NCBI RefSeq assembly: GCF_030296755.1
Contig: NZ_AP027741.1
Location: forward strand, 1,116,001 to 1,180,000
From: Methylophaga marina
Lineage (GTDB): Bacteria > Pseudomonadota > Gammaproteobacteria > Nitrosococcales > Methylophagaceae
Direction: 5' to 3'
Length of the DNA stretch: 64,000 nt
Position 1 is the first letter of the stretch, and each line of letters starts with the position of its first letter. The position numbers and the translations under genes were made by a program. The notes below the pieces were generated by a model. The model was not told the origin of the DNA. It saw nothing but the letters and a program-made list of their open reading frames with translations, and did not search any database. Of this stretch, positions 1-64,000 are shown in pieces.

Positions 1-2
1 AA

Positions 3-755
3 AGTCAGACAAAAAAGGTCAGTCTGCAACGTATTCCCTATCAACTCAAAAATAAAAAACGCTGGGAGAACAAGTATCAACTGGGGTTTGAACGCATTCA
101 TGAGCATTGCTCCGCCAGCCAGAATCAGTTTTTTGACAACATCATTGCCAGCAACCATTCACAACTCAAACAAAATCATGATGACCTGATACAGCATCAT
201 GAAAGTCGTTTATTCCTCCCCTGCTTACTTACTACCTCAGAATCGATTCCGCTATTTCTGGGCGTCGATGAATCAGGTCAGAGACACATCTCGGTCATTG
301 GCTGCACGAAACGAAATGGTGCTGACCAGCATACGGATAATTTCTGGCGTTCTATCGAGATTCATCTAGCTGAACTGCATGAGCAAGTAAAAGGCTTGCA
401 GGCTAAAGAAGGTGAATCACTGAACACCGCGTTATACGGATTTGAAACCCACCATGACCAATGGCAGTGGATGTTTGATCATCAGTTTATGACGCAAAGG
501 GATAAGGATCGTTTTCTTCAGCGTGGGCTATCAGCCAAACAATTTCATGCATTTCAATGCTTTGTCAGCCCAATCAATGACAGAGAAGCTGATGAGCAGA
601 CTGATCTTATACCGCAGCTGAACCAACTGCGGAGTCAACAAGCTCATCGCATAAAAATAATGCGTCAACAGTTATCTCAATTATTTGCACTGCTAGAACT
701 GACCGATATAACGCAGTTAATATCGCTGAAATACGCAACAACTAACCCAGCATAG
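3..755 (+). CDS. Partial hypothetical protein (C-terminal part)
   Basis: The reading frame is open from the left edge of the window to the TAG at 753-755, giving about 250 residues, so the start lies outside. An internal ATG at 396 exists, but there is no reason to prefer it because the upstream codons continue without a stop. The protein is rich in His, Gln and Asn, has no obvious signal peptide or membrane segment in the visible part, and ends in a Leu-rich amphipathic stretch. I do not recognise the family. It converges on pmbA, with two bases between the stops. Confidence 0.6.
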   Translation, partial: SQTKKVSLQRIPYQLKNKKRWENKYQLGFERIHEHCSASQNQFFDNIIASNHSQLKQNHDDLIQHHESRLFLPCLLTTSESIPLFLGVDESGQRHISVIGCTKRNGADQHTDNFWRSIEIHLAELHEQVKGLQAKEGESLNTALYGFETHHDQWQWMFDHQFMTQRDKDRFLQRGLSAKQFHAFQCFVSPINDREADEQTDLIPQLNQLRSQQAHRIKIMRQQLSQLFALLELTDITQLISLKYATTNPA

Positions 756-757
756 CT

Positions 758-2092
758 TTATGCAGCCGCTATCATCATTTTATCAATCAACACTGAGCCA
801 CAACGCGTATTACCACGAATATCTACGTCACTTCCCACATCCACAATACCCATAAACATGTCTTGTAAGTTGCTGGCGATAGTAAATTCATCGACTGGGT
901 ATTGAATTTCACCATTATCTACCCAAAAGCCAGCGGCCCCTTGTGAATAGTCACCATTCACAATATTGACACCCATGCCCATGGTTTCTGTGACGATAAT
1001 GCCTTTATCCATTTTTTTGATCAGTGCAGCCAAATCAGCATCAGTACTGCTATCAATCGTTAAGTTGTGCACACCACCGGCATTACCTGTTGTTTGCAGA
1101 CCCAAGCGTCGGGCGGCATAACTGTCGAGCACATAGCCTTGCAACACACCATCTAAAATAATGTCACGATTTTGTGTGGCCACACCTTCACCATCAAAGC
1201 TGGCACTACCCAAGGCTTTGAGAATATGTGGTTGTTCATGCACATGAATAAACTCAGGGAAAATTTGCTCACCTTTTTTATCCAGCAAAAATGAGGCTTT
1301 GCGATACAGCGCACCGCCGCGGATAGCTGAGATTAACTGTCCGAACAGTGAAGGGGCCATCTGAGCAGTGAATATCACCGGGTAGCTACCTGTTTTTACT
1401 TCACCGGCACCTAATCTTGATAAGGTCCGTTCTGCTGCTTTTAAACCGATGGACTCAGCACTCAGAAGATCATTAGCATCACGTTTGATGTCATACCAGT
1501 AGTCGCGCTGCATACCGCGTGCATCTTGAGCAATAAGCGTTGCAGACAAACTATGTCGACTGCTTTGCGTCGCCCCTATAAAGCCATGGCTGTTGGCATA
1601 AACACGCTGACCTGTATGGCTGGAAACAGTCGCTCCTTCAGAATTTGATATTCGTGGATCGTTATCGAGACCTGCCTGCTCACATAGCGTGGCAAGATCA
1701 ATCGCCTTTTCAACATCGATCGACCATGGGTGATAGAGCGACAACTCTGGAAATACAGTGGCCATTAAATCAGCATCCGCCAGCCCGGCCGCTTCATCAG
1801 CCTGAGTATGTTTGGCAATATTACAGGCCGCCCCTACAGCTTCAGTGATGGCCGCTTCACTTAAATCAGAGGTACTTGACGATGCTTTGCTCTGTCCAAA
1901 ATAGACTGTGATACCTAAGCCTGTATCATTGTTGTGCTCCAACGTTTCGACTTCGCGTTGACGAACCGTGACGGATAATCCTTCACTGTGGCTAAGCCCA
2001 ACCTCGGCAGCACTTGCACCGCGTTTTTTGGCTTCAGACAATGCCATTTCCGCAGCACGTTCCAATTCAACAGTATTTGTCATTCGACTCAT
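758..2092 (-). CDS. pmbA: Metalloprotease PmbA (TldE), TldD/PmbA family
   Basis: PmbA/TldE is the partner of TldD in a cytoplasmic zinc protease that trims modified peptides and degrades the CcdA antitoxin in E. coli. The protein is about 444 residues, close to the family length, with the Gly-rich C-terminal half typical of PmbA (NIVNGDYSQGAAGFWVDNGE and ending in GNTRCGSVLIDKMMI). The PmbA member characteristically lacks the HExxxH zinc motif, and none is seen here. The frame is open to a TTG at 2104, but the ATG at 2092 is preferred; GAGGA lies about 13 bases upstream of it. No tldD is present in the window. The gene contains an intact seven-T run near 991, useful as a control for the frameshifts elsewhere. 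Confidence 0.93.
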   Translation of the reverse strand: MSRMTNTVELERAAEMALSEAKKRGASAAEVGLSHSEGLSVTVRQREVETLEHNNDTGLGITVYFGQSKASSSTSDLSEAAITEAVGAACNIAKHTQADEAAGLADADLMATVFPELSLYHPWSIDVEKAIDLATLCEQAGLDNDPRISNSEGATVSSHTGQRVYANSHGFIGATQSSRHSLSATLIAQDARGMQRDYWYDIKRDANDLLSAESIGLKAAERTLSRLGAGEVKTGSYPVIFTAQMAPSLFGQLISAIRGGALYRKASFLLDKKGEQIFPEFIHVHEQPHILKALGSASFDGEGVATQNRDIILDGVLQGYVLDSYAARRLGLQTTGNAGGVHNLTIDSSTDADLAALIKKMDKGIIVTETMGMGVNIVNGDYSQGAAGFWVDNGEIQYPVDEFTIASNLQDMFMGIVDVGSDVDIRGNTRCGSVLIDKMMIAAA

Positions 2093-2153
2093 AGTAGTGT
2101 TCAAATCCTCGACTTATTTGTCTTTTCTCAACAGCATGACATGCTTGTTCAGT

Positions 2154-2911
2154 TTATTCATGGTGATGACTGTCCGCACATACTGGACAGCTTGGATCAG
2201 GTTTCAGTTTTATCTCTCGCCAACTCATGGAAAGCCCATCAAGCAGTAATAAACGCCCCGTTAAAGGTGTCCCAATTTTTGCCAGTAGTTTTAATGTCTC
2301 CGCAGCCTGAGTACCGCCGATCATGGCCAGCATCGGGGCAAAAACACCACTCTCTGAGCAGGTTTCCTGCAGTTCGCCTTTATCTTCATACAGACAACGA
2401 TAACAAGGTGAATCTGCTTGACGCGGATCATAAACAGTGACTTGCCCATCAAAACGGATAGCGGCACCAGACACCAGTGGTATCTGATTTTCCCTACTGA
2501 TCTCGTTTAAGAAAAAACGTGTCTCAAAATTGTCGGTGCAATCCACGATCACGTTCACGTGACGCGATGCCGCCAACATGGCAGGCTTATCCAAGCGCTC
2601 ATCAATCATGTCGATAGCGATATCAGGATTCAGGGCATGAAGCTGTTCAAATGCTGAGTCGACTTTTTTCGACCGATATTCTTATGTGTATGAACAATTT
2701 GCCGTTGTAAATTGGCTAATTCAACCACGTCATCATCGACCAGCGTTAAATGGCCTACTCCTGAGGCAGCAAGATACATCGAAACAGGCGCACCCAGTCC
2801 GCCCAACCCGATAATCATGACATGACTATCAAGCAGACGCTGTTGGCCCTCAATATCCATCTGGGATAGTAATATATGTCGACTGTAGCGGAGTAGCTGT
2901 TCGTCATTCAT
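2154..2911 (-). CDS. moeB: Molybdopterin-synthase adenylyltransferase MoeB / ThiF family (frameshifted)
   Basis: E1-like enzyme that adenylates the C-terminal Gly of the small sulfur carrier MoaD (or ThiS) in molybdopterin or thiamine synthesis. The N-terminal part shows the nucleotide-binding GLGGLGAPVSMYLAASG motif and the R-Q-I-V helix; the second part has DCTDNFETRF with the conserved DxTDN, and two Cys pairs (CYRC and CPVC) that bind zinc. The gene is split: after IGRKK the frame fails at a six-T run on the plus strand (2664-2669). One extra base restores 252 residues, the normal MoeB length. The local sequence in the gene is A AAA AAG. It lies 30 bases downstream of prmC's stop on the same strand. 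MoeB and ThiF cannot be separated with certainty from sequence alone. Confidence 0.85.
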
Positions 2912-2941
2912 CGTCTGTTAACTCTACTGAATAGCCCGGCA

Positions 2942-3778
2942 TTATAACGTGAGTTGTGCTATGACAACCCGATCGTTACCACCAAAGTCCTGGTGAGCCG
3001 AAATCTGTACAAACCCTGCCTCTGAGAATAATTGCTGCACTGCCCGGGATTGATCATGTCCATGCTCAATGAGTAACCAGCCACCAGGTTTCAGACAGAT
3101 CGCAGCCTGCTTGATAATCTGGCGTATATCATCAAGCCCGTCTGGTCCTGATATCAATGCAGAAAGCGGTTCAAAACGAACATCACCCTGCTGTAGATGT
3201 GGATCATCTGCTTCGATATAAGGCGGATTCGAGATCACCATATCAAACTGAGCTGGCTGACATGCACTCAACCAGGAAGCCTGAAAAAAATGCACATGGT
3301 CAAGCCTATAGGATTGGGCATTTTGTTGCGCTAACTTGACCGCCTGTAGATGAAAGTCACTGGCAATGATAGTGATATCAGGCCGCTCATGAGCAATAGA
3401 GAGAGCGATGGCCCCCGTTCCGGTCCCTAAATCAATTATCCGCATACCCGGCTGCAGCTTTGGCAATGCCAGCGCGACCAGTAATTCGGTATCGGCTCGG
3501 GGAATAAGTGTCGAATTATTAACCGCCAGATCGAGTGACCAAAAACCTCTGCTGCCCGTAATATGCGCAATTGGCTCACCGGTTTGGCGTCTCGTGATGA
3601 GTTGTTTGAAGTCTTGCCATTGCTGCTCTGTCAGATCTGTCTCGGCATCGAGTAACAGGCGTGTTGGCGAACACGTCAACACATGACATAACAGATACTG
3701 CACATCGACATCGGGACTGTTTGAATCAGCTAGACAAGTGCGACCATAGGCCTGTGCTTCTCGAATCGATGGCAACAT
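2942..3778 (-). CDS. prmC: Peptide chain release factor N5-glutamine methyltransferase PrmC
   Basis: SAM-dependent enzyme that methylates the Gln of the GGQ motif in release factors RF1 and RF2. The 278-residue protein has an N-terminal helical domain, the SAM-binding motif DLGTGTGAIALS near residue 118, and the diagnostic NPPY (SNPPYIEADDPHL) near residue 183. Its ATG at 3778 overlaps the stop of the preceding receiver gene by one base (TAATG), indicating translational coupling. In many Gammaproteobacteria prmC follows prfA; prfA is not in this window. The gene contains an intact seven-T run (His-Phe-Phe codons) near 3284. Confidence 0.95.
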   Translation of the reverse strand: MLPSIREAQAYGRTCLADSNSPDVDVQYLLCHVLTCSPTRLLLDAETDLTEQQWQDFKQLITRRQTGEPIAHITGSRGFWSLDLAVNNSTLIPRADTELLVALALPKLQPGMRIIDLGTGTGAIALSIAHERPDITIIASDFHLQAVKLAQQNAQSYRLDHVHFFQASWLSACQPAQFDMVISNPPYIEADDPHLQQGDVRFEPLSALISGPDGLDDIRQIIKQAAICLKPGGWLLIEHGHDQSRAVQQLFSEAGFVQISAHQDFGGNDRVVIAQLTL

Positions 3779-4806
3779 TAAATCAGAACAAAGATTAAGG
3801 CGAGTAAGGCAATCACACCCACACCAATACTGATATTACGCTGCATCATCAGTTGCGCCTGAATTTGTGCCCATTGCTCCTGATGACTGGTATCAAATTC
3901 ATTTTTCATTGCTGTGACCTGGTTACGAATAAGCGGCAATATTTTTTCATTCACCAACCTTTCCAGGCTTTTGGCGACCAGCGGGTTTAGATCATGTTTT
4001 AACTGGCGAAGTACCGACTCACGCACCACATTTTGCTGTTTATCCAACCATTTGGTGGCATTTTGCTCCAAAGCACGATCAATGTTTGAACTTAAGTCCA
4101 TCTCTTTTAGCGTTTGCTCTAAAACCGGTTCTGCGGTTATCGACACCAATTCATTCAGCTGAATTGATAAGGATTGTTTTAAAGCGGAAAACTGTTGTTC
4201 AGTGAGCTCTCTTACCAGCTGCACAACCTCATCACGGCCAAACTGGTCTGAAGCTTCAGACTGAGTCGTTGAGCTTGATTGCAACCGTTGTTCAACATCT
4301 CGAAGTAACTCATCTTTAAATGAGGCCAGGATGACATTTATCTCTGGCTGCGCTGACTCAGAATCAGCATGAGCATGAGCATGAGCATGAGCATGAGCAT
4401 GAGCATGAGCAGCATCAGGCAGAGGGATCGCGCTGAACTCAATTTCATCTAATAAACTTTCCAGCTTATCCGCTTCGGGCGGTTTGCTCAGAACAGCTGA
4501 GGCACCTGCCTCAAACGCTTTTTTCTGATCAGCTTCGGTTTCATTACCTGTACAAATGACAACCGGAATATGTCCCCATTGTGGGTGTTGTTTCAGCTGG
4601 GAGGTAGCTGTCAGGCCATCCATCGTCGCCATCATCACGTCCATAAAGATGATATCCGGTAAGGTATCCGTGGTCTGTAACCATTGCATCGCTTCTTCAG
4701 CGCTACCCCATTCCACACTGCTGTAACTATGGTCACGTAGCAATTTGCTTAAGGTCATTCTGGCAACGCGAGAATCATCCACCACTAATGCCATCAATTT
4801 AGTCAT
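3778..4806 (-). CDS. Receiver-domain protein with His-Ala repeat and C-terminal membrane anchor
   Basis: Residues 1-125 are a CheY-like receiver: acidic pair DD at 10-11, phospho-acceptor Asp in the IIFMDVMM segment (about residue 56), Thr in ICTGNE and Lys in LSKPPE. A linker of alternating His and Ala follows (about residues 133-146, encoded by a hexanucleotide repeat), then about 170 residues rich in Glu, Gln and Leu that look like a coiled coil. The last 20 residues are a single hydrophobic segment (ISIGVGVIALLALIFVLI), so the protein is probably tail-anchored with the receiver in the cytoplasm. There is no DNA-binding, GGDEF or other output domain. No cognate kinase is adjacent. It may act as a phosphate-regulated membrane scaffold, but that is inference. 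Confidence 0.8.
   Translation of the reverse strand: MTKLMALVVDDSRVARMTLSKLLRDHSYSSVEWGSAEEAMQWLQTTDTLPDIIFMDVMMATMDGLTATSQLKQHPQWGHIPVVICTGNETEADQKKAFEAGASAVLSKPPEADKLESLLDEIEFSAIPLPDAAHAHAHAHAHAHAHADSESAQPEINVILASFKDELLRDVEQRLQSSSTTQSEASDQFGRDEVVQLVRELTEQQFSALKQSLSIQLNELVSITAEPVLEQTLKEMDLSSNIDRALEQNATKWLDKQQNVVRESVLRQLKHDLNPLVAKSLERLVNEKILPLIRNQVTAMKNEFDTSHQEQWAQIQAQLMMQRNISIGVGVIALLALIFVLI
4366..4411. repeat. Hexanucleotide tandem repeat (AGCATG)n inside a coding region
   Basis: Seven perfect head-to-tail copies of AGCATG followed by AGCA. Read on the minus strand they encode alternating His and Ala in the linker of the receiver protein. Because the unit is six bases, slippage would lengthen or shorten the His-Ala tract without breaking the frame. 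Confidence 0.95.
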
Positions 4807-4824
4807 GATTATCCTCTGTTGATG

Positions 4825-5136
4825 TTAACCGGCGCGAAACGCATCCATTTTAATCGACTCGACTTTTTTACCCATCATGATGACCTCCCCCTGATAACGC
4901 TGCTGCATATCACTGGCGAACTCAAAAAAGTAATACCGCTGCAACTGTATACGGCCTTGGCGATTACGTTTAAATCGTATCTTACGCCAGAACACCGTAT
5001 CGTTTAAAAAAGCCACGCCGGTATTGGCGCAATACGATTTTGCGGCCAGCGTCGCGCGTTCAGCCACACCGCGACTGTCCCACCAAAACCAGGCTATAGC
5101 AGCTAGAATGATGACTAAAATTTCGCTGTCATTCAT
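4825..5136 (-). CDS. DUF3301 family protein
   Basis: A 103-residue protein with an N-terminal hydrophobic helix (residues 5-18, ending in WFWWDSRG) followed by a basic and aromatic soluble domain (RYYFFEFASD and QRYQGEV segments). This arrangement matches DUF3301, small inner-membrane proteins of unknown function common in Gammaproteobacteria. Its ATG (5136-5134) overlaps the TGA of rsmE (5135-5133) as ATGA, so it is translationally coupled to the rRNA methyltransferase. No function can be assigned. Confidence 0.75.
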   Translation of the reverse strand: MNDSEILVIILAAIAWFWWDSRGVAERATLAAKSYCANTGVAFLNDTVFWRKIRFKRNRQGRIQLQRYYFFEFASDMQQRYQGEVIMMGKKVESIKMDAFRAG

Positions 5137-5860
5137 CCTAGATCACCCCATAATGTTTGAGAGACAGCCAGAGCTGCCACCGCGGCTGTTTCCGTTCGTA
5201 AAATACGTGGTCCAAATTGTACAGCCTGATAACCGGTATCTTTTGCCATCGCCACTTCGCTATCCGCTAACCCCCCTCTGGACCAATCAACATGGTTAGC
5301 GATTGAGGTTTTGACAACTCAGTAAAGCGTGTTTCTGCTAGAGGATCCAGTACCAAGTTCAGCTCATCCTGATAATCAGATAATACATCGGCTAATGTTT
5401 GAACTGGGCTTAATTCAGGCAAAAAACTCCGACCTGATTGCTCACAAGCACTAATCATGACACCTCGCCAATGATGAAAGCGTTTATCAGCGCGGTCACC
5501 ATTTAGCTGCACATTGCAACGTTCGGTTATCACAGGCACAATTTTTTTGACGCCCAACTCCACCGCTTTTTGTATAGCAAAGTCCATTCGCTCACCACGT
5601 GAAACACCTTGTAATAAGGTGATGCCTAATGGTGATTCTTTCTGTGTTTCAATCGCATTGCCCAGGCGCACGCGTGAATGCCGCTTTTCAACAAGAGTCA
5701 ACTCTGCTTCATACTCCATACCGCCACCATTGAACAAACGAATATTGGCCCCTGGTTTGAGCCGCAGCACTTGAATGGCATGACGGTGCACGTCATCCGG
5801 TAAGACAAATTCTGATTCAGAAGATGAGAGTGTTTCAGTATAAAATCGAGGCATGCGCAT
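5133..5860 (-). CDS. rsmE: 16S rRNA (uracil-1498-N3)-methyltransferase RsmE (frameshifted)
   Basis: SPOUT-class enzyme that methylates U1498 of 16S rRNA. It starts with the family-typical MRMPRFY (ATG 5860; the frame runs up to a TTG at 5881, which is less likely). It carries GVSRGERMDFAIQKAVELGV, ITERCNVQL and the SAM-binding LIGPEGG. After LIGPEGG the frame hits TAG because a run of six G (plus strand C, 5271-5276) is one base short. With seven, the C-terminal knot continues as LADSEVAMAKDTGYQ and then FGPRILRTETAAV, ending at the TGA at 5133-5135; total 242 residues, the normal length. The DUF3301 gene overlaps its stop. Confidence 0.9.
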
Positions 5861-5957
5861 GTTGTTGGTGTCAAAAAGCAAGTAAAGTGATAAGCAGTTT
5901 ACAGATTGTCATCGATAGATTGAATCAAATTCCTTTTTTCACTGTTATACTCAAGTC

Positions 5958-6755
5958 ATGAATATAGACCGGCAACAAATTCAACACATTGTCAGAGACG
6001 TGGCCTTCACGACCCTTCTTCCATTGACCAATAACGTTAGCCGGGATTACAAAAAAGATGGCAGCATCGTCACCGCAGCAGATGATGCAGTACAAAGCGC
6101 TCTAAGTAGAAGGCTCGCCGAACTGTTTCCTGATATTGCGCTACTGGGTGAAGAAATGACTACCGAACAGCAACAGCAGCTTTTCGATTCTGGTAAGCCA
6201 ATATGGTGTCTTGATCCGGTCGATGGCACTAGCAATTTTGCTTCTGGCTTGCCTCTTTACTCCATTTCATTGGCACTAATCGAGCAAGGTAAAGTGACTT
6301 TTGCCATGGTGCTTGACCCATCGAGAGATGAAAGTTTCACTGCTCTTCGTGGTCAGGGAGCCTGGTTAAATGATTTACCTCTACGCTTAACCTCTCCTAA
6401 TCTCAGTTTGGATAACACTATTGCCTTTGTCGATTTCAAGCGGCTACCTCAAGATTTAGCGTTGAAACTTGTCAGAGATCGTCCTTTTGCTTCACAACGG
6501 AATTTAGGTTCCATCGCGCTCGAGTTATGCTGGTTAGCAGCCGGACGGGGCCATATTTATCTGCATGGTAAACAACAGATCTGGGACTATGCAGCTGGTG
6601 ACTTGATCTTGGAAGAAGCCGGTGGTTTTGCTTCGACACTGTATGGAAACCCTTCATTTCGCTACACATTAGAGCCACGCTCTTCCTGTGCCGCCATTGA
6701 TGAGGCGTTATTTCAAGTTTGGCAAAATTATTTGCTGGATGCCGTGAATGGTTAG
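5958..6755 (+). CDS. Inositol monophosphatase family protein (SuhB/CysQ-like)
   Basis: Magnesium-dependent phosphatase of the IMPase fold, 265 residues. Visible motifs are the metal-binding GEE at about 67-69, the signature LDPVDGTSNFASG at about 86-98, and the second metal site IWDYAAGDLILEEAGG near residue 214. Substrate could be inositol-1-phosphate or a related sugar or nucleotide phosphate; the sequence does not decide between SuhB-type and CysQ-type. It heads a plus-strand run, overlapping pgeF by eight bases, and is divergent from rsmE with about 97 bases between the two starts. Confidence 0.88.
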   Translation: MNIDRQQIQHIVRDVAFTTLLPLTNNVSRDYKKDGSIVTAADDAVQSALSRRLAELFPDIALLGEEMTTEQQQQLFDSGKPIWCLDPVDGTSNFASGLPLYSISLALIEQGKVTFAMVLDPSRDESFTALRGQGAWLNDLPLRLTSPNLSLDNTIAFVDFKRLPQDLALKLVRDRPFASQRNLGSIALELCWLAAGRGHIYLHGKQQIWDYAAGDLILEEAGGFASTLYGNPSFRYTLEPRSSCAAIDEALFQVWQNYLLDAVNG

Positions 6756-7515
6756 AAAATCACTGGAATTTGTCACGCCAGACTGGACAATGCCCGACCA
6801 TATTCAGGCATACACAACCACCAGAAAGGGTGGTGTCAGCCCGCCCCCATACGACAGCCTTAATCTTGCCGAACACGTTAACGATACACATGAGAATGTA
6901 GAAAAAAATCGTCAACTACTTGCCTCAGCCCTGACGCTGCCGGCTTCCCCGCTTTGGTTACAACAGACCCATAGTACTAAGGTCATCAACAGTCAGGACT
7001 GGTATGAAGGCATCGAAGCAGATGCCATCTACTGTAATCAAAACGATCACGTCTGCGCCATCATGACAGCGGATTGTTTGCCTCTATTAATCAGTAATCA
7101 GACTGGTACTGAAATTGCCGCCATTCATGCTGGCTGGCGTGGTTTAGCGGATGGCATCATAGAAACGACTATAGAACGTTTTCAAGACTCAACAGATAAA
7201 CTCCATGTTTGGCTGGCGCCCGCAATTGGTCCCGAAAAATTTGAAGTCGGTCAAGATGTGTTTGAGGCATTTATCAATCACTCAGATACCGCACAAGTCG
7301 CCTTTCAGCAAACGGATAATAGCCACTATTTGGCTGATATCTACCAACTTGCTCGTTTGAGATTAAGGCAGCTAGGCATCACACAAATGTCTGGAGGCGA
7401 TGCCTGTACGGTGACCGAGACCTCACGCTTTTTTCATACCGGCGCGATGGCGAGACCGGTCGCATCGTTTCGCTTATCTGGATCGGCAATAAATAAGGTA
7501 TCATTACCGGCTTAA
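6748..7515 (+). CDS. pgeF: YfiH/LACC1-family purine nucleoside phosphorylase-like protein
   Basis: YfiH (PgeF) homologues act on purine nucleosides and limit misincorporation into peptidoglycan in E. coli; they were long annotated as laccase-domain polyphenol oxidases. The 255-residue protein has the family motifs QQTHSTKV (His ligand), ADCLPLLI with the catalytic Cys, HAGWRGLADG with the second His, and WLAPAIGPEKFEVG. The ATG at 6748 lies inside the end of the upstream phosphatase gene, so the two are probably co-translated. Confidence 0.9.
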   Translation: MVRKSLEFVTPDWTMPDHIQAYTTTRKGGVSPPPYDSLNLAEHVNDTHENVEKNRQLLASALTLPASPLWLQQTHSTKVINSQDWYEGIEADAIYCNQNDHVCAIMTADCLPLLISNQTGTEIAAIHAGWRGLADGIIETTIERFQDSTDKLHVWLAPAIGPEKFEVGQDVFEAFINHSDTAQVAFQQTDNSHYLADIYQLARLRLRQLGITQMSGGDACTVTETSRFFHTGAMARPVASFRLSGSAINKVSLPA

Positions 7516-7535
7516 TTCAGCCTTGTTGGATCATT

Positions 7536-8348
7536 ATGGAATTACTCATCTGGATCATCGTTTTTAGTCTGGTAGGCGGACTTTTAAGCGTCGTTGTCGC
7601 TTCATCCTTTTTATTACTGCCCGAAAAACACCGTAGTTTGACGGTGCCACATTTGGTCAGCTTTGCGATTGGTGCCATGTTAGGCGCGTCATTTCTTGGC
7701 TTAATCCCTCACGCCATCGAACATGAATACGCCATTGATGCACATGCTATCGGCTTTACCTTACTGCTTGGTCTACTCAGTTTCTTCGCGCTGGAAAAAA
7801 TGGTGTTATGGCGACATTGTCATAGCCATCATGGTCACGAACATATCCCTGAACTCGACAGACCCGATCACCACGGTGGTCACCATCACGATCACAAACA
7901 TAAGTCTGCAGGCCCGCTAATTCTCATTGGCGATACAATTCATAACTTTGTCGACGGCATTTTAATTGCTGCCGCATTTTTAACAGACGTGCATTTGGGT
8001 ATTGTGACGGCATTAGCTATTGCCACCCATGAAATTCCACAAGAGTTAGGTGATTTTGTCATTTTGCTGCACAGCGGCTTTAGCCGCAAAAAAGCGCTTT
8101 ATTACAATATTCTCTCGAGTTTAGGCACGTTGGCTGGTGCTTTACTGGGTTATTTTGCCCTTTCTGATATGCAACAAATTCTGCCTTATGTTCTGCTTGT
8201 TGCGGCATCCAGCTTTATTTATGTGGCTGTAGCAGATTTAATTCCTGGCTTACACGATAAGGTCAAGCCATCAGAGTCTTTGCAACAAATCAGCTTGATC
8301 GCCATGGGCGTTATCTTCATCTATATCGCTCATAGCACGCTTCATTAA
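7536..8348 (+). CDS. ZIP family divalent metal transporter
   Basis: Inner-membrane permease for zinc or other divalent metals. The 270-residue protein has about seven to eight hydrophobic segments and a cytoplasmic His-rich loop around residues 93-125 (HCHSHHGHEH and HHGGHHHDHKH). Two helices carry the metal-path signatures HNFVDGILIAAAF and ATHEIPQELGDFVILL, which are diagnostic of ZIP transporters. The start is 20 bases after the pgeF stop. Metal specificity cannot be read from the sequence. Confidence 0.92.
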   Translation: MELLIWIIVFSLVGGLLSVVVASSFLLLPEKHRSLTVPHLVSFAIGAMLGASFLGLIPHAIEHEYAIDAHAIGFTLLLGLLSFFALEKMVLWRHCHSHHGHEHIPELDRPDHHGGHHHDHKHKSAGPLILIGDTIHNFVDGILIAAAFLTDVHLGIVTALAIATHEIPQELGDFVILLHSGFSRKKALYYNILSSLGTLAGALLGYFALSDMQQILPYVLLVAASSFIYVAVADLIPGLHDKVKPSESLQQISLIAMGVIFIYIAHSTLH

Positions 8349-8350
8349 AC

Positions 8351-9381
8351 ATGACGGGAAGGAACCCTGATAAAAAGATTTTGATTGTCGGCCCATCATG
8401 GGTTGGCGATATGGTGATGGCACAATCGCTATTTATAGCGTTGAAAAAGAACAATCCAGAAGTCACCATCGATGTGCTCGCTATGGACTGGACTCGACCG
8501 CTGCTTCAACGTATGCCAGAGGTCAATGAGGCCATCAGTATGCCCATATCGCATGGTATTTTTGGCTGGAGTATGCGTAAAAAACTCGGTCAGTCATTAC
8601 GAGATAAACGCTACGACCAAGCTATTGTGCTGCCTAATTCCTGGAAGTCAGCATTAATTCCTTGGTTTGCAAAAATACCGCTAAGAACGGGATGGCTTGG
8701 AGAATATCGTTACGGCTTACTGAATGATGTCCGAAAACTCGATAAGCAGGCTTTGCCGATGATGGTCGAGCGTTTTGTCGCTCTGGCGCATCCAGCGTCA
8801 TTATCACGAACTCCGCTCACTTATGAAGCACCCTTGATGCTTGCCGAGCCTGCTAATGAAGCGATTAACCCCAAACGACAGTCGGACGACCAGAAACGAC
8901 TTATTCTCTGTCCGGGCGCAGAATTTGGCCCAGCCAAACAATGGCCAACCTCTCATTACGCCGCTTTAGCTGATTTTTTCTTACATCTGGCTGGCAAGTG
9001 TTGATACTCGGTTCCAAAGCGGATGTCAGCACCGCTGAAGAAATCATCCATCTTTCCAGTCAGCAATCAAACAACCTTATCAGCCTGGCTGGTCAGACAA
9101 AGTTAGAAGAAGCCATCGACCTGTTAGGAACAGCCGATCAGGTAGTTTCTAATGATTCAGGGTTAATGCACATCGCCGCGGCCTTACAAGTGCCATTAGT
9201 CGTTGTATATGGTCCGACCTCTCCGGCATTCACCCCACCTTTAGCCAGCAATGCGCGCATCACCCAGATAGACATCGAGTGCAGCCCATGCTTTAAGCGT
9301 ACCTGCCCATTAGGCCACCATAACTGTATGAAAAAACTGTCTGTTGACAGTGTGATTGAACTAATAAAAACAACATTATGA
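8351..9381 (+). CDS. waaF: ADP-heptose--LPS heptosyltransferase II WaaF (frameshifted)
   Basis: GT9 enzyme adding the second L-glycero-D-manno-heptose to the LPS inner core at the cytoplasmic face. The N-terminal domain begins ILIVGPSWVGDMVMAQSL, the classic WaaF opening; the C-terminal domain has LCPGAEFGPAKQWP, the nucleotide-sugar site SNDSGLMHIAAAL and YGPTSP, and ends with the Cys-containing CSPCFKRTCPLGHHNC. The frame breaks at a six-T run, 8974-8979; one more T restores A-D-F-F-L-T-S-G-W-Q-V-L and a 343-residue protein. It begins three bases after the ZIP gene stop and overlaps the next gene by ATGA. Confidence 0.92.
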
Positions 9382-10877
9382 AACCGTTAAACTCGTTTTT
9401 TTCAGACTTATCCCTTCACAATATTCGTCTATTTACGGCATTCATTAGTCTGCTGTTTTCCGTATTGGCATTCTCCACCGATCAGCTGATTAATAGCGAT
9501 GGTGTTTTATACTTGAATATGGCAAAAGCTTATATAGAAGGTGGATTGGCTGCGACAGCAGCCATGTACGATTGGCCATTTTTTTCCATCTTAATTGCCG
9601 TTATTCATCAATTTACAGGTATCCAACTAGAATTGAGTGGGCAGATCATCAATAGCCTGCTTTTTGTGGTTTTTACTGATGCGCTAGTACTGATTGCTAA
9701 TAAATTATTAGCTAACCTAAGATACGTCTTTATTGCATCCTTAATCATTCTCTGTTTTTCTACACTTAATGACTACCGTAGTTATATTATTAGAGACATT
9801 GGCTATTGGGCTTTTATCTCAATTTCAATCTACCGAACCATTATTTTTTTAGAAAAGCCTAATTGGCAAAATGGTATTTACTGGCAATTATCCAGCCTAT
9901 TAGCCCTGTTATTCCGTGTTGAAGCTATTGTTATTATTCTGGCAACGCCTCTATTCATAGTGTTCCAACTAGGATTTAGAGATGGCTTAAAATCAGCTAT
10001 TAAACTCTGTTCATTATTCCTTCTTGGTGGCGTATTGGCTGCAGCCGTATTTACTCAACAACAAGGCATGAAAAGCTCCTTTGGCAAACTCCTCAGTGTG
10101 ACCGAATTTCTGGACCACTCAAGTATTACTGAGGTATTTCATGAGAAAGCGACTATTCTAGGTAAAGAGTTATTGAGTCAATATTCCGAACGCTACGGCG
10201 GGATGATTTTAGCTTCAGGCCTTGTATATATGTTACTAGCAAAAATCATTACGGGTTTATCGCCGCTAAACCTTATTTTTTTTACCATGGCTAAAGTGCA
10301 GCAAAAAACAGGCTCGTCGGAAAGTAATACTCGTCGCTTCCTGCTTTTCTTCATTGGCATCAACCTCATTATTCTGCTTACGTTCCTATTTAAACATTAC
10401 TTCATCAGTACCCGTTATGCAGTCATGCTAATTACTGCTGTGGTCCTGCTTATGCTACCTGCGATGTGTCGTCTGATTGATGATTACTGGCTAGCCAAAA
10501 ATAAATTTGCCCTTACAATCATCCCCTTCTTACTTCTTGCGAGTATCATTGATACCTTCACCACCAGTGTGACCAAAGGCTATATAAAAGAAACTGCGAT
10601 CTGGGCGAGCCAAAATTTGCCGGAAAACAGCCGGGTTCTCACCAACGATATTTTTATTGATTTTTATTTCCATGAAAATGAGCCTAAGGCGCGGTTAAAA
10701 CTCGATAGAACGCTTCAAACTAACAAGCAGTTTGATTATTTTATTGTTATCGAGAAGCCCTCTCACGCAGAAAGAAAAAAACAATATGCTAACTGGAATT
10801 TGATCCCTATTCATTACAGCGAGAATTCTCGAGCTGATAAGGCTGTGGTCTATAAGGTGTTAAATATTGACAACTAG
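9378..10877 (+). CDS. Polytopic membrane protein, probable GT-C type glycosyltransferase
   Basis: A 499-residue protein with roughly ten hydrophobic helices and a soluble C-terminal tail. The first periplasmic loop contains SDGVLYLNMAKAYIEGG, with an Asp in the position used by GT-C (ArnT/PMT-like) glycosyltransferases, and the C-terminal region ENSRVLTNDIFIDFYFHENEP resembles the periplasmic tail of that group. It probably transfers a sugar from a lipid-linked donor to LPS or another glycan, which is inference from fold and place. The start overlaps waaF by ATGA. Composition is visibly more AT-rich than the flanking genes. It holds several intact T7-T8 runs. Confidence 0.65.
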   Translation: MKPLNSFFSDLSLHNIRLFTAFISLLFSVLAFSTDQLINSDGVLYLNMAKAYIEGGLAATAAMYDWPFFSILIAVIHQFTGIQLELSGQIINSLLFVVFTDALVLIANKLLANLRYVFIASLIILCFSTLNDYRSYIIRDIGYWAFISISIYRTIIFLEKPNWQNGIYWQLSSLLALLFRVEAIVIILATPLFIVFQLGFRDGLKSAIKLCSLFLLGGVLAAAVFTQQQGMKSSFGKLLSVTEFLDHSSITEVFHEKATILGKELLSQYSERYGGMILASGLVYMLLAKIITGLSPLNLIFFTMAKVQQKTGSSESNTRRFLLFFIGINLIILLTFLFKHYFISTRYAVMLITAVVLLMLPAMCRLIDDYWLAKNKFALTIIPFLLLASIIDTFTTSVTKGYIKETAIWASQNLPENSRVLTNDIFIDFYFHENEPKARLKLDRTLQTNKQFDYFIVIEKPSHAERKKQYANWNLIPIHYSENSRADKAVVYKVLNIDN

Positions 10878-11985
10878 ACCACGTCACGTTCTGCAGTTAT
10901 GCCATAGCTACGATCCGCCTTTTGATGATTGCGCGCGACAATATGCATCATTATTTAAAGGCACTAGTTTCCTTGTTACAACGGTCTTCCTAACGGGAGC
11001 CCCCAGAGCTGACTTGTTAGAAAATACACTGTCTGACGAGGTCATTTTTCTTGAAAGCCCAAAGCATAAACTTAAAGGACTTAAGTTATCACTACTGAAA
11101 CGAGTGAAGAGAATATCTCAACAAAAACACTACGAACTTTGTATTGCACATAGGACAAAACCCACATATTTAGCCCTCATTGCCACACAACTTCCTGTAA
11201 TGAGTATTCATCACGCTTTTGGTGACTTTGACCGTTTAGGAAGAAGGCTTTTTACAGAATTCTTCTCATCTCGCTTATTACTCATAGGGGTATCCAAGGC
11301 TGTATCAGCCGATATAAAACAGCACTTACCCCGTTTTCCCGTAGATGGGATCGAAACTTTATATAACAGAGTGGATATAGAACACTCAAAAAATGAGCTC
11401 TTGAGTAAAGCTAAAGCCAGAGAAATGCTAGATATTCCTGATGAATCTTATGTTATCGGTAATGTAGGCAGATTACATCCTGATAAAGACCAAGAGACAC
11501 TGATTCGGGCATTTGCCAAAGCAAAGCATGCGCTCCCTGAGAATACTTTGTTAATTATTATTGGCAAGGGCAAGCTTCAACAAAAACTTCATGATCTTGC
11601 TCAATCACTGAATGTAGAAGACAACATCAAATTTATTGGCTACATCAAAGATGCGAAGCGTTACTTTACAGCCTTCGATATTTTTGTCTTGACCTCTGAT
11701 AGTGAGCCTTTTGGTATGGTTGTGCTGGAAGCTATGATCGCGAATCTACCTATAATTTGTAGTGATTGTGGAGGAGCAAAAGAAATTGTAGAAAACACAG
11801 GGCTATTATTTCCTTTTGCATCTTCTGAAAAGTTAGCAGAGTTACTGGTTCATTCAGCCAATAACAGAGAGTCAACATATAGTCATGATGCTTCGCTTAT
11901 GAAACTACATACTTACTTTTCTGATGAAGCTGGGAGGAGAGCATTTTGGAAATTAGAGCAAATAAAGAAAATTCTCTCACCTTAA
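10867..11985 (+). CDS. GT4-family glycosyltransferase
   Basis: A 372-residue GT-B enzyme. The C-terminal domain is clear: VIGNVGRLHPDKDQETLIRAF with the donor-binding Lys, KFIGYIKDAKRYF, and the EX7E signature in SEPFGMVVLEAMIANLPII. The N-terminal acceptor domain begins RHVLQLCHSYDPPFDDCARQ. The start chosen is TTG at 10867, overlapping the upstream gene by 11 bases; no better ATG lies nearby. The acceptor is probably the LPS core. Composition is AT-rich like its upstream neighbour, compatible with acquisition of the surface-sugar genes by transfer. Confidence 0.85.
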   Translation: MTTRPRHVLQLCHSYDPPFDDCARQYASLFKGTSFLVTTVFLTGAPRADLLENTLSDEVIFLESPKHKLKGLKLSLLKRVKRISQQKHYELCIAHRTKPTYLALIATQLPVMSIHHAFGDFDRLGRRLFTEFFSSRLLLIGVSKAVSADIKQHLPRFPVDGIETLYNRVDIEHSKNELLSKAKAREMLDIPDESYVIGNVGRLHPDKDQETLIRAFAKAKHALPENTLLIIIGKGKLQQKLHDLAQSLNVEDNIKFIGYIKDAKRYFTAFDIFVLTSDSEPFGMVVLEAMIANLPIICSDCGGAKEIVENTGLLFPFASSEKLAELLVHSANNRESTYSHDASLMKLHTYFSDEAGRRAFWKLEQIKKILSP

Positions 11986-12072
11986 CTGATCTGTTTTTGC
12001 CAATTAATCAGTATTTAAGAATAATGCATTACTTTACATAGCAAATATATTCAATAATCAGGTCGTATAAAA

Positions 12073-12795
12073 ATGGCAGACATAAAACACAAAAACAAAT
12101 ATGACTTTGACACGATATGGCAACTGGATACAGATTGGTTCGAGCCCCCAAACCACAGACGCGGTGGCTGGAGTGGTGTGGTTAAATATGTACTTGAAAC
12201 AACACATGGTGCTATTGATGTGTTTATCAAACGTCAGGAAAATCATCGCACAAAAACATGGTGTCATCCTTTAAAAGGCATTCATACCTTTCAAAAAGAA
12301 TATAACAATATTCTTAAACTTACGGCTAAGCATATTCCTACACTTGAACCTGTCTATTTTTCATGTGACCAGTCAAGGGCGATACTGGTTACAAAAGAGC
12401 TTCGAGATTATCAATCACTCGAAAACATTTCTCCCTCAAGCTTATCAAATGTGTCACGTAAACAATTACTGAAAGCTGTAGCTCATGTATTGGTGAATAT
12501 GCACCAAGCACATTTTCAACATAATTCACTTTATCCCAAACACATTTTTGCTAAGCCAGTATCTGATGGCTGGAAGATAAAAATCATCGATCTGGAGAAA
12601 ATGAAACGTACATTGTTGGTCAGACAATCGATGCTGAGAGATCTGGGCACACTAGACCGTCATGCTAATGAATATTGGTCAATGAAAGACCGCGTTTTCT
12701 TTTTACAACAGTATTTCAATGAGCAACCATTGTCTAAAAAGACTAAACAACTTTTACATAAAATTGCTAAGCCCAAAAAAGCAAAACGTCATTAG
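12073..12795 (+). CDS. InaA/WaaP-like lipopolysaccharide kinase family protein
   Basis: A 240-residue protein of the Kdo/WaaP kinase fold. It opens FDTIWQLDTDWFEPPNHRRGGWSGV, a Gly-rich nucleotide loop; DVFIKRQENH provides the likely ATP-binding Lys; LVTKELRDYQSL resembles the hinge; and HNSLYPKHIF followed by IIDLEKMK replaces the usual HRD and DFG segments. The classical catalytic Asp of HRD is absent (HNS), so the catalytic base may be displaced or the protein may bind without phosphorylating. It sits 87 bases after the GT4 gene and before the carbamoyltransferase. Confidence 0.75.
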   Translation: MADIKHKNKYDFDTIWQLDTDWFEPPNHRRGGWSGVVKYVLETTHGAIDVFIKRQENHRTKTWCHPLKGIHTFQKEYNNILKLTAKHIPTLEPVYFSCDQSRAILVTKELRDYQSLENISPSSLSNVSRKQLLKAVAHVLVNMHQAHFQHNSLYPKHIFAKPVSDGWKIKIIDLEKMKRTLLVRQSMLRDLGTLDRHANEYWSMKDRVFFLQQYFNEQPLSKKTKQLLHKIAKPKKAKRH

Positions 12796-12859
12796 TCGTG
12801 TTGACCGACTGCATGCGATATACTTACGCACTGTTTAACTCAAAGACATATATCACATC

Positions 12860-14581
12860 ATGATCGTTTTAGGTTTGTCTGGCGCGGTAAATCACGACGC
12901 CTCTGCTGCTTTATATATTGATGGAAAGCTTGTAGCTGCTGCTGAAGAGGAGCGTTTTCTGCGTGACAAGCACGCCAAAGGGAAAATGCCTTATGAGGCC
13001 ACTAAATTCTGTTTAGAACAGGCTGGTATTCGTCCCGATCAGATTGATATTGTGGCTTTCCCTTACGCTGAGATTGGCCTGAAATCACCCGCACGCTGGC
13101 ACTATGCAAAGCGCCATTGGTATGCCCCTGACCGCGCACTTACCGCTTTATTCAGCGGTAACCGTCGATATTGGCGGAATCACCGAAATGTAATGAAGTT
13201 ATTAGATGATCTAGGTATCGGAGCGAAACGCGTTAAATTTGTCCCAGTTGAACATCATCTAGCGCATGCCAGTAGTGCCTACCATTTGAGTGGTTTTAAA
13301 GAAAAAACAGCCATTATCGGTATTGATGGTAAAGGCGAATATGCCACTACTTTTTTTGGTTATGGCGAAAATGGCAAGATTCATAAGATCAAAGAATTCT
13401 ATGATCCGGATTCACTTGGTGGTGTCTATGGTGCATTAACAGAATATCTTGGCTTTGAAATGCTGGATGGCGAATTCAAAGTAATGGGTATGGCCCCTTA
13501 CGGTGATCCGAAGCGTTTCGACTTCTCACGTTTAATTGACTACAAAAACGGTGACTTCAAGGTCAATACCAAACTGGTCAATGTCGTAGGCACTCGCCGT
13601 TACAAGAAGAATGGCAAAGGCTACTTTTTCAGCCCTGAGTTAATCGAATGGTTAGGCCCAATGCGAGAAGGCGATGAAAAAGACGAGCCTTACATCGATT
13701 ACGCAGCAAGCATTCAAGACCTGTTAGAGAAAACAGCTTTAAAACTAATTGATTTTTATCTGGGTGACATTATTAAAGAGACTGGCAAAATCGCTTATGC
13801 TGGTGGTGTGGCTCTCAATGTGAAACTCAACCAGCGTATTATTGCCATGCCTGGTGTCAAAGAACTGTTTGTACAACCGGCGGCAAGCGATGCGGGTACC
13901 GCCATTGGTGCGGCCAGTTATGCTTCACAATTAGCCGGTGTACCCGTAGAAAAAATGGAGCATGTCTACTTAGGCCCAGCCTATACCACTGAACAATGTA
14001 TTGAGGCCTGTGAGCAATACGAACAGCCAGTTAAATGGGAGCGAATGAACAATGTCACCGCCGAAACAGCTAAAATTCTAGCTGATGGTAATCCAGTTTC
14101 CTGGTTCCAGGGGCATATGGAGTTTGGACCTCGCGCTTTAGGTAATCGAAGTATTCTGGGTTCACCGAGTCATTCAGGCGTAGCTGACAGAATTAATGCC
14201 CAGATTAAATATCGTGAACGTTGGCGCCCCTTCTGTCCTAGTATGCTGGATACAGTTGCACCAGAAATATTACAGACAGATCATCCTAGCCCGTATATGA
14301 CATTTACATTTGATGTGGCTGAAAGTTGGAAGTCGCGTATTCCTGAAGTCGTGCATGAAGATGGTACGGCTCGGGCTCAAATTGTCACTCAAGCAACCAA
14401 TCCTCGTTACTACTCACTGCTGCAGGAAATGGAGAAACTCACGGGCAATGGTGTGGTTTTAAATACCTCGCTGAATCGCCGCGGAGAGCCAATGGTATGT
14501 AGCCCAACTGATGCATTAAATATGTTTTTCGGTTCTGATCTACAGTATTTAGTGATGGAAGATATACTCATCACAAAGTAG
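12860..14581 (+). CDS. NodU/CmcH-type O-carbamoyltransferase
   Basis: Transfers a carbamoyl group from carbamoyl phosphate, through a carbamoyl-adenylate, to a hydroxyl of a sugar or antibiotic. The 573-residue length fits the family. The N-terminal Kae1-like domain has LGLSGAVNHDASAALYIDG and EEERFLRDKH, the metal-binding HHLAHASSAY and IDGKGEYATT; the C-terminal YrdC-like domain has WFQGHMEFGPRALGNRSIL and NARYR-like residues followed by RPFCPS. The target is probably a heptose or other LPS core sugar given the surrounding genes. It ends six bases before the convergent glycosyltransferase. Confidence 0.92.
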   Translation: MIVLGLSGAVNHDASAALYIDGKLVAAAEEERFLRDKHAKGKMPYEATKFCLEQAGIRPDQIDIVAFPYAEIGLKSPARWHYAKRHWYAPDRALTALFSGNRRYWRNHRNVMKLLDDLGIGAKRVKFVPVEHHLAHASSAYHLSGFKEKTAIIGIDGKGEYATTFFGYGENGKIHKIKEFYDPDSLGGVYGALTEYLGFEMLDGEFKVMGMAPYGDPKRFDFSRLIDYKNGDFKVNTKLVNVVGTRRYKKNGKGYFFSPELIEWLGPMREGDEKDEPYIDYAASIQDLLEKTALKLIDFYLGDIIKETGKIAYAGGVALNVKLNQRIIAMPGVKELFVQPAASDAGTAIGAASYASQLAGVPVEKMEHVYLGPAYTTEQCIEACEQYEQPVKWERMNNVTAETAKILADGNPVSWFQGHMEFGPRALGNRSILGSPSHSGVADRINAQIKYRERWRPFCPSMLDTVAPEILQTDHPSPYMTFTFDVAESWKSRIPEVVHEDGTARAQIVTQATNPRYYSLLQEMEKLTGNGVVLNTSLNRRGEPMVCSPTDALNMFFGSDLQYLVMEDILITK

Positions 14582-14587
14582 ATTGAT

Positions 14588-15616
14588 TTAATCCGTATAG
14601 CTCAGCATATACTCAACACGTTTTTTCCAGGTGTAGTGTTGGCTTATTTTCTGCTGTCCCCGTTTAGCTATAGCTAAACGGGCATCATCATTACTCAAAT
14701 AATAAAGCACTTTTTCTACCAGCTCTTTTGAGCCCTTAAACGTCTCAATTTCCAAACCAATCTCGAATAAATCTGCCACTTCATCACAATAATCTGTTAA
14801 GACAAAACACCCTGCCGCCATTGCCTCAAAGATTCTTAAATTAACACCAGTTTCAGCTGCATAGAATGGTCCTCGAGTGATATTCAATACAATCTTAGAA
14901 CTGACAAGATGCTGATAAAGTTCTTGTCCCCATAACGGTTTGTCATCAACTTTCTGTTGTAAAGCAGGTGACATTATTGATTGATTTCTTTTCCATCGAT
15001 TTCCCTTGATAGAAACATAATCAGCAATATGTTCCAGCATAAAACAACGTCTCAGATCAGCGCTACCTACAAATAAAACGTCATGCTGATACTTAGCTGG
15101 CTCAGCTTCAACCAGATTAGCCCCAAAAGGTGAAAATATCGTATTAATATTTTTTCGATTGAAAAACTCTGTCACTACTTTTGAAAATGAAAATACGCGA
15201 TCATAAACACGGACTTCATTCTCAATAAAATAGATAAACTCTCTACGCTTTGAATATAGATTGCAGCTATCAGTATCGTATAAATAGAGTTTTATACCTT
15301 TAGTTTTAGCTAAATCTGCGAGGTGGTTGGGTTTAATAAAGCGATATAAAAAACCTATAACAAAAATACTGTCAGGTTTAATTTCCTCAATTAATGATAA
15401 CAACGACTCAAAACGTTTCTTGGGTAAGTAATAAAAACTATTTTTCTCAGATAGTTTTCGTTGTACTTTTGTGAAAGCTGAGCGAGGCTTATATAAGCTG
15501 ATATTCTCCAACTTAGCTAAATCATAATATTCTGAGTTGTCTATACAAGCATGAATATCTCGACCGAGAGTGGCACCACCAATTCCATCCAGAATTAAAA
15601 TTTTCTTGTCCGTCAC
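14588..15616 (-). CDS. CgeB-like glycosyltransferase
   Basis: About 342 residues with a GT-B layout. The first half is Rossmann-like (ILILDGIGGATLGRD); the C-terminal half has DVLFVGSADLRRCFML and the pattern LNITRGPFYAAETGVNLRIFEAMAAGCFVLTDYCDE, where the E-x-G-x-N-x-R-x-F-E segment is typical of CgeB and related GT1 proteins. GTG at 15616 is preferred over the TTG at 15619 because AAGGA lies about nine bases upstream of it. It is the last gene of the minus-strand LPS operon and is convergent with the carbamoyltransferase. Donor and acceptor sugars are unknown. Confidence 0.8.
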   Translation of the reverse strand: MTDKKILILDGIGGATLGRDIHACIDNSEYYDLAKLENISLYKPRSAFTKVQRKLSEKNSFYYLPKKRFESLLSLIEEIKPDSIFVIGFLYRFIKPNHLADLAKTKGIKLYLYDTDSCNLYSKRREFIYFIENEVRVYDRVFSFSKVVTEFFNRKNINTIFSPFGANLVEAEPAKYQHDVLFVGSADLRRCFMLEHIADYVSIKGNRWKRNQSIMSPALQQKVDDKPLWGQELYQHLVSSKIVLNITRGPFYAAETGVNLRIFEAMAAGCFVLTDYCDEVADLFEIGLEIETFKGSKELVEKVLYYLSNDDARLAIAKRGQQKISQHYTWKKRVEYMLSYTD

Positions 15617-15628
15617 CAACCAATGTCC

Positions 15629-16234
15629 TTATATTGCTTTTATAATTTTCTGTATGCTGGGTTGGTTAATAAATTGCTTTGATAACAGGCGTTGAAACTT
15701 TTCCCATTTCCGTTCAATCTTTCTTTTGCCGAAAAGCCGAACATAACTGCTAATCGGAATAATATCCGAGTTACCGATATTATCGATAATCAAACACCTC
15801 ATGCCATCATTCCGCTGCTGCAAAACCATATTTTTCGGTTTGAGTGTCATGGTAATAATGTTCTGTTCTAACAGGTCCTGTTTCAATCGGATTAGAGCCT
15901 GACTGATGGGTTCGACTAATGCAGAAGTCGATGCCAGATTATCCAGATAAAACTCTAATGTTTTTGAAACCTGACCATCCTCGTCACGAATCAAATCAAA
16001 CACCGCACCAGATCCCATATTGGTGTCTTCATTACCATAGAACTTTGGCAAACTTAGCCAGTCGATATTTCGCTGTTGTAAAAATCGATAATAGGCCTGT
16101 TCACGACGTGTTTCTTCCTCACCACGTAAAACGACCACTTTGACGCATTTTGATGAATCATCAGGGTGCACATGTACTTCTCTGTGCAAGCCTTTACCGA
16201 CTAGAGTCGTGTTGGATAACTCAAGCATTACCAT
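15629..16234 (-). CDS. YrbL-like protein kinase-fold protein
   Basis: A roughly 201-residue protein resembling the PhoP-network protein YrbL. It begins with [19 protein letters not shown], then CVKVVVLRG for the nucleotide-binding Lys, [10 protein letters not shown], and [26 protein letters not shown] as the catalytic region. The usual HRD is replaced by TLK, so activity is uncertain. Starts at ATG 16234 or ATG 16228 are both plausible; either lies within the end of galE (stop 16221), so the gene is translationally coupled. The longer upstream frame to 16312 overlaps galE coding and is not favoured. E. coli YrbL is PhoP and BasR regulated; nothing here shows whether that holds. Confidence 0.72.
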
Positions 16235-17253
16235 ACCCGTTAGGATTTTGACTCTGCCAACGCCACGCATCGGTGACCATATCTTCAAGTGATTTTTCAG
16301 CAGTCCATCCAAGTAGAGATTTGGCTAATGTCGGATCCGCATAATTAGTGGCGACATCACCTGCCCGTCGTTCAACAATTTGATACTTCACTTGTTTATT
16401 TGAGGCTTGCTCAAAAGCTGCAATCACTTCAAGTACGCTGTAACCTTGTCCTGTGCCAAGATTGACGGCTTTACAACATGGCGCGGTTGCTTCTGATTCC
16501 AGCCAGTTAAGTGCTTCAAGATGCCCTCGAGCTAAATCCATCACATGAATGTAATCACGCACCCCTGTACCATCTATTGTGTCATAGTCACCGCCAAACA
16601 CAGACAGGCACTCTCGTTTACCAATCGCAGTTTGTGTCACATAGGGCATTAAATTGTTAGGAATGGCACTGGGGTCTTCACCGATTAGGCCCGACTCATG
16701 CGCCCCTGCCGGATTAAAGTAGCGTAGCAATACAACATAATGTGTCTGGCGTCGCCTTGACCATATCCGCCAGAACTTCTTCTATCATCAATTTGGTTCG
16801 CCCATAAGGATTGGTCGCTGATGTTGGAAATGTTTCATTAACAGGCATGGAAGCCGGATCACCATAGACCGTGGCTGAAGAACTAAACACAAAATTCTTC
16901 ACGGAGAACTGTTGCATTACTTCTAGTAAGACGAAAGTAGCATCAAGATTATTCTGGTAATACATCAAAGGAAATGCGCATGACTCCCCCACTGATTTCA
17001 GGCCAGCCAAATGAATAACAGCGTCAATAGGATGCGTATTAAAAATACCTTGTAGGGCAGTTTTATCACGACAGTCGGATTTATAAAAAGCCAATTTTTT
17101 TCCGGTGATCTGACTGACACGATCTAACGCAATAGATGAACTATTACTGAGGTTATCCACCACCACGACCTCAAAACCGGCTTCTAATAACACCACACAA
17201 ATATGTGAACCAATATAACCCGCGCCACCGGTGACCAATACTGTTTTTGTCAT
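16221..17253 (-). CDS. galE: UDP-glucose 4-epimerase GalE (frameshifted by one extra base)
   Basis: NAD-dependent epimerase converting UDP-glucose and UDP-galactose for sugar-chain synthesis. It has [19 protein letters not shown], the [11 protein letters not shown] serine region, YGRTK with the catalytic Tyr and Lys, then [32 protein letters not shown] and a C-terminal region near residue 340. The gene is split between 16731 and 16740 (plus-strand coordinates): removing one base gives [12 protein letters not shown], which matches E. coli GalE in length there. Unlike the other frameshifts in this window, this is a net insertion and is not in a homopolymer. It overlaps waaG by TAATG and the YrbL-like gene by several bases. 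Confidence 0.92.
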
Positions 17254-18389
17254 TACGTTTCCCTTTTTTGTTTTGCCAGTGATGTAATCACTGTGGCAGC
17301 CTGCTGCGGCATACTATACAAATCCTCGGTCGCGGCATAGTGAAGCGCCTGCTGCGACCAGTACAGTAACTTGTCTTTATCCAACATTTCCGCTAAATCT
17401 AAAGCCGTTTTTTCTGCATTCTCGGCATCGCTAATAACCCGTCCCGCATCTGCCTTAGTCACATGTTTGGTGTAACCGCACACATCAGAGACTAAGCTTG
17501 GTAACCCTGCCACCATAGCTTCCAGAATCACCGTACCTGTATTTTCTTTTCTTGCTGGGTGAATTAACAGATCGGCCGCCAGCAAAAATCGGGGAATGTC
17601 GGAACGTCCCCCAAGAAATGTCACTTGCTGAGCAATAGAGGCTTGCTGTGCTTGGCGTTGTAGATAACGGTTATCACCGTCACCAATTATCATTAGTTTG
17701 GTTTTATTCTTGAGCTTATCAGGTAATCTGGCCAACGCAGCAATAGCCCTATCAACCCCTTTGGTTTTGAAACCAGTCCCCACCATCAGTACTAACCATT
17801 CATCTTGAGGAATATTAAATTCAGCACGGACTTGCTGACGAATGTGTTCAGCATTGGCAGGACGCTGCCTGTCACGGTCAATACCTGGCGGTAAGCTGAT
17901 TAAACGATTTTGAGGTGTCTGATAATGTTGTTCGAACAGGGCTTGCTGCACATCAGAAATCATCATTGACACGGTATTCGACTGCTTGCCAAAAACGGCT
18001 TCTTCACAAGCTTTATAAAATTTTACACGTCCGGAAAACTGTAAAAGCGCATACAGAGGATGTGACTGAATACGATCGATATAACAAGGGTCTGCCGCGT
18101 AATAAACATCCAGCCCCGGCATTTTATTAAATCCAATGACCAGGTCATAATTTTGCTGATGTAATTGTGGCAAAAGCTGATCAATATAGGATTGTAACTT
18201 GGCGTGGTTGCTCCAGCCCTTGGTTTCAATAATATGCACATTAAACTGCTCAGGGACGTCCCCTTGCCATTCCATCACATATACGTCGACCGTATCATCA
18301 GCTTGCAGGCAGCATTGCATGATATTCATAAAATCACGAGCAAGTCCGCCAAAAGGGAAAAACTTATATAAACAGACCGCGTATTTCAT
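17253..18389 (-). CDS. waaG: WaaG-type LPS core glucosyltransferase
   Basis: GT4 enzyme that adds the first outer-core glucose to heptose II. The 378-residue protein opens MKYAVCLYKFFPFGGLARDF, the typical WaaG N-terminus; has FNKMPGLDVYYAADPCY in the acceptor domain; LMVGTGFKTKGVDRAI for the donor site; and HPARKENTGTVILEAMVAGLP, the EX7E-type signature. Its ATG overlaps the stop of the tandem-kinase gene by ATGA, and its stop overlaps the galE start (TAATG). UDP-glucose supply and epimerisation by GalE next door fit the role. Confidence 0.9.
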   Translation of the reverse strand: MKYAVCLYKFFPFGGLARDFMNIMQCCLQADDTVDVYVMEWQGDVPEQFNVHIIETKGWSNHAKLQSYIDQLLPQLHQQNYDLVIGFNKMPGLDVYYAADPCYIDRIQSHPLYALLQFSGRVKFYKACEEAVFGKQSNTVSMMISDVQQALFEQHYQTPQNRLISLPPGIDRDRQRPANAEHIRQQVRAEFNIPQDEWLVLMVGTGFKTKGVDRAIAALARLPDKLKNKTKLMIIGDGDNRYLQRQAQQASIAQQVTFLGGRSDIPRFLLAADLLIHPARKENTGTVILEAMVAGLPSLVSDVCGYTKHVTKADAGRVISDAENAEKTALDLAEMLDKDKLLYWSQQALHYAATEDLYSMPQQAATVITSLAKQKRET

Positions 18390-19792
18390 AAACGTGTATT
18401 TTGTCCCTGCAGCATGACTCTGAAAAAGGCCTCCAACTCAGGATTCTTCCAGTTTTTCAGAAAGCGTTTTTTATCTTGCAAGTGAGCCATGATCGCTTGT
18501 TTTTTATTGCCATATTCTCGCATAGCATCTAAATCAATAAGCCTGATTTTACCTTGCTTATCTAATAACAAGTTCTGCGCTTTCATATCACCATGGCCAA
18601 CTTGCATTGTGTTCAGATCTGAAAAGATAGTTTGAATCTGACTCACTTCTGATTCCGTTGGCATGCGTTGCTGGTAAACATCTAACAACTCCTCGGCCTC
18701 ATGGTATTCGCTAATAAAATAAGCTGTTTGTCTCAATGGACCCATGCGCTTTTCAATAAAGGCGAGAGGCTCGGTTGTCGGAATACCAGAAAAAACCAGT
18801 AAATTAGCATTGCACCATGATGCCGCGGCCCGGCTTGGTCGCCAGCAGCGGCTTATGGCATGACCCAGATTCTTAATATTATAACGTTTGATAACGACCT
18901 CACGGCCAGCCAGCTTTGTGCGTACAACTGTCGCCGTATTACCGGCTTTTAATACCTGAGCGCCAGCAAATAATGCCTCAATATCACGGACGGACTGAAG
19001 TTGACTCTGTTGCCAGAAATCTCGTTTTGCTGCGACCTGCCAATGAATATTCTTTTGATAATACGTCATCGTACATGGACGAAAACATTTCTTAAGAAAT
19101 TGTGTTTTGCGTTGCTGCCATGCTTTGTCTAACAGCTGACTAAACTGTTGCTGCTCATCGGCCGAATAATGCCAACCACGTCCTTCATAATAAACTTTAA
19201 GCAAAGGCATCAAATGACTACGCTGTTGCAATGAAAACTGGGCAAATAGTCTGGCCAAGTTTGTCAGGCTAGTATCTTTATCAAGTGCTTTGCCGTCACC
19301 TGACTGTTTCACAGAGCCCAGATCGATAAGCACAATCTCATCACCGCTGAGTAATAAATTATCGAGATGGATATCATCTTGATAAATACCGCCTGAGTGC
19401 AGAGTAAGCATTAACTCTGATAGCAATGCCAAGCGCTGAGGAACCGCCGAATCAAGGTGAAACGTCTGACTGTTTTCAATAAAGTCATACACCAGTGCTG
19501 AACCATGTGGCTCAGACACAGAGAACAATAAATTAGGTGTTTTTACTGCCACAGGCTTGACCGCATCAACACCTTGTAACTCTCGTTCAAAGTCTTTTTG
19601 AGCTTTTGCCTGATTAGCGAATAATTTAATTACGACATTTTTGCCGTGACTATCTACGGCTTTCATCACCAAGCGACGCTCTGGCAAGTCACGCAGAATT
19701 TGCACACACTGATAGCTGTTTTGTTCTAATTGCAGCTCAAACGGTAATTGCGGTCGGCTATCAGTGCTGATAATGACATAAATATCTGACAT
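18386..19792 (-). CDS. Protein with two tandem kinase-like domains, LPS core operon
   Basis: A 468-residue protein carrying two kinase-fold units. The first has the VVIKLFAN Lys near residue 56, a catalytic loop YQDDIHLDNLLL around 137-148 (Asp 140, Asn 145) and IDLGS around 156-160. The second has VVIKRYN, HGDMKAQNLLL around 400-410 and IDLDAM around 419-424. Single WaaP-type proteins are about 265 residues, so this looks like a duplication or fusion. ATG 19792 is chosen because it follows the waaP stop directly and the upstream frame lies inside waaP. It probably phosphorylates heptose or Kdo residues of the core; which domain does so is unknown. Confidence 0.78.
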   Translation of the reverse strand: MSDIYVIISTDSRPQLPFELQLEQNSYQCVQILRDLPERRLVMKAVDSHGKNVVIKLFANQAKAQKDFERELQGVDAVKPVAVKTPNLLFSVSEPHGSALVYDFIENSQTFHLDSAVPQRLALLSELMLTLHSGGIYQDDIHLDNLLLSGDEIVLIDLGSVKQSGDGKALDKDTSLTNLARLFAQFSLQQRSHLMPLLKVYYEGRGWHYSADEQQQFSQLLDKAWQQRKTQFLKKCFRPCTMTYYQKNIHWQVAAKRDFWQQSQLQSVRDIEALFAGAQVLKAGNTATVVRTKLAGREVVIKRYNIKNLGHAISRCWRPSRAAASWCNANLLVFSGIPTTEPLAFIEKRMGPLRQTAYFISEYHEAEELLDVYQQRMPTESEVSQIQTIFSDLNTMQVGHGDMKAQNLLLDKQGKIRLIDLDAMREYGNKKQAIMAHLQDKKRFLKNWKNPELEAFFRVMLQGQNTRL

Positions 19793-19793
19793 A

Positions 19794-20594
19794 TTATTCA
19801 GCATATAGTTTATCTGCCCGCTGTTTAACCTGCTGCCACAAATCAGCATATTGAGACAGTGCCTGGCGCAAAGGTAGTTGGGTATAGGTCTTGATAAAGC
19901 GGAACAAATCTCGCTGGGTCAGCGGCACAGCGTAGGCAGAAAAATATAAACTACCCAAGTCCTTTATTTGCCAGCGTAATGGCACTTTTTTCCGAATTTG
20001 AGCACGGTGAAGGTCAATTAAATATATCGGCATTGAGGGCTGATAAACATTGGTCTCAGCAAACGACTTATCCAGCAAAAAATGACAAAGATAAAAATCT
20101 CGATGATTCATACCATTTTTATGCATGGTCCCAGCGATATGGGCTAGTTTCTGGATTAAATCGTATTTGCTTTTGAATGACGGTGGTGTCTGTCGCCACT
20201 GCTGCCCCAGATATTCCAGACTCATGGTATCGGTCAAATCATCAGTAATCACAAAAGAATGGCGTTTGGCTGGATTCCATCCTTTTTCGCCATAGCCGGC
20301 TAAGGTCATGGTATCCAGATGATGAGACTGTAAAAACTGCACCGCCTGCCATTCATTTCTGGCACTGATAATCGGTAAGCGTAGAGACAACAGGTTTTTG
20401 AAAATTTCTTCCCAACCTACACCTTGATGATATTTCAGAAAGTAGCTGTGTTGTTCGACCTCGAAACGTAATGTCCGCCGCCCTTCTTTGTCACGAAAGA
20501 TTTCACCCGGCATGGTCTGCAACCAAGGAAAGATAGCTTTATTCCGCCAAGCCTGGGCTAAGTCTTCACGTAAATACAGTGTATGTGTTTTCAT
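19794..20594 (-). CDS. waaP: LPS core heptose(I) kinase WaaP/RfaP
   Basis: Cytoplasmic kinase that phosphorylates heptose I of the LPS inner core, important for outer-membrane stability. The 266-residue length matches E. coli WaaP. Motifs: FFLKYHQG-like ATP-binding Lys in YFLKYHQGVGWEEIFKNLL, the hinge region FVITDDLTDTMSLE, the catalytic loop MNHRDFYLCHFLLDKS, and IYLIDLHRAQIRKK in the DFG place. It is the first gene of the minus-strand operon (waaP, tandem kinase, waaG, galE, YrbL-like, glycosyltransferase) and is divergent from gmhA with 128 bases between, where the promoters must lie. Confidence 0.93.
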   Translation of the reverse strand: MKTHTLYLREDLAQAWRNKAIFPWLQTMPGEIFRDKEGRRTLRFEVEQHSYFLKYHQGVGWEEIFKNLLSLRLPIISARNEWQAVQFLQSHHLDTMTLAGYGEKGWNPAKRHSFVITDDLTDTMSLEYLGQQWRQTPPSFKSKYDLIQKLAHIAGTMHKNGMNHRDFYLCHFLLDKSFAETNVYQPSMPIYLIDLHRAQIRKKVPLRWQIKDLGSLYFSAYAVPLTQRDLFRFIKTYTQLPLRQALSQYADLWQQVKQRADKLYAE

Positions 20595-20722
20595 TCAGTT
20601 TTATGATGTGATTCAGTCAAACTCAGTCTTGCCTCAAAACCGCCAGTCAGTCTGAATTTTGTTAAACTGTCGATGTCGAAAAGTGAGATGTTATCATCAC
20701 TACACCAGTTTAAGGGGAAGCC

Positions 20723-21277
20723 GTGTCATTTAAAGCCACTATCGTACGTCATCAGGCGATGATCGAAAGTCTGTTTGCACTTGAACCACAAGTCACAGCA
20801 CTTGCTGCCCGAATTTCAGATTGTGTAAAACAAGGCAATAAAATTCTGTTCTTTGGCAACGGTGGCAGCGCCTCTGATGCGCAACATTTAGCAGCAGAAT
20901 TTGTGGTGCGTTATCACAAAGACCGTCGACCCTATGGTGCCATCGCTTTAACTACAGACACCTCAATTCTGACGGCTCACAGCAATGATTATCAGTTTGA
21001 TACGGTCTTTGATCGCCAGATTCTCGCTTTGGGACGCCCAGGCGATATCGCCATTGGATTATCCACATCAGGTAATAGTGGCAATGTTATTAACGGAATC
21101 AAGACGGCTAAGGAGATGGGTATCTGGACCTGCGCTTTCACCGGTGAAGGTGGTGGTCAGCTAGCTGACATTGCTGATGAGTGTGTGGCCGTTCCCGTCA
21201 AAGAAACCGCTCGGGTACAAGAAGGACATATTCTGATTGGTCACTGGTTGTGTGAAACCCTCGACGAGACAGACTAA
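20723..21277 (+). CDS. gmhA: Sedoheptulose 7-phosphate isomerase GmhA
   Basis: SIS-domain enzyme making D-glycero-D-manno-heptose 7-phosphate, the first step to ADP-heptose. The 184-residue protein has FFGNGGSASDAQHLAAEFV, the STSGNSGNV phosphate loop and EGHILIGHWLCE at the C-terminus. The start is GTG at 20723 with AAGGGGA about eight bases upstream. The related replication protein DiaA has the same fold, but the LPS setting with hldE, waaC and waaF favours GmhA. Confidence 0.88.
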   Translation: MSFKATIVRHQAMIESLFALEPQVTALAARISDCVKQGNKILFFGNGGSASDAQHLAAEFVVRYHKDRRPYGAIALTTDTSILTAHSNDYQFDTVFDRQILALGRPGDIAIGLSTSGNSGNVINGIKTAKEMGIWTCAFTGEGGGQLADIADECVAVPVKETARVQEGHILIGHWLCETLDETD

Positions 21278-21285
21278 ATTTATTC

Positions 21286-22476
21286 ATGACTCAAACTACT
21301 CTTCACACCGATATCGTCATTATCGGCGCAGGCATTGCTGGCTTATGTCTACATCATCGCCTTAACGATATGGGTATCCATGCCTTGCTCATAGAGAATG
21401 GGCAAATCGGCCAGGGACAAACGCTTAGCTCTCAAGGCATTATTCATGGTGGCAGTAAATATGCCCTGAACGGTGTGTTATCCAAAGCAGCGCAAGTCAT
21501 CAGTACCATGCCTGCTCGCTGGAAAGACGCCCTAAATGGTGAAGGTGATATCGATCTTCGTGATGTCAAAAAATTGGCTGATCACCAACTACTCTGGTCT
21601 AAAGACAAACTGTCTTCAAAGATGGTGTCGTTTTTTGCCAGCAAAGCCTTAAGCAGCCGCATGCAGCGTGTTGATAAACGGGATGCGCCAGCATTATTTC
21701 AGGATGCAGGCTTTAAAGGCACACTCTATCAACTTGATGAGCCTGTATTAGATATTCCAAGCCTGCTGAAAAAAATCACGGCAAAATGGCGTTCGCGTAT
21801 GTTATCAGTGCCTAGCAATAGCCAATACCAATGGCAACGTTCAGGACAACAGCTGGAGTCAGTTCAGGTTGGCGATATCACTATCCATGCCCAACAATTT
21901 GTGCTGACAGCAGGAGAAGGCAATGAAGTCTTATTGCAATCGCTGTCGATTAAACAACCCAGCATGCAGCGTAGACCGCTACAAATGGTGCTATGCAAGA
22001 GCCAAAACCCCAATCAACCTCTGCCGACCATCTATGCCCATAGCCTGGGTAGTGGTTCCAAACCTATTGCGACAATTTCCAGCCATAAAACACAGCAAGG
22101 TGACACGGTCTGGTATATCGGCGGCAATATCGCTGAAGAAGGCGTTGCTAAATCGCAAGAAAACTTGATCACCGAAGCCAAGCAATTGCTCAACAATATT
22201 TTGCCATGGTTTGAATTGCCAGCTCTTGATTGGGCCACGCATGCTGTGAACCGCGCAGAGCCCAAGCAATCCAATCTTACCCGACCGGATCATGCTTTTA
22301 TTGATTCACAACAGAATCTTCATATTTGCTGGCCCACCAAATTAGCTCTGGCACCGGATTTAGCCGATCAGGTTCTGAAAGCCATTAATGTCGATGCTAT
22401 AGAAAAACGCAGTTACGACAATCCTGATTTTCCTCACCCAGAGATCGCTAAACCGTTATGGGACAGAGTTTTTTGA
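21286..22476 (+). CDS. FAD-dependent oxidoreductase (DAO/glycerol-3-phosphate dehydrogenase fold)
   Basis: A 396-residue protein with an N-terminal FAD-binding Rossmann motif, DIVIIGAGIAGLCLHHRL, then IENGQIGQGQTLSSQGIIHGG, which resembles the flavin-contact segment of DAO-fold oxidases. The middle and C-terminal parts have no motif I can name. It follows gmhA by eight bases and its TGA overlaps the ATG of the next aldo/keto reductase (TGATG), so the two redox enzymes are probably made together. The substrate is not known; a sugar or polyol is a guess from the neighbourhood. Confidence 0.8.
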   Translation: MTQTTLHTDIVIIGAGIAGLCLHHRLNDMGIHALLIENGQIGQGQTLSSQGIIHGGSKYALNGVLSKAAQVISTMPARWKDALNGEGDIDLRDVKKLADHQLLWSKDKLSSKMVSFFASKALSSRMQRVDKRDAPALFQDAGFKGTLYQLDEPVLDIPSLLKKITAKWRSRMLSVPSNSQYQWQRSGQQLESVQVGDITIHAQQFVLTAGEGNEVLLQSLSIKQPSMQRRPLQMVLCKSQNPNQPLPTIYAHSLGSGSKPIATISSHKTQQGDTVWYIGGNIAEEGVAKSQENLITEAKQLLNNILPWFELPALDWATHAVNRAEPKQSNLTRPDHAFIDSQQNLHICWPTKLALAPDLADQVLKAINVDAIEKRSYDNPDFPHPEIAKPLWDRVF

Positions 22477-23281
22477 TGGCCTATTTAGAACAAAAAAATC
22501 CAATTGCGGAGACAGGTATACAAGTTTCACCACTCGGTCTTGGCACTGTAAAAATCGGTCGCGACAAAGCGGTGAAATACCCTGATGGCTTTCAAATTCC
22601 AGATGATGAACAAGTGATTGCCTTGCTTGAGCAAGCCTGGGAATCGGGTATTAATCTGATTGATACCGCACCAGCTTATGGTCGCAGTGAGCAACGCCTT
22701 GGAGAATTATTAAAAAAGTCCGGCGCGAATGGATTATTGCCACCAAAGCGGGTGAGTATTTTGATGCCGTAAGCGGTGAATCACACTATGACTTTACACC
22801 TGAATCACTGATTAAAAGTATCGAAAACAGCTTAAAAACTTTACAACAAGATGCGTTAGATATTGTGTTGATTCACTCTGATGGAAATGATGAACATATC
22901 ATCCGTCATCATGGTGCTCTGGAAGTCTTAGCTGACTTAAAACAGCGAGGTTGGATTCGTGCCAGTGGTATGTCCACCAAAACCGTTACAGGCGGGATGT
23001 TGACGTTGGAACAGTCTGATATCGCCATGGTGATGCATAATCTGCAATACTTGGAAGAACAGGCCGTCATTGAGCAGGCAGCCAAACTCAATAAAGGCAT
23101 TTTCATTAAAAAAGCGCTTGGTAGTGGCCACCTGGCGAAACAAGCCGGTACAGACACGGTTCAGGACAATTTCGACTTTATCTTTAATGAACCAGCCGTA
23201 AGTAGTGTGATTATCGGCACGATTAACCCAGCTCACCTATATGACAATATCAGTAAGGCGGTTAAAGCTTTAGCTGAATAA
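22476..23281 (+). CDS. Aldo/keto reductase family protein (frameshifted)
   Basis: TIM-barrel NADP-dependent oxidoreductase. Visible are VSPLGLGTVKIGRD, INLIDTAPAYGRSEQRLGELLK with the catalytic Asp and Tyr, LDIVLIHSDG and the C-terminal VSSVIIGTINPAHLYDNI cofactor site. The frame breaks at a six-A run (22712-22717) in the context A AAA AAG; one more A gives K-K-V-R-R-E-W-I-I-A-T-K-A-G, containing the catalytic Lys, and a 268-residue protein. ATG 22476 overlaps the stop of the FAD oxidoreductase. Substrate unknown. Confidence 0.85.
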
Positions 23282-23295
23282 ATTCGTATTAAAAG

Positions 23296-24741
23296 CTAGT
23301 CGCGCTGATTAATTTTATTCACAATTGCTGTCGTAGAGCAGTTTTCCACCAGCCCCATCACTTTCACTTCACCGCCATAAGCTTCAACGATTTCCCAGCC
23401 GACCACGCCTTTTTTATCATAGTCACCGCCTTTGACCAGGATATCGGGCTGGATCAGTCGTAATAACTCCTCTGGCGTATCACCAGGGAAACAGGTCACC
23501 CAGTCCACATCAGCTAATCCAGCCAAAACAGTCAGACGTCTGTCTGCGGTATTAATTGGACGACCTTCACCCTTTAATTTTGTAACTGATTCATCAGTAT
23601 TGATAGCAACAATCAGACGATCACCCAAGGCTCTGGCTTGTTGAAGGTAAGTCACATGCCCGGCATGCAAAATATCAAAACAGCCGTTGGTAAACACGAC
23701 TTTCTCACCACGGTTTTTGGCTTGGTCTACCGCCATTTTTAACTGCTCAACGGTAACAGCACCGCCAATGCAATGATCGGTGTTGTTGATGCCCTGATGA
23801 CGTTCATATTCCTGACGCAGTTCAGGTTCACTGACCGTTGAGGTGCCTAGTTTAGTCACCACAATACTGGCAGCTACATTGGCTAAAGTGACCGCTTGTT
23901 CCAGGCTGACGCCGGCAGCTAATGCTGTCGCTAATGTTGAAATAACGGTATCACCAGCGCCTGTCACATCAGCCACTTCTTTAGCGATAGCAGGCAAATG
24001 AAATTCAGGTTTATCCGCCTGCACTAGCGTCATACCATGTTCACTACGAGTAATGAGAATCGCTTTAATATTCAGAGATTTAATCAGCGTTTGCGCTTTG
24101 CTGATAAGATCCTGTTCTGATTCCACGGCGCCAACGACCGCCTCAAACTCACTCATATTCGGGGTAATCAGATCGGCACCACGATATTTAGTGAAATCGT
24201 CTCCTTTCGGATCCACCAAAATCAGGCTTTGTTTATCTCTGGCTTTTTCAATCCAATACTGCGGATGGGCTAAGGTACCCTTGTTATAGTCTGACAGCAC
24301 AATCACTTTCGCATTATCGGTAACGTGCTCAGCTAAATGCTCCATATCCTGAGCCACTTGCTCTGTGAAACGCTGTTCAAAATCCAGACGGATTAACTGT
24401 TGATGACTGCTGATGACACGTGACTTGATAATGGTGCAGTTATGGGCGGCTTGATGAAATAAACAATTCACCCCCACCGCATGCAGTTTTTGTTTGAGGA
24501 CATTGGCGGCTTCATCAGCCCCTGTGATGCCGGTGATATTACATTGTGCACCCAACGAAGCAATATTCATCGCCACGTTGGCAGCACCACCAGGTACATC
24601 TTCCAGGCGTTCCACATTCACCACTGGCACAGGGGCTTCAGGTGAAATTCGGCTGGCTTTGCCATAGTAAAAACGATCAAGCATCAAGTCACCAATAACA
24701 GCAATACGGGCTTGATGGAATTCAGGAAAATCAAATTTCAT
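23296..24741 (-). CDS. hldE: Bifunctional heptose 7-phosphate kinase / heptose 1-phosphate adenylyltransferase HldE
   Basis: Makes ADP-D-glycero-heptose for the LPS core. Residues 1 to about 320 are a PfkB-type kinase (IGDLMLDRFYYG, PGGAANVAMNIASLGA, DVTGAGDTVISTLA); residues from about 345 are a nucleotidyltransferase (VFTNGCFDILHAGHVTYL with the HxGH motif, and NTDESVTKLKGEGRP). The 481-residue length is standard. It lies on the minus strand, upstream of nothing but convergent with the aldo/keto reductase, and follows waaC by 38 bases on the same strand. Confidence 0.96.
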   Translation of the reverse strand: MKFDFPEFHQARIAVIGDLMLDRFYYGKASRISPEAPVPVVNVERLEDVPGGAANVAMNIASLGAQCNITGITGADEAANVLKQKLHAVGVNCLFHQAAHNCTIIKSRVISSHQQLIRLDFEQRFTEQVAQDMEHLAEHVTDNAKVIVLSDYNKGTLAHPQYWIEKARDKQSLILVDPKGDDFTKYRGADLITPNMSEFEAVVGAVESEQDLISKAQTLIKSLNIKAILITRSEHGMTLVQADKPEFHLPAIAKEVADVTGAGDTVISTLATALAAGVSLEQAVTLANVAASIVVTKLGTSTVSEPELRQEYERHQGINNTDHCIGGAVTVEQLKMAVDQAKNRGEKVVFTNGCFDILHAGHVTYLQQARALGDRLIVAINTDESVTKLKGEGRPINTADRRLTVLAGLADVDWVTCFPGDTPEELLRLIQPDILVKGGDYDKKGVVGWEIVEAYGGEVKVMGLVENCSTTAIVNKINQRD

Positions 24742-24779
24742 AATGCGGTTTTATCACGCCAGAAAAGAAGTCAGAGGCG

Positions 24780-25817
24780 TTATTGTGCTTGTAAAACAGC
24801 GGCGAGTCTATTCCAGACTTGGTCTGGCTGCATCTCAGCCATACATACGGGCATACCGGATTTTGCTTCTGGCAGAGGACAACGTCGTTTATAACAAGGT
24901 GAACACGACATTCCTGTAATCAAATGCTGCTGATTCTGGCCCGCTGTGCCAATCAGATGCGTATCCGTTGAGCCATATAGAGTAATGGCGGGTTTATCCA
25001 TCATTGCGGCCATATGCGCAAGGCCCGTATCACTACACAAAGCGGCTTTGGCACCTTGCATAATGGCCACGACATTATCGAGTGGCAACCTCGGTAAGGT
25101 ATAGGCATGGTCGCTAACAGCGGCGATCTGCAAGGCTCGCTGATACTCTTCATCATTCCCTGAGGGGATTACCACAGAATATCCTGCTTCAATCGCTTTT
25201 AAGGTCAACGCTTGCCAATGTTGTACTGGCCATAATTTCGTTAGCCAACTTGCGTTGTGAACCAGCATTACATAATTTTTTGGTAGTTCAAATGCCAATT
25301 GTGGCAACTGACAGTGTGCCAAATCCACGCCATACTCTGCTTCGGAGTCAGGCAAAGGATAATCAAGCGCTTTTGCCATAATCTGACGCATACGCTCAAC
25401 CGCATGCTGGTTTGGATTCACATTAAGTTTATGGCGATAAGCAAGATAAGCCGGCTTTTCACGACAACTGTATTTGTCCAGGCCGGAAACGGGTCCTTTT
25501 CTTAACAGACTGACCAGGGCACTTTTCAGATTATTTTGCATATCAATGACAACGTCATAGTCATCGAGATTTAATGCTTTATAAAAATGACCTATCTCAC
25601 CATTAAATAAATGACCAAACCAGTTTTGCCGCCAGCGTCGGTGTGATGTAGTAATCACACGCTTCACACGTGGATGCCATTGAGGTACCGCCGCAAAGGC
25701 ACTATCCACCACCCAGTCAAATTCAATATCAGGAAAGACCTTAGCAGCATCAGTGAGCGCTGGCAGAGCATGCATCAGGTCGCCCATTGAAGTCAGTTTA
25801 ATTATCAGAACGCGCAT
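24780..25817 (-). CDS. waaC: ADP-heptose--LPS heptosyltransferase I WaaC
   Basis: GT9 enzyme adding the first heptose to Kdo2-lipid A. The 345-residue protein starts MRVLIIKLTSMGDLMHALPA, the WaaC/RfaC signature, and has DMQNNLKSAL, VMLVHNASWLTKLWP, and the donor-site CSDTGLAHMAAMMDKP. A C-terminal Cys cluster (CSPCYKRRCPL) mirrors that in WaaF. It begins seven bases after the thrB stop and is followed by hldE, so heptose synthesis and transfer are co-encoded. Confidence 0.92.
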   Translation of the reverse strand: MRVLIIKLTSMGDLMHALPALTDAAKVFPDIEFDWVVDSAFAAVPQWHPRVKRVITTSHRRWRQNWFGHLFNGEIGHFYKALNLDDYDVVIDMQNNLKSALVSLLRKGPVSGLDKYSCREKPAYLAYRHKLNVNPNQHAVERMRQIMAKALDYPLPDSEAEYGVDLAHCQLPQLAFELPKNYVMLVHNASWLTKLWPVQHWQALTLKAIEAGYSVVIPSGNDEEYQRALQIAAVSDHAYTLPRLPLDNVVAIMQGAKAALCSDTGLAHMAAMMDKPAITLYGSTDTHLIGTAGQNQQHLITGMSCSPCYKRRCPLPEAKSGMPVCMAEMQPDQVWNRLAAVLQAQ

Positions 25818-25824
25818 CAGCTGT

Positions 25825-26772
25825 TTAGTTAAAATCCAGCGTTAATGGATGCTCACGGTGATACTTGAGAATAGTTAAAAATGCATCCGGGTTTTTAATT
25901 TGAGTCAGCTCACCTTCACGCGGAAAAAGTTGATCCTGTAATCGAGACAGCCAGAAACGCAGTGCCGCCGCCCGGCAAACCATATTCCAATTGGCTTGCT
26001 CGGATTCTGTTAATGCTCTTTTTTGTAGATAGTGCGTCATAAGAGACTGGTAACGATTAGTTTCGGGTAAACCATCTTCTCCGACACACCAATCATTCAC
26101 GGCGACAGCCAAGTCATAAAGTAAGTATTCATCACTCGCAAAGTAGAAGTCGATAATGCCGCTAAGTTTGTTACCCTCGAACAACGCATTATCACGGAAT
26201 AAGTCTGAGTGAGTGACCCCTTCAGGTAATCCCAACGTCGCATAACCTTGCTGATAAGCAAGTTCATTTTTTAATATGCTCGCTCTGTCATCATCCAGCT
26301 TAGACAATAGTTGCTGTGCTGTTTGCTGGCGCCAGTCAGGACCACGCTCAGAAGGTCGTCTTGATTGAAATGACTGCCCCACAATGTGCATCTCAGCCAG
26401 TACATCGCCAATTTGTGCGCATTGCTCAACTGTAGCAGTCGTATTGACGCCCTTGCCTGGTAATCGCACAACCAGCGCCGCAGGTTTGCCACAGAGCTTC
26501 TTTAGATATTGCCCCTGGCTATCCGCTTCAGGATGCGCAGATGGAATATCATTCATATAAAAAAACGTCATCACATCAAGAAAATAAGCTAACTCACCAA
26601 AAGTGTGCTGCTCAAATAAAGTGAGTACATACTCACCTTTGCTTGTACTGACAAAATAATTGGTATTCTCGATGCCGTCACTGATGCCCTGATATGACAC
26701 CAATTCCCCGACAGAATAATCATTCAAAAACGCGACTAAATCGTCGCGCTCGACTTCAGTGTAAACTGACAT
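25825..26772 (-). CDS. thrB: Homoserine kinase, APH-fold type
   Basis: Phosphorylates homoserine in threonine synthesis. This is the aminoglycoside-phosphotransferase-like type found in Pseudomonas and relatives, not the GHMP type of E. coli. It opens YTEVERDDLVAFLNDYSVG, then GIENTNYFVSTSKGEYVLTLFE for nucleotide binding, the catalytic loop GVTHSDLFRDNALFEGNKLSGIIDFYFA, and a helical C-terminus. At 315 residues it has the family length. It lies between a DUF2782 gene and waaC on the minus strand. Confidence 0.9.
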   Translation of the reverse strand: MSVYTEVERDDLVAFLNDYSVGELVSYQGISDGIENTNYFVSTSKGEYVLTLFEQHTFGELAYFLDVMTFFYMNDIPSAHPEADSQGQYLKKLCGKPAALVVRLPGKGVNTTATVEQCAQIGDVLAEMHIVGQSFQSRRPSERGPDWRQQTAQQLLSKLDDDRASILKNELAYQQGYATLGLPEGVTHSDLFRDNALFEGNKLSGIIDFYFASDEYLLYDLAVAVNDWCVGEDGLPETNRYQSLMTHYLQKRALTESEQANWNMVCRAAALRFWLSRLQDQLFPREGELTQIKNPDAFLTILKYHREHPLTLDFN

Positions 26773-26798
26773 TAAAAGAACTCAGATAGATAAAGGAC

Positions 26799-27131
26799 TT
26801 ACCACTCCAATAGAATCCAGTTTGGAACGGCACCAGAGTCCAGCTCAAAGCTTTTTGTCTCAAGTGAACCATCCCCATCAGAGTCCATCAAGTAATAAGG
26901 TTTGCCAATAGACGGCGTAACTTTAATCATATAAAGCTGACCATTCATTCGGTACTCTTCAACAGTACGGTCATCTTCCTGGATAATATTGATATCGGGC
27001 TCCATGCTTTCACCGCTTTGTAATGGCTCAGGAATCACTGGTGGTTTTTCCATCACTGATTTTTCATCTGCCCAAACTTGGGTTGTCATTACCAGGGTAA
27101 CTGCGCATACAATAGCGAATTTGTTAAACAT
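26799..27131 (-). CDS. DUF2782 family exported protein
   Basis: A 110-residue protein with a signal peptide (MFNKFAIVCAVTLVMTTQVWA, cleavage probably after Ala-Asp region) and a small acidic mature domain ending PNWILLEW. The pattern EEYRMNGQLYMIKVTPSIGKPYYLMDSDGDG matches DUF2782, small periplasmic proteins of unknown function often found between thrB and polA in Gammaproteobacteria. ATG 27131 is chosen over 27149 because GGAG sits seven bases upstream of it. It is divergent from polA. Confidence 0.82.
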   Translation of the reverse strand: MFNKFAIVCAVTLVMTTQVWADEKSVMEKPPVIPEPLQSGESMEPDINIIQEDDRTVEEYRMNGQLYMIKVTPSIGKPYYLMDSDGDGSLETKSFELDSGAVPNWILLEW

Positions 27132-27226
27132 GTGGATGCTCCGTGTCATTTGGCACTAAAGATAGCATTTCCGCTGCTTGGAGAAAAGCAGTCTGTTCCC
27201 TATTATCCAATTGGTCGTTATAACTT

Positions 27227-29968
27227 ATGAGTCAATCTGCCCCTTTCGTTCTGGTCGACGGTTCTTCTTATCTCTATCGCGCATTTCATGCCATGTTCAA
27301 AGCGGATCTTCGTAACTCCGCTGGTGAGCCGACCGGCGCCGTCAGAGGTGTGACCGCGATGTTACGCCGCTTATTGGCCGATTACCCTGACAGTCCGATT
27401 GCTGTCATTTTTGATGCGAAAGGGAAAACCTTCCGTGATGAGTTATTCGCTGAATACAAAGCGCAGCGCCCGCCTATGCCGGATGACTTACGTTCGCAAG
27501 TGCAGCCAGTGCATGACATTATTAAAGCCATGGGCCTGCCGCTACTGGTGATTGACGGCGTTGAAGCAGACGATGTGATAGGAACCTTTGCGCGTCAAGC
27601 GACTGAAAAAGGTCTGGATGTAGTCATCAGTACTGGCGATAAAGATATGGCCCAGCTGGTCAACCAGCATGTCACGCTGGTCAACACGATGACGGAAACT
27701 GTGTTGGATATAGAGGGCGTAAAAGAAAAGTTTGGTCTGCCACCAGAACTGATTATCGACTTTCTAGCTTTGATGGGCGATAAGGTGGACAACATTCCCG
27801 GCGTGCCCGGTGTGGGTGAAAAGACCGCCTTAAGCCTGCTACAAAATCTGGGCAGCCTGAAAGATATCTATGCCAACCTGGAAGCCGTGCGTGAGCTTGA
27901 TTTTCGTGGTGCGAAAAAAATGCCGGAGAAACTGGCAGAAAACAAAGAAATGGCGGAACTGAGTTATCAACTTGCCACGATAAAATGTGATGTTGAATTA
28001 GATATTCATCTTGAAGATATCAAAAATCAACCGCAAGACACCGAAGCACTGCTCAAGTTGTTTAAGGAACTCGAGTTCCGCAGTTGGATAAGTGAATTAC
28101 AATCTTCAGATACCTCATCAACAGCGAATAATGATTCAGCTGATAACATTACGACAGAACAAAATTACGACACTATCCTGGATCAGCAACAATGGCAGGT
28201 CTGGTTAGAAAAACTGCAAAAAGCGGAACTGTTTGCCTTTGATACCGAAACCACCAGTCTCGACTACCTTGAAGCCAGAATTGTCGGTGTTTCGTTTGCA
28301 GTAAAAGCAGGGGAAGCGGCTTACTTACCGCTCAAACATGACTATCCAGGTGCACCGGAGCAATTGGACTTTGATAGTGTTATGCAGGATCTCAAACCCT
28401 TACTTGAAAGTCCTAAACACCTCAAAGTCGGCCAAAACCTGAAATACGATCGCCATGTATTACTCAATCATGACATCAATCTGCAAGGGATAGCTCATGA
28501 CACCATGCTCGAATCCTATGTGCTTGATAGCACGGCAACCCGGCATGATATGGACTCATTAGCTCAAAAATATCTGGGCCGAGATACGATTCATTTTGAA
28601 GATATTGCCGGAAAAGGTAAAAAACAACTGACATTCAATGAGATAGGTATAGAACAAGCCTCGCCTTATGCCGCAGAAGATGCTGATATCACTTTGCAAC
28701 TACACCAGACTTTATGGCCTAAAATTGAAAACATTCCGTCTCTGGCCAAAGTGTATCGAGAATTGGAAATGCCGCTATTGCCGGTACTAAACACATTGGA
28801 ACGTAATGGCGTCAATATCGATATCTGGATGCTGCAGCAGCAAAGCGACAATATGGCTAGACAAATTGCGGATCTCGAAGAGCAGGCTTATGCCGTTGCC
28901 GGTCAAAAATTCAACCTGGGTTCACCAAAACAATTGCAAGAAATTCTTTACGAGAAACAGCAATTACCGGTGAAAAAGAAAACGCCTAAAGGTCAGCCAT
29001 CAACGGCAGAGGAGGTCTTACAAGAATTAGCGGACGAAGGGTATGAACTGCCACAAATCATTATGCAATATCGTGGACTGAGCAAACTGAAATCCACTTA
29101 TACCGATAAGTTGCCTCTTCAGGTCAATAAAACCAGTGGGCGAGTACACACTTCGTATCATCAGGCCGTCACCGCTACTGGACGATTATCCTCCTCTGAT
29201 CCTAATCTACAGAATATTCCTATCCGCAGTGAGAATGGTCGCCGCATTCGTGAAGCCTTTGTTGCATCGGATGGTTACGTCTTATTAGCAGCCGATTACT
29301 CACAAATCGAACTACGCATTATGGCGCATTTATCTGGTGATAAAAGCTTACTGAATGCCTTTGCTAATGGCGAAGATATTCACCGTCATACCGCCTCAGA
29401 GATCTTTGGTGTGGCATTAGAAGACGTCACCAGCGATCAACGCCGTAGCGCCAAAGCCATTAATTTTGGTCTGATTTATGGCATGTCTGCACATGGCTTG
29501 TCTCGACAACTCGGTATCGAACGCCATCAGGCTGCGGACTATATGAATGTCTATTTTGAACGTTACCCAGGCGTTCGTCAGTATATGGACAGCACTCGCC
29601 AGCAGGCCAAAGATCAGGGGTATGTTGAAACCATCTTTGGACGACGTCTGTACCTACCAGAAATTAATTCCAGTAATGGTATGCGCCGCCAATATGCCGA
29701 ACGCACAGCGATTAATGCGCCTATGCAAGGCAGTGCAGCTGACATCATCAAACGCGCCATGATTGATATCCATACCTGGTTAGCTGATGCCGATAATGGC
29801 ATCAAAATGATCATGCAAGTACACGATGAGCTGGTATTTGAAGTGCCGAAAGAGCAGCTGGATATGGCAAGAAAGACCATTGAAGATTTTATGGTGAAAG
29901 CCGCTCAATTAAATGTGCCACTGGAAGTGGGTATTGGGGTTGGTGATAATTGGGAGCAAGCACACTAA
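27227..29968 (+). CDS. polA: DNA polymerase I
   Basis: Replication and repair polymerase with all three activities. Residues 1 to about 290 are the 5'-3' exonuclease ([53 protein letters not shown]). The 3'-5' exonuclease domain retains FDTETTSLD, so proofreading is likely. The polymerase domain has motif A ([17 protein letters not shown]), motif B ([14 protein letters not shown]) and motif C ([11 protein letters not shown]). At 913 residues it is slightly shorter than E. coli PolA. It is monocistronic, followed by the hairpin-rich intergenic region. Confidence 0.97.
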
Positions 29969-30018
29969 CTTTAGTTGCTCAAATATAGTCTCTTCTAATT
30001 TCGCCTTAATGGCGAGTC

Positions 30019-30042
30019 AGGGAAATGCTTGCCCATTTCCCT
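30019..30042 (+). terminator. Stem-loop downstream of polA, possible terminator
   Basis: Perfect nine-base stem AGGGAAATG/CATTTCCCT with a six-base loop, 51 bases after the polA stop. There is no T tract after it, so intrinsic termination is uncertain; it could instead be part of the adjoining repeat island. Confidence 0.4.
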
Positions 30043-30064
30043 AACAACCCTAGGGCACCCCACC

Positions 30065-30179
30065 GTGCTGGCCTGCGGCTTCACTCGTCATAACATTGAT
30101 TCAGGCAGTCGGCTAAAACTCGCTACGCTCAGACACTAGCCTCCCTCAGACCTGAATAAATGTCACTCCTCGCCAGCAC
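30065..30179. repeat. Long interrupted inverted repeat, module A
   Basis: Outer arms GTGCTGGC (30065-30072) and GCCAGCAC (30172-30179), inner arms ATTCAGG (30099-30105) and CCTGAAT (30151-30157), and weaker pairing between. The central loop holds ACTCGCTACGCTCAGACA at 30118-30135, which is complementary to the loop of module B. Confidence 0.75.
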
Positions 30180-30196
30180 AAACGGGGGTTAAAAAA

Positions 30197-30334
30197 GCAC
30201 CCAATCTTCCCGTCTATTGCCGCTAAAAATTCGCTGTATTTTATGGATTAAGTGGGCACGTGTTTGAGCGTAGCGAGTTGGTCTCCACGCCATAAAATAC
30301 AGTGTATTTTTAGAGACAAGGCAATATCGGGTGC
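30197..30334. repeat. Long interrupted inverted repeat, module B
   Basis: Left arm 30197-30246 and right arm 30290-30334 pair almost throughout; the inner portion CTAAAAATTCGCTGTATTTT (30223-30242), continued by ATGG to 30246, faces the reverse complement of 30290-30313 with about three mismatches, and GCACCC at the outer end faces GGGTGC. The loop, 30247-30289, contains TGTTTGAGCGTAGCGAGT at 30261-30278, the near-exact reverse complement of the module A loop. Confidence 0.8.
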
Positions 30335-30545
30335 CCTTTTGTTTGATTCGTTTATTTTGGGCATGCACAAATTCGTCTGGAACGAATTTGGACGCCAGAG
30401 GCGCCCGTAGGGTGAGTGACATGGATGTCACGAATCAAATTAAATGAATGGACTGCAATTAAATCAAAATGATATTGCTAGTCAGCAACAGGCGCTAAGT
30501 TGGTTTTTTATAAAGTCAGACTGAAATGATAAATAATGATCGTGC

Positions 30546-31457
30546 TTATGAATCTGAGCGCTTTTTAGCTCGCGGATGCGCTGAATCATACACCTTAGCA
30601 AGATGCTGAAAATCCACATGAGTATAAATCTGAGTCGTACTAATATCGGCATGTCCCAACAGCTCCTGCACCGCACGTAAATCACCACTGGCTTCAAGCA
30701 TATGCGATGCAAATGCATGCCTGAGTCGATGAGGATGAACACGATCAGAAATACCTTGTTTTTTACCCCAGTAACTCAGTCGTTTTTGGATAGAACGCAC
30801 ACCTAAACGTCGTCCTTGTTGCGTGATAAAAACGGCTGGTTGATCAAAAAAGCCGAGTTGATCGCGTTTATCCAGCCAATCTTGTAATGCAGATAAAGCT
30901 TTGCCACCAAAAGGACAAACCCGGTCTTTATTTCCTTTACCAGTGACATGCACCAGATGATCACCAAAATCGATATCTCGTAACTCAAGAGCAGCCAGTT
31001 CAGCTAATCGCAGACCGGAGGAATAAAAGAGTTCCATCATGGCGCGGTCTCTTGCAGCCACAAAAGTATCAGGGCGTGTGTTATCCAGTAAGGCATTCAT
31101 CTGATCCACATCCAGTGTAGATGGCAAGAGTTTTTCTGTTTTAGGTGCTTGTACTGCTTGCGCTGGATTGAAGTCAACCAGGCCTCGTTTAATCAGAAAC
31201 TGATAAAAAGAACGCGTCGCTGATAACATGCGCTGAATGGTTTTGCCAGACAAGCCTTTACGATGCAAAAAAGCGATGAACTGTCTGAGCTGACTGGATT
31301 TAAGAACCGTCCAGTCTGAGATATTTTTTTGCTCGATATAGTCTGCAAGTTGCAGTAAATCGCGACGATAATTGTTAACTGTATGTTCAGACAAGCGCCG
31401 CTGTTGCGACAAATTGTCCAGAAAGTCATCAACAGGGTGAATTATCTCACTGCGCAT
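30546..31457 (-). CDS. xerC: Site-specific tyrosine recombinase XerC
   Basis: Acts with XerD at dif to resolve chromosome dimers. The 303-residue protein has an N-terminal SAM-like core-binding domain (FLDNLSQQRRLSEHTVNNYRRDL) and the catalytic domain with SSGLRLAELAALELRDI (Arg), GKGNKDR (Lys), HRLRHAFASHMLE (His, Arg), LGHADISTTQIYTHVD (His and the nucleophile Tyr). The ending HPRAKKR is typical of XerC rather than XerD, and dapF-DUF484-xerC is the usual gammaproteobacterial order. ATG 31457 lies within the end of the DUF484 gene; the longer frame upstream is inside that gene and is rejected. Confidence 0.95.
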   Translation of the reverse strand: MRSEIIHPVDDFLDNLSQQRRLSEHTVNNYRRDLLQLADYIEQKNISDWTVLKSSQLRQFIAFLHRKGLSGKTIQRMLSATRSFYQFLIKRGLVDFNPAQAVQAPKTEKLLPSTLDVDQMNALLDNTRPDTFVAARDRAMMELFYSSGLRLAELAALELRDIDFGDHLVHVTGKGNKDRVCPFGGKALSALQDWLDKRDQLGFFDQPAVFITQQGRRLGVRSIQKRLSYWGKKQGISDRVHPHRLRHAFASHMLEASGDLRAVQELLGHADISTTQIYTHVDFQHLAKVYDSAHPRAKKRSDS

Positions 31458-32157
31458 GCTGTTGGTGAGTATATTGTCTGACAACACGCATAAATACTTC
31501 ACCCAAGAAACGCAGATAGTCGGTCGCCATATCCGCATGGAAACGATTAGCATCGACACTGCCAATGGCTAATAAACCGGCACAAGGTTGATGACCTAAA
31601 GGCAAACACGCAACAGAATTAATCTCTTCAGCCCGTTCATCAAACAGTAATCCTTTCTGTGCTTTGGTTAAGCGACCACACACGGGTTCTTGTTTGGTAA
31701 ATAAGTTGTCAAAAATACGTAGTTTTTTATCATCAGCATGAAGCTGTGACACATTGGCTTCAAGTTGAGGTAAATCAAGTTTATGCTGGCCCTGATAGAA
31801 CAGCCTCAATGCCACTTCATCTGCAGCAAACTCATGCTTGAGTTCTGTCTGAATTAAGTTGATGAGATCAGCCAAATCCACAGCATCCATGATGCTTAAA
31901 CAAAGATTGTGCACACGCTTTTCTAATGCTGCGTTACTGTGTGCATTATCAATCAGCGCATGAAGCTGTTCATTAAGCTGTTGGTTTTTTTCTTGTAAGC
32001 GATGGGTCTGTCTCTGGGCTAGAGAAATAGTCCCTTCCGGAGAGCTGTTCAGGTTTAGCAACTCCAGCAGATGAGGCTGCTCAAGAAACAGATCAGGATG
32101 TGCCTCTAAATACTGTTCAATCTGTTCCAGTGTTAAATCTGTTGTAGTGTCGACCAC
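31447..32157 (-). CDS. DUF484 family protein (YigA-like)
   Basis: A 236-residue protein: N-terminal helical segment ([27 protein letters not shown]), a coiled coil ([22 protein letters not shown]) and a GAF-like C-terminal domain ending in a basic stretch. It matches DUF484, found between dapF and xerC. The start is GTG at 32157, overlapping dapF by 25 bases, and its end overlaps xerC by 11 bases, so the three genes are translationally linked. Function is not established. Confidence 0.88.
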
Positions 32158-32984
32158 GCAATTTCTCCGTCAAATACATGCTCTGCAGGGCCGGTCATCC
32201 ATACAGAGGCATTTTCATCTGGCCAGCTAATCTGCAACTGCCCTCCAGGTAAAGAGACAGTTACATCTCTGGCTAATAAACCTCGGCGAATACCTGTTAC
32301 AACGGCGGCACAAGCCCCTGTGCCACAGGCTGTTGTTTCACCTGAACCGCGTTCAAAAACACGTAACCGAATCGTTTCTGAATTCACTAATTGCATAAAG
32401 CCGACATTAACACGTTCCGGAAAACGTTCATGAGACTCCATAACAGGACCTATTTTTTCTACGACAGCAGTATCGACATCATCGACCAGCATCACCGCAT
32501 GTGGATTTCCCATCGAAACACTGGCAATTTCGACTTTATCATACCCCTGCACATCTATGAGGTAGGTCACTGCTTCAGATTCAGCCATAAAAGGCACTTT
32601 TTCTGGTGCAAAAGCCGGTTTTCCCATATCGACCCGAACGTTACCGTCAGCTTGTATTGTTGGGTAAATCACACCTGATGCCGTTTCCACAGCAATTGTT
32701 TCTTTAGTGGTCAACCCCTGATCATGAACATAGCGAGCAAAACAACGTGCGCCATTCCCGCATTGCGAGACTTCACCACCATCGGCATTAAAAATCCGGT
32801 AACGAAAATCCACATCGGCCGATGTGGATTTTTCAACCAGCAAAAGCTGATCACAACCAATACCAAAATGCCTATCCGCCATAAAGCGGATTTGCTCTGT
32901 GCTCAGTTGTACATTTTGCTGAATGGCATCAATCACAATGAAATCATTGCCCAAGCCATGCATTTTGCTGAATTTCAACATCAT
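32133..32984 (-). CDS. dapF: Diaminopimelate epimerase DapF
   Basis: Interconverts LL- and meso-diaminopimelate for lysine and peptidoglycan. It opens [18 protein letters not shown], has the first catalytic Cys in [18 protein letters not shown] and the second in [17 protein letters not shown], which is the standard pair. ATG at 32984 is followed by another ATG at 32981; either is possible. It starts immediately after lysA's stop (32985), so lysA-dapF is a coupled lysine-synthesis pair. The 283-residue length is normal. Confidence 0.96.
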
Positions 32985-34234
32985 CTATGCCTGTATCGTG
33001 TGCTCGCCGGCGAATAAGTCATTGATAGTCTCACGCTCTCTGACGAGATGAATTTTATCATCTTCAACCATCACCTCCGCTGCTCTTGGGCGAGAGTTGT
33101 AATTCGAACTCATAGCAAAACCATACGCCCCTGCAGAGCGGATAGCTAACAAATCACCTTGCTCGAGAGCAAGCTCACGGTCTTTACCTAAAAAGTCGCC
33201 GGTTTCACAGATAGGGCCGACAATGTCATAGTTGAGCGCTTTCGTGCTCGGATGTTGCTTGACGGTTTGGATTTGTTGCCATGACTGGTAGAGCGCAGGG
33301 CGTAACAAATCATTCATTGCCGCATCCACAATCGCAAAGCATTTGGCTTCCGTTGGCTTAATGAACTCGACTTTTGTTAGTAAAATACCTGCATTACCAG
33401 CAATCGCACGTCCAGGCTCCAAGAGAATCTCCAGGTCACGGTCTTTTAATAACGGAGCCAGTGCCTGTGCGTATTCAGCTGGTGTGGGAGGCGTTTCATC
33501 ACGGTAATGAATGCCTAAACCACCGCCGATATCGAGATGTTCAATGTGAATACCGTCTTCAGCTAACTCATCTATCAGCGTCAATACACGCTCCAAGGCA
33601 TCCACAAAAGGAGCTACAGAGGTCAGCTGAGAACCGATATGACAATCCACCGCGACTACATCTAAATTTGGCATGTTTTGAGTAGAACGATACACCTCAC
33701 GTGCATCCTCAATCGCAATACCAAATTTGTTCTCTTTCAGCCCTGTCGAAATATATGGATGAGTTTGCGCATCCACATCGGGATTGACGCGAATGGAAAC
33801 AGGCGCTTTTTTCCTAATCGACCTGCAACAGTATTAATACGATCTAATTCAGGGATCGACTCCACGTTAAAACAACGTATGCCGTGTTGCAGTGCATATT
33901 CAATTTCCTGCTCAGTTTTACCGACACCAGAAAAAACGGTTTTTGCCGGATCACCGCCAGCGGCCATCACTCTTGCCAACTCGCCCATTGAAACAATGTC
34001 AAACCCAGAACCGCGTTTAGCCAGCACGTTCAATACTCCCAGATTAGAGTTTGCTTTCACTGCGTAGCAGACAAGGTGTGGGTAAGCCGAAAAAGCATCA
34101 TCAAACGCTTGCCAGTGATTCTCTAATGCCGACCGTGAGTAGATATAAACAGGTGTGCCATATTGTTCTGCAATTTTATCAACCGACACATTCTCTGCGT
34201 GCAATGTGCCCGCCTGATAATCAAAATAACTCAT
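32985..34234 (-). CDS. lysA: Diaminopimelate decarboxylase LysA (frameshifted)
   Basis: PLP enzyme making lysine from meso-diaminopimelate. The N-terminal part has the PLP Lys in [12 protein letters not shown] and [12 protein letters not shown]; the C-terminal part has [36 protein letters not shown] and [20 protein letters not shown]. The frame breaks at a six-T run on the plus strand (33807-33812; A AAA AAG in the gene). One more base restores [14 protein letters not shown] and a 416-residue protein. ATG 34234 (MSYFDYQ) is preferred to 34255. lptM is seven bases upstream. Confidence 0.95.
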
Positions 34235-34241
34235 TTCTACC

Positions 34242-34370
34242 TTACCCTGCCGCAATTAAATTTGTCTGACCTTCCGGCATGTAAAGATCCCCTTTTTGTC
34301 CACAGCCAGTCACGGCCATCAGCACGCAAACCAGCAATGCCAGTCTGGTCCAGCAAGAAATTGCTCGCAT
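34242..34370 (-). CDS. lptM: Small lipoprotein LptM (YifL)
   Basis: A 42-residue lipoprotein: short basic start, hydrophobic stretch LALLVCVLMAV, lipobox VTGC, then GQKGDLYMPEG. The sequence after the lipidated Cys (CGQKGDLY) is the conserved core of LptM, the LPS translocon maturation lipoprotein that helps LptD assemble. Its place directly before lysA-dapF matches E. coli and other Gammaproteobacteria. Confidence 0.92.
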   Translation of the reverse strand: MRAISCWTRLALLVCVLMAVTGCGQKGDLYMPEGQTNLIAAG

Positions 34371-34511
34371 TTTATTTCCTCAAAAAATTTATTCGGCAGT
34401 ATATAACGTTGCAGACTGATTCGTCTTAAATCTGAAAACTAGAATTTCTCGTTTAACTTACATACTATTAGTGTTCCTAGATTAGCTTATGTTAAGGAAT
34501 CACAAATAGTC

Positions 34512-36230
34512 ATGGCAAATATGGCAGCCCCCATGAGACTCAGTGGCCTCGCTCGACGCCTAGTTAACGAAGGTCTTTTAACTGAAGAGCAAGCACTGCA
34601 TGCCCAGTCTGCAGCCAAAGAAGCCAAGCAGCCTTTCGTGACATATCTGGTTAATCACAAAATTCTGGCCAGTGCCGATATTGCGGCGATTGCCTCACAG
34701 GAATTTGGTGTACCGCTTTTCGATATTGATGCGATGAATCTGGATCTGGCAGCGACGTCTCTGATTCAGGAAAAGTTAATCCGTCAACATAACGCTTTGC
34801 CTTTATTCCAACGTGGTAAACGTCTCTATGTTGCCGTGTCAGACCCGACAAATTTACAGGCACTAGATGAATTCCAGTTCAATACGGCCATGAACACGTT
34901 TCCGGTGTTGGTTGATGAACAAAAACTCTCCAACATTATCGAAAAAGCACTGGATAAAACCAATGAAACATTAGATAACTTCGATGATGAAGAACTGGAT
35001 GATATTGATCTTGGTCCCGATGAAGATGCTGATAAAGCGGATCAACTCAACGATAAAAACATTGATGATACCCCTGTCGTTCGTTTTATAAACGGTATTC
35101 TCACCAATGCTATCAAGTCCGGCGCATCCGATATTCACTTTGAACCTTATGAACAAAAATACCGGGTCCGGGTGCGTATCGATGGCATGCTTCACGAAAT
35201 GAAAACAGCACCTGTCGCTCTGGGTGGACGCATCGCAGCGCGCTTGAAAGTCTTATCACGCTTAAATATCGCAGAACGTCGCGTGCCACAGGATGGTCGG
35301 ATGCGACTCAAAATGTCGAAAAATAAAGCTATCGATTTTCGTGTGAACACCTGCCCGACTTTGTTTGGTGAAAAAATCGTTTTGCGTATCTTGGATCCGA
35401 CCAGTGCTCAATTAGGTATTGATGCCTTAGGTTACGAAGAAAATCAAAAGAAAACGTTTCTGGAAATCATGCATAAACCCTACGGCATGGTACTGGTTAC
35501 AGGTCCGACCGGTAGTGGTAAAACCGTCTCACTTTATACAGCCCTGAATATTCTGAATACTGGCGATCGTAATATCTCGACCGCTGAAGATCCGGCTGAA
35601 ATTAGTTTACCGGGTATTAATCAGGTTAATGTTCATCCAGCCATCGGCCTCACCTTCTCTGAAGCTTTGCGTGCATTTTTACGACAGGATCCTGATGTCA
35701 TCATGGTCGGTGAGATCCGTGATCTGGAAACGGCAGAAATTGCCATCAAAGCCGCACAAACCGGACACATGGTGTTTTCTACCTTACATACTAATGACGC
35801 ACCACAATCATTAACACGTCTTATGAACATGGGTGTGCCAGCCTTTAATATTGCTTCTGCCGTCTCTCTCATTATTGCGCAACGTCTGGCGAGAAGACTG
35901 TGCTCAAAATGTAAAGCACCAGAAACACTTCCTGATGAAGCACTGTTAGCAGAAGGTTTCACACAGGCTCAAATTGATGCCGGTGTCACAGTTTATAAAG
36001 CGGTAGGATGCGATAGTTGTACAGAAGGCTATAAAGGCCGTGTCGGTATTTATCAGGTCATGCCGGTATCCGAGGCGATGGGTCGCATCATTATGGAAGG
36101 TGGTAATGCAATCCAGTTAGCGGATCAGGCTGAAAAAGAAGGCATTGACGATCTTCGTAAGTCTGGACTCAAAAAAGTCGCGGCTGGCTTGACCAGTCTT
36201 GAAGAAGTCAATCGTGTAATCAAGGAGTAA
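34512..36230 (+). CDS. pilB: Type IV pilus assembly ATPase PilB
   Basis: Hexameric ATPase driving pilus extension. The 572-residue protein has an N-terminal MshEN-type domain (LSGLARRLVNEGLLTEEQAL), a linker with acidic residues (about 155-175), and the ATPase core: Walker A GPTGSGKTVSLYTAL, the Asp box, Walker B VGEIRDLETAEIA and the His box GHMVFSTLHTNDAPQSLTRL. A tetra-Cys zinc site follows (CSKCKAP and CDSCTEG). It starts the pilBCD-coaE-zapD-yacG run. Confidence 0.95.
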   Translation: MANMAAPMRLSGLARRLVNEGLLTEEQALHAQSAAKEAKQPFVTYLVNHKILASADIAAIASQEFGVPLFDIDAMNLDLAATSLIQEKLIRQHNALPLFQRGKRLYVAVSDPTNLQALDEFQFNTAMNTFPVLVDEQKLSNIIEKALDKTNETLDNFDDEELDDIDLGPDEDADKADQLNDKNIDDTPVVRFINGILTNAIKSGASDIHFEPYEQKYRVRVRIDGMLHEMKTAPVALGGRIAARLKVLSRLNIAERRVPQDGRMRLKMSKNKAIDFRVNTCPTLFGEKIVLRILDPTSAQLGIDALGYEENQKKTFLEIMHKPYGMVLVTGPTGSGKTVSLYTALNILNTGDRNISTAEDPAEISLPGINQVNVHPAIGLTFSEALRAFLRQDPDVIMVGEIRDLETAEIAIKAAQTGHMVFSTLHTNDAPQSLTRLMNMGVPAFNIASAVSLIIAQRLARRLCSKCKAPETLPDEALLAEGFTQAQIDAGVTVYKAVGCDSCTEGYKGRVGIYQVMPVSEAMGRIIMEGGNAIQLADQAEKEGIDDLRKSGLKKVAAGLTSLEEVNRVIKE

Positions 36231-36233
36231 GAT

Positions 36234-37474
36234 GTGGCACAAGCACAAGCGGCTAAAGCAAAAAAGTCAAAGTACCCGATATCTTTCTCTGGCAGGGAAC
36301 CAATAAACAAGGCCGAAAAGTTAAAGGTCAGATCAGTGCTGAAAATCTGAATCAGGCTAAAATGGATCTGCGTCGCCAAGGGATTACGCCGTTAAAAGTA
36401 CGCAAAAAACCTAAAGACCTATTCGCGCCAAGAAAACCAAAAATCAAGCCGTCTGACATTGCTGTATTCAGCCGAATGCTAGCCACCATGATGTCTTCAG
36501 GTGTGCCACTAATGCAATCATTGCAAATTATCGGCGAAGGCCACGAAAACAGTAGTATGCAAGAAATGATTCTGGCCATTAAAGCTGATGTCGAGTCAGG
36601 CACGAGTCTGGCTGAATCCTTATCCAAATATCCTCATCATTTTGATGATTTATATGTCAACCTCATTAATGCCGGTGAGCAATCTGGTGCATTGGAAACG
36701 TTGTTACATGAAATTGCAGCCTATCAGGAGAAAACGGAGGCCTTAAAAGCTAAAATTAAAAAAGCCCTTGTTTACCCTGCCTCAATTGTCGTCGTGGCCT
36801 TTATTGTGACGGCCATCCTGATGATTTTTGTTATTCCCCAATTCGAGTCACTTTTCAAAGGCTTTGGGGCTGATCTGCCGGGTCTAACAAAGTTAGTCAT
36901 CCGAGTATCCGAAGTTTTCCAGGAAAAATGGTGGTTAATTTTTGGCATCATTATCGGTGCCATCTATGCCGCGATGGAATCTCGTAAGCGCTCACGCAAG
37001 GTTCAACATTTCCTCGACAGGATGTTACTTAAAATTCCTGTTGTGGGTGAGATCATGCGTAAAGCCGCTATCGCCCGCTTTGCCAGAACTTTTTCAACCA
37101 TGTTCAAAGCCGGTGTGCCGATGGTAGAGGCGATGACCTCCGTTGCTGGCGCCACCGGTAACGTAGTTTTTGGTGAAGCGACACTGGTTATGCGTGATGA
37201 TGTTGCTACTGGCACACAATTGAACAAAGCCATGATTGATGTCGAATTATTCCCTAATATGGTTGTACAAATGGTTGCTATCGGTGAAGAGTCCGGCTCA
37301 TTGGATGCTATGTTGGCGAAAGTTGCCGAATTCTTTGAAAGTGAAGTGGATGATGCTGTCGATAATATGACGGCTCTGTTAGAGCCTCTCATCATGGTGT
37401 TTTTGGGTGGTATTGTCGGCACTCTGGTTATTGCGATGTATCTTCCTATATTTAAACTCGGTGCAGCTATTTAA
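36234..37474 (+). CDS. pilC: Type IV pilus inner-membrane platform protein PilC (frameshifted)
   Basis: Platform protein on which PilB and PilT act. Two GspF domains are visible (FSRMLATMMSSGVPLMQSLQI and FARTFSTMFKAGVPMVEAMTS) with three membrane helices, the last IVGTLVIAMYLPIFKLG. The upstream start GTG 36234 reads V-A-Q-A-Q-A-A-K-A-K-K and then fails at a six-A run, 36260-36265 (A AAA AAG). With one more A it continues V-K-V-P-D-I-F-L-W-Q-G-T-N-K-Q-G-R, the conserved PilC N-terminus, giving 413 residues. The gene starts three bases after pilB. An annotation starting at 36362 would lose this N-terminal segment. Confidence 0.92.
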
Positions 37475-37476
37475 CC

Positions 37477-38349
37477 ATGCCCATCATTGATTATCTGGCA
37501 GTATCGCCAGTCGCTTGGATAGTTGTAGCCAGCATACTGGGTCTACTGGTTGGCAGTTTTCTGAATGTCGTTATTTATCGTCTGCCTATTATTATGCAAC
37601 GCGAATGGGCCGAGCAGTGTGCTGAGTTAACTGGAGAAGTCAGTAGTCAGCCTGAAACCGCGTTCTCTCTTTCCAAACCACGCTCTGCTTGTCCTCATTG
37701 TGGTCATGCCATCTCAGCTTTAGAAAATATTCCCGTTATCAGCTACTTAGTATTAGGTGGTAAATGTAAAGCGTGTCGAACACCGATATCTATACGCTAT
37801 CCCATTATCGAACTTATATCAGCATGCATGTCAGCCACCATAGCTTGGCAGTTTGGCTTTGACTGGAGTGCCATAGGCGGGCTTTTTCTTAGCTGGGCCC
37901 TGCTTGCTTTAACGTTTATTGATGTCGATCATCAGCTCTTACCTGACAAAATTACACTTCCACTCATCTGGTTAGGCTTAATTTTTAACTTAGGTACGGT
38001 TTACACTGATCTTAATAGTAGTGTTATTGGCGCTGTGGCAGGCTATCTATCACTTTGGAGTATCTATCACCTGTTTAGACTAGTCACAGGTAAAGAAGGT
38101 ATGGGCTACGGTGATTTTAAGCTTCTTGCAGCTCTAGGTGCCTGGATGGGCTGGCAAGCGTTGCCGATGATTGTTTTATTATCATCCTTTGTTGGCGCGG
38201 TCATCGGTGTCACACTCATTCTACTAAAGCAGCATCAGCGTGATATTCCTATTCCATTTGGGCCTTATCTTGCCATTGCCGGCTGGATAGCTCTTGTGTG
38301 GGGAGATACGATTAACAGTACTTACCTTCATTGGTCAGGACTTGCTTAA
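37477..38349 (+). CDS. pilD: Prepilin peptidase PilD
   Basis: Bifunctional leader peptidase and N-methyltransferase for type IV prepilins, an inner-membrane aspartyl protease. The 290-residue protein has GSFLNVVIYRLP, the zinc-binding Cys pairs CPHCG and CKACR, and the two catalytic Asp motifs FIDVDHQLLPD and GMGYGDFKLLAALGAWMG. About eight membrane helices are apparent. It begins two bases after pilC and its TAA overlaps the coaE ATG. Confidence 0.96.
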   Translation: MPIIDYLAVSPVAWIVVASILGLLVGSFLNVVIYRLPIIMQREWAEQCAELTGEVSSQPETAFSLSKPRSACPHCGHAISALENIPVISYLVLGGKCKACRTPISIRYPIIELISACMSATIAWQFGFDWSAIGGLFLSWALLALTFIDVDHQLLPDKITLPLIWLGLIFNLGTVYTDLNSSVIGAVAGYLSLWSIYHLFRLVTGKEGMGYGDFKLLAALGAWMGWQALPMIVLLSSFVGAVIGVTLILLKQHQRDIPIPFGPYLAIAGWIALVWGDTINSTYLHWSGLA

Positions 38350-38957
38350 TGGTATTTAAGGTTGGCCTCACTGGTGGCGTTGCCAGTGGAAAATCGACCG
38401 TCACTAATCTCTTTCACGACCAATACCAGATTGATGTAATTGATGCAGATAAGATTGCACATAATCTTTTAGTAAAAAACTCAAGTTGTTATCACGAAGT
38501 TGTTGAGACTTTCGGCGAGTCCGTTTTATTGGATAATGGTGAAATTAATCGTCGTTATCTCCGCGAACGCATATTTCGTGAAGCTGCGGCTAAACAACAA
38601 CTTGAAGCCATATTACATCCTGTCATTCGTCAGCAATTGTTCAGTGAGGCGGAGCATGCAACATCAGCTTATTGTATTTTATCTGTGCCGCTGTTAATCG
38701 AAGTAGGTCTGCATAGAGAAGTCGATCGAGTTTGCGTTATTGATGTCAGTGAAGATGTACAGTTAGCGCGCTTAATCAGCCGTGATAAGCTCTCTACTGA
38801 AACCGCTATAGCCATGATCAAAAACCAATGTGACCGCGCAGTACGCTTGCAACATGCCGATGATATTATTAATAATAATGATTCAAAAGATTCATTGGCT
38901 CATCAAGTGGCTAAATTACATGAACTCTTCTTAAAGTTTGCTGACCAATCACATTAA
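38349..38957 (+). CDS. coaE: Dephospho-CoA kinase CoaE
   Basis: Last step of coenzyme A synthesis. The P-loop GLTGGVASGKSTVTNLF is at the N-terminus, followed by DADKIAHNLL and the DPCK lid region HPVIRQQL. ATG 38349 (MVFKVGLTGG) overlaps the pilD stop as TAATG; the frame runs up to 38331 but those codons lie in pilD. The protein is 202 residues, normal for the family. Confidence 0.95.
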   Translation: MVFKVGLTGGVASGKSTVTNLFHDQYQIDVIDADKIAHNLLVKNSSCYHEVVETFGESVLLDNGEINRRYLRERIFREAAAKQQLEAILHPVIRQQLFSEAEHATSAYCILSVPLLIEVGLHREVDRVCVIDVSEDVQLARLISRDKLSTETAIAMIKNQCDRAVRLQHADDIINNNDSKDSLAHQVAKLHELFLKFADQSH

Positions 38958-39021
38958 GTTGCTTGCCAGCATAGAGTCATGGACAATAACCTCATTCACT
39001 TACCGTTATAAAAAAAGACCC

Positions 39022-39792
39022 GTGTCAGATTCGATAATTTTTGAACAACCACTCAATGAACGAATTCGGACCTTTCTGAGGTTAGAATTTCTATTTAAAC
39101 GTGTTGATTCTGCATTGAAGGGCCAATCCGAAATGCATCATCGCGATGCATTGGATGGGATATTGAGCATGCTCAGTGTATTTGAGCGTAGCGATATGAA
39201 ACAAGAATTAATGAAAGAGATCGAACGCTTGATTGCCAATCTTTCAGCGCTTGAGAATACGCCAGGAGTGGACCGGCAGGCATTAGATGCATTACTTTCG
39301 GATCTCGATCAAAGCCTGGATGCTTTGCATATCCAGAAATCAGGCTTAGGTCAGCAGCTAAGAGACAATGAGTTTTTATACAGTATTCGCCAGCGCTCCA
39401 GTATTCCCGGCGGTACCTGTGAATTTGATTTACCTTCTTACCACTTCTGGCTACAACATACTGTCGCTGAGACGCGTTCAGAACAACTTCAGCTTTGGAT
39501 GAATGAATTTATCTCGGTCAGAAATGCAGTGGAATTAAGCTTACGTCTTATCCGTGGCAGTGTTGGGTTTAGAGATGAAGTGGCAGAAGCAGGCTTCTAT
39601 CAACGTAGTCTGGATTCAAATCAGCCTTACCAGCTTATTCGGGTTGAAATTCCACGTGATAAAGCCTATTTTCCTGAAGTCAGTGGAGGGAAACATCGAT
39701 TCACTGTGCGCTTCATGCTGTTTGATATCCAACAGCGACCGCAACAATCATTCGAAAGCATCCCCTTTAAACTCAGCTGTTGTGCAATGTAA
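39022..39792 (+). CDS. zapD: Cell division protein ZapD
   Basis: ZapD (YacF) crosslinks FtsZ filaments at the septum. The protein starts at GTG 39022 with [26 protein letters not shown], the conserved N-terminus; codons upstream of it, up to an ATG at 38938, lie partly within coaE and do not match the family. The 256-residue length and the all-helical first half followed by a beta-rich second half agree with ZapD. coaE-zapD-yacG is the usual order in Gammaproteobacteria. Confidence 0.92.
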
Positions 39793-39794
39793 TC

Positions 39795-39983
39795 ATGGTA
39801 ACGATTGTTAACTGCCCACAATGTGGTAAACAAGTTCCTTGGCAAGCAGATCAAATCTGGAAGCCCTTTTGTAGTGAACGCTGTAAGCTAATCGACCTCG
39901 GTGAATGGGCTTCTGAAGGACACAAAATTCCTGGTCCTCCGGTTAATACCCCTCTGGATGATGATGACTCAGACTATCACTAG
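39795..39983 (+). CDS. yacG: DNA gyrase inhibitor YacG
   Basis: A 62-residue zinc protein that binds GyrB and inhibits gyrase in E. coli. The four Cys are in [10 protein letters not shown] and [22 protein letters not shown], the full YacG signature. ATG 39795 is preferred over the codons upstream, which overlap zapD. It ends two bases before the convergent nadA stop. Confidence 0.95.
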
Positions 39984-39985
39984 CC

Positions 39986-41062
39986 TTAGGCATCACCTGC
40001 AGTCAAAATACCTTGTTCATAAGAAAAATTAAGCATTCGATTCAGTGGAATCAGTGCCTTTTGACGAACATCCTCATCGACTTCAATCGTATTATTCATC
40101 TCGACCAATGTCTTATGTAAGTTCACAAGCGTATTCATTGCCATCCACGGACAATGGGCACAGCTTTTACACGTAGCACTTTTACCACCTGTCGGCGCAG
40201 GTATTAAACGTTTACCTGGAACAGCCTGACTCATTTTATAAAACAAGCCGTAATCCGTAGCAATGATCAACGTATCCGCTTTTGAGGCTTTACCCGCGGC
40301 AATAATTTGTTTAGTTGACCCCACAAAGTCTGCCTTGGCAATCACTGCCTCAGGTGACTCAGGATGCACTAACACCTCTGCCTCAGGATATTTTTTCATA
40401 AGCTGTTCAAGTTCATACAGCTTAAACTCATCATGAACAACACAATGCCCTTGCCATAACAACATATCGGCACCGGTTTTATTCTTGATATATTGACCCA
40501 GATGGCGGTCAGGACCCCATATAATTTTTTTACCGTCGGCTTTCAAGGATTCAATAATCTGAATGGCGTTACTGGATGTCACAATCCAGTCAGCACGCGC
40601 TTTTACTTCAACACTGGTATTGGCATAAACCACCACAGTACGATCAGGGTGCTGGTCACAAAATTCACTAAAGGCGTCTATTGGACAGCCCAGATCAAGT
40701 GAACATTCTGCTTCCAGTGTCGGCATAATCACGGTCTTTTCCGGACTCAGTATTTTTGCCGTTTCCCCCATAAAGCGAACACCACAAACAACTAATGTAT
40801 CAGCTGGATGCTTAGCACCAAAATTAGCCATATCCAGAGAGTCAGACACATAGCCGCCAGTCTGTTCAGCCAAAGCCTGCAGCTCATCGTCAACATAATA
40901 ATGGGCAATCATCACGGCATTTTTTTCTTTTAGCAGGTGTTTGATTTTCTCAATATAATCCGCTTTTTCTTCTTCTGAAAGCCAGGGTGTTGGCGCCACA
41001 TTGTCGATGATTGAGTCAATTTTTGACTGAAGAGATTGAGGAATGGCTTCTGCTAAACTCAT
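39986..41062 (-). CDS. nadA: Quinolinate synthase NadA
   Basis: 4Fe-4S enzyme condensing iminoaspartate and dihydroxyacetone phosphate in NAD synthesis. The 358-residue protein contains the substrate segment [24 protein letters not shown] and three cluster Cys: [10 protein letters not shown], the Cys in [12 protein letters not shown] region, and [11 protein letters not shown]. It lies four bases after mutT on the minus strand. Confidence 0.95.
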
Positions 41063-41066
41063 AATT

Positions 41067-41474
41067 CTAAACTGCCTGTGTGGTATTCAATTGCTGTTGT
41101 ATTGCTGTCACAATAATTTTATTGGCTGCTGGAAATTCGTAATAATCGAGGGCTGCAATATCAACCCATTTAATGGTTTGACCTTCATGCCCTGTTGGCG
41201 TTCCATCAAAAGCATCTATCCACCAGACGTCCAGTAATACTGACTTATCGCCATAATCATGACTGTGCTCTATAAGCGGTTCAGCACGGAGAATATCGAT
41301 AGCTAATTCTTCTTTGATTTCTCGCGTCAGAGCCTGCTGGACCGTCTCGCCCGACTCGACTTTACCGCCGGGGAATTCCCATAAATTACCCTGATGCTGG
41401 TCAGGCTTACGCAGCGCAATAAGCACTTCTTTTTGCTGCACAATAACGGCGACAGCCACATGTATTTGACTCAT
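41067..41474 (-). CDS. mutT: 8-oxo-dGTP diphosphatase MutT-type Nudix hydrolase
   Basis: Sanitises the nucleotide pool by hydrolysing 8-oxo-dGTP. The Nudix box is complete: [22 protein letters not shown]. The start [17 protein letters not shown] and the segment [14 protein letters not shown] are typical of MutT. At 135 residues it is a single-domain form. Its ATG overlaps the stop of the zinc-finger gene upstream as ATGA. Confidence 0.88.
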
Positions 41475-41671
41475 TTATTCTGACCCGTGAGCGTGAATAA
41501 CGCCCCACAGTAAGGGCAAGCGACTTCACCTTTCGTTTCTATATCGAGATATACCCGAGGGTGTGCATTCCACACCGGCATATCAGGCATGGGACAGCTC
41601 AAAGGGAGATCGTCAGGATGAACCCAATAATGTTTTTCAGCACACGATTTATCACTATTTTGTTCACCCAT
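41471..41671 (-). CDS. zf-CHCC zinc-finger domain protein
   Basis: A 66-residue protein with a CHCC-type zinc site: Cys in PLSCPMP, His in NAHPRVYLDI and Cys-x2-Cys in VACPYCGALF. The family shares its domain with the NDUFS6 subunit of complex I; in bacteria its role is unknown. It sits between aspS (17 bases) and mutT (four-base overlap). Confidence 0.85.
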   Translation of the reverse strand: MGEQNSDKSCAEKHYWVHPDDLPLSCPMPDMPVWNAHPRVYLDIETKGEVACPYCGALFTLTGQNK

Positions 41672-41687
41672 AAGATCTCCTAGATAA

Positions 41688-43469
41688 CTATTCAGCCTGT
41701 GGATTTTTCCTCAATCTAATGTTCAGCTCTTTCAATAACGTATCATCAATAGGGCTAGGGGCATCAGTTAATAGACAACTGGCTGATTGTGTTTTTGGGA
41801 ACGCCATGACATCACGAATAGATGCCGCTCCGGTCATCAGCATGACCAAGCGATCCAAACCAAATGCCAGCCCGCCATGCGGAGGACAGCCATATTTCAG
41901 TGCATTTAATAAGAAGCCAAATTTATCCTGTGCTTCTTCTTCATCAATACCCAGTAATTCAAATACTTTTTGCTGAACATCGGTCTTATGAATACGCATT
42001 GACCCACCGCCCAGCTCTGTACCATTCAAGACCATGTCATATGCACGTGACAGACATTTTTCTGGGTCAGAATCTAACAAGGCCAGATCCGATTCGCGTG
42101 GTGCTGTAAACGGATGATGTAGCGCATGCCAGCGTTCTGACTTTTCATCCCATTCAAACATAGGGAATGCGACGACCCATAAAGGTTTCCAGCCACGTTC
42201 AACCATACTAAGATCATGGCCCAGTTTGACACGCAATGCACCCAGAGACTCGTTAACGATGGTGGCTTTATCAGCGCCGAAGAAGACCAAATCGCCAGTT
42301 TCGGCAGAAACGCGCTGCATGATGGCAGAAACAACTTCATCAGGTAAAAACTTCAGAATCGGAGACTGCAAGCCTTCGCGTCCCGCCTCAGCATCATTTA
42401 CCTTGATATAAGCCAGCCCTTTAGCACCATAAATGCTGACATATTTCGTGTAGTCATCAATTTCTTTACGACTCAGGTTATTACCACCTGGTACTTTCAA
42501 AGCTGCCACACGACCGCGTGGATCATTAGCGGGTGCAGAGAAGACTTTAAAATCGACTTCGCCCATTAAATCACTGACATCAACCAATTCCAGCGGAATG
42601 CGCAGATCAGGTTTATCACTACCAAAACGATCCATGGCTTCAGCATAGGTCATTCTTGGGAAAGGATTCGGTAAGGCTTCTTCCAGCACATTAGCAAAAA
42701 GACTGCGAATCATTTCTTCCATCATGTTCATGAAATCTTCTTCTTCAACAAAAGAAGTTTCAATATCAATCTGAGTGAATTCAGGTTGACGATCCGCACG
42801 TAAATCTTCATCACGGAAACAACGGACAACTTGGTAATAGCGGTCCATACCTGACATCATCAATAACTGCTTAAAAAGTTGGGGAGACTGCGGCAACGCG
42901 AAGAACTCACCCTGATGAGTACGGCTCGGCACGAGATAATCACGGGCCCCTTCTGGTGTAGCTTTTGTCAGTATGGGCGTTTCAATATCTAAAAAGCCGT
43001 TTGAGTCGAGATAGCTACGTAACTGACGGGTAATCTGTGAACGAAAACGTAAGCGTTGTTGCATTTCAGGACGTCGTAAATCGATATAACGGTAACGCAG
43101 ACGAATATCTTCATTGACGTCCAGCAATTCATTCAACGGGAAAGGAGGTGTTTCTGATGCATTGAGAATTTCAAGTTTCTTAGCAATGATCTCAATCTTA
43201 CCGCTACGCAAATCAGCATTATCACTACCGGCAGGTCTGAGCTGAACAATACCCTCAATTTTCAGAACATATTCACTTCTTACACGTTCAGCATGAGCAA
43301 AACAATCAGCATCTTCAGGATTACAAACAACCTGGACTAACCCTTCGCGGTCCCGTAAATCAATAAAAATGACACCACCGTGATCTCGTCTACGATGCAT
43401 CCAGCCAACAATAGAAACTGACTGACCTTCGAGGGTTTCATTTACCTCGCCGCAATAATGGCTACGCAT
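41688..43469 (-). CDS. aspS: Aspartyl-tRNA synthetase
   Basis: Class II synthetase, 593 residues. N-terminal OB-fold anticodon-binding domain ([31 protein letters not shown]), motif 2 ([18 protein letters not shown]), the bacterial GAD insertion, and motif 3 ([15 protein letters not shown]). ATG 43469 ([11 protein letters not shown]) is chosen as the family start; the frame extends four codons further. The sequence does not tell whether it is discriminating or also charges tRNA-Asn. Confidence 0.96.
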
Positions 43470-43545
43470 AATAACTTCCAATCTTTAAAATTTTTATAGT
43501 TTGCAATTGAGTTCTGAATAGTTGAATTCGAACCCATCAATTTAT

Positions 43546-44184
43546 TTAACTTAGGCTTTTGTTGTCGGCCTGTTGTTTGTGCAATTGTTCTTTCTTCCAA
43601 TCTGGAACAACAACCCCCATTGAGATAATCATTTTCAAGCCTTGTTCGACTGTCATATCCAACTCAATAACATCCTCTTTCGGCAGCATCAGCACAAATC
43701 CTGAGGTGGGATTCGGTGTCGTTGGTATAAACACACTCATCACTTCAGATTGTGTTTTTTCTTGTACTTCACCAAGCTGATCAGATGTCATAAAGGCTAG
43801 GCTCCAGACACCTTTCCTTGGATATTCCACTAACAATACACGACGAAATGACTGACCATCGGTTGTTAATACTGCTTCTAATATCTGTTTAATGCCAGCA
43901 TATAGTGTTCTGACTAAGGGAATCCTAGATAACAAAGATTCCCAAGCATTAACTAAACGTCTTCCTAATAAGTTGGCAACAATCATACCGGTTGCTAACA
44001 CCAATACAACCGCTAACAAAACGCCTAATCCAGGGATGTGAAACCCTAATAAATTATCTGGCTGATACGCATGAGGTAATAGTAATAATGTTTGATCTAA
44101 AAACCCCACGATAGCGCGGATAACTAAAAAGGTGATACCCAAGGGCATCCATACAAGTAATCCGGCTATCAGGTATTTACGCAT
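43546..44184 (-). CDS. DUF502 family membrane protein
   Basis: A 212-residue inner-membrane protein with two N-terminal helices (YLIAGLLVWMPLGITFLVIRAIV and GLGVLLAVVLVLATGMIVANLLG) and a soluble C-terminal domain containing IPTTPNPTSGFVLMLPKEDV, the DUF502 signature. Function unknown. It lies 25 bases after the fmdB-type gene; aspS follows, a common pairing in Proteobacteria. Confidence 0.9.
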   Translation of the reverse strand: MRKYLIAGLLVWMPLGITFLVIRAIVGFLDQTLLLLPHAYQPDNLLGFHIPGLGVLLAVVLVLATGMIVANLLGRRLVNAWESLLSRIPLVRTLYAGIKQILEAVLTTDGQSFRRVLLVEYPRKGVWSLAFMTSDQLGEVQEKTQSEVMSVFIPTTPNPTSGFVLMLPKEDVIELDMTVEQGLKMIISMGVVVPDWKKEQLHKQQADNKSLS

Positions 44185-44209
44185 TTACTTTCTAAATAAA
44201 ATGTATCAA

Positions 44210-44482
44210 TCAATGGCAGCCACAGCCTGTTCCGCATGCAGCTGCACTAGTCTTTTTTGCGCTATCGCTTGCCCCACTCTCAGCTAAGTTACGTTTACTA
44301 CCTGTTTTAAAGTCAGTCTCGTACCAGCCATCTCCTTTCAAGCGAAATCCTGAAGCTGATACCAGTTTACGCAGCTGCGCTTGTTCACATGCCGGGCAAT
44401 GCACAAGGGGCTCATCACTAATTTTTTGCAGTGCTTCAAACTCATGTCCACAGGCATCACAGCGATATTCATAAAGTGGCAT
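44210..44482 (-). CDS. FmdB-type zinc ribbon protein
   Basis: A 90-residue protein opening MPLYEYRCDACGHEFEAL with a second Cys pair in VHCPACEQ, the FmdB zinc ribbon. The C-terminus is a low-complexity linker ending CGTGCGCH. Named from a putative regulator of formamidase in Methylophilus, but no regulatory role is proven and the domain is widespread, often next to DUF502 and aspS. Confidence 0.88.
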   Translation of the reverse strand: MPLYEYRCDACGHEFEALQKISDEPLVHCPACEQAQLRKLVSASGFRLKGDGWYETDFKTGSKRNLAESGASDSAKKTSAAACGTGCGCH

Positions 44483-44640
44483 TATTCCTTCCTCATACTA
44501 TAGAAAAATGTTGGAGACCACTTTTAATAGTGTCTCGAAAACCGCATTTCAAGAGTTAAACTCATTAATTATAACTAAAAAGTTCTCTTGCCGCCGTGCT
44601 CACTTTCAACATGGGTATTTTAATACGCTAAACTATATCG

Positions 44641-46408
44641 ATGAGATCCCATAATGATTGGCAGGCCATACGCCGACTTCTTCCCTTTTTAAAGAAATTC
44701 AAAGGCCGTGTATTGTTCGCACTTGGCCTTCTGACGCTAGCAAAATTGGCTAACGTAACCGTCCCTATTACTCTGAAACATGCCATTGATGCTCTAGACC
44801 CTCAACATCAAGAGATTATTTACCTTCCCATTTTTATGCTGGTTGCATATGGTCTTTTACGCTTTGCTAGCAGCGCTTTTAGTGAGCTGCGTGACGCCCT
44901 GTTTGCCAAAGTAATATTTCGCTCGGTTCGGCGAATAGCGACACAAATTCTCTCACACTTACACGATCTATCTTTGCAATTTCACTTACAGAGACAGACG
45001 GGGGGCATATCACGTGATATTGAGCGTGGTAGCCGAGGCATCAGTTTTCTGATGAACTTCATGATATTCAATATATTACCAACACTGGTAGAAATAGGCC
45101 TTGTTAGTGCCATCTTGCTTATCAACTATGACAGCATTTTTGCGATTATTACCACCAGCACCATTCTCATATATATCTTCTACACACTCATCATCACTGA
45201 ATGGCGAATGCGTTATCGTCGAAGAATGAATGAGATGGACTCTCAAGCTAATAATCAGGCAATAGACAGCCTGATGAATTACGAAACGGTCAAATACTTC
45301 AACAATGAGACTCTCGAAGTGTCTCAATACGATGAAAAACTGGCTTCCTGGGAAAAGTCGGCCATACATAATCAGACATCGTTATCGGTATTAAATATCG
45401 GACAAGGCATTATCATTTCTGCTGGTCTGACCGCTCTCATGTTACTTGCCGGTCAAGGCGTCGTTAATGCTCAGTTATCACTTGGTGATTTGGTACTCAT
45501 CAATGCTTACCTCCTCCAACTCTATATGCCGCTGGGCTTTCTTGGTTTTGTCTACAGAGAAATTCGTCACTCACTGGCAGATATGGAACGGATGTTTAAT
45601 TTGCTCGATCAACAGCGTGAGGTACCAGACAGCAGGGATGCAGTTGAGATTGATGTGAATGCAGGAGAAATTAAATTTGTTAACGTAAGTTTTTCCTATC
45701 ATGCCGATAGAATGATATTAAAAAATATCAATTTCACAGCTAAAGCAGGACAAAAACTCGCTATCGTCGGCCCCAGTGGTTCAGGAAAATCAACAATTAT
45801 CCGGCTACTTTATCGCTTCTATGATCCACAAGTTGGTCATATTGAAATAGATAATCAAGACATAAAGACGGTTAGCCAAAACAGTTTACGAAAGCACATT
45901 GGTGTTGTTCCTCAAGACACCGTTTTATTCAACGATACGATTTATCACAACATTGCTTACGGCAAGCCCTCAGCCAGCAATGAACAAGTCATTATGGCTG
46001 CAAAACAAGCTAATTTAGATGACTTTATTAATAATCTACCAGACGGGTACGAAACCATTGTAGGTGAACGAGGATTAAAGCTATCAGGGGGAGAAACAGC
46101 GTATCGCCATCGCACGAACACTGCTAAAAGCGCCTGAAATCCTATGCTTTGATGAAGCCACTTCAGCGCTTGATAGTCATGCAGAGCAGCGTATTGGGCA
46201 AGAAATCATCAATATCAGTGCGAACAAAACCTCACTGGTTATTGCACATAGACTTTCCACTATTGTCGATGCGCATCAAATATTGGTGCTAGACAAAGGG
46301 CAGATTGTAGAACAAGGGACACACCAGCAACTCCTACATCAACATGGCGTTTATGCATCCATGTGGCGCCTCCAGCAAAACTACAGAGAAATACCTCATC
46401 GTGAGTAA
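44641..46408 (+). CDS. Atm1-type ABC exporter, fused permease and ATPase (frameshifted)
   Basis: Homodimeric exporter resembling Atm1/ABCB7, which moves glutathione-linked sulfur or metal compounds. Six membrane helices are followed by the Atm1-like [11 protein letters not shown] and an ATPase with Walker [14 protein letters not shown]-loop [11 protein letters not shown], signature LSGGE, Walker [14 protein letters not shown] and the switch His in VIAHRLSTI. The frame breaks inside the signature: LSGGE should be followed by K-Q-R-I-A-I-A-R, but at the G5 run, 46087-46091, two bases are missing (G7 would restore it), or less likely one is extra. Corrected length is 589 residues. The gene is divergent from the fmdB-type gene. 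Confidence 0.88.
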
Positions 46409-46410
46409 AC

Positions 46411-46587
46411 GGGTTATTTGACACATTTCCATGAGTTTTTTGGACTTTCCGACAAAACTCAGGTTAGTATGTCGCGCGGTTCTGACCGACATAAATCAAT
46501 ACATACAACAAGATAACGATTTATACCCGTTCAGTTTCGGTTCAGTTTGGTTGTGCCAAACTTGCATCGCACTGGGTCAAATAACCC
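46411..46587. promoter_or_regulatory. Inverted repeat pair in the pseudoazurin upstream region
   Basis: GGGTTATTTGAC at 46411-46422 is the exact reverse complement of GTCAAATAACCC at 46576-46587, 154 bases apart. The second copy is itself within a partial palindrome (TGGGT-N6-ACCCA) 22 bases before the pseudoazurin ATG. Between them lie a direct repeat GTTCAGTTT (about 46530 and 46541) and a short stem GTTTGG/CCAAAC. The layout could be paired operator sites or a long-range stem; no regulator is identified. Confidence 0.45.
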
Positions 46588-46608
46588 AATAAAACAAGAG
46601 GATTAAAA

Positions 46609-47052
46609 ATGAAATATGGTAAATCACTTATTGCTGCGACTTTAACTGCGGCTACTTTAATGTCGACTTCTGTAATGGCTGAAAACCATACTGTGACAGC
46701 TCAAGTAACAGCTTTCAAACCAATGGTTATTAAAGTACAACCAGGTGATACTGTTTCTTTCGAAAACATGAACGGACATATCGCTAATACAAAATTCGTT
46801 CAAGCTGACGGTGAACATGAATATATTCCAGAAGGCGCCACCGGCTGGACTTCACAAATGGGTGAAAACTTCACCACACCAGAATTAACAAAAGAAGGTG
46901 TTTACTTATATAAATGTGACCCTCACTGGGGTGCAGGCATGGGTGGTGTCATCATTGTCGGCGAACCAACAAACTTAGAAGCTATCAAAGCAACTAAACC
47001 AAAAGGCGCTCTGAAACGTCTAGTGAAAAAAGCTGAAAAAGCTGTCAAATAA
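46609..47052 (+). CDS. Pseudoazurin-type blue copper protein
   Basis: Periplasmic electron carrier, 147 residues. A signal peptide of about 24 residues ends MSTSVMA before ENHTV. The copper ligands of pseudoazurin are present: His in MNGHIANTK and Cys, His, Met in YKCDPHWGAGMGG. The C-terminal helical extension (LEAIKATKPKGALKRLVKKAEKAVK) is typical. RBS AGAGGA lies upstream, and a strong terminator follows, so it is a single-gene unit. In methylotrophs such proteins can carry electrons from dehydrogenases or to nitrite reductase; which partner is used here is not shown. Confidence 0.9.
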   Translation: MKYGKSLIAATLTAATLMSTSVMAENHTVTAQVTAFKPMVIKVQPGDTVSFENMNGHIANTKFVQADGEHEYIPEGATGWTSQMGENFTTPELTKEGVYLYKCDPHWGAGMGGVIIVGEPTNLEAIKATKPKGALKRLVKKAEKAVK

Positions 47053-47081
47053 GATCGACTAAAATCGTTCTGAAATGAGAA

Positions 47082-47109
47082 GCCCGCCTAATTCTAGGCG
47101 GGCTTTTTT
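47082..47109 (+). terminator. Rho-independent terminator after pseudoazurin
   Basis: Nine-base GC-rich stem GCCCGCCTA/TAGGCGGGC with loop ATTC, followed by six T, 30 bases past the stop. Confidence 0.93.
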
Positions 47110-47236
47110 GATCATTTACTTCCAGTACTATGATAATATCTATGAGTTTTGTAGTTAACCGTGTCATCGAACAATAATAATTGGTGCGGTTAATAAAGAA
47201 TTTAAAGATTTTCAGATAGCTGGGAGGACTCCGTCG

Positions 47237-47833
47237 ATGAGTCACAATGTCGATACAGGCAAAAGGCGTTTTCTGACTGCAGCTGCCAGTGTTGTTGGTG
47301 GCGCTGGTGCAGTTGCCGTTGCCGTACCATTTGTTTCGTCCATGTTACCTAGTGCTAAGGCTCAGGCCGCCGGTGCACCCGTTGAAGTGGATATTAGTAA
47401 GTTAGAAAAAGGGCAGTTATTGACCGTTGAGTGGCAAGGAAAGCCTGTCTGGATTTTCAGACGTAGTGAAGAAACTATCCAAACGCTTGTTTCTCTGGAT
47501 GAGAAACTCGTCGACCCTCATAGTGAAATGGCTAGTCAACAACCCTCTTATTGCCAAAACGAAGCACGCTCTATTCGAGATGAATTGATGGTGCTTGTTG
47601 GCATTTGTACACATTTAGGCTGCTCCCCGACATACCGACCAGAATTAGCACCAGAAGATCTTGGCAAAGATTGGAAAGGTGGTTTCTTCTGTCCATGTCA
47701 TGGTTCAAAGTATGACCTCGCTGGTCGTGTTTTCCAGAATATGCCTGCTCCGAAAAATATGCTCGTGCCTCCTTATCATTTTGAAGGCGACAATGTAGTG
47801 ATTGTAGGTGAAAGTTTAGAAGGAGCCGCGTAA
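47237..47833 (+). CDS. petA: Ubiquinol-cytochrome c reductase Rieske iron-sulfur subunit
   Basis: The 2Fe-2S subunit of cytochrome bc1. The N-terminus KRRFLTAAASVVGGAGAVAVAVPF is the twin-arginine-like membrane anchor; cluster ligands are in GICTHLGCSPT and FFCPCHGSKYD, followed by the Pro loop region. At 198 residues it is full length. GGGAGGA lies about ten bases upstream. Its TAA overlaps the petB start (TAATG). First gene of petABC. Confidence 0.97.
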   Translation: MSHNVDTGKRRFLTAAASVVGGAGAVAVAVPFVSSMLPSAKAQAAGAPVEVDISKLEKGQLLTVEWQGKPVWIFRRSEETIQTLVSLDEKLVDPHSEMASQQPSYCQNEARSIRDELMVLVGICTHLGCSPTYRPELAPEDLGKDWKGGFFCPCHGSKYDLAGRVFQNMPAPKNMLVPPYHFEGDNVVIVGESLEGAA

Positions 47834-49062
47834 TGTTTTCCGGATTTATGAACTGGGTAGATGCCCGCTTCCCTGCATCAAAAATGTGGCGTGAGCATCT
47901 TTCTGAATATTATGCGCCAAAGAATTTTAATTTTTGGTACTTCTTTGGTTCATTAGCTTTACTGGTTTTAGTCATACAGATTGTCACCGGTATATTTCTA
48001 ACCATGAATTACAAACCTGACGCAGCCTTAGCGTTTGCTTCTGTTGAATACATCATGCGCGATGTTCAATGGGGTTGGCTGATACGGTATATGCATTCCA
48101 CTGGTGCCTCAGCATTTTTTGTTGTCGTTTATCTTCATATGTTTCGAGGCTTAATCTACGGTTCGTATAAGCAACCACGTGAACTTGTATGGTTATTCGG
48201 GATGCTGATATACCTTGTTCTCATGGCTGAAGCATTCATGGGTTATCTGCTACCTTGGGGACAAATGTCTTATTGGGGTGCTCAAGTTATTATTTCGCTA
48301 TTCGGCGCCATTCCTTTTATAGGTGAGCAACTGGCATTATGGATTCGAGGTGACTTTGTTGTTGCAGATGCCACGCTGAATCGTTTCTTTGCCTTCCATG
48401 TCATTGCTTTACCTATAGTCTTGCTTGGGCTTGTTGTCGCACACATCATTGCTTTGCATGAAGTTGGCTCCAACAACCCTGATGGCGTTGAAATCAAGAA
48501 ACTAAAAAACAAGGAAGGTAAGCCTTTAGACGGCATTCCTTTTCACCCTTACTACACGGTGAAAGATATCGTGGGCGTTATCGTCTTCCTCATCATATTC
48601 TCACTGGTATTGTTTTACATGCCAGAGATGGGTGGCTGGTTCCTGGAGCATGCTAACTTCATCCCTGCGGATCCATTAAAAACACCAGAACATATTGCAC
48701 CTGTTTGGTACTTCACTCCTTTTTATGCCATTTTGAGGGCTGTACCGAGTATCAATGCCTCTGCATTTCCTGGTGTGGTAGCAATGGGCTTATCTATCGT
48801 CTTTTTATTTCTATTACCTTGGTTAGATAGAAGTCCGGTTAAATCCATTCGTTACCGTGGTCCATACTTTAAGATCGCTCTTACCTTGTTTATTATCAGC
48901 TTCTTTGTTCTCGGCTTTTTAGGCACACAACCTGCTACAGAGCTGTACACACTGATAGCTCAAATTTCGTCAGTCGTTTATTTTGCCTTCTTCATCTTTA
49001 TGCCGTTTTATACGAAATTTGACAAAGATAAACCTGTGCCAGAAAGGGTGACATTCAAATGA
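47833..49062 (+). CDS. petB: Ubiquinol-cytochrome c reductase cytochrome b subunit
   Basis: Membrane subunit with hemes bL and bH and both quinone sites, 409 residues with about eight helices. Heme His are in the helices MHSTGASAFFVVVYLHMFRG and FFAFHVIALPIVLLGLVVAHIIALHE. The Qo motif PEWY appears as PVWYFTPFYAILRAVPS; Val in place of Glu is a known variant of the motif. It overlaps petA and is overlapped by petC as ATGA. Confidence 0.97.
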   Translation: MFSGFMNWVDARFPASKMWREHLSEYYAPKNFNFWYFFGSLALLVLVIQIVTGIFLTMNYKPDAALAFASVEYIMRDVQWGWLIRYMHSTGASAFFVVVYLHMFRGLIYGSYKQPRELVWLFGMLIYLVLMAEAFMGYLLPWGQMSYWGAQVIISLFGAIPFIGEQLALWIRGDFVVADATLNRFFAFHVIALPIVLLGLVVAHIIALHEVGSNNPDGVEIKKLKNKEGKPLDGIPFHPYYTVKDIVGVIVFLIIFSLVLFYMPEMGGWFLEHANFIPADPLKTPEHIAPVWYFTPFYAILRAVPSINASAFPGVVAMGLSIVFLFLLPWLDRSPVKSIRYRGPYFKIALTLFIISFFVLGFLGTQPATELYTLIAQISSVVYFAFFIFMPFYTKFDKDKPVPERVTFK

Positions 49063-49760
49063 AATCATTAATACTGACATTATTAATTTCGCTCACCTCA
49101 TTTCAGGTGCTAGCAGCAGAAGCCACTCACGTTGATAAAGTTGAAGTTGATATTACTGATCAAGCTTCTCTTCAACGTGGGGCAAAAACCTTCGTTAACT
49201 ATTGTTTGAGTTGTCATCAGGCTGCCTATATGCGGTATAACCGTATGGCAAAAGATTTGGGTTTAACTGATGATCAGGTCAAAGATAATCTGATGTTCGC
49301 ATCTGATAAGGTGGGTGACACCATGACGGTTGCTATGCGCCCAGAAGATGCAAAAAAATGGTTTGGTGTAACACCACCAGATTTGTCTGTGATCGCGCGT
49401 TCCAGAGGAACAGACTGGTTATATACTTATCTGAGAACATTTTATCTTGATTCTTCTCGTCCCGTTGGTACGAATAACCTGGCATTTAAAGATGTTGGTA
49501 TGCCGCATGTTCTATGGGAACAACAGGGTTATCAGACCAAGGACGAGAAAACAGGCGAATTAATCTCACCTGAAGATGCACCACTTTCTACACATGAATA
49601 TAATCAGCTAGTTTATGATTTAGTTAACTTTCTTGAATATATTGGTGAGCCATCAAAACTCCAGAGAATGGCACTTGCCAAATGGGTTCTGCTGTATCTG
49701 GTATTATTTTTACTGATTGCATATCCATTGAAAAAAGCTTTCTGGAAAGATATTCACTAA
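49059..49760 (+). CDS. petC: Ubiquinol-cytochrome c reductase cytochrome c1 subunit
   Basis: Heme c subunit of cytochrome bc1, 233 residues. Signal peptide ends at about residue 20 (VLAAEATH); the heme site is NYCLSCHQAAYMRYNRM; a C-terminal helix (WVLLYLVLFLLIAYPLKKAFW) anchors it. It starts by ATGA overlap with petB and is followed by sspA after 43 bases, the conserved petABC-sspAB order. Confidence 0.96.
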   Translation: MKSLILTLLISLTSFQVLAAEATHVDKVEVDITDQASLQRGAKTFVNYCLSCHQAAYMRYNRMAKDLGLTDDQVKDNLMFASDKVGDTMTVAMRPEDAKKWFGVTPPDLSVIARSRGTDWLYTYLRTFYLDSSRPVGTNNLAFKDVGMPHVLWEQQGYQTKDEKTGELISPEDAPLSTHEYNQLVYDLVNFLEYIGEPSKLQRMALAKWVLLYLVLFLLIAYPLKKAFWKDIH

Positions 49761-49803
49761 GTCACCATTGATGAAAATAACAGATGATAGGATCAGATAA
49801 AAA

Positions 49804-50421
49804 ATGAATAGTACTCGCCGTTCTAAAATGACGGTTTTCTCTGATCCTATCTGTCCTTTTAGTCATCAGATCCGTATCATTCTTCATGAAAAAGAGATTG
49901 ATGCCAATATTGAGTCTTTAACCGAAGGCAATTGGCCAGAAGAGGTTGCCATTGCTAATCCTTATGGTATTGGTCCAACATTATTTGATCGTGACTTAGT
50001 GCTATTCAATGCCAGTGTCATTGCTGAATATTTAGACGAACGTTTTCCTCATCCACCATTGATGCCTGTTGACCCAGTCGCCAGGGCAAAGACACGTCTA
50101 ATGCTCTATAGAGTTGATAGAGATTGGTACTCACACTGGAATGTCATCTCAGGACGTGAAAAAGGGAATGTCAGCAAAGCCCGTAAAACGATTCAAGAAG
50201 ACTTGACGGTACTTGCGCCCTTATTTGAAGACTCAGCATTTTTTATGGGTGATGAATTTTCTATATTGGATTGCACGCTTGCGCCATTGTTATGGCGACT
50301 TCCAGCTTTAAAAATAAAGCTGCCTGCCAGCGCCGCTGCAGTAGAAAAATATGCACAGAAAATTTTCCGTAGAGAGCGTTTTCAACTGAGTTTAACGCCA
50401 GCAGAAAAGGCCATGCGATAA
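49804..50421 (+). CDS. sspA: Stringent starvation protein A homologue
   Basis: Glutathione-transferase-fold protein that binds RNA polymerase in E. coli and affects stress and phage transcription. Residues about 9-85 are the thioredoxin-like N-terminal domain (MTVFSDPICPFSHQIRIILHEKEID), followed by the helical domain with FSILDCTLAPLLWRLP. At 205 residues it is full length. SspA proteins do not conserve the catalytic residue for glutathione, so it is probably not an enzyme. The ATG at 49804 is used; MTVFSD at about 49828 is an alternative. Confidence 0.9.
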   Translation: MNSTRRSKMTVFSDPICPFSHQIRIILHEKEIDANIESLTEGNWPEEVAIANPYGIGPTLFDRDLVLFNASVIAEYLDERFPHPPLMPVDPVARAKTRLMLYRVDRDWYSHWNVISGREKGNVSKARKTIQEDLTVLAPLFEDSAFFMGDEFSILDCTLAPLLWRLPALKIKLPASAAAVEKYAQKIFRRERFQLSLTPAEKAMR

Positions 50422-50426
50422 ATCTT

Positions 50427-50834
50427 ATGACTTCACAAAAGCCATATCTTATTCGAGCTATACATGAGTGGTTACTCGATAATGCCAGCACACCATATGT
50501 ATTGGTCAATACAGAGTATGATGGTGTTCAAGTACCCACTGATTTTGTACGTGATGGACGTATCGTGCTCAATATTGCACCTGATGCGGTTAGAGATCTT
50601 CATATCAACAATGACTGGCTCAGCTTTTCAGCAAGATTTGCAGGAAAGCCGATGGATATTTTTATCCCCGTGATTGCTGTTCAGGCAATTTATAGCAAAG
50701 AAAATAATGAAGGTATGTTTTTTCCAGAAGAGGATAATCCGCCTCCACCACCACATTCACCTGAGCCAGATGAAACAGTGGAAAAAACAGCTAAAAAACC
50801 AGCAAGCCGTCCAAGCCTGAAAGTCGTCAAATAG
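50427..50834 (+). CDS. sspB: ClpXP adaptor SspB
   Basis: Delivers ssrA-tagged proteins to ClpXP. The 135-residue protein has the folded N-terminal domain (PYLIRAIHEWLLDNASTPYVLVN, VRDGRIVLNIAPDAVRDL, FSARFAGKPMDIFIPVIAVQAIYSKENNEGMFF) and a flexible Pro-rich acidic linker ending RPSLKVVK, the ClpX-binding tail. It starts five bases after sspA. Confidence 0.95.
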   Translation: MTSQKPYLIRAIHEWLLDNASTPYVLVNTEYDGVQVPTDFVRDGRIVLNIAPDAVRDLHINNDWLSFSARFAGKPMDIFIPVIAVQAIYSKENNEGMFFPEEDNPPPPPHSPEPDETVEKTAKKPASRPSLKVVK

Positions 50835-50835
50835 T

Positions 50836-52208
50836 TTATAGCTGATATTTTTCCATACGATAACGCATCGCCATTCTGGTTAAGCCAAGCTCACGAGCAG
50901 CACGTGAAACGTTTCCAGCAGTGCGTTCCAGCGCTTTTTCTAATAAATATTTTTCTACTTGTTCCAAGGTCATATGTCCAAGTACTTCAACAGGATCTTG
51001 TTGAAGTGATTTCGTGACGGTTGTCTGCATTATTAACTGGGGTATATCTATTAAACCATCTGTAGACATCATGACGGCACGTTCAACCACGTGCTGTAAC
51101 TCGCGAATATTGCCAGGCCAGTGGTAATCTTCCAATGCATTTACCGCGGTCTCAGTAAAAACGGGTAAATCAAGTCCATATCGTCTTGCCACTATGGCGA
51201 CAAAATGCGCCGCGAGTGGTGCAATATCCATTTTCTCTCTCTGAGTGGAGGCATCTGTAACTGTATGACGTTTAGACGAAAGTACAGATCTGAGCGAAAC
51301 TCACCATCAGCTACCATTTGAGGAAGATCACGGTTTGTGGCTGCAATAAAATGTGCAGAGACGGGTCTTTCCTGTGTAGCACCAATACGTCTCACCTGAC
51401 GCCGCTCTAAGACATTCAGTAATTTCGATTGCAATTCAATTGGCAGTTCGCCTATCTCATCCAAAAAAACAGTGCCAGCTTCAGCAACTTCAATGAGTCC
51501 TGCTTTAGCTTGGTGTGCATTTGTAAATGCCCCTCGCTCATAGCCAAAAAGCTCAGCTTCTATTAATTCTTTTGGTAATGCAGCACAATCAACGTGCACA
51601 AAAGGTTTGTCACGCCATTTACCCGATTGATGGTAGTAGCGCGCGAGCACATCTTTACCTGTACCTGTCTCACCATTGATCAAAATAATGGGAAACTCAG
51701 TTTCGGCACGATCAACTAACTGGATTATGCGTTCCATTTGCTGCTTAATTGAATGCATGGCACTACTGTGACCGATCATCACCACAGGCTCGCTACCATG
51801 TGCCTCTCGCACATGGGAATAGTCAAGTTGCTGGCTCAGCTTTTGTGTTTGCATCACCTTATTTAAAGTCAGTACGAGCTCATCTAAGTCGACCGGCTTT
51901 TTCAGATAGTCTGTTGCCCCCAGTTTCATGGCTTGAACGGCATCTTCTAACTCACCGTAGGCTGTCATCATAATGACAGGAATGGCATGCCATGATTGAT
52001 GCGCTCTCAGACTCTGTAAAAAATCGAGTCCACTAGCATCCGGTAAACGAACATCGAGCAAGATGACATCGGGTAATGATTTTTCTAAATACTCATTGGC
52101 ATCAGTGATCGTTTCCATCACTGTTGCGGTATGACCTTCTCTTTGAAGCCGCTTCAAAACAGATTTTGCAAACAATGTTTCATCTTCGACTAGTAAAACA
52201 TTCAACAT
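50836..52208 (-). CDS. Sigma-54-type response regulator, AAA+ and Fis domains (frameshifted)
   Basis: Three-part regulator: receiver (LLVEDETLFAKSV, Asp in DVILLDVRLPDASG, Lys in DYLKKPVDLDE), AAA+ domain (Walker A NGETGTGKDVL, Walker B TVFLDEIGEL, FIAATNRDL and MPPLRERK) and a Fis-like helix-turn-helix (GNVSRAARELGLTRMAMRYR). The sigma-54 contact loop reads GAFTNA where GAFTGA is usual. The frame breaks after LRERK at an A4 run (plus strand T, 51231-51234); one more base gives K-M-D-I-A-P-L and 457 residues. ATG 52208 is preferred; it overlaps the kinase stop (TGATG). Confidence 0.88.
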
Positions 52209-53671
52209 CAAGTAACCTTAATTAATTTGGGTAGTTTAATTGTGACCGAAGTGCCTTTTTCCTCGTTAGCGTTATAAATTAGCTCTCCTTGGTGCTGTTT
52301 TATGACTTTTAAAGTAAAAGGGATGCCTAAACCAAAACTGAGTCGCTTGGTTTCATCTCTACCAATCACATTCTCTTCTATTGGATCAAAGTTAATTCCT
52401 TTCCCTTTGTCACGAATGCTGAGTTCAATGTGATCAATGTCTTCTTTGTATACCAGTACTATTTCTGATGAAACAGCTGATGCTTCAATCCCATTCTGTA
52501 GGAGGTTAAATATAGCTTGCTCCATCAAATTAATGTCAATCATCAGCTCAGTAGAGCCAATATCCCAGCCTTCACGTCTGATTTGTATATCTTTGTCTTT
52601 AAGCTGCAAATCCATCATTAGGAGTGCATTATCAGCGGCAGCGGTCAATGAATGGTAAATAAAATGGGCTTTGATAGGATGCAAATAGGTTAATAAGGAG
52701 GTCACCCAACGTTCAAGACGGTCAACAGCGATAATGATATCTTTTAGTGCTTCCTGAATTTCTGGTTCCGTATTCTCGTCAAGCGTAACTTGTGATGCAG
52801 CGCGTATTCCTGCTAATGGGTTCCTGATATTGTGGGCAACAATAGGAACCAGCTCACCCAAAGCAGCTTGTTTTTTTGCATCAATGAGCCGATCACGATT
52901 GATGGCCAAATCATTCGCCATAGAATTTATCGCATCAGAGAGACGAACTAATTCCTCCACGCCACCACGCTTTATTTCATGCTTGAGATCACCTTTACTA
53001 AAACGCCGCGCGCCATGCATAACTCTGGCGAGAGGTTTAAGTACATTATTATTAACAAACTGTCGTGACAGTAACAATAAAGTGAATGCCAGTAAGACAG
53101 GGATAGGAACCAATAACATTAACTGTGACATCCATTTCTGCCGATCATCAGCCAATGCGTACTGCTTACTATTAAGTAAGCTTTCAAACTGGCCAAAAGC
53201 ATCCTCAAGCTCTTTAAAGGTGTATTTTTCCAATTGCAGATTAAGTAGCTCTTTTTGCTGCTCAGAAGGATTTTCAGCCGTTAGTAATAGAGATGTCTCA
53301 TCATGAAATCGCTGATAAGCAAGCTGGATATCAATAACTGCACGTAACTCTCTCTCTTCAATTGCTTCCTGTTTGAGTTCCTTAATAAATCCATTGATTC
53401 TGTTGGTATAGTCTTCATATTCCTCTGGAGCAGACTCATCATCTAAAAAGTTTGCATCAAAGACTTCTTTTAATTGTCGATATAACTCACCCCGGATATT
53501 TTGCATATGATTATTCATGGAGGTTAGCCGTAATGATTCCTCCGAGCTTTGCTGCCATGCAAACGCCCAGACAATACCAACACTGGCAGTCACCAGAATA
53601 ATGATGAAGAAGCTAAGCTCATGTAATAATAATGAGCCTTGAATACTCCGAAAACGAGATAGTAGTTTCAT
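52208..53671 (-). CDS. Membrane sensor histidine kinase with HAMP domain
   Basis: Partner of the response regulator it overlaps. From ATG 53671 the protein is about 487 residues: first helix FFIIILVTASVGIVWAFAW, a periplasmic four-helix sensor of roughly 140 residues, second helix LMLLVPIPVLLAFTLLLL, HAMP (LARVMHGARRFSKGDLKHEI), a His region VPIVAHNIRNPLAGI in which Asn replaces the usual Glu after His, and the ATPase motifs NLLQNGIEAS, DKGKGI and GLGIPF. An upstream extension to 53704 runs into a terminator hairpin and is not credible. The stimulus is unknown. Confidence 0.86.
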   Translation of the reverse strand: MKLLSRFRSIQGSLLLHELSFFIIILVTASVGIVWAFAWQQSSEESLRLTSMNNHMQNIRGELYRQLKEVFDANFLDDESAPEEYEDYTNRINGFIKELKQEAIEERELRAVIDIQLAYQRFHDETSLLLTAENPSEQQKELLNLQLEKYTFKELEDAFGQFESLLNSKQYALADDRQKWMSQLMLLVPIPVLLAFTLLLLSRQFVNNNVLKPLARVMHGARRFSKGDLKHEIKRGGVEELVRLSDAINSMANDLAINRDRLIDAKKQAALGELVPIVAHNIRNPLAGIRAASQVTLDENTEPEIQEALKDIIIAVDRLERWVTSLLTYLHPIKAHFIYHSLTAAADNALLMMDLQLKDKDIQIRREGWDIGSTELMIDINLMEQAIFNLLQNGIEASAVSSEIVLVYKEDIDHIELSIRDKGKGINFDPIEENVIGRDETKRLSFGLGIPFTLKVIKQHQGELIYNANEEKGTSVTIKLPKLIKVT

Positions 53672-53673
53672 AT

Positions 53674-53701
53674 AAAAAAAACGGGCTGTTGTTAGCCCGT
53701 T
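53674..53701 (-). terminator. Rho-independent terminator between the exported protein and the kinase
   Basis: On the minus strand AACGGGCT/AGCCCGTT with a six-base loop and a run of T, abutting the ATG of the histidine kinase at 53671 with no gap for a ribosome binding site. Confidence 0.85.
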
Positions 53702-53731
53702 CAATAACGTTCCTGTCAGATAAATAATAGC

Positions 53732-54410
53732 TTAGGTTGGCTCATAACTTTCAAAAGTAATACTTTCATCAACCAAAGCTGCTTCACCTTCATGCCAAGT
53801 GTCGCCATCCGGCACAATGGTTCTAACCTGATAAATTTCACCAGGAATCTCTTCTGATAGAGTAAATATATAATATTTACTCGCATATAGCTTATAACGT
53901 GCATTTTTAGGATCGTTGATATACGGTTGAATAATATACTGCGTGCCCTTCACTTTTTTACCGTTGTAATCAATATCAACCTGGTTTTTTCTGCGCCTGC
54001 CGCCATTGCCCAGCGAATTTTACGCTGAAAATAGCGCCATTCACCGCCTGTCAGGCGCTTCATATCGTGTACATCAAACTCTAAGAATAAGACAAACACA
54101 CCATTGCCACGCTGATTTTCCATAGGTTCGTATGGACGTTTAAAATTGCCGGTAAAAAAATCAAACGCGAGATCACTACGACCAGTATTACGAATATTAG
54201 ACACCTGCATTTTTATAGTGTCTTGTCGTGAGTCTTCAACAAAACTCTTTTTTTATATTGGTATGTTAATTCACCTGGCTGAGTAATATTTTTTAAGTGT
54301 GCTTTATCAAACAACTCATTATTGACTTCAGAAAATCCCGGCTCAGCATATGCAGAACTGAATAGAACAAGAAGCCAGCCTGTCACACATAGCATTAGTA
54401 TTTTTTTCAC
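53732..54410 (-). CDS. Exported hypothetical protein (two frameshifts)
   Basis: Three overlapping open segments read as one 226-residue protein once two homopolymers are lengthened: T7 to T8 at 54248-54254 (restores K-K-K-S-F-V-E-D-S-R-Q-D) and T6 to T7 at 53985-53990 (restores E-K-N-Q-V-D-I-D-Y-N-G-K-K-V-K-G). A signal peptide (MKKILMLCVTGWLLVLFSSAYA) precedes a mature domain with no Cys, rich in Tyr, Phe and charged residues. I do not recognise the family. It lies near xoxF and xoxJ, divergent from a DUF302 lipoprotein and upstream of the sensor kinase, so a role in periplasmic methanol oxidation or its sensing is possible but unproven. Confidence 0.7.
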
Positions 54411-54488
54411 TTCGAACCTCTCTCTTTTTTACTTCAATTTTATAGTGTTATTCTTTATGGCTATTCATTATAAATTAGCGATAACCTT

Positions 54489-54935
54489 ATGAAACATGAT
54501 CGTTTAATTACGCGCTCCATGAAAGCAATATTGTTAGTTTTGACACTATATTTCCTTATTTCGTGCAGTCAATTTCAGCCTGCGGCTCAGATATATGAAC
54601 GCACTAGCCCTTATTCATTTGAAGACACCCTGTTAAATCTTGATATTGCTATTTCTGAGCAAAACTATCGCATTATCCATCGTAGTCATATCGGACAAGC
54701 GGTCCGGGATCGGGGAGATGATGATTTTCCTCTAGCGACTATCACCAACTTTTGTAACATCACCTATGCCAAAGAAATGATGCAAATTAATCCACAGCTC
54801 ATCAATGAGATGCCCTGTTTTATTAGTGTACGTCAGTCTGGTTCAGATGGCGTGGTGGTTAGCACAAAATTAATGGATGAAGATGTCGCCGATACAAAGC
54901 AAAGCGAATTTGCAAAAAAATTAATCTCAATCTGA
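54489..54935 (+). CDS. DUF302-like lipoprotein
   Basis: A 148-residue protein. The lipobox LISC is near residue 26, after a hydrophobic stretch; a start at the second ATG (54519, MKAILLVL) would give a more typical lipoprotein signal. The mature part matches the DUF302 pattern: SPYSFEDTLLNLDIAISEQNYRI, FCNITYAKEMMQINPQLINEMPCFISVRQSG and VVVSTKLMDED. DUF302 proteins are often linked to sulfur or electron-carrier genes; the function is unknown. It is convergent with xoxJ, a hairpin separating the two. Confidence 0.78.
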   Translation: MKHDRLITRSMKAILLVLTLYFLISCSQFQPAAQIYERTSPYSFEDTLLNLDIAISEQNYRIIHRSHIGQAVRDRGDDDFPLATITNFCNITYAKEMMQINPQLINEMPCFISVRQSGSDGVVVSTKLMDEDVADTKQSEFAKKLISI

Positions 54936-54942
54936 AAACAAT

Positions 54943-54975
54943 TATCGGGGCAACTATTGAATAGTCACCCCGATA
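54943..54975. terminator. Bidirectional stem-loop between convergent genes
   Basis: TATCGGGG/CCCCGATA plus inner ACTAT/ATAGT with a two-base bulge and TGA loop, between the DUF302 gene and xoxJ. Only weak T tracts flank it, but its place between convergent stops fits a terminator. Confidence 0.65.
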
Positions 54976-54990
54976 CCGGTTTACTTCATC

Positions 54991-55872
54991 CTAATCGTCA
55001 TCATCTTTGCGAACACGTTTTTTAGGATATGGATTCACATTTTCCAGTGAAGGCAAATGATATTGAGCCATTATTGCATCAATCTCATCTTTATTTTTTG
55101 CTAGAAACTCGTTCAGAAGTGCATTCCATTTTTTATCCTGATAGCGTGTTCCCATACTAAAACTAAAAATAAAGGCCTCACCTAATTCATTCAAAGGCTG
55201 TACTATCATCGGAACATCTGATTCGTTAGCATAATAACCTGCAATCGGGCCCCATAGTAATGCCACATCAATTGTATCTTTTGCCAATTCTTCATTAATG
55301 ATCCGACCTGCATTAACACGGGCATCGCCTGGCATCATTTGGAAATATTGAATTTGGTCAGCCAAACCAAGATCCAACAGCGCTTTTGTTGCTACGCCAC
55401 GATCAAAAATACCAATGCGCAGTGGTTTACCATCTTTTTTGGCTGTAGCAATATCTTTTAATTGATTCAGTTCATACCCTTCGCCTTTACGATAAACCAT
55501 CGCTTCAATTGAGCTCCAATATGGTTTAGTTGGTTTTAGAAAGTCAGTATGCTCTGGAATACTCATCGCTAAATCACACAAAAACAATCCTGTCTCTGGA
55601 TCAACTTTTTTAATTGTATTTCGTGAAAAGCCAATTCGTTGCGGGAAAAAGTAATACTCAACAGGTAATCCTAATTCTTTACCTAGTAGCTCAGCAATCT
55701 TATTGTCAAAACCTTCCCCTTCTCTATTTGAGTAAGGTAGGTTATAGCCATCGGCACAGACGCGAACGGCTTTTTGTCCAGGTAGGGGCTTCAAGTCACC
55801 TGCTGCATATGAGGATGTTGAACCCAGTAGGACTCCCATAATAACTAGTGCCCAATACTTTATTTTGGTCAT
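54991..55872 (-). CDS. xoxJ: XoxJ/MxaJ-like periplasmic protein of quinoprotein methanol oxidation
   Basis: Family of quinoprotein-dehydrogenase-associated solute-binding-like proteins that aid XoxF or MxaF maturation or activation. ATG 55872 gives a signal peptide (KIKYWALVIMGVLLGSTSSYA) and GGAAGAGAGA lies just upstream; the frame runs further to 55923 but that part is not needed. The mature protein has the type II binding fold opening VRVCADGYNLPYSNREGEGFDNKIAELLGKEL. About 293 residues. It follows xoxF by about 138 bases with a terminator between, so its transcript level may be lower or independent. Confidence 0.88.
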   Translation of the reverse strand: MTKIKYWALVIMGVLLGSTSSYAAGDLKPLPGQKAVRVCADGYNLPYSNREGEGFDNKIAELLGKELGLPVEYYFFPQRIGFSRNTIKKVDPETGLFLCDLAMSIPEHTDFLKPTKPYWSSIEAMVYRKGEGYELNQLKDIATAKKDGKPLRIGIFDRGVATKALLDLGLADQIQYFQMMPGDARVNAGRIINEELAKDTIDVALLWGPIAGYYANESDVPMIVQPLNELGEAFIFSFSMGTRYQDKKWNALLNEFLAKNKDEIDAIMAQYHLPSLENVNPYPKKRVRKDDDD

Positions 55873-55932
55873 TCTCTCTTCCTTTTTTTGATTATGAAAA
55901 ACTTTCGACCATAAAGCTAACATATTTGTTTC

Positions 55933-55965
55933 AAAAAAAGACCCGACATCAAAAGATGCCGGGCC
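55933..55965 (-). terminator. Rho-independent terminator downstream of xoxF
   Basis: On the minus strand GGCCCGGCATC/GATGTCGGGTC with a TTTT loop and seven T, 46 bases after the xoxF stop and before xoxJ. Confidence 0.9.
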
Positions 55966-56010
55966 TTTTATTCAGATTAAGATTACAGAGTAATCTATAT
56001 CATCTGGGTC

Positions 56011-57789
56011 TTACAGGCTGAATACACTCAGAACACCACCCAGGTTAGTCCAGCTAGACAGTGATTTGTATGCACCGACTGCGCCAAGACCATCTGTGTC
56101 GTTTTCTAAGCTTGGAATCGCCATACCGATACCAGCCCAACCACCTACACCTGACAGGATTGAGATGTACTGCTTACCGTCATGTTTGTAAGTGTTGACG
56201 TTACCGATAACACCTGATGGCGTTTTGAATCTCCACAGTTCACGACCAGTTTGCGCATCAACCGCTTTCAGATAACCTTCCAGTGTGCCGTAGAACACAA
56301 CATCAGAAGCTGTTGCTAACGCACCTGACCAGACTGAGAAACGCTCTGGGTTAGACCATACGATCTTACCTTCACGTGAATCCCAAGCAATGAAGTTACC
56401 CAAATGTGTTTGGCCTTCAGGTGGGTACATGCTTAATGTAGCACCAACGTATGGTTGACCTGCTACGTATTCCACTTCAAATGGTTCATAGTCCATGCAC
56501 ACATGGTTTGTTGGAACATAGTGTAAACCAGTACGTGGTGAGTACGCAGATGGTTGTTGGTCTTTAGACCCTAACGCCGCAGGACAGATACCTGTTGTGT
56601 TCACGTCTTCACCGTTACGTGCAGTAGAGTATTTCGCTACACGATCATGTAAACCTGTTTTCAGATTCACACCGTTTGACCAGTTAACCACTGGATCGTA
56701 TTTTTCAGCGACTAACAGTTCGCCAGTTACGCGGTCCATGGTGTAACCAAAACCGTTACGGTCAAAGTGAACGGCAGTTTTACGCATTTTGCCTTTCAGT
56801 TTTTGGTCAACAAGCACAACTTCGTTAACACCATCATAATCCCACTCATCGTATGGTGTCATTTGGTAAACCCATTTCGCCATACCGGTGTCTAAGTCAC
56901 GACCCCATAGAGACATTGACCATTTGTTATCACCAGGACGTTGAACCGGGTTCCAAGTTGATGGGTTACCGTTGCCGTAGTAGAACATGTTCAAATCAGG
57001 ATCGTATGAATACCAACCCCAAGTTGTACCACCACCAATTTTCCATTGGTCACCTTGCCAAGTTTTCAACGATGAATCTTTGCCAACTGGTTTCAGCATA
57101 GAAGTGGTTTTTTCTGGGTCAACTAACATTTCATCATCAGGACCGGTGCTGTACGCTTTGTATTTCACGTTACCATCTAAGTCATAAGCTTGAACGTAAC
57201 CACGTACACCAAACTCACCACCTGAGATACCGACGATGATTTTATCTTTAAATACGTGAGCCGCTGCTGTGCTGGTCGCACCACGTTTTGGATCATCACG
57301 TTTGTCAGACCATGCAACACTACCATCAGCTGCATTCAGAGCAACCAGAGTTGTATCCGCTTGGTTCAGGAAGATTTTACCGTCTGCATAGCTTAAACCA
57401 CGGTTAACTGTGTCACAGCACATAACAGGTACTGTTTCATCGTAGTTTTGTTTTGGTTCATATTTCCATTTGATCGCGCCATCGTTGTTTAAATCCAACG
57501 CAAACACGATATTCGGAAATGGTGTGTGAACGTACATTGTGCCGTCGATAACTAAAGCATTACCTTCGTGACCACGTAAAACACCCGTTGAGAAAGACCA
57601 TGCCATGTTTAAATCTTTAACATTGTCTTTGTTGATTTGAGTTAATTCAGAGTAACGTTGGTTATTGTAGTTACCTGCTGGCATTACCCAGTTGTTTTCG
57701 TTTTGTTGCATTTGCAATAGCTCATCAGCAGCAGCCAGACCTGGTACAGCTAATGTCATCATTGCGATTGATAAAGTTTTCAGCTTCAT
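56011..57789 (-). CDS. xoxF: Lanthanide-dependent PQQ methanol dehydrogenase XoxF
   Basis: Periplasmic quinoprotein oxidising methanol, and often formaldehyde, with electrons to a cytochrome c. The 592-residue preprotein has a signal peptide ending at about residue 21 (VPGLAAA), the vicinal disulfide Cys124-Cys125, Glu192 in SGGEFGVRG and Asn275 in [10 protein letters not shown] as metal ligands, and W316-D317-Y318-D319. Asp317 is the catalytic base; the extra Asp319 is the lanthanide-binding residue that separates XoxF from calcium-type MxaF, which has Ala there. Single gene, with its own promoter and terminator; xoxJ follows. No xoxG cytochrome gene is adjacent. Confidence 0.97.
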
Positions 57790-57865
57790 AAAGTTTTCCT
57801 CTTTATTGCTTTCTAGTTATATACGACACGAAAATTGTTCAGTGTTGAACCTCATGCGTAGGGCA

Positions 57866-57894
57866 ACAATAATCTCGAAGAAAACGTTAGTCAA
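57866..57894 (-). promoter_or_regulatory. Probable sigma-70 promoter of xoxF
   Basis: On the minus strand TTGACT (57894-57889), 17 bases, then TATTGT (57871-57866). The predicted start would leave a leader of about 70 bases before the xoxF ATG, with GAGGAA as ribosome binding site close to the start. Confidence 0.65.
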
Positions 57895-57932
57895 GCATAT
57901 TTCCCATCTTTTTTATGATAATTTACTTATAA

Positions 57933-57956
57933 CTTTCGGGAATTTTTTCCCGAAAG
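57933..57956. terminator. Perfect ten-base stem-loop between gltX and xoxF
   Basis: CTTTCGGGAA/TTCCCGAAAG with a TTTT loop, 42 bases after the gltX stop and upstream of the xoxF promoter. It lacks a clear trailing T tract on the minus strand. It could end the gltX transcript or be an operator-like palindrome; termination is the simpler reading. Confidence 0.6.
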
Positions 57957-57997
57957 CCTAAGTAAATGAAATTCCTATCTTTTTTCCTTTTGCCTGA

Positions 57998-59404
57998 TCA
58001 TGAGTCCTGATTATTGATCCAGTCGATAGCGAACTCAATTGCAGCCAATGTGCGCTCACGACCAAGCAATTCCAGTGTCACATCCAAGGAAGGAGACACA
58101 GTATTCCCTGTGATTGCCACCCTGATAGGCTGAGCAACTTTCCCCATGCCGACTTCATGCATGTCTGCACAGGCTTTTATTTCTGTATGAATAGGCTCAG
58201 CCAACCATTCTGATAAAGCTGATAATCGTGATTGCATATTTTGAAGCAGAGGCAAACTAGCCTGATTCAAGTTTTTCTTAGCTGCTTTTTCGTCAAAACT
58301 GCTGACTTTGTTATAAAAGAATAGGCTGCTTTCCGCCATTTCAACCAGCGTTTTTGCTCTTTCCTGATAAAGCACGGCAATTTTTTCAAGACTAGGGCCG
58401 ACAGAAATATCAACGTTATGCTGCTGCATATGCCAGGCAAGGTGATCAGCAATATGAGTTGGAGTGCTATTTTTGATGTATTGCTGGTTTAACCACAATA
58501 ATTTCTCTGTATTAAAACTTGACGCTGCCTTGTTGACATCTTCAATGTCAAAAAGCTCAATCATTTCTTGTATTGAAAAGATTTCCTGATCGCCGTGTGA
58601 CCATCCCAGTCTGACGAGATAGTTTAGTAAGGCCTCGGGGAGATACCCTTGATCACGATAACTCATCACGCCAACAGCACCGTGCCGTTTTGAGAGTCTG
58701 GCCCCATCATCACCAAGAATCATCGGCACGTGAGCAAACTTAGGCGGCTCAGCCCCGAGTGCTTTGAAGATATTGATCTGTCTGGGTGAGTTATTGAGAT
58801 GATCATCACCACGGATAACATGGGTCATCTGCATATCCATATCATCGACCACAACCGTGAGATTGTAGGTCGGTGTGCCATCGGGGCGGGCAATAATCAA
58901 ATCATCTAATTCAGCGTTTTTAAACTCAACATTGCCACGAATCATATCTCTGACGATGACACTACCAGTCGTGGGATTCTTAAAGCGGATAACCGGTTCA
59001 ACACCGGGTTTAGGCTCAGTCAGTTTCCTGCAACGGCCATCATAACGAGGCTTTTCTTTGTTGGCGCGTTGCTGCTCACGCATCTCTTCCAGCTCATCTT
59101 TAGAGCAATAGCAATAATAGGCATCACCCTGATCCAAGAGTTGCTGAATGATTTCTTTATAACGGTCAAAGCGCTGCGTTTGATAAAACGGCCCTTCATC
59201 ATAATCGAGCCCTAGCCATGACATCCCATCAAGAATGGCTTGCACAGATTCAGCCGTAGAACGTTCAAGATCCGTATCTTCTATACGAAGTACAAATCGA
59301 CCACCGTGTTTACGGGCATAAAGCCAGGAAAACAGAGCTGTTCTCGCCCCACCAACGTGTAAATAACCTGTTGGACTTGGAGCAAAACGGGTACGTATAG
59401 TCAT
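57998..59404 (-). CDS. gltX: Glutamyl-tRNA synthetase
   Basis: Class I synthetase. It has [20 protein letters not shown] with the HIGH-like motif (HVGG), [28 protein letters not shown], and the KMSKS-like motif in [15 protein letters not shown] 59404 ([13 protein letters not shown]) is preferred to 59419. At 468 residues it is full length. It lies between the methanol dehydrogenase and the SoxYZ-like gene but has no link to them in function. Confidence 0.96.
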
Positions 59405-59682
59405 GTTAGAAACTCTCAACTAGGTAGGTTCAATAAAGGCAGTATTGTAACAGTTGAACATCGATATATCGCGGTTCAGACATTCCTAATCTGAATCTAA
59501 TTTAATTGTCTACATGCCAATTTTATTTGCACATTAGGAAAGCTCAGTCTGACCGGCGAAGGAAATATCCTTTTTATACAAACTTTTAATAATGATTAGC
59601 CGCTGCCAAACCAGGAACTTTTCCCATACAATACATTTCAAAAAACATAAAACAACAACAACTTCTTATTGGGGAGAGAGAA

Positions 59683-60480
59683 ATGTTTAGTCGATTATCA
59701 ACGATCATGTTTGCAGGATTAGTACTCATTCTAAGTAGTCACTCCACCTGGGCGGCCACACCAGAAGAGCCCGTATGGCCAACGCTGAAACAAACTTACT
59801 TCGGTGACAGGACAATACAGGATGAGGCGGAAGATATATTAAGCTTGGAAGCACCAAAGCGTGCTGAAGATGCAGCCATTGTGCCCCTCACCATAAAATC
59901 GTTAAAACCGCAATCGCAGGATAACTATATTGAGAACATCTATATCTTTATAGATAACAATCCAATGCCTTATTCTGCAAAATTCCATCTTTCACCTGAG
60001 CTAGGTAATGTTGATTTATCCACACGCATGCGAGTCGATCAATATACCTATGTTCGAGCTGTCGCTGAAATGAACGATGGCAGTTTATACATGGTGTCAC
60101 GTTTTGTTAAAGCTTCCGGTGGTTGCAGTGCACCCGCTGGCAAGGATGCCGCCGCCGCATTAGCTCGGTTAGGTAAAATGCAGTTGCGAATGCGTCAACC
60201 GAGCGTCGGTGAGCCCGTTCAGGCTCAGATGATCGTTAGCCACCCTAACTACAATGGGCTGCAATTTGATCAAAAAGCACGTAAATATATTCCGGCTCAC
60301 TACATCGATAAAATGAATATCAGCTATAACGGACAAGCACTGATTACGGTGGATGCCGGTATTTCGATGAGTGAAGATCCAAGCATTCGTTTTACATTCA
60401 CTCCTCAAGAGCATGGTAAGCTAGAAGCAAAAGTACATGACACAAAATCTCAAGAATTTAAAATAGAAAAAGAGATCTGA
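59683..60480 (+). CDS. Quinoprotein dehydrogenase-associated SoxYZ-like carrier protein
   Basis: A 265-residue exported fusion of SoxY-like and SoxZ-like domains. The signal peptide ends at about residue 25 (SHSTWAA). The first domain runs to FVKASGGCSAPAG, where Cys148 corresponds to the swinging-arm Cys of SoxY but with residues after it rather than at the C-terminus; the SoxZ-like domain follows from about residue 165. This fusion family occurs with PQQ dehydrogenases in methylotrophs; the cargo is not known. GGGGAGAG lies before the ATG and a strong terminator follows. Confidence 0.88.
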   Translation: MFSRLSTIMFAGLVLILSSHSTWAATPEEPVWPTLKQTYFGDRTIQDEAEDILSLEAPKRAEDAAIVPLTIKSLKPQSQDNYIENIYIFIDNNPMPYSAKFHLSPELGNVDLSTRMRVDQYTYVRAVAEMNDGSLYMVSRFVKASGGCSAPAGKDAAAALARLGKMQLRMRQPSVGEPVQAQMIVSHPNYNGLQFDQKARKYIPAHYIDKMNISYNGQALITVDAGISMSEDPSIRFTFTPQEHGKLEAKVHDTKSQEFKIEKEI

Positions 60481-60503
60481 TTTTTAATGTTTGAAACAAA
60501 AAA

Positions 60504-60525
60504 GGCCGCTTGAGCGGCCTTTTTT
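60504..60525. terminator. Bidirectional rho-independent terminator
   Basis: GGCCGCT/AGCGGCC with a TG loop, six A before and T6 after, between the convergent SoxYZ-like gene and the small Cys protein. Confidence 0.93.
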
Positions 60526-60543
60526 AACTAAATAATAGTCATC

Positions 60544-60900
60544 TTAGTTATGGATGCGACATTCTTTATAAGCAGCTTGATTCACTTCTTCGAACAGTTT
60601 TAAGCCCTTTTGAACACCTTTATCATCTCTGAATTCAGCACCTTTATCTGCAGGCATGTTTTTGTACATAAAGCCAGTACTGATATCTTCGAATTCCTTT
60701 TCAGTAAAAGCTTCCGCTAACTTATCTACAACACATGAACATTTATGAACTCCCTCATAAACATTCATTTTTGAATTCGCATCCATACAATCCATGACGA
60801 AATGCACACGGGTAACCGTAGAAAAATCATTGGACATTGCCATTGTTGGCAATAAAGCCAAACCAGTAGCAAACAATGCAGCAGCTCCAGCAATCTTCAT
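60544..60900 (-). CDS. Small exported four-cysteine protein, hypothetical
   Basis: A 118-residue protein with a signal peptide of about 23 residues (MKIAGAAALFATGLALLPTMAMS). The mature part is helical and acidic, with Cys38 in VMDCMDA, Cys54 and Cys56 in HKCSCVVDKL, and Cys114 near the end; four Cys could make two disulfides, or the CxC could bind a metal. There is no CxxCH heme motif. I do not recognise the family. It converges on the SoxYZ-like carrier across a shared terminator, and is divergent from mtdA. Confidence 0.75.
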   Translation of the reverse strand: MKIAGAAALFATGLALLPTMAMSNDFSTVTRVHFVMDCMDANSKMNVYEGVHKCSCVVDKLAEAFTEKEFEDISTGFMYKNMPADKGAEFRDDKGVQKGLKLFEEVNQAAYKECRIHN

Positions 60901-61139
60901 TCATTCTCTCCTATATTTTATTATTCATTTGTTCGGATGAGTTAAGACTCAACCTTCAAACCTTTAGTTCCACTTATCCTGATTTTGATACAGAATTGAA
61001 TAGACATACTACATGAATTCTTCATAATCTTCTGCCATCACGGCGCGGTAAAAAAACGCTTTATTTTCACACAAGACCAACATCAGGTAGAATTTCAACC
61101 TCACTAAGACACTAATAAACACAGGCGGGAGATAGCCAA

Positions 61140-62006
61140 ATGAAAAAATTGTTATTGCACTTGGATACAGATCCAGTTGCCAGCACCTTCGACCAAGCAG
61201 TGGCTTATGATGCTGGTGTCGATAACATCATTGCTCATGGCGGCGCCACACGTGACAATGTCACACCACATGTTCACGGAATGATTTTTACCCGTGGTGG
61301 AAAAAACCTGAAAAATAGCGCTATTTTCATCGGTGGCTCAAATGTGCCTGCCAGTGATCTTGTCGGTAAAGCTGTAAAAAAAGCATTTTTCGGTCCTGTC
61401 AGCGTATCGGTAATGCTCGATCCAAATGGCTCGAATACAACAGCTGCAGCCATCGCTCGTAAAGTGCTTACTGATTACGATGTCAAAGATAAAAATGTCG
61501 TCATTCTTGGCTCCGGTCCTGTAGGCCAGCGCACGGCTTTGTACATGCTCAGAGAAGGCGCAAAAAAAGTGACGCTGACTTGTCGTAGCATGGAGAGAAG
61601 TAAAGCCACGGTCAAAGAAATGAAAGAGCACTACGGTGTCGATGTCATGCCAGGCGAAACACGAAGTGATGAAGCTGTTAAACAAATCGTATCTGATGCG
61701 CATGTGGTGATTGCCGCTGGTCCAGCTGGTGTTTGTGTTGTACCGGAAATGGCACTGGCCAATAACACATCAATTGAAGTGGTTGCTGATGTTAACGCTG
61801 TCCCACCTCTGGGTGTTGCAGGCATGGAAGTCATGGATAACGGTGTCGAGAAAAATGGCATGCGTTACTACGGTGCAATAGCTATTGGTAACTTCAAAAT
61901 GAAAGTTCATCGTGGTGCTATCGCCTCGCTCTTTGAAAGCAATGATGCCTTTCTAGATGAAACCACAATTTACGATATAGCCTGCAAGATTGATAACGAA
62001 CAGTGA
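61140..62006 (+). CDS. mtdA: Methylene-tetrahydromethanopterin / methylene-tetrahydrofolate dehydrogenase MtdA
   Basis: NADP-dependent dehydrogenase of the C1 pathway. The 288-residue protein resembles Methylorubrum MtdA: LLLHLDTDPVASTFDQAVAYDAG, FTRGGKNLKNSAIFIGG, FFGPVSVSVMLDPNGSNTTAAA and the Rossmann loop VVILGSGPVGQRTALYML, then VADVNAVPPLGVAGMEV. MtdA proteins differ from MtdB in accepting H4F as well as H4MPT and in using NADP only; that is family knowledge, not tested here. RBS GCGGGAGA precedes the ATG. Its TGA overlaps the GTG of the beta-RFAP synthase gene. Confidence 0.85.
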   Translation: MKKLLLHLDTDPVASTFDQAVAYDAGVDNIIAHGGATRDNVTPHVHGMIFTRGGKNLKNSAIFIGGSNVPASDLVGKAVKKAFFGPVSVSVMLDPNGSNTTAAAIARKVLTDYDVKDKNVVILGSGPVGQRTALYMLREGAKKVTLTCRSMERSKATVKEMKEHYGVDVMPGETRSDEAVKQIVSDAHVVIAAGPAGVCVVPEMALANNTSIEVVADVNAVPPLGVAGMEVMDNGVEKNGMRYYGAIAIGNFKMKVHRGAIASLFESNDAFLDETTIYDIACKIDNEQ

Positions 62007-63037
62007 AACAAAAAACTGCTGAAGCGGAGAGCCTAACGGCAATGCCAACTGTCACCGTTCAGGCTCCAGCCAGGCTTCATCTTGGATTTCTTGATTTAAA
62101 TGCTGACATTGGTCGCAAGTTCGGTAGTATCGGACTTGCTATCAACAGCCACCACACAATCATTAATATATCTCCCGCTGAAAACTTCAATATTCAAGGC
62201 GCATATGTCACTGACAATATGCGATTGAAGATAAATCAAATATGTACGCTGTTTTATGAAAAGCTCGGGCAACATTTACCCCAAGCCAACCGTAGCGTCG
62301 CTATTTCTGTTAATTCAGCTATCCCAGAACATTCAGGGCTAGGCTCGGGAACACAACTCACTCTTACTCTCGGCGTCGCACTTGCGAAGTTTCATGGTTT
62401 ATCCATTGATACGCCATTGCTTGCCAAAGAGTTGGGGCGTGGCAAACGTTCAGGAATTGGTATTGCTACTTTTGATCATGGCGGATTTGTGATTGATGGT
62501 GGCCTTAAGCCTCAGCAAACTGTCCCACCTGTTCTTGCTCAGCTTAACTTTCCTGAGAAATGGAAAATCGTGTTAGTAATGGATCCAAATCATCAAGGTA
62601 TTCATGGCAGCGCTGAATTGCAGGCATTTAAACAACTGCCCGTGTTTCCTCAGGAAAATGCTCGCATCATCAGTCATATGACGCTGATGCAGCTATTACC
62701 TGCGCTCATTGAACAATCCTGTGATGAATTTGGTAAAGCCGTAACAGATATTCAAGCGTTAATTGGCGATCATTTTGCCCAAGCACAAGGAGGCCGATAC
62801 ACCAGTAAACGTGTCGAAGCCTGTCTATTGCAGGCCCAAAAATGGGGGCATACAGGCATTGCTCAGAGCTCTTGGGGGCCGACAGGATGTATATTCGTCG
62901 AAAGTGATGCTCAGGCAGAGCAGCTGATCAAACAGCTTGAGACATTTGCTAAAACGACTTTTTCTGAGGATGAGGCACCTGTTTTTATTCAAACATCTGC
63001 AGATAATCATGGTGCAGTTGTTGAATCCTCTATGTAA
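62003..63037 (+). CDS. Beta-ribofuranosylaminobenzene 5'-phosphate synthase
   Basis: First committed step of methanopterin synthesis, joining 4-hydroxy- or 4-aminobenzoate to PRPP with loss of CO2. A GHMP-like fold protein of 344 residues: VQAPARLHLGFLDLNADIGRKFGSIGLAI, the glycine-rich IPEHSGLGSGTQLTL, LGRGKRSGIGIATFDHGGFVIDGG and a C-terminal QSSWGPTGCIFVES. The start is GTG at 62003, overlapping mtdA (GTGA). It sits between mtdA and mtdB, consistent with a tetrahydromethanopterin-linked formaldehyde pathway. Confidence 0.92.
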   Translation: MKQKTAEAESLTAMPTVTVQAPARLHLGFLDLNADIGRKFGSIGLAINSHHTIINISPAENFNIQGAYVTDNMRLKINQICTLFYEKLGQHLPQANRSVAISVNSAIPEHSGLGSGTQLTLTLGVALAKFHGLSIDTPLLAKELGRGKRSGIGIATFDHGGFVIDGGLKPQQTVPPVLAQLNFPEKWKIVLVMDPNHQGIHGSAELQAFKQLPVFPQENARIISHMTLMQLLPALIEQSCDEFGKAVTDIQALIGDHFAQAQGGRYTSKRVEACLLQAQKWGHTGIAQSSWGPTGCIFVESDAQAEQLIKQLETFAKTTFSEDEAPVFIQTSADNHGAVVESSM

Positions 63038-63089
63038 CTGTGGCTATTATCATATTCCAGCCGTAATTTGATTATTATAAGGATTAATT

Positions 63090-63994
63090 ATGTCCAAACG
63101 TTCGATTATTCACATGCTTAACCCAATGAAGCACAACAGTCCCTTTGACATTAACATGGCACTAGATGCGGGTTACGATGTATTGATTCCATATTCACAT
63201 GTTGAGTTAAACGAAGTTGCAGGTCTAACTCAGGATGCTATTTTTTCACGTGGTCCCTCAGGTGTGAAAAAACCGGCATGTTCATCGGTGGACGTGATAT
63301 CGGATTGGCGATGGACATGTTGGAATCAGCTAAAAAATCCATGGTTCCTCCTTTTGAAATTTCAGTTTTTGCTGATCCAAGTGGTGCTTTCACTACAGCT
63401 GCAGCGTTGGTGGCTTGTGTCGAGCGTGAACTGAAAAATAAATTTAAACAAGAATTAAAAGGCGCTAAAGCCGTTGTCTTCGGTGGAACCGGACCAGTGG
63501 GTATTGCTACAGCAGTTATTGCTGCCCTTCAGGGTGCAGAAACGGCCATTGTTGATCACTTCTCTATTGATACTGCACTAGAGTTTGCTGCAGAAGCCAA
63601 AAAACGCTATGACGTTGATTTACGAGGCACGACAGCGGCTTCTGATGCTGATAAAGCCCGTTTATTGTACGACGCAGACATCGTTTTCTGTGCAGCTAAA
63701 GCAGGGGTCCAGGTACTGAATGCATCTGTTTTACGTGATGCGACTAAACTCAAAGTGGCTGGCGATGTTAATGCCGTGTCACCACTGGGTATCGAAGGCG
63801 TTAAATTGATGGACTTTGGCGCACCGTTGACACATGCCACTAATTCACCTGATGCCGTTGGTATTGGTGCATTAGCTATTGGTGATGTTAAATACAAATT
63901 ACAGCAAGCACTGTTAAGAGAGACATTAGAGTCAGAAAAACCTGTTTATCTTGATTTCCGTAATGCCTTCGATGGTGCGCGTAAATTAGTCTAA
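63090..63994 (+). CDS. mtdB: Methylene-tetrahydromethanopterin dehydrogenase MtdB (frameshifted)
   Basis: NAD(P)-dependent oxidation of methylene-H4MPT. The N-terminus SIIHMLNPMKHNSPFDINMALDAGYDVLIPY and FADPSGAFTTAAALVA resemble Methylorubrum MtdB; the Rossmann loop is VVFGGTGPVGIATAVIAAL, and VAGDVNAVSPLGIEGVKLMD follows. After S-G-V-K-K the frame breaks at an A6 run, 63267-63272; one more A gives K-K-T-G-M-F-I-G-G-R and a 301-residue protein ending at the TAA at 63992-63994. AAGGA lies nine bases before the ATG. The window ends six bases later. Confidence 0.9.
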
Positions 63995-64000
63995 TCTCAT

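Follow-up and report, generated by a model that had tools for sequence, protein, structure and literature searches.

Many bacterial palindromic repeats have been explained by RAYTs, and many others are left unexplained. MITEs such as ERIC, Nezha and EFAR are short and intergenic, with inverted repeats and a long stem-loop; rolling-circle stem-loop origins carry a conserved loop on a variable stem and show single-strand polarity; and the TwoAYGGAY motif and CsrA-type hairpins display GGA loops. Nezha and EFAR are named in sections of PMC3733652, and TwoAYGGAY is named in part of PMC2864571. The same sections of PMC3733652 describe REP/BIME repeats as palindromes of 20-40 bp tagged with GTAG or CGTC, which are extragenic, form mostly head-to-head dimers, lie between convergent or unidirectional genes and occur in several phyla; they also mention CGTC repeats without a known transposase, as well as the TIR repeats of TIRYT transposases, which are long, partly self-complementary, single or dimeric and of moderate copy number. 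Enterobacterial REP loops are given as AAGCGnaGCG in part of PMC2817692.

The repeat between polA and xerC in Methylophaga marina is ordinary in kind, being a dispersed palindromic repeat arranged head-to-head at gene ends. What is unusual is that its conserved part is a folded loop tip that is common to several phyla and has strand polarity. It shares with REP/BIME repeats, as described in the cited sections, the inverted extragenic palindromes, the head-to-head dimers and the position at gene ends, and its gene-gap preference resembles that of the REPs of PMC3733652; it differs in that the long hairpin alone exceeds 100 nt and may be followed by further hairpins, and in that the tip is kept while the stems vary. 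In the copies read by eye, the tip hairpin has no GTAG head; CGTC turns up within some feet, though without tagging a short palindrome. The likeness to TIRYT TIR repeats, which in the same sections are also long, partly self-complementary, single or dimeric and of moderate copy number, is offset by Y1 genes of which 0/31 are flanked by the tip, and by several carriers without Y1. MITEs are likewise short, intergenic and built of inverted repeats with a long stem-loop, whereas here no target duplication or parent transposon was found and it is the tip and its polarity that are conserved rather than the termini. Rolling-circle origins have the same combination of conserved loop, variable stem and single-strand polarity, but no common gene was seen near the copies of this repeat (the Rep/HUH profile search covered Y1 only). 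The repeat also carries a cassette whose hairpin loops are TGGA-type, as in the TwoAYGGAY motif and CsrA-type hairpins; no Rfam family reached its cut-off at the repeat, the match to AaHKsRNA22 being weak.

The window is the whole 64,000-nt stretch analysed, positions 1,116,001-1,180,000 of a genome that forms a single contig of 3.107 Mb. Our best explanation, to which we give roughly even chances, is that it holds two head-to-head units of a non-autonomous hairpin repeat that is dispersed and foldback or BIME-like, and whose folded single strand is recognised at the tip. The repeat is dispersed and biased towards head-to-head pairs, its stems covary beneath a tip that crosses phyla, arm mismatches are of a kind that favours a folded tip strand, one pair has inverted in place, and stem subtypes change as blocks between orthologous copies. 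Against this explanation, no mover was found, and module B of the window folds at least as well on the non-tip strand. The genes polA (27227-29968, plus strand) and xerC (30546-31565, minus strand), named from their translations, converge on the repeat, which extends from about 29999 to about 30453. Side-by-side reading of copies gives the order within a unit as long hairpin, second hairpin C and end hairpin; here the left unit, made up of end hairpin, C' and module A, is read on the minus strand, and the right unit, with module B and C, on the plus strand. The features, with the basis of each in brackets, are as follows.

29999-30016, minus strand: end hairpin E' of the left unit, TCGCC..GGCGA, with the hairpin stretch at 30001-30015 (fold; same hairpin in orthologous copies)
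30016-30045, minus strand: hairpin C' of the left unit, reading GGGAAATG-GGCAAG-CATTTCCC on the minus strand, the inverted counterpart of hairpin C (repeat search, fold, copy comparison)
30065-30179, minus strand: module A, the long interrupted hairpin of the left unit (DNA and RNA folds; own-genome copies)
30116-30135, minus strand: conserved tip of module A, reading TGTCTGAGCGTAGCGAGTTT on the minus strand (exact pattern match; cross-phylum tip)
30180-30196, no strand: spacer separating the facing 5' ends of both units (sequence; other copies laid out alike)
30197-30334, plus strand: module B, the long interrupted hairpin of the right unit (repeat search, DNA and RNA folds, own-genome copies)
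30261-30279, plus strand: conserved tip of module B, TGTTTGAGCGTAGCGAGTT, then GG instead of TT (sequence, 13-mer count)
30337-30452, plus strand: hairpin C of the right unit, its loop filled by a cassette; the outer end (..CGCCCCAGCGGCAGCG) present in other copies is missing here (repeat search, copy comparison)
30363-30436, minus strand: cassette of about 70 bp with TGGA/TCCA-loop hairpins, inside the loop of hairpin C (copy comparison; genome searches)

The original prediction had described two stem-loop modules, and both were found where it placed them; modules A and B are real, but the feature is larger than the two together, adding the end hairpin, C', and C with its cassette. The complementary loops that it reported also hold, with a cross-module match of 30117-30141 to 30255-30279 (25 nt, 88% complementary). 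It had offered two readings. The first, a single repeat present in both orientations, is supported: the modules recur together and apart in their own genome, and the stretch that holds them matches 32/58 genomes. The second, kissing loops, gained no special support. Its remark that no transposase is visible stands, and no common neighbour family was seen around the dispersed copies either, among the 25 largest clusters.

The arms of module B (30217-30246 and 30290-30319) are 87% complementary by repeat search. Each strand of the window holds the 13-mer GAGCGTAGCGAGT once (30118-30130, minus; 30266-30278, plus), a total of two against a shuffle mean of 0.01. The fold of 30040-30345 beats 100/100 shuffles on both strands (z -4.9 plus, -4.6 minus), the minus strand of the whole stretch folding at least as well as the plus strand. 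Taken singly as RNA, modules A and B fold better than 200/200 shuffles on both strands; as one strand of DNA, module B again does better than 200/200, and module A is moderately above chance (z -2.1, with 9/200 shuffles equally good). For module A the tip strand is the better RNA fold (-47.4 vs -32.3 kcal/mol), and for module B the non-tip strand (-52.7 vs -49.0 kcal/mol). No Rfam 15 family reached its gathering score in the window or at units in 20 loci, and a permissive threshold gave nothing convincing on the repeat.

The 20-nt tip consists of outer pairs Y-G and T-A, a GA/G internal loop, a 2-bp mini-stem GC/GC and a GNA triloop. Mini-hairpins of the type GC-GNA-GC, or d(GCGNAGC), are stable in DNA. 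The triloop is GNA in 229/232 loops, and at position 4-17, out of 221 loops, 132 have T·G and 84 have C-G; both tallies are biased by the use of the tip pattern to fetch most loci. The outer mini-stem pair changes from G-C to C-G (GACCGAAGGGAG) in 14 copies, including copies of the own genome and two in loci titled Thermodesulfovibrionia. In alignment A1, made of 48 non-redundant representatives, the stems covary: the score is 0.538 vs 0.167 for shuffles (sd 0.020; 0/500 reach it) and 0.257 for the best slid register, and 74.8% of cells are paired vs 51.7%; two of five measures (both-side changes and further pair types) were not above shuffles. The inner 8 bp are paired at 7-8 positions (G·T allowed) in 125/188 copies, compared with 55/5000 cross pairs whose arms were drawn from dissimilar copies in fixed register; the inner 8 bp were used because an ungapped 18-nt score across the bulge was uninformative, with 4/193 copies reaching 14/18. 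By eye, many stems have in common an asymmetric bulge, of the form GGATNAG facing CC, some 9 bp beneath the tip.

Stem mismatches carry a strand polarity. On the tip strand, arm mismatches are G·T in 439 and A·C in 168 cases (190 of 198 stems), and over 64 cluster representatives the counts are 63 and 15; by cluster, 28 favour G·T, 4 are reversed and 32 are tied. The excess of G·T over A·C indicates one folding strand rather than a symmetric cruciform, but does not separate RNA from ssDNA. Compensatory changes and strand-specific wobble, the two marks of a structured single-stranded element, are both present. Judged from the sequences, the contrast between stems that differ from copy to copy and a tip that is nearly constant across phyla suggests that a factor recognises the folded tip. 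A trans-acting enzyme or factor would read the folded single strand at the tip and thereby spread the repeats, and the folded form would more probably be ssDNA than RNA.

In the genomes searched, the longer repeat is limited to the family of its host, and the tip extends beyond it. A 296-bp stretch of it matches 32/35 genomes in the own family and 0/23 outside. A small covariance model of tip and inner stem (R1) matches 24/25 family genomes tested, 0/6 sister-family genomes and 3/3 distant carriers, the last three having been included deliberately; one genome (G112) is rich in copies, with 34 R1 matches. The exact tip pattern TGTYTGAGCGNAGCGAGTTT occurs in 19/369 genomes of the class, compared with 0 for a reversed control pattern; with the mini-stem left free the number is 23/369, some of which look like chance, the control also giving a few. 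A near-identical pattern was found in at least 115 stretches of the named genome collection, where about 0.2 would be expected at equal base frequencies. Among the 80 matches listed, 26 have record titles outside Gammaproteobacteria, namely Thermodesulfovibrionia and other Nitrospirota, Desulfobacula and other former deltaproteobacteria, Dysgonomonas, Parabacteroides, Tenacibaculum, Planktophila, Cellulosilyticum and one plain 'bacterium'. Unrelated stems carry the tip in Gammaproteobacteria and, going by record titles, in four or more further phyla, single cross-phylum matches being open to contamination because many are MAGs; the carriers include two named strains, Cellulosilyticum ruminicola and Dysgonomonas sp. 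25. In most of the non-Methylophaga loci read, a long hairpin bears the tip in its loop, and a C-type hairpin often comes next (L184 is weak); the G112 and Desulfobacula loci read have the long hairpin without C. Plasmid and phage collections gave no match to the repeat, and viral contigs only two stretches with it, one of which (L321) has no matching stem. No description of the family was found in the open-licence PMC full texts searched, PMC2267715 included, as far as the retrieved parts of these texts go; judged by titles and the starts of abstracts, the 12-mers GAGCG(T/A)AGCGAG and their complements occur in papers on subjects other than palindromic repeats, and the nearest literature matches, likewise on partial text, are papers on REPs, stem-loop families and DNA hairpins.

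With the window counted in both, its own genome has five places with A-type sequence and six with B-type; one A-type copy is split by a cassette, and R1 gives 11 matches. Second copies, which the original prediction had proposed to look for in this and related genomes, therefore exist and are dispersed, and the covariation that it had likewise proposed to look for is present. On its question whether they are always paired, 49 distinct neighbouring loop pairs in the loci examined comprise 40 head-to-head, 6 tail-to-tail and 3 direct pairs, counts unchanged once reverse-complement duplicates were removed; single units also occur. Because head-to-head inverted units share a conserved loop, the loops of A and B are complementary, and this complementarity is a by-product of the orientation. 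An alternative, that the two loops pair as kissing loops in an RNA switch at polA-xerC, could draw on that complementarity and on the free base N, which agrees in 21/39 pairs vs 11.7 expected from shuffles (P 0.001) and so leans towards matched loops; relatedness and gene conversion can, however, yield the same pattern. Since complementarity is automatic for inverted copies, since units without a partner tip exist (the hsp20 site and the G112 loci read), since the variable Y is often unlike within a pair, and since G058 and G012 carry a different, reversed pair at polA-xerC, we regard such a kissing-loop switch as barely credible.

Comparison of seven own places (polA, 1246, 1326, 1521, 1522, 2389 and 2390 kb) showed that a genome of the same species (G058) is occupied at 6/7, the seventh (2390.9 kb) lying in a stretch of about 1.4 kb for which G058 has different sequence. 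This sharing gives no sign of recent movement. Most of these places are also occupied in three further genomes (G012, G014 and G022); G014 is without the 2389.8-kb unit, and there the neighbouring sequence is absent too. No clean empty site or target duplication was seen among the regions compared, and two sites are complicated by an IS481-like insertion and by gene gain or loss. The IS481-like transposase (393 aa; Pfam rve, rve_3, LZ_Tnp_IS481; L306:1295-2612) has inserted into the foot of the B hairpin in the copy that the same-species genome has at the 1246-kb site; at that site all five genomes agree. The pair at the 1326-kb site (L029:2802-3287; orthologues L307, L309, L310 and L312) has inverted in place among Methylophaga genomes. 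Its core of 422 bp, or 490-491 bp with the cassette, lies between inverted repeats of 32 bp with 0-2 mismatches in four genomes (perfect in G022, one mismatch in G000 and G014, two in G058) and runs in one direction in G000, G058 and G014 and in the opposite one in G022; G012 has the reversed core and has lost one inverted repeat. Head-to-head pairing would give the element long inverted repeats through which it may invert and recombine. G000, G022 and G014 have an A-first pair at polA-xerC, and in G058 and G012 it is reversed and of another stem subtype; both outer ends differ at this site, and because the reversed pair differs in stem subtype, replacement is as likely as inversion. Such subtypes differ as blocks between orthologous copies. 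Between polA and xerC, G009 has no repeat and G011 has GTAGGTTGGGTT palindromes.

The cassette of about 70 bp is present in 13/16 genomes searched whole, with 41 matches, and its four copies in the own genome all lie in units (window 30363-30436; 2389721, 2390806 and 1246987). Inspection of 29 of the 41 placed 28 within the loop of the tip hairpin or of hairpin C, and 1 at a unit foot. Most 5' flanks end in TT or CT, and a few in TTG; these flanks come partly from loci fetched for holding units, the counts from the whole-genome search. In at least five copies, judged by eye, the flanks come from different hairpins and the arms do not match; such chimeras seem to arise by recombination at the cassette. 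Mismatched cassette-bearing arms show that not every copy is kept folded. The cassette region 30359-30448 has a weak match to Rfam AaHKsRNA22 (20.2 bits, cut-off 39.8, E 0.21).

In relation to ORFs, 178 tips lie between and 2 inside. An alternative that we think rather unlikely is that the unit acts as RNA, as a structured 3' region or a small RNA with a protein-bound tip that affects mRNA end stability or turnover, its copies helping the host. Strand-specific wobble would suit such a role, as would the RNA folds of the tip strand (z -3.4 for module A, -5.1 for module B) and the choice of gaps: tip-holding gaps from the tip-pattern search comprise 34 convergent, 47 tandem and 13 divergent (n=94), compared with 15, 64 and 45 among other gaps of at least 200 bp (n=124), so that convergent gaps are enriched (P 3.3e-5) and divergent ones depleted (P 1.9e-4). 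Outside Methylophaga the corresponding counts are 21, 30 and 12 for tip gaps vs 30, 131 and 65 (gaps of at least 50 bp); all gene contexts rest on crude ORF calls. On the same calls, however, tips in tandem gaps have no preferred orientation with respect to transcription (35 same, 43 opposite). The other strand of module B folds better (z -7.1), no sigma-70-like promoter was detected within 29900-30600 and no terminator-like site within the repeat (the single one is the xerC 3' end, outside it), copies with mismatched arms survive, and in-place inversion is tolerated. Strand and transcription data are somewhat, though not decisively, more consistent with ssDNA than with RNA.

A mover was sought among Y1 genes and among neighbouring genes. 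If these were ordinary REP/BIME repeats moved by the RAYT (Y1 tyrosine transposase) of the genome, their palindromic and extragenic nature, head-to-head dimers and gene-end location would be accounted for, the genome does have one Y1_Tnp gene (86367-86693), and the enterobacterial REP loops noted in part of PMC2817692 look alike. But the GTAG head is absent, and the own Y1 gene is flanked not by the unit but by GTAGGTTGGGTT palindromes of another family. Across genomes, Y1 was detected in 26/40, made up of 11/18 with the exact tip, 10/13 class members without it and 5/9 further Methylophaga; seven unit-bearing genomes have none (G112 with its 34 matches, G058, G005, G268, G338, G025 and G027), and the tip, at up to two mismatches, occurs in 0/31 Y1 loci. 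Y1 neither tracks nor flanks the repeat, RAYT was rejected as its mover, and this origin is very improbable. No protein family is shared by carriers in the 25 largest clusters of ORFs within 2.5 kb of the tip, which consist of repeat-derived ORFs and local genes. It could also be that the repeats have no current function or mobility and are old sequences kept alike, with complementary arms, by gene conversion and hairpin template switching. Sites largely common to relatives, stem subtypes that vary as blocks between orthologous copies and chimeric copies all fit that history; template switching, on the other hand, leaves unexplained both why unrelated stems in different phyla carry the same 20-nt tip and why G-T mismatches outnumber A-C on one strand, and we consider such a history quite improbable. 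In the region of the RAYT-like Y1 gene (L082:1-3327), the GTAGGTTGGGTT...CCCAACA palindromes form a separate REP family.

Returning to a dispersed hairpin recognised at its tip, a tip common to several phyla on unrelated stems points to one recognised structure and offers a concrete bait for the factor, and in-place inversion and loop-targeted cassettes are two measurable activities. A wider reading, possible but doubtful, is that these repeats belong to a phylum-crossing class of hairpins with a conserved GNA-capped tip and free stems, which a putative structure-reading enzyme other than a RAYT spreads and inverts, and which carry the 70-bp cassette nested in their loops. If such an enzyme exists, it would represent a new route for the spreading of intergenic hairpins. 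Elsewhere in the own genome, a c-di-GMP-I riboswitch (40.5 bits, L031:6863-6938, at about 2391.9 kb) lies about 1 kb from the units of the hsp20 site. In other relatives, five loci just after polA (L067, L071, L075, L076 and L078) carry a different repeat, AACCACAGAG..CACAGAGG ... ATCTGCGTAATCTGCGGATA, sometimes alongside the unit.
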